Of a stretch of DNA of 64,000 bases, positions 1 to 64,000 are shown piece by piece. The stretch spans positions 248,001 through 312,000 of the forward strand of contig NZ_CP096020.1 in the NCBI RefSeq assembly GCF_023115355.1, in the 5' to 3' direction. The stretch is from Halocatena salina (GTDB lineage Archaea > Halobacteriota > Halobacteria > Halobacteriales > Haloarculaceae). Both the position numbers and the translations under genes were made by a program. Under the pieces are notes generated by a model. The model saw only the letters and a program-made list of their open reading frames with translations, did not search any database and was not told where the DNA came from. Each line of letters opens with the position of its first letter. Positions within the stretch are counted from its first letter, which is position 1.

Positions 1-184
1 GCATACACGCGCGTAAGCTATCACAGCGTTCTCGCTTTCATGGAGAGCTACAAAAAATGGTTCTGACCGAATTCCGCAAACATTATTTCATATTACATCA
101 GGCAGAACGCGCGGATATATTGGGGGAGACCGGGGAAGAGAAACAAAGAGCCCCAGCGTTATCCGTTTCACTCTTCTACAGTCT

Positions 185-520
185 ATGATGGTCGATTCAA
201 CCGACGATCAAGACAAGCACGCTCGTGATGAAGAGGGCCACCAACGAGAGCGGAAAGGCACCGAGCCGCGTAAGCGTTCCGACGAAACCGAGCCGCCACA
301 TGACCAGGATGACCAGCTTGGTGATCTCGATGCGGCTCTCGACGACCACGACTATCCAACGACTGTAGACGAGTTGGTCACGGCGTATGGGGACCGCGAG
401 GTCGAATCCAAGCGCGACTGGAAATCAATCGAAGAAGTATTTGCTCCGATCGACAACGAGACATACGACTCCGCTGATGAGGTTCGACAGCGGATACTGC
501 GGCTGTTATATCGGGAATGA
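185..520 (+). CDS. DUF5789 family protein
   Basis: A 111-residue acidic cytoplasmic protein with no signal peptide or membrane segment. The first 50 residues are low-complexity and charged (Asp, Glu, Lys, Arg). The rest, about residues 55-108, has the pattern of the small haloarchaeal DUF5789 family: a DYPTTVDELVTAYGDREVE block, then an SIEEVFAPI segment and a final helix starting SADEVRQRIL. No biochemical role is established for the family. The gene stands alone; two adjacent ATG codons are available as start and the first is used here. Confidence 0.75.
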   Translation: MMVDSTDDQDKHARDEEGHQRERKGTEPRKRSDETEPPHDQDDQLGDLDAALDDHDYPTTVDELVTAYGDREVESKRDWKSIEEVFAPIDNETYDSADEVRQRILRLLYRE

Positions 521-869
521 GGGTCGTCTCCATCCACCAGGGACAACCCTCTCATATCTGAGGTTGACTTATCGGGACACCTGCTCTCCTCACAGCGCGT
601 GATAGAACATAGTAGAGCGCAAGCAACCGAGATCCCAACTAGCGAGGAATATTGACTGGTCCGAGTGGAAACAGGGCTGAGTAACCGGACACGCTATACA
701 GCCCGCTCATCCCCGCGAGCAGCACATCATAGCGGGACATCTGCGCACTGCACTCGATGTCGCGACCGACACTGGGCCCACGACGCTCCGCTCGCGCGAT
801 CACGTCGAAATGGGCTCACACTGGAGGAAGGCGGGCGTTTATGCGGTTTCACGTCCACAGATATAGAGA
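521..869. other. Intergenic region, no gene recognised
   Basis: About 350 bases between the DUF5789 gene and a GNAT remnant. Short open frames on both strands are rich in Arg, Ser and His and look like chance translations. No repeat, RNA or promoter could be supported. Confidence 0.4.
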
Positions 870-1133
870 GAGATTCGACCGCTTGATACAACAGAGATAG
901 ATTCAGTACGACGAATCGCTCGCAAGTCGTTAGCGGCGTCGTATGCTGTCCTTAGCGATGAGACGATCGAGACAGCTGTTGAGGAGTGGTATGCAGCGGA
1001 CGCGTTCGACGAATACCTCGCGAGTGATGAAATGGTATTTCTTGTCGCGGCCGGCGAGGACGATGTTGCCGACTTTTCTCAGAGCCACATTGTCGAAACG
1101 GACGACAAAGGACGGATCCTGTGGCTACATGTT
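870..1133 (+). pseudogene. GNAT N-acetyltransferase N-terminal remnant
   Basis: The frame starting near 870 reads like the first half of a haloarchaeal GNAT acetyltransferase. It has an RIRPLDTTEIDSVRRIA opening, an AVEEWYAADAF segment, MVFLVAAGEDD, FSQSHIVE and then WLHVAPG. In intact relatives the last motif is followed by the acetyl-CoA loop with an (R/Q)xxGxG/A pattern. Here the sequence diverges at that point and stops at 1215-1217. There is also no conventional start codon in frame, since a TAG lies just upstream at 864-866. It is a truncated, probably dead gene; the family call rests on motif resemblance only. Confidence 0.5.
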
Positions 1134-1283
1134 GCCCCGGGGACGGATCTGTCATGTGGTGGTTCGTCGTCGGGCGTCGCATCACCTGTCTATCGAAGAC
1201 GAATGAATGCGATGTAACCGTCTTGGGGGACAGTGAGAGTGTAGTCACTCACATCAAAGTAGTTATCGTATCACCGTCTGAAA

Positions 1284-2540
1284 GTGGCTAATAATGAGCG
1301 AGACTCGTCCGGAGAGGATACATCACTTATTTCATCGATACTGTCGTACTTTCTGCCGATGGTCGAAACTCTTCTACTGGTAGGTATCATTGCGTCGATA
1401 TTCGTTGGGTTCAATATCGGTGGTTCGTCGACGGGGATCACGTGGGGGCCGTCCGTCGGTGCCGGTATCGTAAAGAAGACGACTGCTGCGGCCGTCATGA
1501 CCGTCTTCGTCTTTCTCGGCGGCATTACCGTCGGGCAAAACGTGATGGCGACGCTCAGTGAAGGCATTATTACAACCAATCTCACACTATCGGCGGGCGT
1601 TGCCGTCCTCTTTTTCATCGGATTGGGAATTCTCGTCGCCAATATCTTTGGCGTCCCCGTTCCGACATCGATGACGACCGTGGGTGCAATCGCTGGACTC
1701 GGGTTAGCGACCGACACCCTCAACTACGCGACGATTGCAGAGATCATTTCGTGGTGGATCGTCACCCCGATCATCGGCTTTTGGATCGGCGCTGTCATCG
1801 GGCGATACGTCTATCCGGAAGTCAATCGACGAGTGAAGATCGAGAAATCCGATGGGCCGTTGCTGACTCTCGATCGACAGGGAACGGTTTTGAAGCCTAC
1901 GTTCGGTCCGAACACGAGTTGGCGGGAACTCGGTAGCACGACGTTCGTCCTCGCTATCGGCTGTTACATGGCGTTCAGCGCTGGCGCGAGTAACGTTCCG
2001 AACGCCGCTGCGCCGCTCGTCGGCGAAGCCGGACTGGAGGTTAATACCGCGGTCATCATCGCCACTTTCGCTATCGGTTTCGGTGGGTTCACCATTGCCC
2101 GCCGCACGATGGAGTCGGTCGGCGGCGAATTGAGCGATATCCCGCTGCTAGCGGCCCTATTCGTCATGGTGACCGCAGCCACGATCACGACTGCTCTCTC
2201 TTATATCGGAATCCCGATCAGCCTCGTGATGGCGACCGTGATGACGATCGTTGGCATCGGATGGGGTCGGGCAACCCGGCCGATCACTTTCCGTGAGGCT
2301 GTCACCCGCGCTCCTGAGGTGAAGGACCGCGAGATCCAACTGGGCGCCATCGTCGCCGAAGAAATAGAAGACGAGCCGACACCCCCAATCGGCGAGGAAG
2401 AGGCCGAAGAAGTGCTTCACGGCAGCGACCTCTTCAACCCTCGGGCAGTGATCAAGTACGTCTCGATGTGGATCATCGGCCCGTCGATGTCGACACTCCT
2501 GGCCTACGGGTTCTTTATTATTTTCCCGGGAGTCACCTGA
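1284..2540 (+). CDS. PiT family inorganic phosphate transporter
   Basis: A 418-residue integral membrane protein of the PiT (phosphate permease) family, which imports phosphate or metal-phosphate with a cation. Two internally related halves are visible. The first carries FNIGGSSTGITWGPSVGAG (about residues 44-62), a halophile variant of the PiT signature, followed by GGITVGQNV. The second carries SAGASNVPNAAAPLVGEAG (about 233-251). Hydrophobic segments alternate with an acidic cytoplasmic loop near residues 350-385. The start used is GTG at 1284; an alternative in-frame ATG lies at residue 26, just before the first membrane helix. A UspA-like gene follows directly, a pairing often seen with haloarchaeal PiT genes, but here the partner is broken. 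Confidence 0.88.
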   Translation: MANNERDSSGEDTSLISSILSYFLPMVETLLLVGIIASIFVGFNIGGSSTGITWGPSVGAGIVKKTTAAAVMTVFVFLGGITVGQNVMATLSEGIITTNLTLSAGVAVLFFIGLGILVANIFGVPVPTSMTTVGAIAGLGLATDTLNYATIAEIISWWIVTPIIGFWIGAVIGRYVYPEVNRRVKIEKSDGPLLTLDRQGTVLKPTFGPNTSWRELGSTTFVLAIGCYMAFSAGASNVPNAAAPLVGEAGLEVNTAVIIATFAIGFGGFTIARRTMESVGGELSDIPLLAALFVMVTAATITTALSYIGIPISLVMATVMTIVGIGWGRATRPITFREAVTRAPEVKDREIQLGAIVAEEIEDEPTPPIGEEEAEEVLHGSDLFNPRAVIKYVSMWIIGPSMSTLLAYGFFIIFPGVT

Positions 2541-2581
2541 CGGAGGGGATACTTACGTCCCTGACTGCTGTATCTCAGTGC

Positions 2582-2998
2582 ATGCTCTCGCGAATCCTCG
2601 TTCCGATGGACGACTCTGGTCAGGCACATCCCTGAGTACGCGCTCGATAACCATCCCGACGCCGAGGTCACGTCCTCCACGTCGTTGGTGTCCCATCGAT
2701 GATGATGGACGATGCGGTGAGCCTTACGCTCGAGGACGACATCAACGAGGCGGCCGCCGAACGCGCCGAACCGGTTTTCGACCGTGCCCACACGAGGGCC
2801 GACGAGTGGGACCGCGAGATCGAGATGATCGTCGGCATCGGACACCCGGTTCGGAACATCATCGACCGTGTCGGCGACTACGACGTGACCGTGATCGGTA
2901 TGGCGCAGATCGAGAGCATGCAGTGGGCCGGTTTCTAGCTGGGAGTCGCTGAGACGGTGTCGAAGCGAGTTCAGATACCGGTTCCGATCGTCCACTGA
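2582..2998 (+). pseudogene. UspA universal stress protein, frameshifted
   Basis: The three forward frames together spell a universal stress protein. MLSRILVPMDDS begins at 2582 and ends at a TGA at 2633-2635. EYALDNHPDAEVT continues in another frame, VLHVVGVPS in a third, and a long in-frame stretch runs from about 2699 through DYDVTVIGMAQIESMQWAGF to a stop at about 2936. After it, LGVAETVSKRVQIPVPIVH, the normal UspA C-terminus, appears in a further frame and ends at 2996-2998. At least three frame disruptions are needed, and the glycine-rich ATP-loop region is damaged. It lies 41 bases after the phosphate transporter, so it was probably its operon partner before it decayed. Confidence 0.72.
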
Positions 2999-3015
2999 TA
3001 GTAATCTTCAAAATC

Positions 3016-3372
3016 CTACTGGTCCGACTCGTTCTCGGTCGAGTCCTCGATGATCTCTTCAACTTCGTCTTCCCGAGGGCGACGATCAACGCGTTCATCG
3101 ACGGCCTGGACCTGTTCCTGTACTTCTTTGATCTGCTTCTCGACCGTCTCATCGACAGCTTCTTCGACCGTTTCCTCGACCGCTTGTGTCATCCAGTCGG
3201 GATCGAAACGGGCCATCTTCCAGACTACGTGAAGGACGTACGCCGAGAAGACCCCCAGGCCGAAGGCGATCCCGATGCCGAACTCCAGCGTCGCGATCAA
3301 GACGATCGCGAGGACGATCAACGCACCGTAGGCAAGGTCGACGATTGCGTCGACGTGGATCGGCTTCAGCAT
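3016..3372 (-). CDS. Small membrane protein with charged coiled-coil tail
   Basis: A 118-residue protein of unknown function. Residues about 8-50 form two hydrophobic segments (ALIVLAIVLIATLEF and IAFGLGVFSAYVLHVVW). The remainder is a strongly charged helix with repeated EETVEEAVDETVEKQ-like heptads, ending in an acidic tail. The pattern suggests a membrane anchor with a cytoplasmic coiled coil that may oligomerise. No catalytic motif is present. It is transcribed toward the broken UspA gene. Confidence 0.6.
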   Translation of the reverse strand: MLKPIHVDAIVDLAYGALIVLAIVLIATLEFGIGIAFGLGVFSAYVLHVVWKMARFDPDWMTQAVEETVEEAVDETVEKQIKEVQEQVQAVDERVDRRPREDEVEEIIEDSTENESDQ

Positions 3373-3776
3373 CGACGAACCTCATCTACCCCGATCGGCC
3401 GGGAGCGTTCTCGGTAGCGACTGACGTGTCCGTCTCGAACGGATCGCTGAGTGGATTCAGTTCGCTGTTGCCCGCTTTGCCACACACGTTCCCGATCAAA
3501 ACACATAATGTGCGTACATAGGGCACTCTCGATTGAAATTCTTTGGCAAGGATTGCACAGATAGCGGCCATGGGTGTATAGCGTCGTTTCGAGTATTTTG
3601 AGGAATATCGTGAAACTGCTTGCCGGGCGAGATGAAGTGCGTACTCGACGAACCGGAGTAACTGCGACTGTGGGCGGGTCTGCATCCACCCGCACTACTA
3701 ACAACTGGAATCGAGAAGCTAATTTGCTCATGCAGGGCAAGCTCGAAATATACAACACAGTATATATTTCAGAGAG
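3373..3776. other. Intergenic region, no gene recognised
   Basis: About 400 bases between two genes on the minus strand. The short open frames have no recognisable family pattern and overlap in several frames. An AT-rich stretch around 3745-3775 lies next to the stop of the following gene. No repeat or RNA gene was identified. Confidence 0.35.
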
Positions 3777-4430
3777 CTATAGACGAGTGGTTCGTACGAT
3801 CTTCGATTCGGCCTTTCGTAGATGCTCGGCTGCCGTGCTCGGTGCACATCCAATCCGTGCCGCAATATCCTCATAGGTCCCCTGACGAGGGATATCATAG
3901 TACCCAATGTCTTTTGCAGCCTCAAGGGCATCGTACTGTCGCTCAGAGAATATCGGTTCCGACAAACCTGGTATCCCCCCTAATCCACTCACTTCATTGA
4001 CCGTTACCTCGAATAGGGATGGAATCTTTGCGACAGTTGTCTGTACTTCGTCGGTCGGGCCGAACAACGAGATCGTTACCGAACTATCGCCGTAAGTGTA
4101 CGGGGGAACCATAAGCAGACTTCCGCGAGTAAGGGTTGCGAAGAGCTGCTCTGATATCTTGTTTAATTCAGTCTGAAAGTATGTATAAAAGCTGTTGTCA
4201 CCGGTTTTCATGATCTCAAAGTCCAGAACTTCTGGCTTCTGCTGTATCTGATTTTGAAAGGCGGTGACATCGCCCTCGATATAGATCAACAGCCCAAGCC
4301 GGTCATCCGAGGCATTCAAATGGAGACCGACGGCACGATCGAGATACGATGCACTAGAGAGTTCCTGGAACATCGAAGCGCTCTCATCGTGGTCGCCTCC
4401 TGTTTTGATCGTCAGCCGGAGGTGTTTCAT
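3777..4430 (-). CDS. HTH_10 (Bat-like) transcriptional regulator
   Basis: A 217-residue regulator of the bacterio-opsin-activator-like group common in haloarchaea. Residues 1 to about 150 form a sensor-like region without a recognised ligand domain. Residues about 160-215 are the C-terminal HTH_10 domain: FSERQYDALEAA, then GTYEDIAARIG and the recognition helix CAPSTAAEHLRKAESKIV. It is divergent from the epimerase gene that starts 88 bases away, so it may control that gene and itself from the shared 4431-4517 interval. The inducing signal cannot be read from the sequence. Confidence 0.82.
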   Translation of the reverse strand: MKHLRLTIKTGGDHDESASMFQELSSASYLDRAVGLHLNASDDRLGLLIYIEGDVTAFQNQIQQKPEVLDFEIMKTGDNSFYTYFQTELNKISEQLFATLTRGSLLMVPPYTYGDSSVTISLFGPTDEVQTTVAKIPSLFEVTVNEVSGLGGIPGLSEPIFSERQYDALEAAKDIGYYDIPRQGTYEDIAARIGCAPSTAAEHLRKAESKIVRTTRL

Positions 4431-4517
4431 GCTGTAGCATCTGCCCCGTCTCAGTTAAACCCCCCGTTGAACTCTTGCAACAGCCCTACTGCGCCACAAC
4501 GACAAGCATCGATTACA

Positions 4518-5465
4518 ATGCGAGTATTCATCGCAGGATCGACTGGAGTGCTTGGTCGACGACTCGTCTCCGAATTTAGTGAACACGGACACACCGTAAT
4601 CGGACTCACACGAGATACAAACGGTGATGAGATCGTCGAAGCACGTGGTGGTGAACCTCGGCGCGGTGACCTATTCGATGAAGCTTCGGTAGTTCAAGCT
4701 GCGGAAGGAGCTGACACAATCATCCATGCTGCAACGGCGATACCGACCGACTCAGCCACTCCCGAAGCGTGGGAGCTCAATGATCGGGTTCGGACGGAAG
4801 GAGCCGAGGCCCTTACCAAAGCGGCGGTTGAGGTTGATGCTGACCAGTATCTCCAGCAAAGCATCGTTTATGTGGCTCGCCAACCCGATGGAAGTGCATA
4901 CGATGAGAGTTCGGTACCCAATCCAGTATCTTGGACACAGTCTGCGCTCGACGCTGAAAAAATTGCAGTAGAAGCCGGTAAGAAGCATGGCTTCGACGTA
5001 TCGGTTCTTCGATGCGGTAACTTCTACGGAGCCGATTCCTACTATACGCGCGCTGATGGAAAGGGTCTTATTCGTGATGAGCGACCGATTATCGAGGGAA
5101 CACAGGAAACACTGGTCTCGTATCTTCATCTGGACGATGCGGCCAAGGCATTCATCGCCGCCGCTGAGGCCACGCAAAGTGATCTGTGGCACGTCGTTGA
5201 TGATGAACCGATGAGCGATGCCGAGTACATCTCGATCCTTGCAGAGCAGCTTGACACATCCGTTCCCGGACTCATTTCGGAAGAAGCCGCTTGTGAGGCC
5301 ATGGGTGACATTACAGTAGAGTTGTTTGCGAACGCGTGGCCGACATCGAACGAAAAGATTCGGGCAGATCTCGGCTGGAAACCTATGTATCCAACGTGCC
5401 AAGAGGGGCTTATGCAGGTCGTGGACGCCTGGAAATCGGACGGATTCCTCTTCGACACAGAATAA
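4518..5465 (+). CDS. NAD(P)-dependent epimerase/dehydratase (extended SDR)
   Basis: A 315-residue extended short-chain dehydrogenase/reductase. The Rossmann glycine motif GSTGVLGRRL is at residues 8-17. The expected catalytic YxxxK is not obvious: SIVYVARQPDG occupies the usual substrate-site Ser/Tyr region and SALDAEKIAVEA follows, so the enzyme may be an atypical SDR of the NmrA/epimerase type. A longer in-frame reading exists back to 4254 but would overlap the divergent regulator. The ATG at 4518 directly precedes the beta-strand MRVFIAG and is therefore chosen. The substrate, possibly a nucleotide sugar or other metabolite, cannot be assigned. Confidence 0.8.
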   Translation: MRVFIAGSTGVLGRRLVSEFSEHGHTVIGLTRDTNGDEIVEARGGEPRRGDLFDEASVVQAAEGADTIIHAATAIPTDSATPEAWELNDRVRTEGAEALTKAAVEVDADQYLQQSIVYVARQPDGSAYDESSVPNPVSWTQSALDAEKIAVEAGKKHGFDVSVLRCGNFYGADSYYTRADGKGLIRDERPIIEGTQETLVSYLHLDDAAKAFIAAAEATQSDLWHVVDDEPMSDAEYISILAEQLDTSVPGLISEEAACEAMGDITVELFANAWPTSNEKIRADLGWKPMYPTCQEGLMQVVDAWKSDGFLFDTE

Positions 5466-6048
5466 CACCACGCCCATACAGTGTAAATTCAGGTATCAAT
5501 CAGTGATAGGCTAGGTCAATTATGTACGTCTCGCTTCGAAATATAGACTACTGATATTGGATTCCAAGATCGATCGTGAATTAGAAATCCACCTAGCAGA
5601 CGTCTAGTAGTCGAGCAAGTATGACCACATTACTAATCGGACGCCTCCAGCCACAAACGGGACACTGCCCCGATATCTCCGAGACTGATCCCAGCCAGTC
5701 CAACCACCTCGGTGCAGATGGCGGCCAACAGCGTTTTTCCCAGCTCAGCCAACTTGGCTGTCGTTTTCAATTGTAGTTTCGTTTTCAAGTAATGGGATGC
5801 TCTCGGCCGATGCGTCATGTGTGTCTGTGATTCTAACGTATGCACGTCTTGTATTTACACATGGGAAAGCCACATGAGCTTAATATGCATGCCCCATCTA
5901 TAATCTGTCCAGTAGGTGTGGTAGTTTGAAGATGCTCTGTCATAGGAACGAGCGAGAGCCGTACTGGGAGAGTTATATGTCTACGCGACTGCGATCAAAA
6001 GTCGTCGACGCACAAACGAGGATAGATCAAGGCAGAGGAAGCGGACGC
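5466..6048. other. Intergenic region, no convincing gene
   Basis: About 580 AT-rich bases between convergently oriented genes. A 70-codon minus-strand frame at 5633-5845 has no recognisable domain and no clear promoter. I treat it as non-coding or as a remnant of unknown origin. Confidence 0.35.
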
Positions 6049-6768
6049 TCAGTCGTCCGCAGGTGTGGTTACGCGGCTGCCCGTGGTCACGTCACGCTGC
6101 ACGTGGAGGAACTCCATTTCGGCATCTGGACACGTGCGCTTGATCAGAGTGAATGTTTCACGACACAATGCACGACCATCTGCCTCAGACATGCTTGGAT
6201 TGCCTGGGACGATCAGCAGGACCTCATCGGTGGACTCGGTGACTTTAAATGCATCTGCATCCCGACTCACAGGGCCCAGAAGCGCAAGGATATCCTCGTC
6301 GGATTCCCAGAGCAGATCCCCCTGTGTAGCTGTCTCCGGTTCCTCGTGGAAGATGGGGAGCATCGTCTCGCCACCCTCTGCCCGACGGATCGTGATCGGG
6401 GCGCTGATGTCACCCGCATCGTGCATTCCCATGATCGCGCCCGATCGTGCTCCCACAATGTTGTACGCGTCGACAACGTTGTTGTTGCGATTAAAACCTC
6501 TCGCCTCAATTAGTTTGACGAGTTGTTCCCCAGCTGGTTCTTGATCGGGTCGTCCAAGCCGACGGAACAACTCCCGTGACCCGTCAACTACATCGGATTC
6601 TACCACCTCCGAGGCATCCCCGGTCAGCTGGTTGATTTCGTTGATTTCCGCATCCAATGCGTCTGTTTCTGCCTGAACGTCGAGATTCCGGATGTGACAC
6701 CCCACGGGATCGATGCCCAGAGCACGAACATCGTCCGTGACGAATACTGTGTTGCTATCCATTACCAC
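6049..6768 (-). CDS. B3/B4 tRNA-editing-like domain protein
   Basis: A 239-residue stand-alone protein with the B3/B4 fold otherwise found in the beta subunit of phenylalanyl-tRNA synthetase, where it removes mischarged tyrosine. The family signature NNNVVDAYNIVGARSGA is at about residues 96-112, followed by GMHDAGDI and a long domain ending near residue 225. Free-standing B3/B4 proteins (COG3382 group) are proposed to act on aminoacyl-tRNA or amino-acid adducts in trans, but the substrate of this one is unknown. A TATA-like TTATAAAG (reverse strand) lies about 10-20 bases upstream of the start, consistent with a short leader. Confidence 0.8.
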   Translation of the reverse strand: MVMDSNTVFVTDDVRALGIDPVGCHIRNLDVQAETDALDAEINEINQLTGDASEVVESDVVDGSRELFRRLGRPDQEPAGEQLVKLIEARGFNRNNNVVDAYNIVGARSGAIMGMHDAGDISAPITIRRAEGGETMLPIFHEEPETATQGDLLWESDEDILALLGPVSRDADAFKVTESTDEVLLIVPGNPSMSEADGRALCRETFTLIKRTCPDAEMEFLHVQRDVTTGSRVTTPADD

Positions 6769-7182
6769 ATACCTACCTTTATAACCGGAGTTGTTATAAT
6801 TTTCTATAAATTACCTAATTGCTCAGTGGTTTTGAGATAGGAGCTGAGAAAAATTAAAGATTGATAAATTATCGGCACATTAATAGTTAGGTACGTCTCA
6901 TCAAGGTCATAACTGATGATCTTGTCTTTTTGCCATCTGATCTGTCCGACACACTCCCTTTCAGAACGTATTCTGCGTCTATCCTCTCGTTCACATCTGC
7001 TATTATATCTAAAGGAACATGGGTTTACAGCCTGTAATCGTAAAACTCCTCTATGCCTTATTAAACCTATTGAATATGGTATATTCATATAGGAAGACAC
7101 GAGAGAGATCGTCGTCAACGATGTCTGAGAGCAAAATCAGTCAGAGCTGATTCATCTATTGTCTTTTGCCATCGGTGTACGA
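6769..7182. other. Intergenic region with promoter for the B3/B4 gene
   Basis: About 410 AT-rich bases. The left edge holds the minus-strand promoter of the B3/B4 gene (TTATAA motifs around 6778-6800). A 104-codon frame at 6804-7118 is basic, rich in Ile, Ser and Arg, and unlike the acidic proteins nearby, so it is not called as a gene. Confidence 0.4.
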
Positions 7183-7932
7183 TTAGATACCGCTGTAATC
7201 TTTGGGGATCGCATTGCCTGCAGTAACGGTCTGCCCGTCGCTTCCAGGGATCGACAAGTGTGTCCGATTTTGTTCGATAGTGAAATGCAGATGGGGGCCC
7301 GTCGAGTTGCCCGTATCGCCCATCCCACCGATTTTCTGTCCCCTCGAAACGCTCTGGCCTTGAGAGACAGCAAAGCTGTTCAGATGACAGTACATCGTCT
7401 GATAGCCGTTTCCGTGCCCGAGTTTGAGGTAGTTGCCACAGCCTCCTGCTTCGAAGTTTCGAACGTCGACAACGCCATCACGCGCTGCATAGATCGGCGT
7501 TCCGATGATCCCATCGTTGCCGAAATCAACCGCGTTGTGACCAGGACGGGCCCCATACGGAGACGTGATGTATCCGTTAATCGGCCACGTGAAGTCCGTC
7601 TCGCCCCCACCACCATCGGAAGTGCTCTTCAAGTACGTGTCAACGGACCAGCCCCAGATGTCATCAGCCAACCAGTGGACGCCCCACCAGGTGTAACCGT
7701 TTTTGTCGGTCGGCCCGTTCATGATCTCGCCTTCAGTGCCGGGAGCCATCGTGGCGAGCACTTGCGAATCCGTCCCGGGCTGCTTGCGCGTGTTGAGGTT
7801 TGTCGTTGGAGTAACGCGATCACCATCGGTAAACGCGCTCACTTTCCCGCTCAATACAGTCGGTACCGCCAGTGCAGTAGCGGCTGTACCGAGTACTTTT
7901 CCGAACGTCCGTCGTGAAAGATCACGTGTCAT
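7183..7932 (-). CDS. Tat-exported SH3-M23 peptidoglycan endopeptidase
   Basis: A 249-residue secreted protein. Residues 3-33 form a twin-arginine leader (LSRRTFGKVLG, hydrophobic core, VSA). Residues about 36-102 are a bacterial SH3-type binding domain. After a Gly linker, residues about 114-245 are an M23 (LytM/lysostaphin-like) zinc endopeptidase with all key residues: H132 and D136 in HNAVDF, H183 in CHLNS, and H214/H216 in HLHF. M23 enzymes cut peptide cross-bridges in bacterial peptidoglycan, a polymer haloarchaea do not make. A target outside the cell, in bacterial walls, is the simplest inference. The gene starts 45 bases after the lytic transglycosylase gene in the same direction, so the two are probably co-transcribed. 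Confidence 0.9.
   Translation of the reverse strand: MTRDLSRRTFGKVLGTAATALAVPTVLSGKVSAFTDGDRVTPTTNLNTRKQPGTDSQVLATMAPGTEGEIMNGPTDKNGYTWWGVHWLADDIWGWSVDTYLKSTSDGGGGETDFTWPINGYITSPYGARPGHNAVDFGNDGIIGTPIYAARDGVVDVRNFEAGGCGNYLKLGHGNGYQTMYCHLNSFAVSQGQSVSRGQKIGGMGDTGNSTGPHLHFTIEQNRTHLSIPGSDGQTVTAGNAIPKDYSGI
7641..7830 (-). repeat. SH3-domain duplicated segment, copy 1
   Basis: This stretch, inside the M23 gene, is repeated at 8001-8190 in the neighbouring transglycosylase gene at a constant offset of 360 bases. I count six mismatches in 190 positions. It encodes the SH3 domain from DGDRVTP to WGWSV. The identity points to a recent duplication or gene conversion rather than ancient divergence. Confidence 0.9.
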
Positions 7933-7977
7933 TGGTAACTGTCGCTGTTGGTGTGTCGGATGGTTGTTTACCGTCCG

Positions 7978-8709
7978 CTACGCGTGTTTGAGATACTGTT
8001 CAACGGACCAGCCCCAGATGTCATCAGCCAACCAGTGGACACCCCACCAGGTGTAACCGTTTTTGTCGGTCGGCCCGTTCATGATCTCGCCTTCAGTGCC
8101 GGGAGCCATCGTGGCGAGCACCTGCGAACCCGTCCCGGGCTGCTTGCGCGTGTTGAGGTTTGCCGTTGGAGTAACGCGATCACCGTCGCTGAATCCACCA
8201 CCGCCACCTCCGCCACCACCGTAGCGGTCGCGGTAGACGGCAGCGGTCTCTTTGACATGGTTGACGTAGTCCCAACTGTGGTTATAGGCGTACAGCGCAT
8301 CGTTCCAGTTTCCGGGTGCACCTGAGGCGGTCAGGTAGTTGGCTGCGGCCGGGATCGCATCCTGGTAGTCGCAGATGTTCTTGTCGCCATCGCCATTGCC
8401 ATCGACACCGTAGGCATCCCACGTCGCCGGCATGAACTGCATTGGGCCTTTCGCGCCCGCGCCGGATTCGGCACACCCCGTCGTGTACTGACCGTGTTGG
8501 GTTTCGACCCATCCGACACCCGCTAGATACGTCCAGTCGATTCCCCATTCACTTCCCGTCTGCCGATACTCGGTGAGATAGTTCGACGGAATATCGCCGG
8601 TAGGATTCGCTGCAGCGGTGCCCGACAGTACCGACGTGGCACCAACAGCGGCGACACTTGTACTTCCCAATGCTTGCAGCATCGACCGTCGTGTTAATTG
8701 GTCTGTCAT
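7978..8709 (-). CDS. Tat-exported lytic transglycosylase with SH3 domain
   Basis: A 243-residue secreted protein. The twin-arginine leader is LTRRSMLQALG at about residues 5-15, with a cleavage-like AAA near 32-34. A lysozyme-like transglycosylase domain spans about 40-162: the catalytic Glu is E69 in GVGWVETQHG, followed by GAKGPMQFMPATW (86-98), DAIPAAANYL and ALYAYNHSWDYVNHV. A poly-Gly hinge (about 164-172) leads to a C-terminal SH3 domain nearly identical to that of the next gene. Such enzymes cleave the glycan strands of murein. Because the host lacks murein, an antibacterial or bacteriolytic feeding role is inferred. It is the first gene of the likely two-gene unit. Confidence 0.88.
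   Translation of the reverse strand: MTDQLTRRSMLQALGSTSVAAVGATSVLSGTAAANPTGDIPSNYLTEYRQTGSEWGIDWTYLAGVGWVETQHGQYTTGCAESGAGAKGPMQFMPATWDAYGVDGNGDGDKNICDYQDAIPAAANYLTASGAPGNWNDALYAYNHSWDYVNHVKETAAVYRDRYGGGGGGGGGFSDGDRVTPTANLNTRKQPGTGSQVLATMAPGTEGEIMNGPTDKNGYTWWGVHWLADDIWGWSVEQYLKHA
8001..8190 (-). repeat. SH3-domain duplicated segment, copy 2
   Basis: Partner of the copy at 7641-7830 (six differences in 190 bases by eye). The two proteins differ here at only a few residues, such as TPTANLNT against TPTTNLNT and GTGSQ against GTDSQ. Confidence 0.9.
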
Positions 8710-9084
8710 TGATTGTCAATTGGTCGCTTTATGGCACTAGGGTTCAATTTCGTTTACCAGACTTATAGAGGCGTACACTCCCTCGTACGTATCATCGGTA
8801 ACGCACCCGACGGTGCCGAACTGGTCGACTTTAAAGTGAGTCGGTGCTCCTTCTCAACTCGGTGATCCTCGGTCGATTCAAGCGGCCTGATTTCCCGTCT
8901 CATACTATTTGTTCCATCTCGTAGCAAGCAGGAGTACAAGCGGGGGGTAAATATAATTATTTGTTGATATTATTCACGAAGTGAGATCCTCTCAAGTCCT
9001 GAAATTCTCTCATTATATGAGATTTTCTCGGAAGATGTACAGATGTGAAACGTTATAAGCACCCCATTTGTTATAAAAACAACC
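8710..9084. promoter_or_regulatory. Divergent promoter region with inverted repeat
   Basis: This 375-base gap separates the minus-strand transglycosylase gene from a plus-strand HTH regulator. Upstream of the regulator are CGTTATAAGC (about 9051-9060) and GTTATAAAAA (about 9069-9078), either of which could act as a TATA box. Further up is a 6+3+6 inverted repeat, TCTCAT-TAT-ATGAGA, at 9008-9022, which might be an operator. The regulator could therefore control itself and the peptidoglycan-hydrolase pair, but that is inference from position only. Confidence 0.45.
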
Positions 9085-9876
9085 ATGACAGACCTTGATC
9101 AGTTCATCGACTTTATCAGATATTCACCTCTGATCGAAACGTTGCAGGGAGAAGCGCTGGAACGAAAAGAGTTAGAACAGCGACTGGAGATTTCGAGAGC
9201 GACTAGTCATCGGTACACGAACGCCCTCGGTGAGAGTGGACTGATAGAGAAATCGGACGGAGCGTTCACTCTCACGGAGCTCGGCGAGATGATTACAGAG
9301 ACAGTGGTCGAGTTCAAGCAGGAGACACGGACGGCGTTGATACTCGCGCCTGCGCTTGAAGCTCTCCCTCCCACCGCCCCAGCGATTGACATCGCTGCCT
9401 TCACTGATGCGACCGTGACGACTGCCGGTCCCGGAAACCCCTACCGGGGCGTGAATCGGTTCATGTCATTGGTGGATGAGACCTCTACACTGCGGGGACT
9501 CGATCCAACCTCAATCAACCCGCAGCACATCGATGAACTCCACGCCCAAATCTGCGACGGTATGGAAACCCAGGTCGTCTTTCCGCCAGCGATCGCTGAG
9601 AAACTCCTTGTCTCGAACCCCGAGCGGGCGCAAACGATCTTCGAGAGCGGAAACCTCACCTTCTGGATTCATGACGATCTCCCGTTCGGGCTCACCCTCT
9701 GTGACGACCGCATCGGGATCGGCATCTACGACGACGAAACCGGCATGCTCAAGACCTATGTTGACACCGATGCAGCCGCAGCCTATGACTGGGCTGAGAG
9801 CCTCTACGAGTTCTATCGATCGGACGCTGATCCTCTCGACTGGGATGACAAAGAATCCGAAACGCTATCGCTGTAG
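9085..9876 (+). CDS. HTH transcriptional regulator (winged helix plus DUF1724-like domain)
   Basis: A 263-residue regulator. Residues about 15-75 form a winged-helix domain: LERKELEQRLEISRATSHRYTNALGESGLIEK, then wing and FTLTELGEMI. Residues about 100-250 resemble the C-terminal sensor domain common in haloarchaeal paralogues of this type, with TQVVFPPAIAEKLL and LPFGLTLCDDRIGIGIYDD patterns; the latter resembles the DUF1724-type regulatory domain. It is divergent from the exported transglycosylase/M23 pair. Its ligand is unknown. Confidence 0.75.
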   Translation: MTDLDQFIDFIRYSPLIETLQGEALERKELEQRLEISRATSHRYTNALGESGLIEKSDGAFTLTELGEMITETVVEFKQETRTALILAPALEALPPTAPAIDIAAFTDATVTTAGPGNPYRGVNRFMSLVDETSTLRGLDPTSINPQHIDELHAQICDGMETQVVFPPAIAEKLLVSNPERAQTIFESGNLTFWIHDDLPFGLTLCDDRIGIGIYDDETGMLKTYVDTDAAAAYDWAESLYEFYRSDADPLDWDDKESETLSL

Positions 9877-10206
9877 CAACACACAGAAGTGCGCAATACG
9901 GACTGGGCGATGCACTAATCATCCCTAGATCGTGAAATTCCACACCTCAAATGTCTACACTCAGAGTACATCAACCATTAAAAGAAAATTCGCACGACAG
10001 TCGCGAGTAATCGGCCACTGTCTACGCTGTACATGGGTATTGTACGCGATGGAGCGCCCTCACCGGTTTGTCGAGGCGCTGTGATCTCATGGATAAACTT
10101 ATATTTTTATAAATTATTACTGTAATAGGGTGACCATTGGTTGACAGCGACATCAAGAGCTACCGATATCCACACGAGAAGACGCGTCGTTGACGCTATC
10201 ACCAAC
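9877..10206. other. Intergenic region, no gene recognised
   Basis: About 330 bases following the regulator, including a very AT-rich stretch at about 10090-10125. No supported gene, repeat or RNA. Confidence 0.35.
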
Positions 10207-10372
10207 CTACCAACGAGTTCCCTGCTCTTGAATCCCGGTCACCGTCGTATCCTTATCTACGGGAAGCCCTTCGGCGAAGACCGTATCAACACCAAGATCG
10301 CCAGCGACGGCACGAACGACATCCTCGGAGCCATTGCTACCGGCGTCTCCTGTCTTCGGTTTCCATGAGATC
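10207..10372 (-). pseudogene. P-type ATPase C-terminal fragment
   Basis: Read on the minus strand from about 10372 to a stop at 10207-10209, one frame gives TGDAGSNGSEDVVRAVAGD, then LGVDTVFAEGLPVDKDT and VTGIQEQG. This matches the hinge of the HAD domain in heavy-metal P-type ATPases: TGD, RAVAxxLGID, FAExLPxDK, and then the xxLQxxG motif. Only about 50 codons survive, with neither the DKTG phosphorylation site nor membrane helices, so it is a dead fragment. The metal cannot be assigned. Confidence 0.55.
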
Positions 10373-10383
10373 CGAAGTGTACA

Positions 10384-13017
10384 TTAGGTTTCCATATCTG
10401 ATCTCGGAGCCAACTCAGGGGTGACCGAACCGTTTGAGGATTTCTGTGCATTGGCCGGGACATCCATGGAAAACCCATCCGAGAAGGTCACTGTTCTCGT
10501 CGAATCGGAAGCATTGTACGCGATGTAGGTTTTCTCCGTTCCGTCGTCGAAGACAGCGTACATCGGCACGTCGGCCACGACTGAGGGATCAACAGTCCCC
10601 ATGGCGTCCATATTGTACACCCAATGATACGTAAACGCTGTCGAGGAACCGCTACCACTCGAATCGGCAAGCGGAAGCTCGGACTCCATTAACCCAACCG
10701 CATCGCCAGCGTCGTGCAGTGACCGGTAGCCCCAAGCGGCGGTTTTCCACCCATCCAGAAAGTCCGTGTCGGGTGCATCGACGTCCGGTTTACACGTCGT
10801 TTCCAGTCCGCGTGTGCGCGTCATATCATCCCAATTTTCCCTAGCGTAGGTTTGATCCCACCCGAGATACAGCGAATGGCCGTTGATGGGGAGCCAGTTG
10901 ATCCCGAACACCTCGATCGTGTCGAGTGGTCCCCAGAAAACGTGGTGATCGTATCCGGTCGACCAGACGATGGAAGCGTAATCGAACTCCGGTGCTCCCC
11001 AGGGCGGCGTCGCATCGTCACAGGCCGTCCCTGAAGACACGTCGTCACCCCAGGACGTGGGGAACGAATCGTGGCTCGGATCGAACCAATACTCCCAGAT
11101 TGCAGTCACTTCGTGGGTGTACGCGGCGATCGCGGCGTCTCGCATGGCCGTATTGCCGGTCAATTCGGCCCATTTAATCATTCCTGCGTAGGCGTTGACT
11201 GCCTCTGACGAGGATTCCTGGTTGTTTCCGTCAGCAGCGGCTGCGTCTCCGCCCGCAAACGAATGTCCACCGTACGGATCGAAGTTTCGCATGAACGGGA
11301 ATGCGTCCTTTGGGGCGTCCTTGGGCAACGATCCAAACGGATCCGTTCCATCGGGACGCTCCCAGTTGGCGTAGTCGCGGATGAGCAGATTCACCATTCC
11401 TTCGTATTCGGAAACCCATTCATCGTCCATGCGCGCGATTTCCGCTGCCGCATTCACGAAATAGCCATAATGGAAGTGGTGATCGTTCAGGATCGATGCT
11501 GATCCGAATCCATCGGGGTATCCGATCAACGACCCGACTGCGTCGTGGTAGTAAAACAGCTCTTCTTCTTCGACCGTGTCGTAGCTCGTATCTTCAACCG
11601 TCAGCCAACCACTCAACTTGTCCGCGATCCCGTTCAGGAAGTGATCACGGGCTGTGGTGTTGCCGACTTGTTGAGCGATCGGGATCGCTTGCCAGTTGCG
11701 ATTGTAATCTTTTCCAGCCCAGTAGGTATTCGTTTCACTTCCGCTTCCGTTCTGCCAGAGCGAATTCGATGCGAGACGGTCGAGATAAGCCGAAAGCGTT
11801 GCTGTGTCGTAGTTCCCTTCGTCACTCAAAAACGGTAGAATCCCTGGATAGGTCATGGTCGTATCGAACGACGACCCGGCAAACAGCTTGAGCGTCCCTC
11901 GTGGAGAAAAGTACGTGTAGTCGGTCAGCGGATCGCTGGAATGTTTCCACTGGTGGGGGAACAGACACGTGAGGACTTCGTTATCGCCGGCGGTGTTCTC
12001 CGCTTTGGCCTCGGTTCGAAACGAGAAGGTCGACCGAACCGATGAGATGGGCGTCCGGTCGGCATCCGTCTTCACGTAGTTCCATTCGACCGATGTATCG
12101 CGGATGACGTTGTAAGCGTACGTTTCGAAGAGGTCGAGTACATCCGATCCGGCATCAGGCAGCAACGCCACTGTGAGATAGCCATCTCCATCGAGTGATG
12201 AGGTCAACGTCGACGTTCCCGTACCCGTCCACGTCGCATCAGCTGGTGCGAAAATACCGTACTGTTTGGTGTAGTCGTCCGCCGTGATGCCGTCGACCGA
12301 TACACCGAGGACGTTGCCGCGGTCGGCCCACACGGAGATGTTCGCGTCGTCCACCGGCACAACGTTCGATGGCGTGCTATCTTTGGTCTCGAAGGTCAAC
12401 TCCGCGTCACCCCCGTTGTACTCGACGAAAAACAGCGGACAGCCACGCGCCATCGTCACGTCCATCGCTGTTGCCGTTCCGTCCCCCCACCTCGCTCGGA
12501 CGTGCCAATCGCCCCAATCGTCGGCTGCCGATTCGGCGTAGTCAGTCGCGGCGTTACCGATCGTTAACTGCGGGGTGTTCAGATAGTCCATCTTGAGAAA
12601 CCCTTGCTCTGCCGGGTCGCCGAACCAGTCGCTCGGATACTGGACTGTCAGTCCACGCGTATTCGCCTCGGCGTAGTACGGCAGACCGACGACCGCACCA
12701 CGTCCGTGTGGATCGTCGTTGGTTCCGAGGATGATCGATGTCCACCAGTCGTTCGTCGGAATCGGACCGGATGCGTTCGCGGTGGTGTACACTTCTTCCG
12801 ACGACGGCGGAGTTGCATAGTCGGCCGTGATATCACCGTCGTCAGGCAATGCCGTGGTGTAACTACCGCTGCCGACCGAAACCACGTCCGAACGTGGAAT
12901 CGCTCCCTGAGCGGTGTCCGGGGAAACCCCCGCGAGTGCAGCCATACTGGCGAGTCCTTTCATGTATCTCCTTCGTGATACCCGTAACCGTTCCAAAATC
13001 GTGTTTTTTGCTGTCAT
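10384..13017 (-). CDS. Tat-exported GH81 endo-beta-1,3-glucanase
   Basis: An 877-residue secreted glycoside hydrolase of family 81 (laminarinase-type, cutting beta-1,3-glucan). The chosen ATG at 13017 places a twin-arginine leader, VSRRRYMKGLASMAALAG, at residues 13-30; the frame is open further upstream but that part lacks coding character. The mature protein opens with the family's PIPTNDWWTS segment. The conserved block LNDHHFHYGYF is near residue 510 (acid residue of the active site) and NQESSSEAVNAY near residue 600 carries the catalytic glutamates. A C-terminal beta-rich extension follows. Beta-1,3-glucans occur in fungal walls and algal storage polymers. It is divergent from a TrmB-like regulator, which probably controls it. 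Confidence 0.88.
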   Translation of the reverse strand: MTAKNTILERLRVSRRRYMKGLASMAALAGVSPDTAQGAIPRSDVVSVGSGSYTTALPDDGDITADYATPPSSEEVYTTANASGPIPTNDWWTSIILGTNDDPHGRGAVVGLPYYAEANTRGLTVQYPSDWFGDPAEQGFLKMDYLNTPQLTIGNAATDYAESAADDWGDWHVRARWGDGTATAMDVTMARGCPLFFVEYNGGDAELTFETKDSTPSNVVPVDDANISVWADRGNVLGVSVDGITADDYTKQYGIFAPADATWTGTGTSTLTSSLDGDGYLTVALLPDAGSDVLDLFETYAYNVIRDTSVEWNYVKTDADRTPISSVRSTFSFRTEAKAENTAGDNEVLTCLFPHQWKHSSDPLTDYTYFSPRGTLKLFAGSSFDTTMTYPGILPFLSDEGNYDTATLSAYLDRLASNSLWQNGSGSETNTYWAGKDYNRNWQAIPIAQQVGNTTARDHFLNGIADKLSGWLTVEDTSYDTVEEEELFYYHDAVGSLIGYPDGFGSASILNDHHFHYGYFVNAAAEIARMDDEWVSEYEGMVNLLIRDYANWERPDGTDPFGSLPKDAPKDAFPFMRNFDPYGGHSFAGGDAAAADGNNQESSSEAVNAYAGMIKWAELTGNTAMRDAAIAAYTHEVTAIWEYWFDPSHDSFPTSWGDDVSSGTACDDATPPWGAPEFDYASIVWSTGYDHHVFWGPLDTIEVFGINWLPINGHSLYLGWDQTYARENWDDMTRTRGLETTCKPDVDAPDTDFLDGWKTAAWGYRSLHDAGDAVGLMESELPLADSSGSGSSTAFTYHWVYNMDAMGTVDPSVVADVPMYAVFDDGTEKTYIAYNASDSTRTVTFSDGFSMDVPANAQKSSNGSVTPELAPRSDMET

Positions 13018-13275
13018 GAATGACGCTCGGACACAGTTAAAGCCGGTCACGACACAGACCCGGTTGCTCTCCAGTCCGATCAGTACATCCGGATGCAAGA
13101 CTGGCCGGACGATGAAACCGAGATCCCCTGCGCCGATCGTGCTTCTCACATGATTCTGTGCCCACTCAAAAAACATTCGACATGGTTAAAAATACTATCC
13201 AATAAGTTTGACATTATGTAGGTCTATGGGTCAATAGGGAAATAACTCTTCACGGTTGAATAGTATACATCAGGT

Positions 13276-14409
13276 ATGAATCGGGATGCACTACGGAGGG
13301 CGCTGGAAAACGCTGATTTAACCGCGTACCAGGCGAAGGCGTACCTCACACTGATCGACAACGGTCGTCTTTCGGCGGTCGATGTCGCCGAAAAGGCCAC
13401 CATTCCCACCTCACAGATCTACAAGACGCTGCGATCGCTCGAGGGGATGGGGTTCATCGAGATCATCGAACAGGACACGCTACACGCCGAACCTCGGGAT
13501 CTCACGGCTGTCCAGTCCCAACTCCGAAAGCGAGGAGCACTGCTGAGTGACGCGGCAGACGAACTCGAAGAACGCTGGACGCGACCGACTGCCAACGAGC
13601 ACCGGGTCAGCGTGGTCAAACACGCCGAAACGGTTATCGAACGCGTTCGTGATCGACTGTCCGAGGTGGCTGTCAGCGCTGAACTTTCGGTGACGATGGA
13701 GCAGTTGATAACACTCGGTCCCGATCTCATGGCAGCTGCAGAGCGTGGCGTCGTGGTTCACGTATCCGTGTACGATGATGACGACGTCACTCAGAGATGT
13801 CGAGATGCCGACCTCCTCGATTCTCCGATCGAAATCCGTGTTGCGTCGATCCCGGGACCGTTTCTCGCAATCCTCGATCGCCGATCGACGTATTTTACTC
13901 CGAACGATCGAGCGGACGAAACGTACGGCGTCCTCATCGAGGACGAAATCCTCTCGTTTATCAATCACTGGTACTTCCGGACGTGTCTCTGGGACGTGTC
14001 TCCGACCGTCGACGCGGTACCCAGCGGACGGATGACGTATCTCAGTTTAGAGGAGTTCCTCCGTGATATCGGACCGCTGTACCACCAAGGAGCGACGATT
14101 TCAGTTACCATCGTGGGGTGTACTGGGAAAAGTGATCGTACGAACACCGTACACGGGGAGATCTCCGGACTGTTCTATCCCGGTGTTCTGGAAGGGATCG
14201 AATCACCATCGTTAGGACAGCTCTCGACGTTTTCGACGGTCTTCATCGATACTGACGAAACGAGATATTCGGTCGGGAGCTGGGGTGCCGTGTTCGAAGA
14301 CATCGAGGCGCTGACGATCAGGATCGATGACATCGTGTTTCCTTCCCAGCCGTCGACCGATGGGACCGAACGCTCCGAAATCGCGGGGACCCGTGCCGAC
14401 GATTCGTAG
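13276..14409 (+). CDS. TrmB family sugar-responsive transcriptional regulator
   Basis: A 377-residue TrmB-type protein. The N-terminal winged helix spans about residues 10-80, with LTAYQAKAYLTLIDNG, VAEKATIPTSQIYKTLRSLE and MGFIEI. A coiled segment follows (RKRGALLSDAADELEERW), then a C-terminal sugar-sensor-like domain through about residue 355. Proteins of this family bind sugars and repress or activate polysaccharide-use genes. The start codon lies 258 bases from that of the divergent GH81 glucanase, so beta-glucan breakdown products are a plausible signal. The intervening AT-rich stretch (13180-13270) should hold both promoters. Confidence 0.85.
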   Translation: MNRDALRRALENADLTAYQAKAYLTLIDNGRLSAVDVAEKATIPTSQIYKTLRSLEGMGFIEIIEQDTLHAEPRDLTAVQSQLRKRGALLSDAADELEERWTRPTANEHRVSVVKHAETVIERVRDRLSEVAVSAELSVTMEQLITLGPDLMAAAERGVVVHVSVYDDDDVTQRCRDADLLDSPIEIRVASIPGPFLAILDRRSTYFTPNDRADETYGVLIEDEILSFINHWYFRTCLWDVSPTVDAVPSGRMTYLSLEEFLRDIGPLYHQGATISVTIVGCTGKSDRTNTVHGEISGLFYPGVLEGIESPSLGQLSTFSTVFIDTDETRYSVGSWGAVFEDIEALTIRIDDIVFPSQPSTDGTERSEIAGTRADDS

Positions 14410-15107
14410 CCCCGCCGGTCGAAACCGCGGATACGGTGGCGGTGCCCGTTTACCGAAAATAATCATATAAATATTATATGGCGTAGATGTGTATATATAG
14501 GAGTAGAAAACGACTGCCGAGCGCTCGCAGCCGCTATGCCCGGTGGTTATCGAACTATTCGGATTTTCTACTACATAACGTCTACTCTACACTACTTCGT
14601 ATTGAATGTTTATTATCAATTGAGTCGAGGGATCGTTGACTATCAGGATTCCCGATCCAAGCGTTTCGAGTAAGGTCCCATCGGGCGGTGTCATAGCGGA
14701 ACCGGTTTCTTCCACCGTCAGCTTCCGTTACACGGGTACGATTGTAATCGACACCGTTCGACGAATGAGACCAACTCACACGATGGGAATTGTGGCAATT
14801 GATTCTATATACTTCTGTTTCTATCGGTGGCAGTTGATGATCAGTAGAGTTGTATGATTTCTCGACTATACACAGTACCGCGTGTATACGTCTTAATATC
14901 CTATTTTACACTCTCAATTTTATTTTATCAGAATAGAAAATATATTTAAAATATTATGAGGGTGTTCTCCGAGATTCAGACGGAGATACAAACAGAAGTA
15001 ATTAAATTATTGGGCTGTCCCTTCTCAGGAGGTTCCGCGATATCCAAGAGATGTCAGCTTCACTGTCGTGGGAACACATTAGCCGATGAGCGTCGTAGAG
15101 ACTACAC
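14410..15107. other. Long AT-rich intergenic region
   Basis: About 700 bases without a convincing gene. Runs of A and T at about 14460-14505 and 14885-14960 stand out. The short open frames have no family resemblance. The right end must carry the promoter of the dehydrogenase gene at 15108. No inverted-repeat ends of a mobile element were found. Confidence 0.4.
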
Positions 15108-16166
15108 ATGGATCTCGACAGTTATTTCGAGGATTTCACCCGTCGAGATTGGCAGATGCTCGATGAGGCGTCCGTTCGGATTGCCGTAATCGGTCTCGGT
15201 CGATTTGCTCGTGAGCGGGCGCTGCCGGCGATCCGAGACGCACAGTTCTGTGAGGCGACTGTTCTCGTCAGCGGCTCGCCCCAGAAAGTCGCCGATCTCC
15301 CGGGCACGGTCGCCATCGATCGAGTCATCGACTACGAAGCGTACCACGCTGGTGAAGCAGTAGAAGCATACGACGCCGTTTACATCGCTACACCGCCAGC
15401 GTTCCACCTCGAGTACGCAGAAACCGCTGCTGATCTGGGGAAGGACATCCTCTGTGAGAAACCACTGGCGGCGACACTCGAAGACGCCGAACGGATGGTC
15501 GATGTCGCGGCGGAGGTTGTCCTCATGACTGCCTACCGGCTACGGACGGAACCCGCAATCAGACGCCTGCGCGAGGCAATCAGAGACGGCGTCATCGGCA
15601 CACCAATCCAGATTCACAGTGGCTTTTCCACACAGGTGCTTGATTATGCTGGCCCGGACTCGTGGCGACTCGATCCCGATATCGCAGGTGGTGGGGCGCT
15701 CATAGATCTTGGGGTGTATCCGTTGAACACGAGCCGGTTCCTGCTCGGCGTTGATCCTGTGGCAGTCAGCGCTGAAACCACTTCATCAGGCCCACCGTTC
15801 GACCGGATTGACGAGCACGTCGCAGTCCAGCTCATCTTTCCGGACGGAGCGACAGCTTCCTGTACCGCGAGCTTCAACGCCCACCCCGACAGTCGGCTCC
15901 ACGTCCTTGGAACGGACGGACAGTTGTGGCTCCGATTTCCGTTCGGTGGCCACGTCTCACAGGAAATCGTCATTGAACGGGGAGAGACCCACGCACGCTA
16001 CACCGGCCCGCCGGTCGATGAAGTCAGCGAAGAATTCGACTATTTCGCCCATTGCAGTCGCACCGAGACGAAGTGTGAGTGTGATGGTGAAGAGGGGCTA
16101 ACTGACCTCCGGATCATCGAAGCCGCCTACACCGCTGCCGAAACAGGCACCCGGGTCGATCTATAG
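15108..16166 (+). CDS. Gfo/Idh/MocA oxidoreductase, probable D-xylose 1-dehydrogenase
   Basis: A 352-residue NAD(P)-dependent oxidoreductase. The Rossmann motif is VIGLGRFARERALPAI at about residues 27-42, CEKPLA (about 117-122) is the family signature, and the C-terminal Gfo/Idh sheet domain ends at the stop. The overall pattern, with an opening DFTRRDWQ-like segment, GGALIDLGVYPLNTSRFLL and EEFDYFAHC, closely resembles the Haloferax volcanii D-xylose 1-dehydrogenase (XacA/Gfo6) as I remember it. That enzyme oxidises xylose to xylonolactone as the first step of the oxidative pentose route. None of the other xylose-pathway genes lie nearby, so the substrate may be another aldose. Confidence 0.75.
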   Translation: MDLDSYFEDFTRRDWQMLDEASVRIAVIGLGRFARERALPAIRDAQFCEATVLVSGSPQKVADLPGTVAIDRVIDYEAYHAGEAVEAYDAVYIATPPAFHLEYAETAADLGKDILCEKPLAATLEDAERMVDVAAEVVLMTAYRLRTEPAIRRLREAIRDGVIGTPIQIHSGFSTQVLDYAGPDSWRLDPDIAGGGALIDLGVYPLNTSRFLLGVDPVAVSAETTSSGPPFDRIDEHVAVQLIFPDGATASCTASFNAHPDSRLHVLGTDGQLWLRFPFGGHVSQEIVIERGETHARYTGPPVDEVSEEFDYFAHCSRTETKCECDGEEGLTDLRIIEAAYTAAETGTRVDL

Positions 16167-18845
<2,679 letters not shown>

Positions 18846-18861
18846 CGCGTCTCTGCGTACT

Positions 18862-19204
18862 CTCACACAGCGGTTTTCCTGAGTTATTCTTCAGTCTGCT
18901 GTAGAGCTACTACCGGACTGGTCCGGACTTCCTAGGATAGTATATAAACAACCCTAGTAATATTGAAGATAACTCAGGAAAATCGCTGTGCAACTAGGTA
19001 CTGTCTCCGACTTTTGGTTGTACTAGTAGTAGTTAGTATTGCCTATACCAATAGATATAATACTATAACACGGGACTCTCATTCGATTTGAAACCATTCG
19101 CCTCCCATCACATGAATAACTCGGGAAAACCGCTGTGTGTGAGGACATACGAACCGATTCACCCCCTATTTCGCGTGAATAACTCAGGAAAACCGCTGTG
19201 TGAG
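18862..19204. repeat. Four origin-type repeats (ORB-like)
   Basis: The core is AACTCAGGAAAACCGCTGTG. Copies are at 18862-18889 (minus orientation), 18968-18992 (plus, with AATCG for AACCG), 19114-19143 (plus, with TCGGG for TCAGG) and 19177-19204 (plus). The last two start 63 bases apart. They are non-coding, although one reading frame runs open through the latter part of the region. Confidence 0.88.
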
Positions 19205-19212
19205 TGGGAAAG

Positions 19213-19248
19213 AACTCAGGAAACTCAGGAAACTCGGGAAATTATAAG
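19213..19248 (+). promoter_or_regulatory. orc1/cdc6 promoter with three tandem half-repeats
   Basis: AACTCAGGA occurs three times in tandem (19213-19239, the last as AACTCGGGA), immediately followed by the TATA-like ATTATAAGG at 19240-19248. The start codon lies 29 bases further on. The 9-mers are the left half of the origin repeats, so the initiator protein probably binds at its own promoter and autoregulates. Confidence 0.7.
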
Positions 19249-19276
19249 GCAACTCGATACGTCAGCGCCGATCAGT

Positions 19277-20560
19277 ATGACTGATTTCGATTCGATCTTC
19301 GCGGATGAGGTTGATTTGATAGCGGACGCCACGGTTCTTGAAGAGGATTACACTCCAGATCAAATCCTCTGTCGCGATGAGGTGCTGTCCCAGTATACGA
19401 GTGTCTTCAAACCGATCTATAAAGGTCGACCACCCCAGAATGCATTTCTCTACGGTGATACGGGGGTAGGGAAGACTGCCGTAACGAAGTACCTCTGCCG
19501 GACGCTTGAACATGATATCGAACGAAAAAACGAGCAGCTCTCGGCTCGCGACCGGATCACTCTCACCGCTCTTTGGATCAACTGCGAGAACTTTACTTCG
19601 GGAGACCACACGACTTCGTCATACCAGGTCGCCGTCGGGATCGTCAATCGACTCCGGGAGCCAGGGAATCGAATCAATGCGACGGGGTATGCCCCCCAAG
19701 ATGTTTACGATCTTCTCTATGAGGAGTTGGATTCGCTTGACGGGTCAATACTGATCATCCTCGATGAAATCGACAAGCTCGGGTCCGACGATACGCTCCT
19801 GTACGAACTGCCCCGGTCACGAGATATTGGCTATCTTGAATCCGTCCGGGTCGGTGTGATTGGAATCAGCAACGATTACACGTTTCGCAAGAATCTCTCG
19901 CCGAAGGTGAAAGACAGTCTCTGTGAGACCGAGATCAAATTCCCTGCCTACGATGCGGACGAACTCGCGGTGATCCTTCGTGCCCGAGCTGAGCAGGCGC
20001 TTTATGACAGTGCGTACAGCCAAGAGACGATCTCCCTGTGTTCGGCTCTTGCCTACAAGGAAGCCTCGGGGAGTGCTCGCCGTGCGATTCGCTTACTCCG
20101 TCGCTCTGCAGAAGTCGCTGAAGAAAATAGCTCCGAACACATCAACCCGCCCCACATTCGACAAGCGGACGAGGATTTGGAGTACGGGAACATCGTGGAA
20201 TCGATCGTCGACCAGGATCAAGAGAAACTCTTCGTGTTGGCGGCGATCGCCCATCTCGATGGCGCGGACCTCACCCCAGCACGAACGCGAACGATCCACG
20301 CCACCTATTCCCGAGTGGTTCGCGCCTATAATACGGCAAGCGGGAAGGAACCACTTACCCAACGGGGCATGTTCAACCATCTTTCAAAGCTGGTGATGTT
20401 CGGTTTCGTACGGACCATCGATCGGAATAAAGGGGCTGGTGGTGGACAGTGGAACGAACACGAGTTTACTGACGACGTTGATCCGCAGAAAGTACGAGAA
20501 GCGTTTGCAGAACGCGATCGGGAGTGGCTATCGATCGATCTTCGTGGTGTCACTGGGTAA
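19277..20560 (+). CDS. Orc1/Cdc6 replication initiator
   Basis: A 427-residue AAA+ initiator that binds origin repeats and loads the MCM helicase. Walker A is GDTGVGKT at residues 60-67, Walker B ILIILDEID at about 158-166, and sensor-1 is near VGVIGISND. The AAA+ lid (GSARRAIRLLRRSAEVA) and a C-terminal winged-helix domain (from about residue 320) complete the family architecture. The frame is open back to 19088, but that part is made of the origin repeats. The ATG at 19277 is chosen because it follows the TATA box at the right distance and begins the usual N-terminus. Haloarchaeal replicons commonly pair each origin with its own orc paralogue. Confidence 0.93.
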   Translation: MTDFDSIFADEVDLIADATVLEEDYTPDQILCRDEVLSQYTSVFKPIYKGRPPQNAFLYGDTGVGKTAVTKYLCRTLEHDIERKNEQLSARDRITLTALWINCENFTSGDHTTSSYQVAVGIVNRLREPGNRINATGYAPQDVYDLLYEELDSLDGSILIILDEIDKLGSDDTLLYELPRSRDIGYLESVRVGVIGISNDYTFRKNLSPKVKDSLCETEIKFPAYDADELAVILRARAEQALYDSAYSQETISLCSALAYKEASGSARRAIRLLRRSAEVAEENSSEHINPPHIRQADEDLEYGNIVESIVDQDQEKLFVLAAIAHLDGADLTPARTRTIHATYSRVVRAYNTASGKEPLTQRGMFNHLSKLVMFGFVRTIDRNKGAGGGQWNEHEFTDDVDPQKVREAFAERDREWLSIDLRGVTG

Positions 20561-20799
20561 AAGTCTTGTTTGGATCCGAGAGATAACGATTCGCTCCAGA
20601 AAGTAACCCATCTCAAGACCCAAGTAGAACTTCTCGTCTCTTTCGATTCACGGGACGCCTCGTAACCGTTGTGAACGCGCTATCTCTGGCGACCTACCAT
20701 CGGCTCATTATTGATCTCACCATGTTGATAAAGGGATAGCGCTTGATTCCGCGGCAGTGAAATATCGAACGCATTCCCCGATCGATCAATACTAGCGAT

Positions 20800-20982
20800 T
20801 CAGCCATCAGTCAGACCCAGAATGGAATAGATGACGATAATGAGTGGAATGATCCACACGAGTAGAATGGCAATAGTCTCGATAACTACATTAAATACAC
20901 CACCTCCTTCAGTACTCGTTTGTATAAAAATAATAACAACAAACCAGAGCGTTACCAATTGGATAATCGAATCGGTGTTCAT
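20800..20982 (-). CDS. Small two-helix membrane protein
   Basis: A 60-residue hydrophobic protein. Two membrane segments (about residues 8-22 and 30-55) flank a short polar turn with TSTEGGG. The promoter supports it as a real gene: on the reverse strand an AAATTTATATATTCC element sits about 25-35 bases before the ATG. No family recognised and no function proposed. Confidence 0.5.
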   Translation of the reverse strand: MNTDSIIQLVTLWFVVIIFIQTSTEGGGVFNVVIETIAILLVWIIPLIIVIYSILGLTDG

Positions 20983-21059
20983 AGTGGATTATTATCTATA
21001 GGAATATATAAATTTTTCATTACACGATAGTATGTCGATATACAGCTGATCCCAGTCCT

Positions 21060-21380
21060 GGGCGGTCTCGACTGGAGTGACCATCGCAAACTTGTAATAC
21101 GTATAGAAGGCTAGAAATGCCGTGATGGGTTCGCCACGATCAACAGAGCACGCAACCGGAGGCGTCCTGAAAGTCCTTTTTCGCCACCAGCAGCGTGCTT
21201 ATTGAATGGTCCCCTCGCTGGAATGGTCACGGCTGGTCGTTGGTAGTGAGTCGTCATCGGTGTAGACTATGAGAGATCTTCGAGTGAGGCTGTCGTCAGA
21301 TCGAAATCTAGGACTGATGGACCTCCCGCATCTAGTTCGCGTAGCACGGCCGTCTTCCCCGTCCACATTGTACCGTCAGT
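21060..21380 (-). pseudogene. Decayed partial copy of the adjacent ABC exporter
   Basis: On the minus strand, 21085-21205 resembles the 5' end of the intact permease gene: GTATAGAAGGC-AGAAA-GCCGTGA and AAGTCCTTTTT-CGCC match 22545-22650. Then 21238-21375 resembles the 3' end of the intact ATPase gene (AGATCTTCGAGTG and TCAGATCGAAATCT match around 22725-22760). The order, ATPase end followed by permease start, is the same as in the functional operon 1.4 kb away. The permease start codon and the reading frames are destroyed. This is what remains of a tandem duplicate of the transporter. Confidence 0.7.
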
Positions 21381-21410
21381 GGCGATGTGGTGACCGCTAG
21401 GGTGGTTTCC

Positions 21411-21878
21411 TTACTCAACCTTCTCTGTTGTGAGGATGAGGACGCCCGCGAGTGTCCCGAGACCGATCGCACCGAGAAGCGGTCCCAATCGGAGCATGAC
21501 CGCAGCAAGGGGCGGTGTTGGTACGGACCAAGTGATCCAAGTAAGATGGTACTGGCCTCCCTTATGGACATATATCCTGTGGCTCTGTGTGCTCTCTGAG
21601 ACGAGTGTAGCCCACGAGTTGGGAGCCTCGTCTGTCGGTATGGAAACCGAACTGTGCTCGTTGTTATTTGACTTTTTGAATAGTTGCTGGGCGGATGTCG
21701 AGAGATTCTGATACTCCATTTTAGTTATATCCTCGTTTAATTCCTCTTGATCATCCACACTGTTAGACACAGCTATGTCTAGGTGTGGTTCGTACTCAGG
21801 GACGGGTGAGACGAGTCCAACGGTAAATAGTGGCACGGCGATGACCAACGCTATCACAGCGAGGTGACGACGGTTCAT
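21411..21878 (-). CDS. Membrane protein co-encoded with ABC exporter
   Basis: A 155-residue protein. Residues about 5-25 form an N-terminal hydrophobic anchor, about 30-120 a polar external domain with no recognised family, and about 122-148 a second membrane helix (LGPLLGAIGLGTLAGVLIL), ending in a short polar tail. It overlaps the permease gene by 4 bases (ATGA), so it belongs to the same transcript and is probably an accessory part of the transporter. Function unknown. Confidence 0.65.
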   Translation of the reverse strand: MNRRHLAVIALVIAVPLFTVGLVSPVPEYEPHLDIAVSNSVDDQEELNEDITKMEYQNLSTSAQQLFKKSNNNEHSSVSIPTDEAPNSWATLVSESTQSHRIYVHKGGQYHLTWITWSVPTPPLAAVMLRLGPLLGAIGLGTLAGVLILTTEKVE

Positions 21879-22654
21879 GCCAAATCACTCCGTTCGAACA
21901 GCAGATACGCAAGTCCGAGTGGAATGAGGAGCCACCCAGCCACGATTACGCCACCAAACCACGGTTCTAGATAAAATGGTGCTGTGTCGCCAAGTTCCAA
22001 TGTATTCGAATCCATGTAGAAGAATTTCGGGTTTAATCGGATGATGAGGTGGAGCCAGTTTGGAGTCGCTGCATCGGGAGGAAGCATGAACGACTGAATA
22101 ATACTGAAGACCGTATCCCATGCGAATGCGAACACGATCGCGAGCACGATCGCTCCCCACGTTGCCACTGTTGTAGAGCGGTTCGCTGCTGAAAACGCGA
22201 GAGCTACTGCGACGAACACCACGCCAGGGATCAGTAGCTTTCCAATTAGGAGAGCATACGCCATCAATGACGGTGAATCGGCCAACACGGCGTAGTGAAC
22301 ACCCACCACGGCGAAGCCGACGACCACTGTGACGACGACAACGGCTGCTCGACCGAGAAATTTCCCAACGACCACGTCGCGACGAGTGTGAGGTGCTCCG
22401 AGCAGGAACTTCAGACTTCCTGATTCGCGTTCTCCGACGATCGATTTGTAGCCTAGGAGGGTTCCAATCACGACGACGACGTTGGCCGTTGACTGATACA
22501 GATCAGCTGCAGTGGTTGTCGTCATCGGGGACATTGTAAATTGGTAGTAGGTGTAGAAGGCCAGAAACGCCGTGAACCCCCCCACAACAGCCACCAAGGT
22601 AAGTGACCGGATCGCATCCTGGAAGTCCTTTTTTGCGACCTGCAGCATACTCAT
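21875..22654 (-). CDS. ABC-2 type transporter permease
   Basis: A 259-residue membrane protein with six predicted helices in the ABC-2/NosY-like arrangement. It starts with LQVAKKDFQDAIRSLTL, a typical haloarchaeal opening of this family, and has the conserved cytoplasmic KSIVGERESGSLKFLLGAPHTRRDVVVGKFLGR segment near residues 65-97 that contacts the ATPase. The start overlaps the ATPase stop by 4 bases, indicating translational coupling. The substrate is unknown; such pairs export drugs, lipids or proteins. Confidence 0.88.
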   Translation of the reverse strand: MSMLQVAKKDFQDAIRSLTLVAVVGGFTAFLAFYTYYQFTMSPMTTTTAADLYQSTANVVVVIGTLLGYKSIVGERESGSLKFLLGAPHTRRDVVVGKFLGRAAVVVVTVVVGFAVVGVHYAVLADSPSLMAYALLIGKLLIPGVVFVAVALAFSAANRSTTVATWGAIVLAIVFAFAWDTVFSIIQSFMLPPDAATPNWLHLIIRLNPKFFYMDSNTLELGDTAPFYLEPWFGGVIVAGWLLIPLGLAYLLFERSDLA

Positions 22655-23604
22655 TGGGTGAGCACCTTGGTGAGCTGATCGTGACCAGCTGAGGCTCCCG
22701 TCTCATCGTCCGTGTACGCGAGAAATAGATCTTCGAGTGTGGTCTTCGTGAGATCGAAATCTTCGACTGTCGCTCCTGCTGCCTCCAGCTCTCGGAGCAC
22801 AGCCATTTTCGCATCATCAGCACACTGCACTGTCACGGTGGTTCCGGTCGCGCTCACCGAAGAGACATCGGCCAGTGCGCGGACGGCCGCGAGGGCTTCG
22901 TCAGGTGTCCGATCCACCGCTACTGTGAGCGTCGTTTCGGCCTCGATAGCAGTGCGGAGGCCGTCGATGGTGTCTTCGGCGACGAGTTTTCCTGCCTGCA
23001 GAATGCCCACCTCGTCACAGACGGCCTCAACCTGACTAAGGATGTGACTCGAAAAGAAGACCGTCGCGCCGCGATCGGCCTCTTCACGAACGATCTCGCG
23101 CATTTCGTGGGCCCCCTCTGGATCGAGTCCCGTCGATGGCTCATCGAGAACCAATAAATCCGGCTGGCCGATGAGTGCGGTCCCCAGTACGAGTCGTTGA
23201 GTCATTCCTCTCGAATAGCCGCCGACTCGTCTGTCGATCGCATCAGCGATGCCGACCCGATCGGCGATCGTCTCGGGATCATCGGCTGCGTCGTTCGAGT
23301 CAATGATGAACTCTAAATGCTGGCGACCAGTGAGCCGATCGTACAGATCAAATCCTTGTGGGAGTATCCCGGTACGTTTGCGTACTGCAAGTGTCTCTGC
23401 CTGTGCGTCGTGGCCGAGTACGGAGATCTGTCCTTCTGTCGGTCGAATATAATCGAGCAAACAATTAATGACGGTCGACTTGCCGGCACCGTTCGGGCCT
23501 AAAAAGCCGAATATGGTTCCTTCATCGACGACGAGATCGAGAGAATCCACAGCAGTCACGTCGCCGTACTGCTTCGTCAACCCATTCGTCTCTATCGCTC
23601 CCAT
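22651..23604 (-). CDS. ABC exporter ATPase subunit
   Basis: A 317-residue ATP-binding subunit. Walker A is GPNGAGKS at about residues 36-43, the signature loop is GGYSRGMTQRL at about 128-138, Walker B/D-loop is LLVLDEPSTGLDP at about 150-162, and FFSSHIL is the H-loop. A C-terminal regulatory extension follows. The frame continues far upstream, but the ATG at 23604 (or one seven codons earlier) immediately precedes the normal start of the fold (AIETNGLTKQYG). It is the first gene of a three-gene operon with the permease and the small membrane protein. Confidence 0.92.
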   Translation of the reverse strand: MGAIETNGLTKQYGDVTAVDSLDLVVDEGTIFGFLGPNGAGKSTVINCLLDYIRPTEGQISVLGHDAQAETLAVRKRTGILPQGFDLYDRLTGRQHLEFIIDSNDAADDPETIADRVGIADAIDRRVGGYSRGMTQRLVLGTALIGQPDLLVLDEPSTGLDPEGAHEMREIVREEADRGATVFFSSHILSQVEAVCDEVGILQAGKLVAEDTIDGLRTAIEAETTLTVAVDRTPDEALAAVRALADVSSVSATGTTVTVQCADDAKMAVLRELEAAGATVEDFDLTKTTLEDLFLAYTDDETGASAGHDQLTKVLTQ

Positions 23605-23965
23605 CACACGATCTCTCAACCACATTTGTATTAAAAGTGGTGTGTTCGTTCCAGTAAAAACGATGACTGTTTCTCGATTCTGTACTCTATCACGACTTTT
23701 CGAAAAAGATGAGCGCATAACCCTTTTCGCCAGCGAGTGATCGAATGAAACGAGTCGGGAAACCGCCCAATCGACACCCATCGCATCGAGTTCGTCGGCT
23801 ACTCGTGTTTCGAGTTCGAAGCCATCATCAGAAATCGAAGGACACTCCCTGATACTGAAACGATGAGCGAAACGATACGCTGGGGGAGGTCGTCCGTGGC
23901 GGACGTTCTGTGAGCGAACATGTACCAACGACAAATTTTTACAATCCACTTGGGTATTATTGTTC
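23605..23965. promoter_or_regulatory. Divergent promoter region, ABC exporter / nuclease-helicase pair
   Basis: About 360 bases between the minus-strand ABC operon and the plus-strand nuclease gene. ATTAAAAGTGG near 23630 (read from the plus strand) and AATTTTTACAATCC near 23934-23947 are the most promoter-like elements. An upstream-extended reading of the ATPase frame crosses the region but lacks coding character. Confidence 0.35.
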
Positions 23966-26554
23966 GTGACGATTACACGTTCAAAATCCATTGATCTATT
24001 ATATCAAGAATGCAAGAGTTTTGATCTCGTGCTCGTCCCCGATGCCCCGATGGCAAGCGCACTGAACCGGCGGCTCGATCAGCCACATTTCGGGCCGTTC
24101 GCGATCACCCCCCGTCGTCTCGCTGCTCGGCGTCGAGAAGAAGCTGAAGATCGCCTTGCTTTTCTTGAGACGATTACGACGACAGATCTCGGTTGGAAGG
24201 AAGCCTCGCATGCGGTCGGAAACGTCCTTCAGTGTTGGGAACACCAAGGGGCTGCCGACGCCATTCTCAGGTACGAATCGTTCGCGACCGACGCAACACG
24301 TACTACCGTCGACTGCATTACCGAGATGGACACGACCTCCCGTCGGCTCTCTGAGTACACTATCGACGCCGAGACATCGGTCGCCGTTGTGGGAATCACG
24401 CAGTTCACCACGCTCGAACGCTCGATACTCCCATCAAACTACGAGACGATCGATCCGTTCACCGAGGAGCCGTTCGACCCGACGCCCTTCCGTGTGTTCG
24501 ATTCCCCTGCCGCAGTCGTCGATGTCGTGATCGATACGGTCACACGAGAGAACGCCGACAACGTGGGTATCGTTCTCGATGGGGACAGTCAGTACTCATC
24601 GCCTATCAAATCCGCATTCGAAGCGGCAGACATTCCGTACTACGGCGGTCCCGGTTTCACCGACGATACCCATCACAGGATGTTCTTGGAATTCCTTCGA
24701 AGTGTACACGCGGGACGAGATACCCGAATTGGCGACGTCAGGCCGTTGCTTACCCAACTCGGTCTCTCTATCGACGTCAAGCACGACGAGAAGCGCCTCC
24801 ACGACCTCGATCACCCGGAAGTCGACCGGCTCCGCGGATTCAGAGACGGGATTCGTACCGACACGTTCGAAGCAGCGATCGAGACCTACGAGGCAGTCAC
24901 GGGCGTCTCTCTCGATGCGTTCCGGGACGAACTCTCGACGCTCAGCGTTCTTGATGACCCTGTTACTGAAGACGCCGTCGATCGTCTTGAATTCTACCTG
25001 CAGTCGTATGAGGTTCCCGTGGATCGCGAGAACGAGGGTGTGCTGTTAGCCGATCCGAAATCAGCCGCTCACGTCGATCGTCCCCTCGTGTTTTACCTCG
25101 GACTCGATGAAGGATGGTCACACTCATCGCCGCGGCGACCGTGGGTCGATCGGAACCAAGAGTTCGAGCGCAACCTCCGGCAGTTCCAACTGTTGCTTCA
25201 AAACGGTGTCGAGCGGTATTATCTCGTGCAGGAGACCGTCGGTGGGACACCTGTAACGCCATGCCTGTACTTCGAGGAACTGTTCGAGGAGGACTTCGAG
25301 CGTTTCAGCGGCCTCAACTCGGTACCACACGCACGAACGGCCCGACCGACTTTGGACGGATTCGAGAAAGAACCAGTCGACACTTCTGTCGAGGAGATCA
25401 CTACGCTCAGCCAGTCGAGTCTAAACACGTACGTCAACTCGCCCCGAGATTACTTTTTCAGCCGACTTCTCGATACTCCTGACAAAGACTACATCAAGGA
25501 AGGCAACTTGTTCCACGACTTCGCTGAGTTCTACGCGGCTCATCCGGGTGTCATCACGGCAGAGACACTCGACGAGATTTCGCGGGTTATTCTCTCCGAA
25601 GTCGCCCCGTTTCTCCGGGATGTCGACCGGAACGTTCGACGGACGAAATACCGCCTCGGACTCCAGACCATCGTCGAATTCCTTGAGGCAAATCCGCCTC
25701 GAACTGATGAGCTGTTGACCGCGAACGGTGGCTGGGGACGGAACTTCTTCGCCGAGTACTACGACCGTCCCATCGACGCGACCCACACGGAACGGTGGTT
25801 CGAGAACGCGAAGCTCGGTCTGCAGGGGAAGATCGATCTCGTTCACGATCCGACCCACCTCCTCGACTACAAGAGCGGTTCGAAGAAGTCCGCTCACTCC
25901 GTCGTCAAGCACTCGGCGATCGATCCCCCGAGCGACCAGCCGAACTTTCAGGCTCTGTTGTATCTTGCCCACCAACGCACCGAACAGCCCGACGAGGAGC
26001 TGCGATTCACGTTCTTTCATTTCCTCGAAACACTCGACGACATCGTGACCGGAGGGGGTTCTCTTGGGGACTGTCTCACGACGGTGACGTACTATCCATG
26101 CCCCTTCAAAGAGCACATCGCGAAACCAGCTGTCTTCATCGAACTCCAAGAAGAGGCGGCAAACGACTGTACCAAGACGTTCTCGAAGACGGAGTATGAT
26201 GTGTACCGGGCTCTGTTCGATGCGTACGAGTTTCCGGCGACACGCGACAGCGATGAGCTCATCAACTCCGAGTTCGGTCGGGCGCTGATAGATCGAATGA
26301 AAGCCGAAGTTGGAGACTACAAATACGTGACGAAGGGCTGTAAGCAGGCGCTCAGACATCTGATTCGGATTCAGAACCGGAACTATTTCTCTGGCGATGT
26401 CGACGCCTTCGAGCGGTTCGTTCGAGAGCGCCAAGTGGAATTGAATTCTCGCCGTGCCGGTAACGAGCGGTTTCCGGTCGAAGGACTCAGCGGCGACCCG
26501 AACTATCGGTACGTGGACAACCGTGACTGCATTCTGAAGGAGGGATCTCGATGA
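23966..26554 (+). CDS. AddB-like PD-(D/E)XK nuclease with degenerate helicase region
   Basis: About 862 residues. The N-terminal two thirds resembles the inactivated helicase part of AddB-type proteins, with no intact Walker A. The C-terminal part begins with TLSQSSLNTYVNSPRDYFFSRLL, the usual lead-in to a RecB-like nuclease, and contains the PD-(D/E)XK core: GKIDLVHD near residues 620-627, LLDYKSG near 632-638, and QALLYLAH as the downstream Gln helix. It overlaps the next gene by 4 bases (ATGA), so the pair is probably co-translated as a complex for DNA-end processing. The start is uncertain: GTG at 23966 is used, with TTG at 23960 possible. It sits at the edge of the BREX cluster. Confidence 0.78.
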   Translation: MTITRSKSIDLLYQECKSFDLVLVPDAPMASALNRRLDQPHFGPFAITPRRLAARRREEAEDRLAFLETITTTDLGWKEASHAVGNVLQCWEHQGAADAILRYESFATDATRTTVDCITEMDTTSRRLSEYTIDAETSVAVVGITQFTTLERSILPSNYETIDPFTEEPFDPTPFRVFDSPAAVVDVVIDTVTRENADNVGIVLDGDSQYSSPIKSAFEAADIPYYGGPGFTDDTHHRMFLEFLRSVHAGRDTRIGDVRPLLTQLGLSIDVKHDEKRLHDLDHPEVDRLRGFRDGIRTDTFEAAIETYEAVTGVSLDAFRDELSTLSVLDDPVTEDAVDRLEFYLQSYEVPVDRENEGVLLADPKSAAHVDRPLVFYLGLDEGWSHSSPRRPWVDRNQEFERNLRQFQLLLQNGVERYYLVQETVGGTPVTPCLYFEELFEEDFERFSGLNSVPHARTARPTLDGFEKEPVDTSVEEITTLSQSSLNTYVNSPRDYFFSRLLDTPDKDYIKEGNLFHDFAEFYAAHPGVITAETLDEISRVILSEVAPFLRDVDRNVRRTKYRLGLQTIVEFLEANPPRTDELLTANGGWGRNFFAEYYDRPIDATHTERWFENAKLGLQGKIDLVHDPTHLLDYKSGSKKSAHSVVKHSAIDPPSDQPNFQALLYLAHQRTEQPDEELRFTFFHFLETLDDIVTGGGSLGDCLTTVTYYPCPFKEHIAKPAVFIELQEEAANDCTKTFSKTEYDVYRALFDAYEFPATRDSDELINSEFGRALIDRMKAEVGDYKYVTKGCKQALRHLIRIQNRNYFSGDVDAFERFVRERQVELNSRRAGNERFPVEGLSGDPNYRYVDNRDCILKEGSR

Positions 26555-29415
26555 CTGCACCGAATGACAATCAACGAACGCTTATCGAGAGCACGGACGG
26601 CATCCACATCGTCGACGCTGGGGCAGGGACTGGCAAGACGTTCACCGTCACTCGTCGGTACGCAAGGATCGTCGACCAGAACGGCGTTACACCCGAGGAC
26701 GTCCTGTTGGTGACGTTCACGAACAACGCAGCCACCGAGATGAGAGATCGAATCGTCGCCCACTGCGAGTACGGAATGCGCGAACTTTCGGACGCTCCGA
26801 TTCAGACGTTCCATAGCCTCTGCCACGATCTCCTCCTGAAACACGGCTTCGAGGCACCGACGCTCCTCGGCATCGATGATCGCATCACGGGGTCGACGCG
26901 CATTCTCGAAGACGAGAACGTCGAGAAGGCGCGGTTCCGTGAATTCATCCGCCGCTTCAGCGACGGCCATCCAGAATACGATGACTTCTTCCGGGCTGTC
27001 GAACATCCGATCGAACTCCTCGAACTCCTCAAGCAGCTCGCAGCGAAGGGCGTGTTCCCGACTGCCGATAGCTGGTATCGCAACGGTGAGCGACATCTAG
27101 ACGGGGATTTCGAGGCGTTCCGTGAACGCTTCGAGGAGTTGAATCAGCCCCGGAACGGAGGCAGCAAGCAGTCACGACTTCGATCTAAGCTCCGTGATTA
27201 TGGGAAGGGCACGTGCTATCTCCCCGCTGCCCCCGACAAAGCAACGATTCGTGGAGAACGTGGGGCAAAGCAGGTGCCCGCTGCTGCCGCACGGAAAGCG
27301 TTTCATGCGGACCGAACGGACCTCAAGGACTTCGTCCACGATGTCTATTATGAGTATCTCGAATTTGCGCTCAGTCGGAACTACCTTAACTTCGATTTTC
27401 TCCAGCTGTTTGCGTTCGTCCTGCTCTGTGAGGACCATCACCTCCGCGATGATGTCGCATACGAGCACGTGATGATCGACGAGTTTCAGGATTCGAGTGA
27501 GATCCAGTTCAAACTCGCGCTCTTGCTCGCGGACACCAACAATATCTGTGTCGTCGGAGACTGGAAGCAAAGCATCTATTCGTTCCAGTACGCTGCCGTC
27601 GAAAACATCACCGAGTTCGAATCTCGCCTAGACCGGTTCGTCGACGAACTCAACGCAGACCACCAACGGGTGGGGTGGGCAACGCGTCCGATTACAAACG
27701 TCGAGCTCGTCGAAAACTATCGCTCGACACAGGCTATCCTCGATTTCTCCGAGCACAGTCTCGTGACGCCAGCAACGGGTACGGACGAGATCGACGTTGC
27801 GGCAGTACGAGACCGTATCGTCTCGCTTTCTTCGAACGCCGTTCACGAGAACTCACAGATCGAAGCGATTCACCACGAAAACGAACACGAGGCTATCCTG
27901 ACGAAGCTTCAGGAGATCGTGGGAAACGAGGCCTACCAGATTGAAGAGGACGGTGAGCTTCGGCTACCGGAGTACGGAGATATCGCCGTGCTCACCCGGA
28001 CACGAGATTTCGGTCGAGAGCTCCTCTCGGTCGCAGAGGAATACGGGCTGCCGATGGCGTACGAGGGAGGGACCGAGCTGTTCCGATCCGATCCCGCGAA
28101 GCTTCTTTTGGCGTGGCTGCGGATCCTCGAATCCGACTCGGAGCGAGGCTGGGCCGTCGTACTTGAGGAAGCCTGTTACACGCTCGATGAGGTCAAGCAC
28201 ATCCTCGAAACCGAGAACTACCCCACCAACATGCAAGCGTTCAAAACAGAGCTGGCGGCACTGGAGACGGCCGGTGGAATCGCCCAACGGGTTCTCTCTC
28301 GGTACGACTACAACGGGGTGGACGCGGATGTGTTGTTGACGACGCTCCGATCGATCCACAGTGAGACGATGTTGACCCGCGGTGATCTCATCAGGTACAT
28401 CGAGCGGGGCATCGAGAACGGCAGTACCCACGATGTGCACGCGAGTACAGGGGTGAACTCGGTGACAATCCAGACCATCCACGCAGCAAAGGGACTCGAA
28501 CATCCCATCGTCATCCTTGCGAACATGAACGACCGGCGCTTCCCACCGTCGGGTGGGACTAGTGACGCGATCACGTTCGACGATCCCATCGGAGTACGGC
28601 AGCGCAAGCTCTATGCCGACGACTACGGCTACCCACACATCTACGACAACTGGCGGACTGACGTTCTCAGGAACTGCCTGCCACGTGGGTATGACGAGGA
28701 ACGACGATTGCTTTATGTGGCGATGACTCGCGCCGAAAACCATCTCGTCTTTTCAGCAGGCGAGACTCCGAACACGTTCCTCGCACGACTGCCCATCGAC
28801 ATCAAGGAACTAGAACCCGATGTTCGACCAGAGCGAGAGAGTGAGACACCACAGTCGCACTTGCAGATTTCGGTCCCGGATCCTGACGGACCGATCGACC
28901 ACTCGCCGCACACGCTGATGCGCGACGACGTGTTCGAGGATATCGAGGAGGGACGGGGAACCGCGTTCGGAACGCAGACACACGAGTTCGCCGAACGGTA
29001 CGTATTGGAAGAGGACGTCAAGCCATCGAACGACGACGAACGTCACATCGGGATCTTCATCGACTCGCTCGACGGTGATCTCCGAGTCGAAGAAGACGTG
29101 TATCTTCCGCTCGCGGTCGACGGCGAGCAAGTCACCATCTCCGGCATCGTCGATCTCGTCCATATTCGTCCCGAGACCGTCGAGATCGTCGACTTCAAGA
29201 CCGATCTCGGTCGGCATGCTGAGGACGAATACCGAAAGCAGATCAGCGTGTATTATCACGTTTTGAACAAGTGGTTCCCCGATCGAGATGTGACCGCCGG
29301 TATCTTCTACGCCGCCGAGGGCGCCCACGTTGGTATCGATCCGGTGTCGAAAGCAGAGCTGGCCGAGTTAGCAGCACAAAAACAGCATTCCGGGATCAGT
29401 ATCACCGAGTCATAG
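26551..29415 (+). CDS. UvrD/AddA-like helicase-nuclease
   Basis: A 954-residue superfamily 1 helicase fused to a nuclease. Visible motifs are the Q motif near NDNQRTLIE (5-13), Walker A AGAGTGKT (23-30), motif II MIDEFQDSS (about 307-315), motif III GDWKQSIYSFQYA, motif V TIHAAKGLEHP (about 642), and motif VI LYVAMTRAENH (about 720). The C-terminal PD-(D/E)XK nuclease has SGIVDLVHI and VEIVDFKTD (about 870-885) and a Gln helix (YRKQISVYYHVL). With the preceding nuclease it forms an AddAB-like two-subunit system. Its stop lies only 5 bases from the stop of the convergent brxHII gene. Partnership with BREX is possible but unproven. Confidence 0.88.
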   Translation: MTAPNDNQRTLIESTDGIHIVDAGAGTGKTFTVTRRYARIVDQNGVTPEDVLLVTFTNNAATEMRDRIVAHCEYGMRELSDAPIQTFHSLCHDLLLKHGFEAPTLLGIDDRITGSTRILEDENVEKARFREFIRRFSDGHPEYDDFFRAVEHPIELLELLKQLAAKGVFPTADSWYRNGERHLDGDFEAFRERFEELNQPRNGGSKQSRLRSKLRDYGKGTCYLPAAPDKATIRGERGAKQVPAAAARKAFHADRTDLKDFVHDVYYEYLEFALSRNYLNFDFLQLFAFVLLCEDHHLRDDVAYEHVMIDEFQDSSEIQFKLALLLADTNNICVVGDWKQSIYSFQYAAVENITEFESRLDRFVDELNADHQRVGWATRPITNVELVENYRSTQAILDFSEHSLVTPATGTDEIDVAAVRDRIVSLSSNAVHENSQIEAIHHENEHEAILTKLQEIVGNEAYQIEEDGELRLPEYGDIAVLTRTRDFGRELLSVAEEYGLPMAYEGGTELFRSDPAKLLLAWLRILESDSERGWAVVLEEACYTLDEVKHILETENYPTNMQAFKTELAALETAGGIAQRVLSRYDYNGVDADVLLTTLRSIHSETMLTRGDLIRYIERGIENGSTHDVHASTGVNSVTIQTIHAAKGLEHPIVILANMNDRRFPPSGGTSDAITFDDPIGVRQRKLYADDYGYPHIYDNWRTDVLRNCLPRGYDEERRLLYVAMTRAENHLVFSAGETPNTFLARLPIDIKELEPDVRPERESETPQSHLQISVPDPDGPIDHSPHTLMRDDVFEDIEEGRGTAFGTQTHEFAERYVLEEDVKPSNDDERHIGIFIDSLDGDLRVEEDVYLPLAVDGEQVTISGIVDLVHIRPETVEIVDFKTDLGRHAEDEYRKQISVYYHVLNKWFPDRDVTAGIFYAAEGAHVGIDPVSKAELAELAAQKQHSGISITES

Positions 29416-29420
29416 GACGA

Positions 29421-32345
29421 CTACACTGCAAGCACAAAGCAGAGATTCTCGATTTCGGGCGCGAGCGAGATCACCTGCGCTTTCCGATGAATGTCCGCTC
29501 GCCGACGCTCGATACGTTGCTCGAGTTTGTGTAATCGCTCGCGCTGGCCCCGAATCGCGATATCCATGTTCGTCCCCGTGGCTGCCTTCCGTTCGTATTC
29601 GTCGATAAACTGCTCGATGCGTTTTCGCTCCGACCGGGCATACTCCTTCAGATTATCAAGTTCGTGTCGTGTTTCATCCCGTCGACGCTCCTGAAGGTCG
29701 GCTCGAAGCGTTGCAATGCGTTGGCTGATGTATCGGTCGGACACGGTCTGCAACTGCTCTCGTTTCTGAAGCAGCGTCCGAACCTGTTCTGTATCCGGCG
29801 CCCCTTTTATCGAACTCCCTTCGACAATGCGCTGTCCGAGACGGTGCTGTGGGTCGGCGTGCGTTGCATCGACGAACACAGGGTGCATCTCCTCGTGGAT
29901 CACTTCCCCCGTCCCATCCTCGAATCGGAGTCGGTAATTGTAGGTGATTCCAGGGGTGTCCACGAACGGAAGGAGCTTGAGGCCGACGCCGCCACGATCA
30001 CCATCGAGTACCTCCTGCATCAGTCGCTGCACTACCTCGGTATCCGGCGAAACGTATTCGATCTCTTCGTGATCCATTGCGAACTCACGATCGAAGGTGA
30101 ACGGTCCGTATTCCTCGTCACTAGATCCGGCTCGGAGCGACTGTGGAAGAGTAGCCCGGTAGAGATTACTCCCGGCCTTCTCGATGTCGCCATCTAGCGC
30201 AGAAACCCCCCGTTCGAAAAACGTCCGGATATCGGCTTCACTCCCATAGATGTCCTCGGACTCGTCTATGACGTCCTGAATCTTCCGCCGACTCTTTTCG
30301 TCGAACGTGCTGGTATCGATGAGGCTTCGATCGTACCACTCCTGAAGCGTGCGTTGGCGCTCATCGATCAGTTCCTCCAGCTCTTCTCTGGTAGCAGTTG
30401 GAGGGTCACCGTTCTGAATGGATGTCATGATGAGCGAATCGACGTCAATGTCGTCGAGCATTCCAAGCACATCGGCCGTGTTCCCGAGGGTGCCTCGAAT
30501 GCTCTCGACCTTGTCCTGAAGCATCTCAAATATCTCTCCCTCCCGGGTATCTTCGAACGAGAAGTTCCACACCTTGACCTCCTTGTCCTGTCCATAGCGG
30601 TGAATTCGTCCGATGCGTTGTTCGAGTCGGTTGGGATTCCACGGCAGTTCGTAGTTCACCATGATGTGACAGCTATGCTGGAGATCGATGCCTTCACTCG
30701 CGGCGTCAGTTGCGAACAACAGCCGTGACTGGCCGTGATTGAACTCTTCTTCGATACGAGCGCGGTCGTCCTTGCTCACATCACCGTGAATCGTGAGGAT
30801 CTCATCGGCCCACGGTTCGTCTGTCACCAAGTCGAGGAGATAATCAAGCGTGTCGCGGTATTCAGTGAACAGTAGGAGCTTCTCATCGGGCTGTTCCGCA
30901 AGCAGTTGTTGGATGTAGCGACGTACCCGCTGTGCCTTAGAGTCGACCGAAATTCCTTCGGCGAGCGAGACGAGGTCACGGAGTGTCAGGATCTCCTCTT
31001 CGAGTTGGGCATCGCTTTCCGTGATCGTGAGTGATGAAAGCTCCTCCTCGGCCTGCTGTTTGTCATCTTCATCCAGATCCTCGCCGTCAAGATATGCCAC
31101 TGCTTTTTCTGAGAGATTGTTCGTTGACTGTTCGTCGACAAGATCTCCCAAACGACGGCTGAGCGTCGCTTTGATCGCGCCGATACTGCTGACGAGGCGC
31201 TTTTGCATGAGTGCCATTGCGAACCCAACAGCAGGTTCGTTGAGTTTCTCGGACCGATTGTAGACGTTCTGAACGTAGTCGGTGACGGCCTGGTAGAACT
31301 GCCGTTCTTCGTGAGTCATCTCGACTGGAACAGTGGAGACGTCCCTATCCGGGAATATGCGCTCACCGTCCTCGTCGTAGATCGACTGCTTGCCGCGACG
31401 GATCACCGCGCGGTCGACGGTCTCTTTCGACAGATCCTGATCTTCGGAGGCGACAAACGGATCGATATACTCGACCAGCGACCGGAATGCCTCTCCTTTG
31501 CCGTCGTGGGGGGTTGCGCTCAACAGGAGCAGTGAATCAGAGTTCCCAGCGACCCGTTCGACCATCTTCGAGGTCTGACTCGGTGACTCACCTCTCTTGG
31601 CAGCTTTGTGTGCCTCATCGACGATAACGACGTCCCAGAACGCCTCTGCAAGCGCGGACTGAAACTCGTCCTGTCGGAGAAACGCCATGCTACCGATCAT
31701 CCGCTGGTGATCTTGCTCCCAGATGTTGGCCTCCTCTCCAAGCCGGCGGTGCTCGCCTTCGACCCACTGTCTCTCAGCTGGAGTGAGATCGATGTCGAAA
31801 AAGCGGTTCATATCCCGGATCCACTTCTTCTGGAGGTGCGCCGGTACGACGAACAGGACACGGTCGGCGCGGTTCCGTGCGGTGAGCTCCTTGAGGATGA
31901 GGCCAGCCTCGATCGTTTTTCCAAGCCCGACATCGTCGGCAATGAGTGCGCGCTGGCGTAGTTTCTGCATCACCCTGTTAACGGCGGCGAGCTGATAGGG
32001 TTCGAGTCGAACCAGCGAGTTCGAAATGCTCAACAGCTGTCCCTGTTCGTGAGCGATTTGAAGTTGAAGCGCTTGACAACGCAGATCGAACCACTCAGCC
32101 GAAACTATCTCGTGATCGGGATGGAGCTGGTCGGCTACTGGCAGCGTCAGTTCATCGAGTTGGTTGGTCTTTTCTTTGATTTCGACATCGTCGATACAGA
32201 CGGTCTTCACACCTGTATTCTCGACGTACGCCCGGAGGTAATCGAGGTCGCCAATCGAGCACGTCTTGATGACCTCGGCAGGGGTATCGTTGAGGTAGAT
32301 CGCGTCGCCGGACGCAAGCTGATGACAGTCGTTCATGGCAGTCAT
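29421..32345 (-). CDS. brxHII: BREX helicase BrxHII (SNF2/DrmD-like)
   Basis: A 974-residue SNF2-type superfamily 2 ATPase. The Walker A segment DDVGLGKT is at residues 137-144, DEAH at 243-246, and the C-terminal helicase domain has EQRIGRIHRYGQ (around residue 600). A long charged coiled-coil tail (about 840-960) follows. Proteins of this type are the helicase component of BREX types 3 and 5 and of related systems. The gene overlaps the pglZ stop by 4 bases (ATGA) and ends the pglX-pglZ-brxHII unit. Confidence 0.85.
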   Translation of the reverse strand: MTAMNDCHQLASGDAIYLNDTPAEVIKTCSIGDLDYLRAYVENTGVKTVCIDDVEIKEKTNQLDELTLPVADQLHPDHEIVSAEWFDLRCQALQLQIAHEQGQLLSISNSLVRLEPYQLAAVNRVMQKLRQRALIADDVGLGKTIEAGLILKELTARNRADRVLFVVPAHLQKKWIRDMNRFFDIDLTPAERQWVEGEHRRLGEEANIWEQDHQRMIGSMAFLRQDEFQSALAEAFWDVVIVDEAHKAAKRGESPSQTSKMVERVAGNSDSLLLLSATPHDGKGEAFRSLVEYIDPFVASEDQDLSKETVDRAVIRRGKQSIYDEDGERIFPDRDVSTVPVEMTHEERQFYQAVTDYVQNVYNRSEKLNEPAVGFAMALMQKRLVSSIGAIKATLSRRLGDLVDEQSTNNLSEKAVAYLDGEDLDEDDKQQAEEELSSLTITESDAQLEEEILTLRDLVSLAEGISVDSKAQRVRRYIQQLLAEQPDEKLLLFTEYRDTLDYLLDLVTDEPWADEILTIHGDVSKDDRARIEEEFNHGQSRLLFATDAASEGIDLQHSCHIMVNYELPWNPNRLEQRIGRIHRYGQDKEVKVWNFSFEDTREGEIFEMLQDKVESIRGTLGNTADVLGMLDDIDVDSLIMTSIQNGDPPTATREELEELIDERQRTLQEWYDRSLIDTSTFDEKSRRKIQDVIDESEDIYGSEADIRTFFERGVSALDGDIEKAGSNLYRATLPQSLRAGSSDEEYGPFTFDREFAMDHEEIEYVSPDTEVVQRLMQEVLDGDRGGVGLKLLPFVDTPGITYNYRLRFEDGTGEVIHEEMHPVFVDATHADPQHRLGQRIVEGSSIKGAPDTEQVRTLLQKREQLQTVSDRYISQRIATLRADLQERRRDETRHELDNLKEYARSERKRIEQFIDEYERKAATGTNMDIAIRGQRERLHKLEQRIERRRADIHRKAQVISLAPEIENLCFVLAV

Positions 32346-34501
32346 TCCTGTGTGATTGTGATGAAGTTCAATACGAACTCCTGAGGAAGAACCCCGCCAT
32401 GATAGAAACGAGCGTTGGGGAGTCCCCGGTTGCGAAAGCGCTGAATCGGATCAGCGAGAACGCTGAGTTTCGTATCGTCATTGAGATACCCGAGGTGGGC
32501 GTTCTCATCGAGTAGAACCCCGGGTGCATTCTCATCGATGTTCTCGCCAGCGATCCACCGACGGGTGATCGTCTCGGCTGAATCAGGCGGATGGATGTCA
32601 TCGATGTCGACGCGTTTCGGGAGGGAGATGAATCCGTGGTCGGAGAGGACGTATGCGCGGTCCCACTCACCTTGGTCGAGTTTCTCACAGATGATATCCG
32701 AAATCTTCCTGATGCGGTCGGTGAACAGTTCTTCGAAGTCGGTCAGTCCCTCTTCGCCTCCCTTGTCGATATCGTTCCAGTAGTAGGCGACGCGCGTGTT
32801 GCTCCAACCGGACGTATCGTCCTCGCTTTGCATGATGTAGCTCCAGCCGTCGTCTTTCAGCAACTTCTCACGCTGGTAGTTGGTAATCGTACGACCGTTG
32901 CGCTCGGGGACGAGCTTGCTGTCTTCCAGGCCGATGGCGAAACTGAACTTGCTTCCCGGCGTGAGCGCTGCCTTCCCAAACGCGGTATCCGATGGAAGCG
33001 CTCCGACCCAAGCGTTCTCATCGACTTCGAGACCTGGAAGCTCGCGACGGATAGACTCGGCCAGTTCGTGCGCGAGATCGAACCGCAACGCATCAACGAT
33101 GAACAACGCGACGCTCTGACCGCTCCTGAGGTGTTCTTGCTCCGAAGCGAAGAACTGATGGGCGTGGTGCTCCCCAACGAATGGCGATCCTGCCTCGATC
33201 TGATCGGCGACGAGCTCCCCGAGGTCGCGGAGGTATTCGAGGTAGCGCGACTCCACTAGCGATGTGCGGAGATCGTCGAGCATCCCCGTCGCAGGATGTT
33301 CCTCGGGGAGATCCTTCTCAGGGGAGCCCGAGACGATCAGCTTGAACACCGCATCGTCGATCTGCCAGGTACCGTTCTCGACGTCACCGTAGAGATCGAC
33401 GACGTCAGTGGTATCGCCGCGTTCGTCCCACGTGTCGAGTTCATGTGCGAGGTTGGCGACCTCCACGGCCTGCTCCCAAACATGCGTCCACGGAACGTCA
33501 CCGTACGTCGTTTCGAGGCGCTGGTAGCGCTCGGTTGCGCGGCTCGCACACAGCTCGTACGCTCCGTTGTAAAAGGAGTGGGTCCACTGCTCGAACAGCT
33601 CGTGTTCCAGGGAGGCATCGACTGGACAGTCGGCCAGCTCCCATGGGTCGTCGTATGTACGCAGGATATCGTGCCAGAAGCGAGCGTCGGGGTTGAGGTA
33701 AACGTGCGCTAGCTCTCCCGCGCGCTCGGTCTTGCTCAACACCGACTGGAGTTCGGGTCGGGAGATCCCAAGGCCAGAACTTGGTTCGGGCTGATATTCG
33801 GGGTCGAGACGCGATTTGTCGAGCCCTTCTTCGACGAGCCACTCGGCGACTGCCCAGCGTCTCGTGCGGTCGACGATTTCCTGCTCGGCAGTGAGTCCTT
33901 CGACGGCCACAACGCCTTTTTCAACCAGCAAGTCACGGAGCTTCAGCAGGTCGTCAGTGTCGTCAGGGAGGTTCTCGACGCCGTGTTCGAGGACGAACTG
34001 CACGGGATCATCGTGTCCATCGAGAACGATCTTCGTCTGGAGACCCTGAAGCGTCGGCAAGCCGCCGTCGCCGTTGAGTTCTCGAAAGAGGGTCTGTGCG
34101 ATGTGTTCGCGCTTGCCGGCCTCCGCATCCTCGTAGGCCGTCCGGACCGAGGTGGCCTGCAAGCGGTCGTTTCCGAAACAGCGCGTTGCGAGCTTCCCGA
34201 TGTGCAGCTCGATAACGCCACCGGTGTTCTCGACGTCTCTGAACCAGTCGGTGTCGTCGCTTGCAGCGTGGGGCACGTACCAGACAGTTCGACCACGGGG
34301 CGGTTCAGTGCGTAGCTCCAACGGTGTCTGTTCGGCGGCGTGGAACTCACAACCCAGCGAATGGCTCACACGCTCGACGATATCACGAAGGTAGCCGCCA
34401 TCATCCCACCAGAGAACGGTCGGATCGTCGTCAGTCGCTTCGTCGATGGCGGTTTCGATGGCGTCTTCAGCGCACTGTGGCAGGGTTTTGGTTGCGGGCA
34501 T
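32342..34501 (-). CDS. pglZ: BREX protein PglZ (alkaline phosphatase superfamily)
   Basis: About 719 residues from the chosen ATG at 34501, which lies 8 bases after the pglX stop; an upstream extension of the frame runs inside pglX. The PglZ domain occupies the C-terminal half: FIVDALRFDLAHEL near residue 465 carries the first metal-site Asp, ALPSDTAFGKAAL the Thr/Ser region, and YVLSDHGFISLP near 620 the distal Asp-His pair. PglZ is the invariant core of BREX systems and is needed for both phage exclusion and host methylation, though its reaction is unresolved. Confidence 0.9.
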   Translation of the reverse strand: MPATKTLPQCAEDAIETAIDEATDDDPTVLWWDDGGYLRDIVERVSHSLGCEFHAAEQTPLELRTEPPRGRTVWYVPHAASDDTDWFRDVENTGGVIELHIGKLATRCFGNDRLQATSVRTAYEDAEAGKREHIAQTLFRELNGDGGLPTLQGLQTKIVLDGHDDPVQFVLEHGVENLPDDTDDLLKLRDLLVEKGVVAVEGLTAEQEIVDRTRRWAVAEWLVEEGLDKSRLDPEYQPEPSSGLGISRPELQSVLSKTERAGELAHVYLNPDARFWHDILRTYDDPWELADCPVDASLEHELFEQWTHSFYNGAYELCASRATERYQRLETTYGDVPWTHVWEQAVEVANLAHELDTWDERGDTTDVVDLYGDVENGTWQIDDAVFKLIVSGSPEKDLPEEHPATGMLDDLRTSLVESRYLEYLRDLGELVADQIEAGSPFVGEHHAHQFFASEQEHLRSGQSVALFIVDALRFDLAHELAESIRRELPGLEVDENAWVGALPSDTAFGKAALTPGSKFSFAIGLEDSKLVPERNGRTITNYQREKLLKDDGWSYIMQSEDDTSGWSNTRVAYYWNDIDKGGEEGLTDFEELFTDRIRKISDIICEKLDQGEWDRAYVLSDHGFISLPKRVDIDDIHPPDSAETITRRWIAGENIDENAPGVLLDENAHLGYLNDDTKLSVLADPIQRFRNRGLPNARFYHGGVLPQEFVLNFITITQE

Positions 34502-34509
34502 GGTTACAG

Positions 34510-37500
34510 TTACAGGACGTTGTTCTCGACAGTCTTGGAGACGATCTCGGCGTCGGCAAGCGGTGTGATGTTGATTTCGACGCCGTGTTTGCGGTTGGGC
34601 TGGTAGCCGGCAGTCGTGATCTCGGAAAGTGCGCGGTCGGACCACTCCGAGGAGATGTCGGCTGTGATCTCCTCACAGGCGGCCGCGATCTCCTCGGAAA
34701 GCTCTTGGTAGTCATCGAGATCGCTCGCCAGCTCGGAGAGGAGCCGCTGGCGTTCGGAGCCGCCGCCGTCGCCGATCTGTGTCTGTCCGGGGTCCTCAAA
34801 CTTATCGAAGTAGTAGGTCATAAACAGAACGCCGTTGCTCGCGTAGTGTGCAGAGCCGATCAGATCGTGGTAGTACTCGAAGAGATCGTACAGGTGGGCC
34901 TCGATCGGTTCGGATCCATCCTCCGCGTAGGACTCGAAGGCGGTTTTCAAGTCGTCAAGGGCAGCCAGCCACTCGTCTCGATTTTCCTGTACGGTCTCGT
35001 AGAAGGTAGGACTGAACAGGTCTCCCATGTCTGTGTCGTCGAGCCCGGCGAGTGCTTCAAGTGCGTTCAGTCTGGTGGCCGTCCGTTCACGGAAGTCAGC
35101 AACCTGTTGGGCTGTTGTCGCAGCGAGTGTCCGGTTTTCCTCGGGCCAGTCTCGGGCAACAGGCTGTGCGAGGTCGGCCAGCCGGTCTTCGAACACGTCG
35201 ATCTGTTCGAGTCCGCTCTCACAGCGGGTGTATTCTTCCGCAGCCGATGCCTGTTCGGAGGCTGAGAGGGAGTCGTCGCCCCGACGCCGGTTGGCTGCGC
35301 TCCGGCGTTCTCGGAGCTGCGCCTTTCGCGGCTCGAGGTAGCGGTTTTGGAGTCGATCGAAAACGTTCGCATCGAGCTGGTGGTAGTCGATGAGACAGCC
35401 AAAGCCCTCGCCTTCCGGATCGGAGACGAGGCGCTCGGTCGTCAACCGCCAGAGGATCGGCGTGCGGTCGAACGTCGAGACGTGGTAGTTGAAGAGGTCG
35501 CGTTCGAGCCACTCCCGAAGGTTCGGGTACGCCTCCTCGTCGGCTGATTTGCTTCCGAGAAGCTGATCGACTTCCGCGAGTCGGGCGTCGGCGTGGTCGC
35601 CGAATATTCGTTCGAATTCGCCTTCGATGCGGGTGAGAAGCGTGGCTTCCTCGTCGCTCTCAGTGAGCGGCACGATCCCGTCGTCGTCCTCGTGGACGAT
35701 GCGGAGTGTCAAGTGGAGCAGGAGGTCCTTCACCATCGCCGGGAAGTCATCAGGGGGCTCGGTGATCGCTTCGGGATCGTATTCCTCGCGTTCTCGGGGA
35801 TCTTCGATGGTACGGAGCGCGATCTCTTGGAGGATGGTCTCGCGTTGCTCCTCGGTGATGTCGAAGCAGTCGAACACCGCCTCGTCGATCGCGTCCGCAC
35901 AGGACTGGAGTTCATCCTCGATGCGTTCGAGGTGTGTGGCTGCTGCAATACCGAGTTCTTCGAGAGTAGCTGATGGGTCGACGGTCTTCGGTGGACCATC
36001 TAGCGTGAGATCCTCTCGCAGTTCCCGGTGAGGATGGTCGTATTGAGGAAGGGAGTCATTGACACCGAGGACATCGAGGAGTACAGGACCGTCGTAGTGC
36101 GGTGAGACGAAATCGTACTGGCGTTTGGAGATGAGGTGACTGACTGCTTCTTTCGAAAGCGTTTCGAGTTCATCTGAGGCCCCAAGATTTGGGATCCATG
36201 ATATTCGAGAGACTAATCCAACATACCAGTTCCGTTCGGATGTCTGAGATAACATTAAATATGTGAATAGATGGCTATTTAGGTACGATAGTGTGGCCCA
36301 AGTATGTTTGTTGGGAATATATACAGATCCCATATGACCAAATATCGAACTTTCGTGGAGGTAACCAAACCTTCGTCCGCTTCGTTTTGACATCGTCCAA
36401 GTCAGAGCTTCACTAAAGTAGTATCCTGTATTCTGAACTCGTGCACCGACTTGGCTTTTGAGATGACGGGGGTCCCAGTTTACAACTAGTTTTACTCTTG
36501 GCAGAATCCACGCATCCTCTCCTCCCTTAGCGAATGGAACCCAGTTACCATTATCGTCAGACTCCCAGAAATTTCGTAAGAAGCGTTCGTCATCTCCTGT
36601 GCATAGTCCTGACGCTGCTACACCAACGCTTTTGCCGTCTACCCCTCCGGTTTCTGCGTCTAAATGTGCTTCCGTCTCAAACAGAGATCGGAGATTCTGA
36701 GGCACCCAATAGGATAAGGGCGTTGCTGGGATTGATTGTAAATTTGATAAGTCAATCATATATTTCCGTTGAACACCGTTATCTACTGAATCCACAAATG
36801 CGGCACTGAGGAATGTCCGTTCTTTCTCGGCCTTCGACACATCTGGAAGCCGAATGAACGTTCCAGTTTGTCCACTCTCGATCTCCGACCGAACTACAGT
36901 GCCAACTGTACCGACGGTTGCGTTATCGAGAATATCGTACCCGAACTCCGAGAAGAAGTCGAATGCTCCACGACCCCCAACGAAGTCCTCACGGAAGTTC
37001 TGGAACGACTTGTTGAACATGAACGACCACGGGACGAGCATCCCGATCCGACCGTTCGCCCTCACCAATCGATCACAGGCCTCGAAGAAGTTGATGTAGT
37101 ATTCCGTCGTATAGTCGTAGTGGTCTTCGACGTAGCCTTGCACGTTGTCAGGCATCCGACCACCAGACCCGTACGGCGGGTTCATCAGCGCGACATCGTA
37201 ATCCTGCGTCAACACCACCAGCAGATGCAGAAAGCTCCGGAGGTTCTGTTCACCGAACGAGTCCGACGTGCGTTCTTCGACACGGTGTTCGAGCGTCCGG
37301 AGGAACTGGTTCAGCGTGTGTGGCCCTTCGCCGCCCCACTCCAGCACGTCCGTCTGTTCGTCCATGAACGCATCCGCGAGCGCGCCCTGCACGTCGAGTA
37401 GGCTCCCGAGCGCCTCTGTGGTCTGGAACTCCTCGATAACGCTGTCGAGCGCCTCACGTACGTCCGTCCCGTCGCCGGTGATCTCATCTAAGACATCGAC

Positions 37501-38703
37501 GGCTGCCTCGACCTCGGCCACCCGAGCGTCGGCACAGACGACCCCCAGATTCGGCATCTCGAACGCATCGTTGCCCGCAGCTTCCGCCCGCGTGCGAGCC
37601 TTCAGATACAGGTTGAACGCCGACAGCTGACAGGAACGGAGGTCGATGTCGACGCCATACAGGTTGTGCTCCAGTACCTTCGCTGGGATCTCTCCTCGAT
37701 CCAGATCGGTCTCGGCCCACCAGATGCGCTCGAGAATATCGAATGCATACAGCAGGAAGTGACCACTCCCACACGCCGGATCGATGACGCGCAATTCCCG
37801 TGGATGGTCGAACGATGGCGCTTGCTGTTCGTCCTCATCGGGAATAAGATACGTACAGAGCGACGGCACGTCAGGCGCATCCTCTGGCGTAACGAGGCGT
37901 TCTTTCCGTTCGTCCGGTGAGAGTTCTGCGGGCGCAGGAATGGAAGATTCCTTCCCGGTCGCTTCGAGATAGAGCTTCCCGAGCGAATTATCAGCGAGCA
38001 TTCGCACCACCCAATGTGGCGTGTAAAACTGGTTCGCCGGACCGACGTCTCCCGGTTCGAGCGTGTTCTTTGCGTCGAGTGCCTCGACTACTGGACGGTT
38101 GTAGTATTCGTACACCCATCCGAGCACGTCGTCGGCCCGCCACACTTCATCGGGAATCTCATCGAGCAATCCACACAGTTCCTCGAACGTGTCATCGTCT
38201 GGATCAATCTGGCTGTACGCCGTCTCCCGGTCGAACAGGATCTCGATCTCCGCGGCTAACTCGTCACAGGCGTCGTGATACGCTTTGAGGATGGCTTCGT
38301 CTTCCAGCAAGAACTCCTCGTGAACGAGCGTCTCTGCGGCCGGCGTCAGGCCATTCTCCTTGAAAACGGTAACCTCCTCGTCGATGAACTCCCGAACCTC
38401 CATACAGCGCAGCGCAGCCAGTCGATTCACGATCGTGTAGCCGACGCCGGTGACGTACCCCTCGAACGCCTCGTTCCAGTCGTCTCCATCGACCGCCTCT
38501 ATCTCGATCGCTTCGACGAGCTGGTGGGCTTCCGTATCGAGCGACTCGGGATCGTCGGGGGCGTCGTCGAGACTCAGTTGGGTGAGCTGGAACTCGACGT
38601 TGTCCTCGACGCGCTCGCGCATGTCGGTGACCACGGCTTCGAGATGTTCGCGTTCTTCTTTGTCCAGCTGAGCCGTCCGTTGAGAGAGAGAATCGCTTTC
38701 CAT
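34510..38703 (-). CDS. pglX: BREX adenine-specific DNA methyltransferase PglX
   Basis: A 1397-residue N6-adenine methyltransferase that marks host DNA at a non-palindromic site. The SAM-binding motif DPACGSGHF is at residues 308-316 and the catalytic NPPYG at 508-512. A long C-terminal region with target-recognition and helical parts follows. The segment encoding about residues 640-840 (roughly 36180-36780) is visibly AT-richer than the rest and probably includes the target-recognition domain, a portion often exchanged between strains. It is the first gene of the second BREX operon, with a TTAAAG promoter-like element about 40 bases upstream. The whole frame is intact. Confidence 0.93.
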   Translation of the reverse strand: MESDSLSQRTAQLDKEEREHLEAVVTDMRERVEDNVEFQLTQLSLDDAPDDPESLDTEAHQLVEAIEIEAVDGDDWNEAFEGYVTGVGYTIVNRLAALRCMEVREFIDEEVTVFKENGLTPAAETLVHEEFLLEDEAILKAYHDACDELAAEIEILFDRETAYSQIDPDDDTFEELCGLLDEIPDEVWRADDVLGWVYEYYNRPVVEALDAKNTLEPGDVGPANQFYTPHWVVRMLADNSLGKLYLEATGKESSIPAPAELSPDERKERLVTPEDAPDVPSLCTYLIPDEDEQQAPSFDHPRELRVIDPACGSGHFLLYAFDILERIWWAETDLDRGEIPAKVLEHNLYGVDIDLRSCQLSAFNLYLKARTRAEAAGNDAFEMPNLGVVCADARVAEVEAAVDVLDEITGDGTDVREALDSVIEEFQTTEALGSLLDVQGALADAFMDEQTDVLEWGGEGPHTLNQFLRTLEHRVEERTSDSFGEQNLRSFLHLLVVLTQDYDVALMNPPYGSGGRMPDNVQGYVEDHYDYTTEYYINFFEACDRLVRANGRIGMLVPWSFMFNKSFQNFREDFVGGRGAFDFFSEFGYDILDNATVGTVGTVVRSEIESGQTGTFIRLPDVSKAEKERTFLSAAFVDSVDNGVQRKYMIDLSNLQSIPATPLSYWVPQNLRSLFETEAHLDAETGGVDGKSVGVAASGLCTGDDERFLRNFWESDDNGNWVPFAKGGEDAWILPRVKLVVNWDPRHLKSQVGARVQNTGYYFSEALTWTMSKRSGRRFGYLHESSIFGHMGSVYIPNKHTWATLSYLNSHLFTYLMLSQTSERNWYVGLVSRISWIPNLGASDELETLSKEAVSHLISKRQYDFVSPHYDGPVLLDVLGVNDSLPQYDHPHRELREDLTLDGPPKTVDPSATLEELGIAAATHLERIEDELQSCADAIDEAVFDCFDITEEQRETILQEIALRTIEDPREREEYDPEAITEPPDDFPAMVKDLLLHLTLRIVHEDDDGIVPLTESDEEATLLTRIEGEFERIFGDHADARLAEVDQLLGSKSADEEAYPNLREWLERDLFNYHVSTFDRTPILWRLTTERLVSDPEGEGFGCLIDYHQLDANVFDRLQNRYLEPRKAQLRERRSAANRRRGDDSLSASEQASAAEEYTRCESGLEQIDVFEDRLADLAQPVARDWPEENRTLAATTAQQVADFRERTATRLNALEALAGLDDTDMGDLFSPTFYETVQENRDEWLAALDDLKTAFESYAEDGSEPIEAHLYDLFEYYHDLIGSAHYASNGVLFMTYYFDKFEDPGQTQIGDGGGSERQRLLSELASDLDDYQELSEEIAAACEEITADISSEWSDRALSEITTAGYQPNRKHGVEINITPLADAEIVSKTVENNVL

Positions 38704-39041
38704 GGGGGGTAATCGTGTATGCTATGTCCGAACCGTACTACTGCCTTTAATGTTGCCGAATAGCGATGAGTTCAACTGAAAACTGCGAAAGCTTCACTTT
38801 TCGCGTTACTGAGGCGCGTCGCTCTTGAACACCACAGTATCTTACGTGTCGTGAGGCGAGCTGTCGGGGACAGGAAAGCTCCTATTTCCCCCGGCTCCGC
38901 GGTAGTTCACACGTCCACACGGCGTTTGACGAGCGAAGATCGTTGACAACTCGTGTCGGCAATCGGCTACGGATGAACACTGAATCGAAACACACCAACT
39001 GATCGGTGAGTCCCTTGAACACTACCGAGCCACAGGGGTAC
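38704..39041. promoter_or_regulatory. Gap between the two BREX operons
   Basis: About 340 bases. The left part is the promoter region of pglX: on the reverse strand CATTAAAGGCAG at about 38741-38752 is the best TATA candidate. The remainder, next to the brxC stop, contains only a short frame without family resemblance. Confidence 0.4.
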
Positions 39042-42000
39042 TCAGTCTTCGAGCAGTACGATACTGTTATCATCGAGAGCGTCAAGCCGCTCTTTCACCC
39101 CCCTGATTCGATCCAGGACCGCTTTCGACTCCGAGAGAAGCTCGGCCACCCGCTCTTCGCTCGGCCTGTCACCAGCGTCGACGACTGCGGTGACGTCGTC
39201 GGTGACGGCAGCGTTCGGAAGTTCCTGACGTAATTCTTCAGCAACAGCCTGTAGTCTGCGCCACGTCTCGTCGTCGGCGTCTGCTGGCTTCGGCGCTTTG
39301 GCCTCCTGAATGAGCTGACGCACTCGCCGTTCCGTCGGCGGACGTGAGGCGGAAACTGCTGTCATGACAGCCTCCGTCGTCGGCGACTCAGGGTGTTCCG
39401 CCCGGAGTCGCTGGTCTGCCTCCTGTAGCTTCGACCAGAGACTCACATCACCGTCGAGCAGCGCACGAACGTGGTCATACATCTTGGCCTGCTGAACGAT
39501 GAGGGTATTGACGATGTCACTTTCCGCCAGATGTTCACCGTTCCAAACCGTCTCGAACAGCCTTTCGAGATCGTCAAGGGCGATATCATCGAACTTGACC
39601 GTGGCCGAATCGAGAATGCCTCGGACGACGTTTTCGTTCGACTGCACCCACGCCGTAAGCTCTTCACAGACACTAACAGGATCAGACGCGGTGATGGTGT
39701 CTCCCGTGACACGTCGGTACTGTGTTGAGACTACGTCGACGCGATGGCTCTCGGCATCTTGAATCCGAGCTTCGACGGTTGCAACGGTAGGTACGGTGTT
39801 ACTATCCGCTGTCGCTCGCATACTGGCAGTAATCGACGCGTTCGGATAGCACGCCGTCATCGTGTCCAGCTTGTCGGTGAAGCGCCCCCAAAGTGACATC
39901 CCAGAGTCATCTACCCCGAAGAGTTCGCGGGCATCAGCGAACGTTTCGGCCGCTTCGAGCACCGCTTGGAGGTCGTTTTCGCCTCCCAAGTCGGACGTCG
40001 ATAGCTCCTCGCCACTGAGCGCTGGCTCGATCGTGGTTTCGAACGCGTCGAGAGATACGTCGAACTCCCTAGTAGCTGCCTTCAACGTCCGTTTGACGGT
40101 TACGCTGTTCTCATCGATCCACTGTCCGAGTTCCGCCAGCCACTCGTCCGGTCCCTCTCCTGCCGGTTCGTCACCGAGCACCGCCGTGACGAGTGCAGTT
40201 ACCGTCTTCGGGTCGATTATTTCGACGCCGAACCGAACTTGAAGCGACGTCAACCCGCCTTTGGTCCGCACCTGGCGGCCGATTGCAGCAGGGTCGGTTA
40301 CGTACTCCGTATCCTGTTTGAGCGCAACCGGTTTATTGGACGTCGCAAGCGTGATAAGGAGAGCGGCGATCGATTCTTGGGGCGTGCCGCGATAGTCACC
40401 GCTCGCAGTCCGGGCTTGTCGGAGCAGCGTCTCGACGTCCACCGACAGCTGTGACTCGTACACCTCGATGAACTCGCGACACCAGCCGGTATCAGTGAGC
40501 TCTGCACTGGTGACGTCGATACCGAGCATGGCGGCGTCTGCATCCGACAGCGGCCACTCACCACTCCCCCGGAAGAATTTCGCTATCGCCTTCGCGTCGT
40601 CAACTTCGCGGAGAGAGCGCGAAAGCGTCCTCCGAGTTGCGCCGAACACCGCGTCGATTTGGTCCGTAACGACGTCGTCAAGCACGCTGGAGCGCACTCC
40701 CCGATGTTCGTGAACCGTATACACGGATGCATCTTCGAGGACCTCAGTCACCGACGATTCGAGACGGCGTTTGTCGGTTCGGTGCTCACGTTCGAGTTCC
40801 TTGTGGGACTCCGTCTCTTCCTCTAGAACCTGACCCATCCCGATGACGTTCTGAATCCGCTCAAGCATCGTCTCGGGCACGTCGATCGTGATGAGGATGT
40901 GTTCGCCACCATCACGGCCGTCGTTCACTTCCTGCCACGTCTGGATCTGCTCGGAGACGGTGGCGGAATCGTTGGCGAGGATTCGAACTCGAAGTGCGTC
41001 GTACTCCGGTGACGGCGCTCGGTCGACCGGCTCAAGGATCGAGTAGTCGTATCGGAGTGGAACGTGTCGTTCGTTGCCGACGTCGACCTCGTGACGGCTG
41101 CCGTCGCTCCGGAGGAACTCGTCGTTCTCGCGCACCCGTGTCTCTATCCATGCCGACAGTTGGTGTGGAGAGATCTTCGCCGCCTCATCCTGTGCCCGAC
41201 TGAGAATGCTCTCTTGCTCTTCAGAGACGAGCGTGTACACCTCATCATCCTTATCGTTCGTCTCAGTGAGTACCTTCTGCTTTTTGACGAGGGTGTCCAG
41301 ACCCGACTCGGTTCGCTCGACGACCTCCTCGACCGACGCAGCGACATCGTCGACCATCAGACGGCCGAGGTTCTCCGGAGTCGAGGGGACAGCAGGCGTC
41401 TGATTCAGTAGATACAGCGCTTTCGAGAGGCGTACCTCCCAAGCGTCTTCATCGTCGAAGGTCGGGATCAACGTGTTGTCGATCATCTCCTGTACCCATA
41501 GCGGCAGATACGTCGTCTCCTCGACCAGCAGATCGAATAGGACGTCCCACGTGACGAGTGATCCCTCGTCTTTCGAAGCCCACCCAAACGTGGTAAACAG
41601 CGACCGAACCAGAACAAGCAATGCTCGGCCCTGAATGTAGTCTCGGTCGGTCGTGCGCCCCTGCGTGATGAGTTCCTGCATCACTGCACGCAGTAGCGAG
41701 AGATCGTACTCACGGAACGGATAGGCCTCGACCGGATCGGGAGCCGCACTCATCACCGGTGCGTACGTATCGAGCGAGAGATCCGGCATCGATACCACCA
41801 GCGACTCGACGCGGTCTTGGCCTGCCGATGGCGACTTATGGAGCCATCGCTTCCGGACGATGATCTCGGTGTCAGCACCCTCGAGCAGAACTTGCTGTTC
41901 AGTCCAATGATCTTTCGGCGGCTCGCCGATGAGATTCTCTCGGGTGTCCGGGAGCGAGTACTGTCCGGTGGTAACGACGACGGGGTTGGGGCCGCGCTGA

Positions 42001-42866
42001 AGCGCCTCCATCGTCTCCTCGAACTCTCTGTATCGATACCGGCTATCACCGACGAACAGCGCAACCTCATCGAGACCCAGGAGTAACTCGGTTCGTTTGC
42101 TTCCACCGTTCAGGGCTCTGGTCGCTGTCTCAACGCGAGCGACTAGTTCGTCGGTAGAGAACGCCTTCGGCTTGACTTCGCTTTCTGCTGCCTCGATCGA
42201 CGCTTTCACGCCCGAGCGGGTGTCGAGGTCCGTTCCCGACGTCTCTGCCATTGCTGGCAGTGCGTCGTAGAGCCAACTACGAAGCGGGGCACGTTCGTCA
42301 AGCACTTCATCGAACGTCTTCCCGTCGTGTTCGATCTTCTGGAGTGCATCCCAGACGCTGTCATACGCCATGTCGAGCGTCCAGGCCCATTCGAGCAGCC
42401 AGTTCGGATCTGTCGGGTATCCGAATTCACGACCGATCGCCTCATAGATCAGAAACGGCAACGGTGGTTCTTTCGATGCGTCTCGGTCGAGCAAGTTGAG
42501 GAAGACTGGTTTGAGGCGATCGACGTGAGAATCAGTGATACAACGTTGGAGCTCGTCGAACCCGGACCATTGCTCGGCGAGCCGATCACCGAGAAAGGCA
42601 ACGTCAGATTCGTCGTCAGTGACGAGCCCGACCAGTTTCAGGAGGTGGGTCTTCCCCGAACCGAACGTCGCGTGGATGTAGAGAAACCGGACACCCTCAG
42701 TTGGATGGGTTTGAATGACGTCACCGAGTTTTTCGAGTATTTGCTTGGCGCTGTCCGTCTCATAGAACTCCCTGACGTCGGTCTCGGCACGCTCACGCGC
42801 ATTGACCTTCTGTACTTCTTCGAGTTGCCGCGTGGGATCGCTGTGAAAGAGATTCCCGATAGTCAT
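39042..42866 (-). CDS. brxC: BREX P-loop ATPase BrxC/PglY (second copy)
   Basis: A 1274-residue ATPase with Walker A ATFGSGKT at residues 66-73 in the context YIHATFGSGKTHLL, which is typical of BrxC/PglY. A long helical body with several coiled-coil stretches extends to the C-terminus, including repeated blocks reading SRPPTERRVRQLIQEAK and DRPSEERVAELLSESK. BrxC is a large AAA+-like BREX component of unresolved mechanism. Its start overlaps the brxB stop (ATGA). BREX type 5 is characterised by having two brxC genes; this one and the copy at 43483-47226 differ strongly, so they are ancient paralogues. Confidence 0.88.
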   Translation of the reverse strand: MTIGNLFHSDPTRQLEEVQKVNARERAETDVREFYETDSAKQILEKLGDVIQTHPTEGVRFLYIHATFGSGKTHLLKLVGLVTDDESDVAFLGDRLAEQWSGFDELQRCITDSHVDRLKPVFLNLLDRDASKEPPLPFLIYEAIGREFGYPTDPNWLLEWAWTLDMAYDSVWDALQKIEHDGKTFDEVLDERAPLRSWLYDALPAMAETSGTDLDTRSGVKASIEAAESEVKPKAFSTDELVARVETATRALNGGSKRTELLLGLDEVALFVGDSRYRYREFEETMEALQRGPNPVVVTTGQYSLPDTRENLIGEPPKDHWTEQQVLLEGADTEIIVRKRWLHKSPSAGQDRVESLVVSMPDLSLDTYAPVMSAAPDPVEAYPFREYDLSLLRAVMQELITQGRTTDRDYIQGRALLVLVRSLFTTFGWASKDEGSLVTWDVLFDLLVEETTYLPLWVQEMIDNTLIPTFDDEDAWEVRLSKALYLLNQTPAVPSTPENLGRLMVDDVAASVEEVVERTESGLDTLVKKQKVLTETNDKDDEVYTLVSEEQESILSRAQDEAAKISPHQLSAWIETRVRENDEFLRSDGSRHEVDVGNERHVPLRYDYSILEPVDRAPSPEYDALRVRILANDSATVSEQIQTWQEVNDGRDGGEHILITIDVPETMLERIQNVIGMGQVLEEETESHKELEREHRTDKRRLESSVTEVLEDASVYTVHEHRGVRSSVLDDVVTDQIDAVFGATRRTLSRSLREVDDAKAIAKFFRGSGEWPLSDADAAMLGIDVTSAELTDTGWCREFIEVYESQLSVDVETLLRQARTASGDYRGTPQESIAALLITLATSNKPVALKQDTEYVTDPAAIGRQVRTKGGLTSLQVRFGVEIIDPKTVTALVTAVLGDEPAGEGPDEWLAELGQWIDENSVTVKRTLKAATREFDVSLDAFETTIEPALSGEELSTSDLGGENDLQAVLEAAETFADARELFGVDDSGMSLWGRFTDKLDTMTACYPNASITASMRATADSNTVPTVATVEARIQDAESHRVDVVSTQYRRVTGDTITASDPVSVCEELTAWVQSNENVVRGILDSATVKFDDIALDDLERLFETVWNGEHLAESDIVNTLIVQQAKMYDHVRALLDGDVSLWSKLQEADQRLRAEHPESPTTEAVMTAVSASRPPTERRVRQLIQEAKAPKPADADDETWRRLQAVAEELRQELPNAAVTDDVTAVVDAGDRPSEERVAELLSESKAVLDRIRGVKERLDALDDNSIVLLED

Positions 42867-43486
42867 CGTTGGAGATGCACCTCCCGGATCTGGCCGTCAA
42901 TCTGATGCGCTGGATAGTAGTGTCGCGATTTGCCACCGAAGAAGCTCAATTTCCCACCGACGACGTCACCGGGAAACGGAATACCGATGGTTGATTTGAC
43001 GTTCCGTCGATCGAGTTCGTCGAGGAGCTCTGATGCGCGCGTGAACGGATAAAGACTGCCGAGATTGAGCAGTAACACGACGTGGCTCTGCGTTTCTAAA
43101 CGTTTCTTACAGACCTCGTCTTCGATTAGCAACTGAACGAGTTCTTCTGCTAGTTGGTCCTGCATCGTTTCCTCGATCCGCTCACCAGCGGATACATCGT
43201 CATCGAGACCAGTCAACGGTGTTCCTAGATCGACGAGGAGTTTGTACACGTCGGTCATGGGAAGTAACTCGTCGAGCCAGATCGGTTGAACGGTCATATC
43301 ATCTGGTGTTTCCGGTGACTCGATGAGACCATCAGCCCATGTTTCGAGCCGATCAGCGGTTTGGTGTTCGACCGTCGGATCGACAGCAGCGATGACGAAC
43401 GGGTTGCGAATCCCGTGTTGTCCGTTAGCGAACGTACGGAGCTTCTCTTTGAATTCACGATACGGCGACGAACTCCCTTGACTCAT
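42863..43486 (-). CDS. brxB: BREX protein BrxB (DUF1788)
   Basis: A 207-residue DUF1788 protein. The middle carries the family's LLNLGSLYPFTRASELLDEL block (about residues 140-160), and the end GIPFPGDVVGGKLSFFGGKSRHYYPAHQI (about 168-196) is the usual C-terminal signature. No catalytic activity is known. The gene is fused by 4-base overlaps to brxC genes on both sides, so all three are translationally coupled. Confidence 0.88.
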   Translation of the reverse strand: MSQGSSSPYREFKEKLRTFANGQHGIRNPFVIAAVDPTVEHQTADRLETWADGLIESPETPDDMTVQPIWLDELLPMTDVYKLLVDLGTPLTGLDDDVSAGERIEETMQDQLAEELVQLLIEDEVCKKRLETQSHVVLLLNLGSLYPFTRASELLDELDRRNVKSTIGIPFPGDVVGGKLSFFGGKSRHYYPAHQIDGQIREVHLQR

Positions 43487-46400
43487 CGAATAACCACCCC
43501 CTGATCAGCTTCTTTTATTTCGAGCTCTTTTTGCTCCACGAGGCGCTCCAAACGACGGTTCAGATTCTGACGATCCGCAGGGACAGCACCGATTTGATCG
43601 ACATCGTCGGGCGTTCGATCGCCAACGATCGACGACAGTCGATCGAACCGAGATCTCAGCTCGTCTAGCTCATCGACAGCGTCGGATAGTGGTCTCCGCT
43701 GTGCCACGGCGTCTGTAATCTTGATAAGTTCCTCTGTATCTGCATCAGTGGCGAACATCACGACTGCGTCTTCGATCGTTTGGAACCATTGCTGAAGGCG
43801 GCGCAGCGGCGTGATATACTCACTTTCAAACGTACTGTGGACACCGGCCGGGAGCTCCGTTGCCGGAACGATCCATGGGTGTCGCTCGATTCGATCGATC
43901 AGAGTTCGCAGGTCCCGTTCGTTGACGAACGTCTCCCAGCACCGTTCGAGTTCGGAAGCCAGATCAGGGACGAGCTTTCCAGAAAACGTGTGCCACCCGT
44001 CGGTCGTCCACCATCTGCCGTCAAAGGACGAAACGTCGGTTGAGCGCGAACCGATCGCTTTCCGGGCTTTCTCGTCGATCCAGTCGAACTGGCTGTCTCC
44101 GAACGTCAGTAGTGCATCGAGGCGATAGAGCGTCGATATCCGCCGATTCCAGACGTCAGTGACGTCCTCGATCCATTCTTGGATCTCGTTCGTTTGGTCG
44201 ATGACGTCTTCGATACCATCCCCTTGTGATTTCACGATGGCGAGTCGTTCGTCAGTGGCTTCGATCCGTTCGACGAGAGTATCGACGAACGCCTCAAGCA
44301 AGTCCGTGACCTCGCCCGTTCGAACGTCGGTATCCATGACTAACGTTACGTCTTCGTACAGTCCGGTTAGCTTCGAGTCGATACGCTGATTGGTCTCTTG
44401 GAGATTGATGAGTCCATCTGTGATCGTTTCGGTCGTCTCTTTGAATCCGCCCTCTTCCAGAAGCTTTCCCAGCGGTTTTCGCGGGAGCAGTTTCAACCGC
44501 GTCGTCGACAGGTCGTCGAGATCGAGCACGGCGTCGTCTTCCAGCGTGTTTCCCCCTTCGTCGATGGGTAGCAGCCGACCCGTTCGACAGAATCCCCAAA
44601 GTAGCGCGCACAGGGCGGGTCGTGTCTCCGCGTAGAACGGCTTTCGTTCAGTGATGCAGTCAAGGATGGTGTTCATGTTGAGCCCTTCGTCCTGATCTTT
44701 CAGCTGTCGACCGGTGAGCGACAGCACGTTTCGTTGGATCGTTTGTTGCCCCTGATTCGCGTCTTGGTTCGAGGAGGGGACCTGGATGGTCCGAGCCCAT
44801 CCAGGTAGGGGCTGATCACTGTCGAGTTCACGTAGCTCTTGCAGTCGACTCTCATTGACTTGGAGCATCATCGGATGGAAGTCGTCGGGGTATGCGACTG
44901 CGACTGCGACTGCGACTGCTTTGGAAAGCCCACCGATCTCCGTGCGGTCTTTCACGGAGTGTGAACCACTCATCATCGCACTCGTCAGCTTACTACGAAC
45001 GGCGTTCGCGCGCTGTTGGAGATCTCGTTCGACGGCTGGTGGCGTATCGTGTATCGCGATCGCGTCGCGTAGCGCCCACCATTCGATCAGGCGCGTGCGT
45101 AGATCCTGTAACCCCTCCGTATCGATCTCCCAATAGAGGGTGTTTTCATCAGTCTGGTCCGGGGATGCATCCGGGCGAACACCGTGTATGACGACATCGA
45201 TGTCTAAACCGCCCTCAGTTTCGACAGTGCTCGCAAAGTCAGTTCCATCGAGTCCAAAGTGATATGTGATGGGGTACTCGTCGCCGTAGTCACCGTAGGG
45301 AACGGACTTTGGAAGCGACAAATCTTGAGTGATCCGGTCCCAGAGATGTTCATCTAATGTTTCGATGATGTCGTCCCAGTCTGGATTAGTTTCGTTCTTT
45401 TCGGTGTCATCGTAGATGAGGCGCTCTTCTTGTGTCGCAAACCGATAACGAGGGCCGCTCTCATCCCGTGTCGGACGGATGAACTTCTGAAGGCGATCTA
45501 ACGATTCCTCGACGCGATTGGTCGTGCTGATCCACGACTGGCCGTTGAGGTCGGACATTACTGCGACCGCGATGTTACCTTCGTTCAGAGGGACGATCTC
45601 GTGGACGTGCTGGAGCAGTAGCACTGCCTTTGCAACATCGAGATCGAACGCCTGGATATCGCTCTCTGCAGCATCTACTTCGTCTGCGATGTCCGTCGTC
45701 TCGTCGTCTCCATCGACGACACGCACATCTTGGGGAAGAACCTCACGAAGCTCAGGCTCGATCAGTTCGTAGAAATCGACCAGTGAAATGATCTGGTCTT
45801 CCTTACCCTCATCGACCCAATCGTCGAGCAATCCATGCATGAGTGCGAGGATTGCTCGGGCCGTTCCGGAGAAGATGGATTTCGCTGGGTCACTTGCCTC
45901 CCGACGGAGGTTAAATAGGATTTCGAGGAACAGTGGGGCGTGATACGGAAGGAATGGGTAGAACGCCACGAGTTTCTTGTCGTCGATAACGTCGAGTCGT
46001 GGCTTCGTGTTCTGCTTGATCTCGTTGTAGACGAGCGATTCGGGCGGTTTTACGGCAGCGCCATCGAGAATCTGCCGGACCGCACGTTCACCAGAATCTG
46101 ATTTCTGGAAGAGCCGTCGTTTGGCGATGTCACCGACGTGCTTGCTCGGGAGCGGATACCGGTGAGGGAACCGGTCTTTGACGATACTGAAGTCAGCGCC
46201 ATGCGCTGCGAATTTCGGTTGTACGTCCTCGATTTTCGCCTGTGCAGTTGCGATCAGCTGAATGGCACCCCCTCCGATATCGTCGACGTTCTCTGCGAGG
46301 GTCTGGAGTTCGGTGAGCCGCTCGAAGTTAGTTCCGATGAAGAGACTCACTTCGTCAAGCAAGAGTACAAGTTTAACTGGCTGGTCCAGAGCCTCTTCAC

Positions 46401-47226
46401 GGGCTTGCCGGAGTGATTCGAGTCTACTGATGACTGCCTCAGGATCGATGTCCGATGGCTTGAGATCCGTATATCCGTCCCGTGTCCCCGTCACTTCTTC
46501 GAACAACTCTGGAAGCACGACATCTGACAAAGCGCCGTACTGCTGGATATCGGTCCACAAGCTGTTTGTCTCCCAGTCATGTTTCGGTGCATTCGGTGTC
46601 ACTTCTTCGACCACTGATGCAGCTCGTCGTTGTCGTTCGGACCATGCCTCGGTCGTTCGGTACCAATCTTCGAAGTACGCGACGTCAAGCTGGGAGGACA
46701 ATCCGGTGGCGATGTCGTCGTCTACCCCCGTCAGAACCGGGTTCCCATGGGCGTGTCGGAGAACGATTTCACTAAAGCTACGTTGTTTCTGTCCCTGATA
46801 TTTCAGGAGGTTCACCGAGACGGGAATGACGTGGTAGGCAGCATGCACTCGTTCCCATCGTTCATGGAGATCGCCAAGCTCGCTGTCCACCGACTCATCG
46901 GAGACGAGATCGTTCCAAACCTCAGGGTGCCGAGACTGGAGCCACGCCGAATCCATCAATCCGTCGAGAACGGTCAGTAAGTGGCTTTTTCCACTTCCGT
47001 AGTATCCGTAGAGCCAGTAGTTGGATCCCGTCCGCATATCCTCCGCTTCGTCAAGTAATCGATCAACGAAGTCATCGAGGAAACGCTGAGAATCAGCCGT
47101 CACGTGGTATGACTCGATTGCTTCCTTTCGGTGTTGGTTTCCGCCTTGTGAGCGTCGCTCCCGGTCGATACGCACGGACTCCTCGAAATCTTCTGGTAAG
47201 TCATCAAACCAGTTCGTATCGATCAC
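43483..47226 (-). CDS. brxC: BREX P-loop ATPase BrxC/PglY (first copy)
   Basis: A 1247-residue ATPase. Walker A GYYGSGKS is at residues 74-81 in WLYGYYGSGKSHLL, and VLLLDEVSLFIG near residue 295 is the Walker B region. A long alpha-helical C-terminal half follows. It overlaps brxA upstream and brxB downstream by 4 bases each. A short run of six-base units (44894-44919) encodes a Val-Ala repeat inside it. Together with the second copy it gives the duplicated brxC expected of the haloarchaeal BREX type 5. Confidence 0.88.
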   Translation of the reverse strand: MIDTNWFDDLPEDFEESVRIDRERRSQGGNQHRKEAIESYHVTADSQRFLDDFVDRLLDEAEDMRTGSNYWLYGYYGSGKSHLLTVLDGLMDSAWLQSRHPEVWNDLVSDESVDSELGDLHERWERVHAAYHVIPVSVNLLKYQGQKQRSFSEIVLRHAHGNPVLTGVDDDIATGLSSQLDVAYFEDWYRTTEAWSERQRRAASVVEEVTPNAPKHDWETNSLWTDIQQYGALSDVVLPELFEEVTGTRDGYTDLKPSDIDPEAVISRLESLRQAREEALDQPVKLVLLLDEVSLFIGTNFERLTELQTLAENVDDIGGGAIQLIATAQAKIEDVQPKFAAHGADFSIVKDRFPHRYPLPSKHVGDIAKRRLFQKSDSGERAVRQILDGAAVKPPESLVYNEIKQNTKPRLDVIDDKKLVAFYPFLPYHAPLFLEILFNLRREASDPAKSIFSGTARAILALMHGLLDDWVDEGKEDQIISLVDFYELIEPELREVLPQDVRVVDGDDETTDIADEVDAAESDIQAFDLDVAKAVLLLQHVHEIVPLNEGNIAVAVMSDLNGQSWISTTNRVEESLDRLQKFIRPTRDESGPRYRFATQEERLIYDDTEKNETNPDWDDIIETLDEHLWDRITQDLSLPKSVPYGDYGDEYPITYHFGLDGTDFASTVETEGGLDIDVVIHGVRPDASPDQTDENTLYWEIDTEGLQDLRTRLIEWWALRDAIAIHDTPPAVERDLQQRANAVRSKLTSAMMSGSHSVKDRTEIGGLSKAVAVAVAVAYPDDFHPMMLQVNESRLQELRELDSDQPLPGWARTIQVPSSNQDANQGQQTIQRNVLSLTGRQLKDQDEGLNMNTILDCITERKPFYAETRPALCALLWGFCRTGRLLPIDEGGNTLEDDAVLDLDDLSTTRLKLLPRKPLGKLLEEGGFKETTETITDGLINLQETNQRIDSKLTGLYEDVTLVMDTDVRTGEVTDLLEAFVDTLVERIEATDERLAIVKSQGDGIEDVIDQTNEIQEWIEDVTDVWNRRISTLYRLDALLTFGDSQFDWIDEKARKAIGSRSTDVSSFDGRWWTTDGWHTFSGKLVPDLASELERCWETFVNERDLRTLIDRIERHPWIVPATELPAGVHSTFESEYITPLRRLQQWFQTIEDAVVMFATDADTEELIKITDAVAQRRPLSDAVDELDELRSRFDRLSSIVGDRTPDDVDQIGAVPADRQNLNRRLERLVEQKELEIKEADQGVVIR
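44894..44919 (-). repeat. Hexanucleotide run inside brxC
   Basis: GCGACT occurs four times in tandem, plus a partial copy. In frame it encodes alternating Ala and Val. Copy-number change by one unit would add or remove two residues without a frameshift. Confidence 0.9.
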
Positions 47227-48062
47227 GACTTAGCACCCCCAATGATCCACGAATACGTCCTCTCACACGGCCGCAGTTGATGACGTGCGTGTAGTTCGAC
47301 CCATTCCCACGCGTTCGTGTCGGCTGCTCTATCGTACAGCTCCGCCCAGCGCTCGTTCGGTTGGAACAAGTAGAGCAGGCCGTTGGGAGAAGTGAACCAG
47401 TGTTCGCCGCCTTCTTCGTAGGAGTATCCCATCGCGACGAGAAGCGGACTATCTCCCACTGACGGTACTTCTCCAACGATGGCCTGCTGGTCTTCGAGAA
47501 CCCCGATTTCACGCATAACCGATCTGAATCCCTCACACCAGCGTTCGATCGTCGAATCAGCGTAATCGAACGAGGTACCGTCAGCATACTCTAACTGATC
47601 GAGAATCGATGTGAGGGCTTCGTTCGAGAAATCGAGCGCGTTCGGTTTGCTCGCTGAAAATCGAGAGACGTATTCGTGGATGACATAACGAACGAGCGCA
47701 TCATCGGCAGCCAAATACAGATAGAGTATCTGTGCCTTGTCACGCGCAGTCGTACAGGAATCAAACACTGTCGGGAGCGACCCGGGATTAGGAAGACTCG
47801 GTGGAGCGTTCTTGAGTCGCGACGTCAGAATTCGGTATATCTTCTGCGCACTCCCTCGTGTGCTACGGTTTGAAAGACGATTTTCGAACCAAACCTGCTT
47901 GACATCGTTCCAGTTCCCATACGTATCGTAGAGGCGAACGAGCTCTTCGGCTCGGGTAACGTGGAGTCCACACATGGTCAAATCCATATTCACGTCCTCC
48001 GATGAGAGCTGAGGAGCGAAAGTGGGACCGGGTGTTTTCCCACCATCGAATGCGATGTCCAT
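47223..48062 (-). CDS. brxA: BREX protein BrxA (DUF1819)
   Basis: A 279-residue BrxA/DUF1819 protein, the first gene of the BREX cluster. The family pattern includes DLTMCGLHVTRAEELVRLY, a central ARDKAQILYLYLAADDALVRYVIHEYV stretch and C-terminal WCEGFRSVMREIGVL. In other BREX types BrxA is a small DNA-binding protein with winged-helix features; here the role is inferred from context. In-frame ATG codons at residues 26 and 30 are alternative starts. The promoter must lie in the 111 bases that separate it from the exporter gene. Confidence 0.85.
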   Translation of the reverse strand: MDIAFDGGKTPGPTFAPQLSSEDVNMDLTMCGLHVTRAEELVRLYDTYGNWNDVKQVWFENRLSNRSTRGSAQKIYRILTSRLKNAPPSLPNPGSLPTVFDSCTTARDKAQILYLYLAADDALVRYVIHEYVSRFSASKPNALDFSNEALTSILDQLEYADGTSFDYADSTIERWCEGFRSVMREIGVLEDQQAIVGEVPSVGDSPLLVAMGYSYEEGGEHWFTSPNGLLYLFQPNERWAELYDRAADTNAWEWVELHARHQLRPCERTYSWIIGGAKS

Positions 48063-48173
48063 ACGACGATGAACTAAATCGACCCACTTTACTGTTCGTC
48101 ATCGAGGAACACCCACCGTATCATGGAATCCGAACGGAAATCCATTCATCGAGCTCCATGGACGGGCATGTGC

Positions 48174-50774
48174 CTAGGCGAGCCGAGCGAGCAAGCGTTT
48201 ACGCAGTATGAGCAAGCACGGAAGCACGGTCATACACGCGATGAACGCATAAACGATACTGAGTCCAGTCACGATACCGAACCGCTGTAGCGGTGGTGAC
48301 AGCGCTAGTGCTAGCACGCCGAAGCCAGCAGCTGTCGTTACTGCACTGCCGAGCAATGCTCCGCCGGTTCCTGTGAGTGCCGTCGTCAGTGTGTCTGCGA
48401 GTGAGTCGTGTCGAGCGCGTTCGTCGACGAATCGTTCGCTGACGTGGATGCTGTAATCCACACCAAGCCCGATCGCCAGACTCGTGATAACGACAGTTTC
48501 GCTGTTGAACGGAACGTCGAGTACGGCCATCGTTCCGAGTAACCATGCGAGAGCGATGACCACGGGGACGAGCGTTAGGACACCCAGCCCTGGCGCACGG
48601 TACCGCCACCAGTACAGCCCGACGAGAAGAGCAAGGATGACACCAAGCGTGATAGCGAACCCTTCGATGAGGGTTTCGAACAGCCCACTCTGAACGACTG
48701 CGGTGATGACCGGGCCGCCCGTTGCGACCGCTGTTACCGGTGTGGTTTCTTCGATCGACGCTGCGACGTCCCGAACATCGCCTGCGACCGACTGCGCCGA
48801 AGCGTTGCCCTGCACGCCGACGATCAGGCGAGCGGATTCGTACGAACCATTGTCCGCCCTGTAGAGCACCGAAGAGGCTTGGTCGGGAGCGGTTTCGAAC
48901 ACGAGATCATAAACCGCCTCGACATCCCGATTCGGGAGACCATCACCGTTCGTGTCACGTGTTTCGATCGCGGTGGCGACCGTCTGATTTTCGGCAGCGA
49001 CACTGCGAATGACGGACGCTGGACTCTCGATCGCGGCGCGTCCATCACTACCAACGACGATCGTCCCACTGCGGTCCGTGTTGTGGGTTACGTCATCTGT
49101 GGCGGTGAGCAACGTCGGTGCAGTCACGTCGCCGCGTATCAGTATCTGCCCCTCCGCGTTCTGTCCGCGTTGGCGGAAGTTGTCGCTCAGATAATCGAGG
49201 TTTTCACTCACCTCGTAATCACCGGGTGCGAACGGTCCCGGGAGGGAATTCATCCATTCCGGCGCATCCTGTGGGATGAAATCGGCTTGGTTGAACTCCG
49301 TATCGATGCCTGTTGCACCATAGACACCTGCGGAGGCAAGCACCACCGAAACCACGAGGACGACGATGGGTACACGCTGGACGAGCGTCGAGACGCCCGA
49401 AAGAATACGGTTTAATCGTCCCGAGCCAATGCCGACAGCGGGAGTATGCCGGTCACGGTTACAGCGCTCGAACAACTGTTCGAGTTCGAGCTTGATGGCT
49501 GGTATGAGTGCCCCAAAGACGAGGAATATGGCGACGATGCCGACACCACTCAGGATAGCGAAATCCTGAATCGATCCCAGTGGACTGATGTAGTTCGAGA
49601 AAAAGCCGACGGCCGTCGAGAACGCGGCAGTCACCAACGCAAGAACGACGCCAGCAATCCCGATATTCATTGCAGACGTGGGATCTCGCCGATCGATAGA
49701 CTCATCATTGCCGTCGAGCACGCCTTCTCGTGCCTCCCGATAGCGCATGACGACGTGTAACGAATAGTCAATACTGAGACCGATGAGTAAGAACGGCACG
49801 GCGATGAGCGTCGAATTCGACGGTATTCCGAGCCACCCCTGTATGCCAGTGTACCAGACCATCACGACGCCAATTCCAAAGACGCTCACGAGCACGTCCA
49901 TGAGATCACGGTAGGCGATGGTCAGAACGACGAGGAGGAGGACGATTGCAACAGGTGTGATGATGATGAACGTATCACCGATAGCCTGTGAGGATTCCGC
50001 ATCGATGATACCCTGTCCGAACACGAACGCGTCGGTAAACTGCTTATCGACCAGCGAATCGATAGCAACCTGAGCGTCGTTCACCGTCTGGGTAGTGGCG
50101 TCCACCTCACTCGGATTCTGCTGAAAAACGAGCGTTGTTCTGGCTTCCGCAGTGGTCGTCCCCGATTTATACCCCGTTGACAGGAACTCGGTTGGATTGC
50201 TGCCTGAAACGGTCCCATTCGAGTCGAGGATGCGACTAAGATACGTCTCAACTTGCTCGTCGGAGCTGGATTCGAGGGCTGCGATCTGCTGATCGAGGGT
50301 CGGTGATGACTGCTGACCTGGCCTTGAAGCCGCTGTCGTAGAATCGTTTTCGGGGTCCGATGTGGGTGCTTGGTCGGCCTGTTCGTGAGCGTACGCGACG
50401 TTTGCAACCACGTTTTCGATGCCGATCATCCCCGTTTCGTTACGAAGCGTCGCGTTAATGGACTCGTTTTCACGGAGTTCCTGTTGCAGGCGGAGACTTC
50501 GTAGCAATGATTCACGCGTGAGGATGTCACTCCCTTCGTCTCTGACGACGACTTGTGCAACGACAGCATCGTCGGCACCGTACGTCGAATCGATCCGATC
50601 GAGTGCCGTCTGCTCTGGGGAATCGATACCGGCCTGTCCGATCTGTCCCTCCTCAGTCGTGCCAACGACAGAACCCACACCAACGACAGTAGTAACAACG
50701 AGCAACAGAGCGATTATCAGTCTGCTGTGTGATGTGAGTAGCTCCGCGTACCGAGACGTGAGCTTCTCACTCAT
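48174..50774 (-). CDS. RND superfamily (MMPL/SSD-like) exporter
   Basis: An 866-residue transporter with the two-fold RND arrangement. One N-terminal helix (about residues 17-37) is followed by a large external domain (40-240) and five helices (about 250-420, including GLSIDYSLHVVMRYREARE). Then comes a second helix, external domain and five-helix set (about 465-860, with IGLGVDYSIHVSERFVDE). The duplicated xGLGVDYSxHxxxR signatures are characteristic of MMPL and sterol-sensing-like RND proteins, which move lipids or other hydrophobic compounds. The substrate is unknown. It is in the same orientation as the BREX genes downstream but is not a known BREX component. Confidence 0.9.
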   Translation of the reverse strand: MSEKLTSRYAELLTSHSRLIIALLLVVTTVVGVGSVVGTTEEGQIGQAGIDSPEQTALDRIDSTYGADDAVVAQVVVRDEGSDILTRESLLRSLRLQQELRENESINATLRNETGMIGIENVVANVAYAHEQADQAPTSDPENDSTTAASRPGQQSSPTLDQQIAALESSSDEQVETYLSRILDSNGTVSGSNPTEFLSTGYKSGTTTAEARTTLVFQQNPSEVDATTQTVNDAQVAIDSLVDKQFTDAFVFGQGIIDAESSQAIGDTFIIITPVAIVLLLVVLTIAYRDLMDVLVSVFGIGVVMVWYTGIQGWLGIPSNSTLIAVPFLLIGLSIDYSLHVVMRYREAREGVLDGNDESIDRRDPTSAMNIGIAGVVLALVTAAFSTAVGFFSNYISPLGSIQDFAILSGVGIVAIFLVFGALIPAIKLELEQLFERCNRDRHTPAVGIGSGRLNRILSGVSTLVQRVPIVVLVVSVVLASAGVYGATGIDTEFNQADFIPQDAPEWMNSLPGPFAPGDYEVSENLDYLSDNFRQRGQNAEGQILIRGDVTAPTLLTATDDVTHNTDRSGTIVVGSDGRAAIESPASVIRSVAAENQTVATAIETRDTNGDGLPNRDVEAVYDLVFETAPDQASSVLYRADNGSYESARLIVGVQGNASAQSVAGDVRDVAASIEETTPVTAVATGGPVITAVVQSGLFETLIEGFAITLGVILALLVGLYWWRYRAPGLGVLTLVPVVIALAWLLGTMAVLDVPFNSETVVITSLAIGLGVDYSIHVSERFVDERARHDSLADTLTTALTGTGGALLGSAVTTAAGFGVLALALSPPLQRFGIVTGLSIVYAFIACMTVLPCLLILRKRLLARLA

Positions 50775-51172
50775 CGATCACTGCCACCTCTGATTACGGC
50801 CGGTTACTGAGTTCGGTCGACTGATTGAGGGATCTCGCCAGTTCATACGCGCTCTCGGAGGACGACTAATAAAGAGTGATGGACGGTTCCCAGAATGTGG
50901 AACAACTGAATGTTGCTTGGGTGTTTCCGTTCACGTATTGGCGTTTGGTAGAATACACACGGTATCTAGGTCTCATAGAGCCCAACGATCATCACAACGA
51001 ATCTGATTCGTGTCAACAATATTGTGCAGGGTACGTCGATTGAGATGGTGTAGAAATCATGTTTTGAAACACTCACCACCGCTGAATACACACTCCCTAC
51101 TGACGGAAAAACTGCTCGGCTGCTTCGGCATCCCGACCGATGTCTACTCCCGTTTTGGGACCCTCAGATCAC
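50775..51172. other. Intergenic region, no gene recognised
   Basis: About 400 bases between two minus-strand genes. The left part holds the exporter's promoter region, but no strong TATA box stands out. No open frame with family resemblance and no mobile-element ends were found. Confidence 0.35.
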
Positions 51173-52036
51173 TTAGTACAGCGTAAACTCGGTCTGTCGT
51201 TGCTCCGCGCCGTAGTACGCCGCAACGATCTCCGTTTCTTTTTCATCTGCGTCCATCTTCGGGACGGTCCGTGTTGTTACTGACAGTGTGAGCGGAGCAG
51301 TATCAAACGGCGATGGTTCTACCTCCACCGTCGATGGGCCGATCGGTTCGACTGTCAACGAGAGGCGTCCGTCAGCAGTAGGTGTAGGTACTGGTCCAAC
51401 CTCTGTACGGCCGAGTTCCGACGCTCCACAGAAGTACAATGAGAGCACGTCGAACGTTTGAAGCAGGAGATAATTCGTCCAGAGTCGGCTTTCCTCAGGG
51501 GTCGAGTTCGCCTCCTCAGCATCACCAGTCTCGTGCAGTCTCGAAAGAAACTCCTGTTCGTCTGGATCCGTGTATGAGCTGTAGCGACCGTCCTGCAGAT
51601 CCGCAAGGAGATCGCGCTGGAACTGCTCTTGGTCGGCGACGAACGACTCATACGGTGGGCCATCCGAGAGATCGGGGATCGATGGGCGGGCCCCATAGCC
51701 GCCTCGACGTAAGCCTGTCGCGTGCATTGAGGTTAATAACCCTGCATAAGCGTCAACTTCAGCAACCGCCTCGATACCGTAAGTATAGAATTCCACCCAC
51801 TCCTCACCAGGGACGTTGGTGAAATTCCTCGGTGTCCCGTCGTCGTCGATGTGAGGGCGCAGATCGTAGCTCCGCCAGCCGTGATCGTGGTGTTCGGCTG
51901 CAAGACAGACCGCCGAATGGGGAGCAGGCTGGTCGAACTCGTCGTTACCCCAGTGGGCTGCCAGCCGTCCAGAGAGAGTTGCATGATCCGGTTGCGTAAC
52001 GAACTGATAGCCGTCACCAGCCTTTGTAATGATCAT
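51173..52036 (-). CDS. DUF3891 family protein
   Basis: A 287-residue cytoplasmic protein of the DUF3891 family. The ATG at 52036 is chosen because the family start pattern follows directly: MIITKAGDGYQFVTQPDHATLSGRLAAHWGN. CLAAEHHDHGW near residues 49-59 is the conserved His-rich motif and suggests a metal site similar to HD-type hydrolases, though activity is unproven. The frame can be extended to 52237 but the added part is Arg-rich and non-acidic. It is divergent from the amidohydrolase gene. Confidence 0.78.
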   Translation of the reverse strand: MIITKAGDGYQFVTQPDHATLSGRLAAHWGNDEFDQPAPHSAVCLAAEHHDHGWRSYDLRPHIDDDGTPRNFTNVPGEEWVEFYTYGIEAVAEVDAYAGLLTSMHATGLRRGGYGARPSIPDLSDGPPYESFVADQEQFQRDLLADLQDGRYSSYTDPDEQEFLSRLHETGDAEEANSTPEESRLWTNYLLLQTFDVLSLYFCGASELGRTEVGPVPTPTADGRLSLTVEPIGPSTVEVEPSPFDTAPLTLSVTTRTVPKMDADEKETEIVAAYYGAEQRQTEFTLY

Positions 52037-52397
52037 CACTACTTGTTTCTTGGAGAGTGAGTATAACTCTCCGGGTGCGAGCGTTGAGCTGGTGTGTCCC
52101 CGAGGATCTCTCAGAAGGATCGTGAAGTAACCCCCTGCGGATATGGGCTGCCTTATGAGACCAGATATCCGTTTTGCTGTCGTCGCAATCGAACGTATCC
52201 TCGTGGGTCTCGTGCACAAACAGAGCCCATCGATCATCGCGGACGTCCGAACATCCGATATAGCATCAGTTTTATTATGAGGGTTGTGAGTGACACCAGG
52301 AAATTGGCTAAGAGCAGCATTAGCTAGCGCTGCAACAAGGCATGTTTATGATTTGTCGAGGTGTGCGTACTTAACATAGTGGCCGATAGTAAAAGTG

Positions 52398-53681
52398 ATG
52401 AACCGTATGAAAACTTTCGACTGTGGTACGCTCATCGATGGGATAGCTGATGAACCGATACGAGACGCAGTTGTTCTCGTCAAGGACGGGATCATTGAAG
52501 AGATTGGCCCTCAAGAGTCGGTCTCCGTACCGGACAACGCAGAGCAAATCGACCACTCCAATGAAATCGTTATCCCCGGCTTGATCGACGCGCACGTGCA
52601 TCTCACCGGCAAGCAGTCGATGAATCCGTTTCAGGCACTGACGACTGGAAGGGTTGAAAGCGCTGCTCGTGCAACTGCCGACTGCCGAAAGCTCCTCGAC
52701 GCGGGCTTCACCACTGTCCGTGATGTTGGCAGTGGAACAGCTCTTGGACTCAAAGCAGCAATCAATACAGGTGATATCCCCGGTCCACGCGTCTTCTCTA
52801 GCGGGCCGCCTATCAACCAGACCGGTGGTCACATAGACGCCCATTTCCTTCCTATCGAATGGCTTGATATCGACCAGAGTCCGCATACCCGGTCGAACTG
52901 GTTCAGCGATCGAATTCTTGCGGATGGTCCCGCCGAATGTCGAAAAGCAGCACGTCGAAACATCAGAGAAGGCGTCGACCTCTTGAAAATCGCGACGACC
53001 GGTGGAGTACTATCGGAAAAGGATCATCCTCAACAACAGCAGTATACGGACGATGAGATCGCAGTAATCACGGACGAGGCTCATCGTGTCGGGATCGATG
53101 TCGCCTCCCACGCCCAAGGGAGTGAGGGAGTTAAATCCGCCCTGCGCAACGGGGTCGACACGATCGAACACGGTTTCTATTTGGATGACAAGGCAATTGA
53201 GATGATGTTGGAGACCGACGCTACGTTCGTGCCGACACTCTCGGTGATGCACCAGATTGTTACTGAGGGATCAGACCATGGCATGCCGGAGTACGGGCTC
53301 CGAAAGGCTCGCGAAGCCTGGGAAGCGCACATTGAGTCCACTCAATCGGCGTATGAGGCCGGCGTGCCAATCGCCCTTGCGACGGACTTCCTCGGTAACG
53401 AATTCACGCCTTACGGGACGGAAAATTTGCTTGAGGCTGAATTGTTCGTTGAGGAAATCGGTATGACCGAAATGGACGTTGTCAAGGCCGCAACAAGCGT
53501 CGCAGCCCGTACGATTCCTGACGACCGTGTCGGTGGGATCAAACCCGGCAATCACGCTGATTTCGTAGCGATCGACACCGATCCTCTGTCGGACATCAGT
53601 GCGCTTCGCAAAACGAACACTGTCTACAAGGGGGGACTCCCGGGGGAGGCATCCGCACCGTCGTATCGAGAGAAGCAATAA
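52398..53681 (+). CDS. Metal-dependent amidohydrolase (imidazolonepropionase/prolidase-like)
   Basis: About 427 residues of the amidohydrolase superfamily. The metal-site residues are in place: DAHVHLTG (His66 and His68), LLKIATTGG with a Lys that may be carboxylated, ASHAQG and TIEHGF with the two further His residues, and ATDFLG with the metal-binding Asp. This combination is typical of the imidazolonepropionase and Xaa-Pro dipeptidase-like group. The N-terminal beta-sandwich (DAVVLVKDGIIEEIG) and C-terminal HADFVAIDTDPL close the fold. ATG codons at 52398 and 52407 and a GTG at 52395 are possible starts. The substrate is unknown. Confidence 0.85.
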   Translation: MNRMKTFDCGTLIDGIADEPIRDAVVLVKDGIIEEIGPQESVSVPDNAEQIDHSNEIVIPGLIDAHVHLTGKQSMNPFQALTTGRVESAARATADCRKLLDAGFTTVRDVGSGTALGLKAAINTGDIPGPRVFSSGPPINQTGGHIDAHFLPIEWLDIDQSPHTRSNWFSDRILADGPAECRKAARRNIREGVDLLKIATTGGVLSEKDHPQQQQYTDDEIAVITDEAHRVGIDVASHAQGSEGVKSALRNGVDTIEHGFYLDDKAIEMMLETDATFVPTLSVMHQIVTEGSDHGMPEYGLRKAREAWEAHIESTQSAYEAGVPIALATDFLGNEFTPYGTENLLEAELFVEEIGMTEMDVVKAATSVAARTIPDDRVGGIKPGNHADFVAIDTDPLSDISALRKTNTVYKGGLPGEASAPSYREKQ

Positions 53682-53887
53682 CACAATCCGGTTCCTCTCT
53701 TCCTTATCAACAGCAGTCGGGTAGGTGGACTTATCACGTACAGACACTTATGAAATCCAGATCGTCGGCGCGGTTCTGTTATATGGTACTGCGATGGGTT
53801 GGTCCCCGACGAGCCTCAATACTGTCGAGTGGATGCCCTCGTCGATCGTAGCACTGTACCAAGATCCAAGATGGCAGATACGTTCGG
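53682..53887. other. Short convergent gap
   Basis: About 200 bases between the amidohydrolase stop and the Argonaute stop on the opposite strand. No gene seen; a transcription stop for both genes is expected here but no clear signal could be assigned. Confidence 0.4.
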
Positions 53888-56536
53888 TTAGAGAAAACCG
53901 ATGCCCGTTTCAAGATCAGTTGTCAGAGGGAGGTGGCCCTTCGCTGCTGCTGTCGCCGCTTGATCTGCATACGCTGTTGTAATCGGAAGGCGAGTTGTCG
54001 TATTTGCGACGCCTATGTGGCATTGGGTGAGAAGATAGATTTGCCGAACTAGCGTCTCGATATTTGTGGTACCGTGCTTACGTGCTACAGTAATCGGTCG
54101 AGGCGTCCCTGTCGTTCCTTTAGCAAGCGGTTCTGGATAGCCATAGGTCGCTACATACGCGAGATTTTGTTCATCGTTGATACAGGCAATTCCCTTGTCG
54201 GGATTTGCGAACCCCTCTTGATTCACGATTCGAGCAGGCGCTTGCTTACGGATTTCGACGACATCGTACGAGATTCCATCTCTCTCAAGGAGTTCAAGGG
54301 CTGGTTCGATTGGATCATTCATGAAGCCATCTCGGTGGATAATAATATGGTCTGGCGTGCCACGACAGTGCTCTTCGTACCCCAATAAGGATTGACGGGT
54401 GATTCGCCGAAGCGCCGATGCAGGGATACGTTCACCCGTTTGGGGACCAGTGTGTGCATATCCGAGCACAGCACCTTCGTTCGTAATCGCCGTTACAGAA
54501 GCCCCAACCCTGATGCCATCTTGTAGACCGTCGTCATCGTCGTCGAAATACTGGCCAACATCGAATGCAAGATAGAGATCGGCATCACCTGGAAGCGAGT
54601 CCTCTACAGTGAACGGGATACCACCAGCAGCGCTAACCAGCCCTAACGCGATGTTCTTGTGATATCCTGTTTCTTTCATCGACTTTCTGTCGATCATCTG
54701 CGAGTGTAGCCCTTTCTCAGCAAATACCTCTTTCAGTTCGTCGTAGGGCTGGTAGAATTTGGTGATCGCACTTTTCTCGGGAGGCAGAACCACGAGAGCA
54801 GCGTCGAAACCGTGATCGGTCGGAAGCTGACGTCCAACTTGAATATCAACGTCACCAGGGGCCTCGCTTTTGGGGGTCGGACTAAACGTAATAGCCTCTA
54901 TAGAGTCTGGCTCGGCACCCATTGATCGGAGTTTTCGTGAGAACACGTTCCAAAACGAGTCGGCACGTTCACCTTCTAGCTGCTGGGGGTACACGTAGAG
55001 GACATTGAACGACGCGGGGGGTTCGTAGACGCCTTTACTCTCGACTTCCTTTGGATGCGAACCGGTACGTCCGTCCTCGAATGTGAGAACATCGTTCATC
55101 TCGTACAGCTGCTCAACACGGAGATGATCATCACCAGTAAACAACGGAGCATCAACAGAGAATGAGATCTCTGTTTTATCAAATGCGATGTCGCCGATCT
55201 GTTGGGCAAATTCAACAGCATTTTCGACGCGGGCAGATGCTGCGCGCCGCATACGTGGCTGGGCTTCAGACCAGAACTCCTCATCGAACTGCGAGAGATT
55301 CTCGGTATGACCCTGAAGAGCGAGTAGTTCCTGCGGAAATATCTGCTGATTCCCCGATCCCATCGGATAGGCGGAAATGACACGCCGGTTCATACGCTCG
55401 ATCATCGCAACGGTATCGTCGTCAACTAACGGGTTCTTGTTACGATGGTAATCGACCACGCTTGTTTCAGCATCGATCACGGGATCAGTCGCATGTTCGG
55501 CCTGCACGCAGCCGAGTCTATACCCCCGACCGTTGTAGGTCGTAACGAGTCGAAGCCCTGGATAGAGACGCTGGTTATCGATCTTGTCAAGGGTATATTT
55601 CGTCTCAACCCGCGTTTTTGGATTGACGTGGAGATAAACTTGGCCAGATGCCATAACTGTAATCGCGCAGTCAAACCGCTCGTATAGATGAAAATTTCCT
55701 GTACCAGCCTGGATTGGTATCGGCTCACTCTTGAGAATCTTATTCATTGAATGAACAATGAACCCTTGTTCCACCACTTGCTGTTTAAACGCCTCCTCTA
55801 CGAGACGACGGATTTGCTCTCGTTCGGCGCGATCCAAGAGATTCAGTGTTCGTTCTCCAGCTGATTTCAGCTCTCGAACGCCATCACTCTCAAGAGTTCC
55901 GTCGCCAGGAATCGGCTGAAGAGCTACGATTTCGAGATCTCCAGCATATGCCATCGGCGGTGCATGGTCGTCATACTTTTCGCGAATCTCACGCATCGCA
56001 GTGTATGCTCGCTGCCGCCGATCATCTTCTGACTGCGCTTGTTCGTCCATAGTGATGAGGACGTCATACACATACGTCGGAACGTCGTCAATCCGCTGGT
56101 TTGAAGGATAGACTGTTAATCCGTGGCCACTGGTCGATAGGTTACACGTGTCAGTGAGTGCATCCTCGATTGCTTCCTCATCGTACTTTGCTGAGGAATG
56201 ACTGCTAGTATTGGTAGATTCCGCTTGCTCGGCTGCCGTCTGGCTCTCGGACGAATTCTCGTCCGTTCTCGTCGACGGATCCTGTTTTCCATCGTCGTTG
56301 TTTCCTGGTGGTTTGTACTCGACTGGAACACTGACATCGAACTCGGACTCGAACGCCTCGATACTTGCTGGAGTCAGTTCAATCGTCCATGCACTTATTT
56401 CGGGATTCCATCGACGGTGGGTCGTGTCCCACGGGAGACTCTTGATCCGGTTTTTGGTGTCCTCATCGTAGTCAAACTTGATCGTCAATTTTTCACCATA
56501 TTCATCTGTGGTTTGATCATATTCGAACTTTGTCAT
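53888..56536 (-). CDS. Long prokaryotic Argonaute, NgAgo-like, with HARP-like N-terminus
   Basis: An 882-residue Argonaute, a nucleic-acid-guided nuclease. The PIWI domain is intact with catalytic residues D659 (LYLAFDVGQY), E702 (TGERIP), D736 (IIIHRDGFMN) and D858 (TTAYADQA). These correspond in order and spacing to the DEDD tetrad reported for Natronobacterium gregoryi NgAgo, and the C-terminus, ending in GIGFL, matches that protein's VGFL end closely. The MID region is near 580-640. Unlike NgAgo, which opens with an OB/repA-type domain, this protein has residues 17-70 resembling the small HARP-like module of some SNF2 helicases (IKFDYDEDTKNRIKSLPW, RRWNPEISAWTI). A Ser/Asp/Glu-rich linker (about 78-118) then leads into the N domain. 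It overlaps a DUF2797 gene by 4 bases. DNA-guided DNA cleavage is likely. Confidence 0.93.
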   Translation of the reverse strand: MTKFEYDQTTDEYGEKLTIKFDYDEDTKNRIKSLPWDTTHRRWNPEISAWTIELTPASIEAFESEFDVSVPVEYKPPGNNDDGKQDPSTRTDENSSESQTAAEQAESTNTSSHSSAKYDEEAIEDALTDTCNLSTSGHGLTVYPSNQRIDDVPTYVYDVLITMDEQAQSEDDRRQRAYTAMREIREKYDDHAPPMAYAGDLEIVALQPIPGDGTLESDGVRELKSAGERTLNLLDRAEREQIRRLVEEAFKQQVVEQGFIVHSMNKILKSEPIPIQAGTGNFHLYERFDCAITVMASGQVYLHVNPKTRVETKYTLDKIDNQRLYPGLRLVTTYNGRGYRLGCVQAEHATDPVIDAETSVVDYHRNKNPLVDDDTVAMIERMNRRVISAYPMGSGNQQIFPQELLALQGHTENLSQFDEEFWSEAQPRMRRAASARVENAVEFAQQIGDIAFDKTEISFSVDAPLFTGDDHLRVEQLYEMNDVLTFEDGRTGSHPKEVESKGVYEPPASFNVLYVYPQQLEGERADSFWNVFSRKLRSMGAEPDSIEAITFSPTPKSEAPGDVDIQVGRQLPTDHGFDAALVVLPPEKSAITKFYQPYDELKEVFAEKGLHSQMIDRKSMKETGYHKNIALGLVSAAGGIPFTVEDSLPGDADLYLAFDVGQYFDDDDDGLQDGIRVGASVTAITNEGAVLGYAHTGPQTGERIPASALRRITRQSLLGYEEHCRGTPDHIIIHRDGFMNDPIEPALELLERDGISYDVVEIRKQAPARIVNQEGFANPDKGIACINDEQNLAYVATYGYPEPLAKGTTGTPRPITVARKHGTTNIETLVRQIYLLTQCHIGVANTTTRLPITTAYADQAATAAAKGHLPLTTDLETGIGFL

Positions 56537-64000: not shown

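Follow-up and report, generated by a model that had tools for sequence, protein, structure and literature searches.

A predicted exported transglycosylase and M23 peptidase with a shared SH3-like module: a putative murein-digesting gene pair in Halocatena salina

Reports of archaeal hydrolases able to kill bacteria date back no further than 2025, when Woldo and Danwoldo, Tat-type haloarchaeal enzymes, were shown to kill Halalkalibacterium halodurans (Strock et al., 2025, PMC12352652). The same study found Opp-type uptake of murein peptides to be enriched in archaea with such hydrolases, and left open whether the enzymes serve killing or feeding (PMC12352652). Here we describe two adjacent genes of the haloarchaeon Halocatena salina that probably encode an exported, cooperating murein-digesting kit, a reading to which we assign a probability of roughly 0.8. 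The sequences themselves show the domain architecture, catalytic residues, conservation, a natural gene fusion, concerted evolution and a genus without PBP-type transpeptidase; export, wall binding, murein as the substrate and cooperation are inferences. The pair lies within the window, the whole 64-kb stretch of DNA that was analysed (contig C2, 248001-312000), in a 4.0 Mb genome of 5 contigs that is 98% complete. Relatives within the genus are Halocatena marina (G002), H. pleomorpha (G004) and Halobacteriales archaeon YIM A00010 (G005). Assembly G006 was not treated as a species of its own, since its contig C1 has the same length and coordinates as C1 of H. marina; with 9% contamination, it appears to be a duplicated or mixed assembly.

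Both genes are on the minus strand, with the transglycosylase gene first. The SLT-SH3 gene (7978..8709) encodes an MltB-like lytic transglycosylase of 243 aa, in which a Tat-like RR-signal is followed by an MltB-type transglycosylase domain (approximately aa 41-163), a Gly linker and a C-terminal SH3-like module (aa 172-241). The SH3-M23 gene (7183..7932) encodes a protein of 249 aa, with a Tat-like RR-signal, an N-terminal SH3-like module (aa 34-103), a Gly linker and an M23 metallopeptidase domain (aa 113-249). The intergenic gap (45 nt, 7933..7977, minus strand) has no evident TATA box and measures 37-50 nt in relatives, making a single transcript for the pair likely. The open reading frames agree with the first-pass annotation, which had described adjacent, co-directional genes for an exported transglycosylase and an exported M23 peptidase. 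RR motifs are seen by eye at the N-termini of the SLT-SH3 protein (LTRRSMLQ) and the SH3-M23 protein (LSRRTFGK), and also in relatives, suggesting that both proteins would leave the cell folded via the Tat route.

The SLT-SH3 protein matches Pfam SLT_2 (47 bits, 2.6e-12; cut-off 24.3) and SLT (34.7 bits, 1.5e-8; cut-off 21.3), and the SH3-M23 protein matches Peptidase_M23 (100.9 bits, 4.7e-29; cut-off 28.7). The catalytic Glu69 of the transglycosylase (codon 8503..8505, minus strand) is unchanged across 21 homologues from haloarchaea and actinobacteria. The M23 residues H132, D136, H183, H214 and H216, corresponding to HxxxD, the catalytic His and HxH (codons His214-Leu215-His216 at 7285..7293, minus strand), are invariant in seven homologues. 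Between Halocatena species, dN/dS is approximately 0.05-0.17 for the transglycosylase domain and 0.03 for M23 where dS is finite, many interspecies dS values being near saturation. Together with this low dN/dS, a sign of purifying selection, the catalytic residues, found intact as previously claimed, indicate that both genes are maintained and are not relics. The transglycosylase would generate 1,6-anhydroMurNAc ends by cutting the MurNAc-GlcNAc glycan bond, and stem or cross-bridge peptides would be cut by the zinc M23 enzyme; together, the cuts would breach the wall of a bacterium, whether alive or dead.

The M23 domain is related to the described bacteria-killing enzymes. Over aa 109-249, the SH3-M23 protein matches the NCBIfam model NF052336 ('PdgHdaseHSB100310') at 5.2e-54, far ahead of other models; the match covers the M23 domain only and is below the equivalog cut-off (183.7 of 500 bits). 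NF052336 presumably represents Woldo, its name pointing to Halogranum salarium HSB1_00310, and NF052335 ('PdgHdaseHSB129560'), matched by a glucosaminidase of H. marina (3.5e-76), is presumably Danwoldo. The SLT-SH3 protein falls short of the equivalog score of TIGR02282, or MltB proper (36.9 vs 281.4 bits), and its nearest non-haloarchaeal relatives are in the Streptosporangiales, at approximately 50% identity.

A substrate other than murein, such as chitin, an archaeal glycoprotein coat or an exopolymer, for example in self-remodelling, is one alternative. The top Foldseek match of the SLT-SH3 model, which was used with caution given its modest confidence (mean pLDDT 59), is a Ralstonia GH23 chitinase, and in YIM A00010 a GH18 chitinase-like gene, recognised by eye, adjoins an amidase gene of the kit. 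Chitinases occur among goose-lysozyme folds. Against this alternative, the PDB sequence matches of the SLT-SH3 protein are MltB-type murein transglycosylases, and the M23, amidase and glucosaminidase partners have no common substrate in chitin or the S-layer. Kin of the M23 enzyme kill bacteria, and a patchy distribution is ill-suited to a housekeeping role. Another substrate is thus unlikely. The AlphaFold model of the SH3-M23 protein (pLDDT 32) was set aside.

The genus shows no sign of murein of its own, as no PBP-type transpeptidase (PF00905) was found in 7 Halocatena genomes, whereas a control search detected it in 10 of 14 well-known genomes. This is in line, for the genus, with the earlier statement that the host's class lacks peptidoglycan, and a role in remodelling the host's own wall was rejected on this ground. 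Many phage lysins combine M23 or SLT with SH3 domains, which could point to a virus-derived lysin or a virion entry enzyme in a provirus. On viral contigs, however, the SH3-M23 protein has no relatives and the SLT-SH3 protein only short, weak matches (up to 54%). The neighbouring genes in the window are cellular, and a PHO4 phosphate transporter gene lies close to the cassette in YIM A00010 as well as here. A lysin role is implausible given the RR signals and a host that has no murein. A provirus or endolysin origin was therefore rejected as very improbable. Spread by plasmids was also rejected, as no plasmid records covering 80% of the SLT-SH3 protein were found.

The first-pass annotation assigned the same SH3 domain to both proteins. 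The sameness stands, since the modules of the transglycosylase gene (8000..8188, minus strand) and the M23 gene (7640..7828, minus strand) share 183 of 189 nt, whereas the assignment falls below the Pfam gathering cut-off for SH3_3, with 14-16 bits for this pair and 14-18 bits for the module in all vs a cut-off of 27. SH3_3 is matched by 9 of 15 members of the module family. The family profile gives weak matches to solved bacterial SH3 structures (4krt, E 0.0037; 2krs, E 0.007), and the SLT-SH3 model (pLDDT 59) gives weak Foldseek matches to the SH3b-bearing endolysins 4krt and 5d74. From the family members and these weak profile and fold matches, the module is likely an SH3 domain, which would bind the bacterial wall and tie both enzymes to it. 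The survey of Strock et al. asked for a Pfam catalytic domain together with a Pfam wall-binding domain (PMC12352652). Both window proteins have the former, but their wall-binding domain is below the Pfam cut-off, so that surveys requiring a recognised domain of this kind, this one included, may miss this set and may undercount such enzymes in haloarchaea.

The resemblance between the two modules appears to be maintained within genomes. The host's two SH3 modules agree at 94.4% of 198 nt and at 91% of third positions, compared with identities of 67-76% and 38-55%, respectively, for the SH3 module of the same gene in the host and other species. Synonymous divergence is 0.12 between the host's copies vs at least 0.78 for the catalytic domains between species. 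In a DNA tree, the modules cluster by genome and not by gene (support for the host pair 97/93), and modules tracking their own gene, with M23-linked or SLT-linked modules held together, are rejected (AU p ~1e-8). A wider SH3 tree groups four modules of H. marina (94/99) and three modules of G348, located on two contigs (88/83); three modules of G235 do not cluster. The alignment has only 198 columns, so that single branches are weak, but taken as a whole the pattern is strong. The natural cause of this likeness would be gene conversion, which is known in haloarchaea (PMC8223754), and independent module swaps would look similar. Recombination between the two genes may thereby keep the binding modules of one genome similar, in which case the enzymes would keep one target. 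Concerted evolution of a binding module would offer a new angle on how multi-enzyme sets retain a common target.

The order of SLT-SH3 followed by SH3-M23 is kept in five Halocatena genomes, including the host, and the gap stays within the range given above where measured. Among 391 genomes of the class, the SH3-M23 protein is present in 7 of 7 genomes with the transglycosylase (at least 67% identity) vs 6 of 384 others, a count that covers related genomes; by genus, the proportions are 4/4 vs 4/82 (p 3e-5). A single open reading frame in G344 encodes an RR-SLT-SH3-M23 protein of 397 aa, and this fusion is the strongest sequence evidence that the window's two enzymes work together. Another fusion, in G028, joins a glucosaminidase, two SH3 modules and M23. 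The earlier proposal of a complementary murein-degrading set is therefore well supported by the catalytic residues, the genus-wide cassette, the natural fusion, the lack of murein-synthesis transpeptidases in the host and the kinship of the M23 domain to a protein reported to kill bacteria.

The pair is not unique, however: in the kit of relatives, the same SH3 module is also carried by amidases and glucosaminidases. H. marina has a third gene, RR-SH3-Amidase_2, 17 nt downstream of the pair, and an RR-glucosaminidase-SH3 gene at a separate site, while G235 has RR-glucosaminidase-SH3, RR-SH3-M23 and RR-SH3-amidase genes in a row. In H. pleomorpha and YIM A00010, a glucosaminidase domain adjoins an RR-Amidase_2 gene (L141, L142), which is another neighbour pair of glycan- and amide-cutting enzymes. 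The host has a further RR-Amidase_2 gene without an SH3 module (C2:103579-104181), so that its kit may comprise three enzyme classes. Other RR proteins (L124:922-3489, minus strand; L117; L114) have a lipase-like N-terminal region, recognised by eye, and several SH3 modules, and carry an embedded amidase in G003 and G001; they are possibly wall- or membrane-attacking enzymes of the same family.

A locus resembling a murein-catabolism system is found in relatives. In H. marina (G002:C1:2019239-2041871), it contains genes for an IclR regulator, a creatininase-like protein, NagZ, NamZ, orf411, a beta-lactamase-fold hydrolase, a HAD phosphatase, AnmK, an SDR protein, SBP5/DppBCDF and an enolase superfamily member. 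NagZ (NF003740, 228.5 bits; cut-off 207) and AnmK (NF007148, 457 bits; cut-off 387) both score above their model cut-offs. In YIM A00010, where the locus was read from open reading frames, AnmK was found by the same search as used for the host and for H. marina, and NamZ was confirmed by Pfam (3.5e-76, one protein); this genome lies outside the class-wide NamZ sample. Versions of the locus differing in content are present in other haloarchaea (L220-L235). The product of orf411 (L193:15700-16935, minus strand), a gene that recurs next to NamZ in such loci, has no Pfam or NCBIfam match. A limited literature search found no papers on haloarchaeal murein catabolism.

These loci bear on whether the kit provides food, by digesting murein from bacteria that have died or been killed as a source of carbon and nitrogen. 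In relatives, the fragments would be imported and catabolised via the NamZ-NagZ-AnmK-peptide transporter locus, whereas the host would use only part of the products (peptides and GlcNAc) or would have lost the locus. In support of feeding, the RR-glucosaminidase-SH3 gene of H. marina lies inside the locus, at one end, and the Opp-type enrichment introduced above points the same way (PMC12352652). NamZ is found in 16 of 391 class genomes and AnmK in 15, both occurring together in 15. SH3-M23-like proteins are present in 10 of 16 NamZ genomes vs 32 of 375 others (p 3.6e-7; by genus p 6.5e-4), in counts that carry no genome-size control and include some matches to SH3 only. The catabolic locus thus statistically accompanies the hydrolases in some relatives, which favours feeding in those species. 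Against this reading, the remaining 6 NamZ genomes have no SH3-M23-like protein, no MurNAc-6P etherase was identified, and the host's 98% complete genome lacks both AnmK and NamZ. In the approximately 0.52 Mb of its 4.0 Mb that was searched for the remaining genes of the locus, window included, there was no convincing match to the transporter or NagZ. We give the feeding reading close to an even chance.

The absence of AnmK and NamZ means that no dedicated MurNAc catabolic route is evident in the host, which is consistent with the enzymes being released mainly to kill competing bacteria, with nutrients as a side effect. The matches of the M23 domain and the H. marina glucosaminidase to models apparently named for the bacteria-killing Woldo and Danwoldo also favour a weapon. 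However, the host could still gain food from peptides and cell contents, catabolic genes accompany the hydrolases in relatives, and an RR-signal beta-1,3-glucanase is encoded 1.7 kb away, as would suit a general degradative secretome. Release mainly as a weapon is accordingly held as a tentative possibility. Of the cross-domain antagonism previously put forward for this pair, the digestion set is supported, while for its purpose two readings stand, killing and feeding. The beta-1,3-glucanase gene (10384-13176, minus strand) encodes an RR-containing glycosyl hydrolase of family 81 (endo-beta-1,3-glucanase), and suggests a wider degradative secretome; a TrmB-type regulator gene (13276-14409, plus strand) adjoins it.

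Some haloarchaea may run a complete murein-eating system, an idea that we offer as speculative. In such a system, exported transglycosylase, M23 peptidase, amidase and glucosaminidase, aimed by one SH3 module homogenised within each genome, would feed an import and MurNAc-catabolism locus (NamZ, NagZ, AnmK, Dpp and an epimerase-like protein). Lineages lacking the locus, the window's species among them, would have retained the lytic part alone, to be used as a weapon or to feed on some of the products. The contrast between H. marina, with the kit and an apparent catabolic locus, and its sister, with the kit only, makes the question of killing or feeding experimentally tractable. Should murein serve as food, archaea that make none themselves would take part in bacterial wall turnover.

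Compared with bacterial systems, the SLT-SH3 protein has in common with MltB/Slt35/SltB an SLT_2 domain with a catalytic Glu, but its domain is minimal (approximately 125 aa) and the MltB equivalog cut-offs are not reached. The Bacillus-type murein recycling operon comprises NagZ, NamZ and AmiE. The loci of relatives resemble such an operon plus AnmK, with NagZ, NamZ, a beta-lactamase-fold hydrolase and AnmK, and differ in being archaeal and in having a dipeptide-type ABC importer and an IclR regulator; the window's own genome lacks the NamZ and AnmK components.

Among haloarchaeal enzymes, Woldo (UniProt J2ZZK6, Halogranum salarium) shares an M23 domain with the SH3-M23 protein and, judging by the RR motif of the latter, probably a Tat-type signal. 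In Woldo, however, the M23 domain is N-terminal and accompanied by two PG_binding_1 domains, whereas the window protein has a single SH3-like module before M23. Danwoldo (UniProt J2ZJU5, Halogranum salarium) shares its type of binding module with the M23 enzyme, as the window pair does, and has the same catalytic head as the H. marina glucosaminidase. Danwoldo is a glucosaminidase, whereas the window's predicted glycan cutter is a transglycosylase whose gene immediately adjoins the M23 gene. From sequence comparison, Halocatena would carry catalytic heads similar to those of Woldo and Danwoldo on a different binding module, and the cassette may be regarded as a conserved, predicted exported variation on the peptidoglycan hydrolases that were described from archaea in 2025.

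Follow-up and report, generated by a model that had tools for sequence, protein, structure and literature searches.

The stretch of Halocatena salina DNA analysed here (64,000 nucleotides, hereafter the window) carries at positions 53888–56536 of the (-) strand an ORF that starts with ATG, has no internal stop codon, and encodes an NgAgo-type long Argonaute of 882 amino acids. Four parts can be distinguished along it, all on the (-) strand: a HARP-like module standing where the OB/repA domain would be (residues 1–76; 56309–56536), an acidic, low-complexity, and fast-evolving linker (residues 77–117; 56186–56308), the N/PAZ/linker part of the core (residues 118–500; 55037–56185), placed by alignment with NgAgo and by the PADLOC pAgo model, and the MID and PIWI domains (residues 501–882; 53891–55036), placed by Pfam Piwi at residues 596–866 (E 6.7e-15) and by matches to the CpAgo and TtAgo structures. 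The PADLOC pAgo model PDLC02391 spans residues 120–882 over its full length (1051 bits), and residues 1–119 alone lie outside a known family model. The nearest solved structures by sequence are CpAgo from Clostridium perfringens and chain 6qzk, followed by TtAgo, and the protein is the sole Piwi match across the 4.0-Mb genome. The identity with NgAgo is 37%–39% and begins at residue 88, which, together with Pfam Piwi and a core tree that places the two in one clade, bears out the preliminary description in matching the PIWI, MID, and C-terminal parts to NgAgo. The four catalytic acids said there to be kept, D659, E702, D736, and D858, fall on the NgAgo tetrad in the alignment (NgAgo is the locus L011/L036) and form an intact DEDX tetrad; judged from its sequence, the Argonaute is catalytically complete in core and active-site residues.

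Directly upstream of the Argonaute gene lies a partner gene (56533–57528, (-) strand), whose product of 331 amino acids is assigned by Pfam to DUF2797 with an E-value of 1e-30. The two genes overlap by 4 bp in an ATGA stop/start junction (56533–56536, (-) strand), and the same overlap with the upstream gene is found in the other three genomes that encode a module-fronted Argonaute (L033, L034, and L035). The start codon of the Argonaute is supported since all four genomes share this overlap, and translational coupling of partner and Argonaute is likely. The DUF2797 gene overlapping the Argonaute start is the most consistent feature of these loci and was absent from the preliminary description.

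The AF2 model of the partner (mean pLDDT 76) contains a split OB-like barrel formed by residues 20–73 and 259–293, which matches OB folds in structure comparison, together with conserved Cys/His sites, a predicted zinc part, and a beta-beta-alpha-beta-alpha core at residues 125–176 (strands 125–131 and 135–141, helix 142–151, strand 156–163, and helix 166–176). The top VIA row for this core is the GIY-YIG nuclease Slx1 (6sei), with Z 5.3 and an rmsd of 4.3 over 96 residues, a Z below the level that the tool calls safe (Z under 8), the next row being 3.5. Residues Y128, G138, R144, R148, and E173 are invariant in 13 sequences, while the YIG is replaced by K-V/A-G. In view of the pLDDT of 76, the Z under 8, and the replaced YIG, calling the modelled core GIY-YIG-like is a reasoned guess, not proof.

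The comparison covered a sample of 391 genomes of the class, among which 56 have a match to the window Argonaute. Other archaeal Argonautes with the same N-terminus, which the preliminary description had left as a matter for searching, do exist: full-length relatives (residues 1–882) at 73%–76% identity were found in three other genomes, namely, Halorhabdus amylolytica, a Natrialbaceae MAG, and a genome of another family (G179), and module-fronted Argonautes are thereby present in 4 of the 391 genomes, window included. No further carrier was added by searching 146 genomes of the window's own family, and plasmid records gave distant Argonautes only. The next group is 35%–41% identical, mostly starting at approximately residues 88–119, and includes NgAgo; a group at 25%–31% identity constitutes a sister clade, in which the PLD-associated (APAP) type is found. 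Maximum-likelihood analysis of the core unites the four module-fronted Argonautes in one group (100/100) inside the NgAgo-type clade (100/100), and the OB-type remainder of that clade groups at 81/91; the exact placement within the clade is not firm because the tree program flagged a meeting of long branches.

Among the 391 genomes, partner-type DUF2797 (E<=1e-15) is confined to the 15 that have an NgAgo-type Argonaute and is present in every one of them, and the gene adjoins the Argonaute in all 15 loci, that of NgAgo included; gene picking gave it in 13 of them, and those in L082 and L083 were recovered by tblastn (as L008 and L009). It was found in none of the 10 APAP-type loci examined with several kilobases of flank. 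A separate, housekeeping-like DUF2797 is also present in the genomes, from which the partner DUF2797 stands apart as its own clade (100/100), with subgroups that match the Argonaute tree. By these comparisons, the DUF2797 gene is always adjacent to the NgAgo-type Argonaute and co-diverges with it. In the literature on pAgo neighborhoods that was searched, partly at the level of titles and abstracts, DUF2797 is not linked to Argonautes, and no earlier description of this partner was found as far as the search extended. The conserved DUF2797 partner is a more consequential result than the module-fronted architecture.

Where their relatives carry an OB-type N-terminus, the window Argonaute and its three homologues have FEYDQTTDEYGEKLTIKFDYDEDTKNRIKSLPWDTTHRRWNPEISAWTIELTPASIEAFESEFDVSV. 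The AF2 model of the module, built from 12 module sequences, reaches a mean pLDDT of 92.5. Its elements between residues 5 and 66 succeed one another as strand-strand-helix-(short helix)-strand-strand-helix (strands 5–11 and 14–20, helices 25–32 and 36–39, strands 42–44 and 49–53, and helix 56–66). The identity of the window protein with its homologues amounts to 61%–72% in the module, 22%–24% in the linker (residues approximately 76/77–117), 71%–73% in the N/PAZ part, and 83%–85% in MID-PIWI. Synonymous sites are near saturation, and nonsynonymous substitutions in the Argonaute core are much rarer than synonymous ones. The similarity of the module is not due to chance, given the contrast with the linker and the near-saturated synonymous sites, and the module is confidently predicted to be folded and under purifying selection. 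The acidic linker noted earlier behind the module was found again at residues 77–117, where the sequence is acidic, of low complexity, and fast-evolving. The module is itself acidic in composition (17 D/E and 9 K/R), acidic proteins being usual in halophiles, and Trp50 (W50) is invariant in all of its members.

The preliminary description had likened residues 17–70 to the HARP module of SNF2-type translocases, and this likeness stands in the motif and the predicted secondary-structure order and falls short in the profile statistics (p about 0.02) and in Pfam HARP, which is unmatched. The comparison was made with chain 4o66, a solved structure of HARP2 from mouse SMARCAL1. The module and 4o66 share the motif order KSLP...W, with the invariant W50 aligned with the Trp of 4o66, and their predicted secondary-structure order agrees. 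The hhalign score of the module against 4o66 was 14.1, as compared with 9.0+-1.9 for shuffles, of which 3 of 200 scored as high, while a profile of 13 module sequences scored 13.5, a value reached by 6 of 350 natural fragments; the likeness to the HARP2 profile is statistically weak at a p of about 0.02. Six module-carrying genomes were searched with Pfam HARP (PF07443) at E<=10, and none of them contained a match; Pfam-A placed Argonaute residues 1–100 and a homologue in no family, with chance matches only, and phmmer and profile searches of the PDB with the module likewise returned chance matches, 4o66 being absent at E<=10. Foldseek of the module model against the PDB gave nothing at E<=0.001; the RadD and ZorD helicases appeared with E-values of about 1.6 and were given no evidential weight. 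In VIA-align, the best Z of the module model was 4.7, with gyrase/topoisomerase, eIF1, and other common folds, and 4o66 lay outside the best 50 rows, an absence that says nothing either way. On these comparisons, the module is better termed HARP-like than HARP.

Outside the Argonautes, the nearest copy of the module, at 46%–55% identity, forms the N-terminus of a haloarchaeal SF2 helicase (L032:1786-3579), in which it is followed by Pfam UvsW_N at residues 105–178 and then by the motor. HARP, UvsW_N, the XPB DRD, and MutS domain I have been described as structurally related, and this kinship would fit the tandem of UvsW_N with the module. The module may, with a somewhat less than even prospect, belong in the strict sense to the HARP/UvsW_N/XPB-DRD/MutS-I superfamily and provide the DNA-junction recognition of SMARCAL1, as the element order and KSLP...W motif common with 4o66 and the tandem in the helicase would suggest; this would be a stronger version of the main reading given below. 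The lack of a Pfam HARP match and of 4o66 in the PDB profile search at E<=10 speaks against such membership, as does the carrier itself, since an Argonaute has no ATPase and annealing-helicase action as such is impossible for it.

With a cutoff of E<=0.01, single-sequence and then profile searches found the module in 18 of the 391 genomes, although the weakest matches are open to doubt. In addition to the Argonautes and the helicase, it occurs in an HTH-like protein (L046 and L049, the HTH called by eye), as small proteins (L043–L045 and L050), and at the C-termini of proteins of unknown function (L042 and L047). It also constitutes gp159 of Halogranum tailed virus 1 (HGTV-1), a protein of 107 amino acids that was the only viral carrier in the single-sequence scans. 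Foldseek against viral models returned the 107-amino-acid HGTV-1 protein (presumably gp159) and several phage proteins, a DUF3560 protein, and a phage helicase, all with a probability near 1 and with E-values of 0.01–0.05. Phage records searched with the module by tblastn yielded nothing beyond chance matches. Its presence in the Argonaute, the helicase, small and HTH proteins, and HGTV-1 argues for a module that is mobile among haloarchaea and at least one halovirus: a small domain, as yet without a name, that helicase, Argonaute, and virus have in common. It need not be fork-specific, because several of its carriers are not helicases.

The same distribution can be read in another way, with the module as a protein–protein or regulatory domain that docks on host proteins or acts as a sensor or decoy for viral proteins and does not bind DNA. 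Such a role would suit the small stand-alone proteins, the halovirus copy, the C-terminal copies in proteins whose function is not known, and the acidity of the module; it is nevertheless considered rather unlikely, for copies of the module adjoin DNA-acting domains (the SF2 helicase with UvsW_N and the HTH), and OB-type Argonautes have the DUF2797 partner just as regularly, so that the module is not needed for pairing with it.

The comparison with relatives shows that the front domain has been exchanged. An OB-type N-terminus is present in the NgAgo-type and APAP-type Argonautes with readable N-termini; L014/L016 and L015 were counted as OB-type by the N-terminus present before their frameshift, and L019 was left unjudged, the frame upstream of its match being uninformative. 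Since the outgroup clade has the OB N-terminus, as do the relatives of NgAgo type, the module is derived, and with the four module Argonautes monophyletic and the sister clade OB-type, a single OB-to-module replacement is the simplest history. By sequence comparison, the OB-type N-terminal domain of the relatives has thus been replaced by the mobile HARP-like module. That the gene is a decaying remnant with no function is very improbable: related genomes do contain frameshifted or interrupted Argonaute copies (L014, L015, and L016) and short high-identity Argonaute fragments (G121, G255, and G321), but the window copy is intact with its tetrad kept, its core shows the low nonsynonymous change given above, and the DUF2797 partner gene is intact too. 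OB domain and module do occupy the same place ahead of an acidic linker, but the reading of residues 1–76 as a diverged NgAgo OB fold or as disordered can practically be set aside: the AF2 model (pLDDT 92.5) is of mixed alpha/beta order with a pair of long helices and no OB barrel, profile comparison of the module with 16 OB-type N-termini gave a probability of 0.1% over 7 columns, and the alignment with NgAgo has no real similarity in residues 1–76.

Within the NgAgo architecture of OB/repA-N-PAZ-MID-PIWI, it is the N-terminal OB fold that the window protein does not have, by AF2 topology and profile comparison. The earlier claim of an N-terminus unlike OB/repA is sustained by the three homologues that share it, and residues 1–75, for which an OB fold or disorder had been named as the contrary outcomes, are predicted to be mixed alpha/beta. 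An assembly or gene-calling artefact was also considered and rejected, because four genomes share both the fusion and the ATGA overlap. The repA description of NgAgo reportedly originates from a 2021 paper on NgAgo nicking. A repA domain of NgAgo is mentioned in PMC10908814. In a pAgo survey, the N-terminal additions given are Schlafen/AlbA_2, lambda-repressor-like, and OB only, which are likewise nucleic-acid-binding fronts on long pAgos, but none of them is HARP-like (PMC6299218). A term search of PMC2743648 (Makarova 2009) and PMC6299218 revealed neither the module nor the DUF2797 partner. The module-fronted architecture is real and, within the literature that could be searched, undescribed, as the preliminary description had supposed.

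The surroundings of the locus fit defence. A BREX operon lies at 39042–48062 of the same 64-kb window, and the loci of relatives are near OLD-like nucleases, HerA-NurA (6 of 15 loci), and BrxC/D-like ATPases. The window Argonaute itself is flanked by DUF2797 and an amidohydrolase-like ORF, with no member of the PLD-type family and no Rfam match at the locus.

As compared with known systems, NgAgo has the same clade, core (37%–39% identical), catalytic tetrad, and upstream DUF2797 gene as the window Argonaute, while its front is OB/repA and not the HARP-like module. The HARP of SMARCAL1 (PF07443; 4o66) has a similar predicted strand/helix order, the KSLP...W motif, and the aligned Trp, but it is carried by an SNF2 ATPase, whereas the window module is carried by a nuclease and leaves the Pfam model unmatched. 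In the UvsW-type SF2 helicase, the module is joined to a motor, and in the window Argonaute to what is, from its sequence, a guide-directed nuclease.

Taken together, the NgAgo-type guide-directed Argonaute and its DUF2797 partner may act jointly to interfere with invading DNA, the front that engages DNA being exchangeable, a reading for and against which the balance is about even. The sequences establish the anatomy, its conservation, the exchange of fronts, and the joint inheritance of the two genes; from these we infer a DNA preference of the front, a loading step, nuclease action of the partner, and a role in defence. For mesophilic pAgos, the melting of the duplex is what limits cleavage of double-stranded targets (PMC11442185). 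The module would perform the job of the OB domain by guide-independent docking on partly open DNA, such as forks and unwound or branched plasmid or viral DNA, and the flexible acidic tether with its front domain would help PIWI to reach single strands that PIWI cannot unwind. An OB front would hold ssDNA and a HARP-like front opened or branched DNA, in both cases making it likelier that the guide finds a single-stranded target, for instance where a plasmid or virus is replicating. The partner would bind DNA as a GIY-YIG-like protein and process targets that are nicked or branched, in a role comparable to that of the APAP partner of the PLD family.

A more specific form of this proposal is doubtful and is offered tentatively: NgAgo-type Argonautes would each depend on a GIY-YIG-like DUF2797 nuclease as the second component of the system and would have a swappable front cartridge, here a HARP-like junction reader that loads the nuclease on replicating or unwound invader DNA. 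Few genome-editing claims have been disputed as much as that for NgAgo. Should NgAgo require its partner, one would expect weak or inconsistent results from assays of the Argonaute by itself, and the dispute over its activity would in part reflect the testing of one half of a system. The natural exchange of front domains and the co-inherited DUF2797 make NgAgo function testable and provide a new handle on its mechanism.

The APAP system combines a haloarchaeal long-A pAgo with the PLD protein AgaP (PMC11442185). It resembles the window system in being a haloarchaeal long Argonaute with a full tetrad and a co-encoded partner, and differs in belonging to the sister clade, in its OB front, and in its PLD-type partner in place of DUF2797. 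A PLD-type gene with the HxK and GSxNLS motifs was found in 8 of the 10 APAP-type loci examined, and one NgAgo-type locus, L083, contains both DUF2797 and a PLD-type partner.

The DUF2797 gene is a constant companion of NgAgo-type Argonautes, as it occurs in all 15 genomes that encode such an Argonaute, always upstream of it, and nowhere else among the 391 genomes sampled. It is located at 56533-57528 of the window and was also found at loci L003-L016 and L036, of which L011 and L036 belong to NgAgo. Its product is predicted to be a GIY-YIG-like/split-OB/zinc protein. HerA helicase and NurA nuclease genes lie close to six of the 15 NgAgo-type Argonautes, including L033 (13779-16945) of a close relative carrying the HARP-like module, and might supply guides or process targets. 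In all three close relatives, the DUF2797-Argonaute pair is adjoined by a divergent HFX_2341/DUF6293 regulator made up of a Csa3-like Rossmann fold and a winged helix (L033:6378-7205, L034:5795-6622, and L035:5340-6185), unlike the window locus, which has none. The window has, approximately 6 kb from the Argonaute, part of a BREX operon (39042-48062) with BrxA, BrxB, and two differing BrxC/PglY ATPases, both BrxC having PADLOC matches at 1924-1958 bits; large ORFs also lie at 21-39 kb.

DUF2797 and PLD-type partners are not strictly mutually exclusive because at one NgAgo-type locus (L083, G083:C8) a PLD-type AgaP-like gene accompanies the DUF2797 partner. Beside the Argonautes of APAP, the sister-clade system with the PLD-type AgaP, a second conserved neighbor besides the PLD-type gene is an ATPase-like protein roughly 560-600 aa long, present at nine of the 10 loci examined (L090-L096, L098, and L099; e.g., a 571-aa ORF in L092).

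Frameshifts disrupt the NgAgo-type Argonautes of L014, L015, and L016. Over the compared stretch, L014 and L016 are identical, yet they come from different families, and a transposase-like frame appears to interrupt the L016 copy near its 3' end, pointing to recent transfer and decay. Three further genomes contain short fragments with 65-86% identity to the window Argonaute (G121:C35:19993-20277, G255:C1:2535204-2535461, and G321:C5:3397-3525), which are probably what remains there of the module-bearing lineage.

Outside Argonautes, the module stands in tandem with a UvsW_N domain in an SF2 helicase (L032:1786-3579), an arrangement that recalls the doubled HARP domain in vertebrate SMARCAL1. 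Halogranum tailed virus 1 (HGTV-1), a halovirus, encodes it as a stand-alone protein, gp159 (L073:3989-4312), with a possible role as a replication factor or anti-defense decoy.
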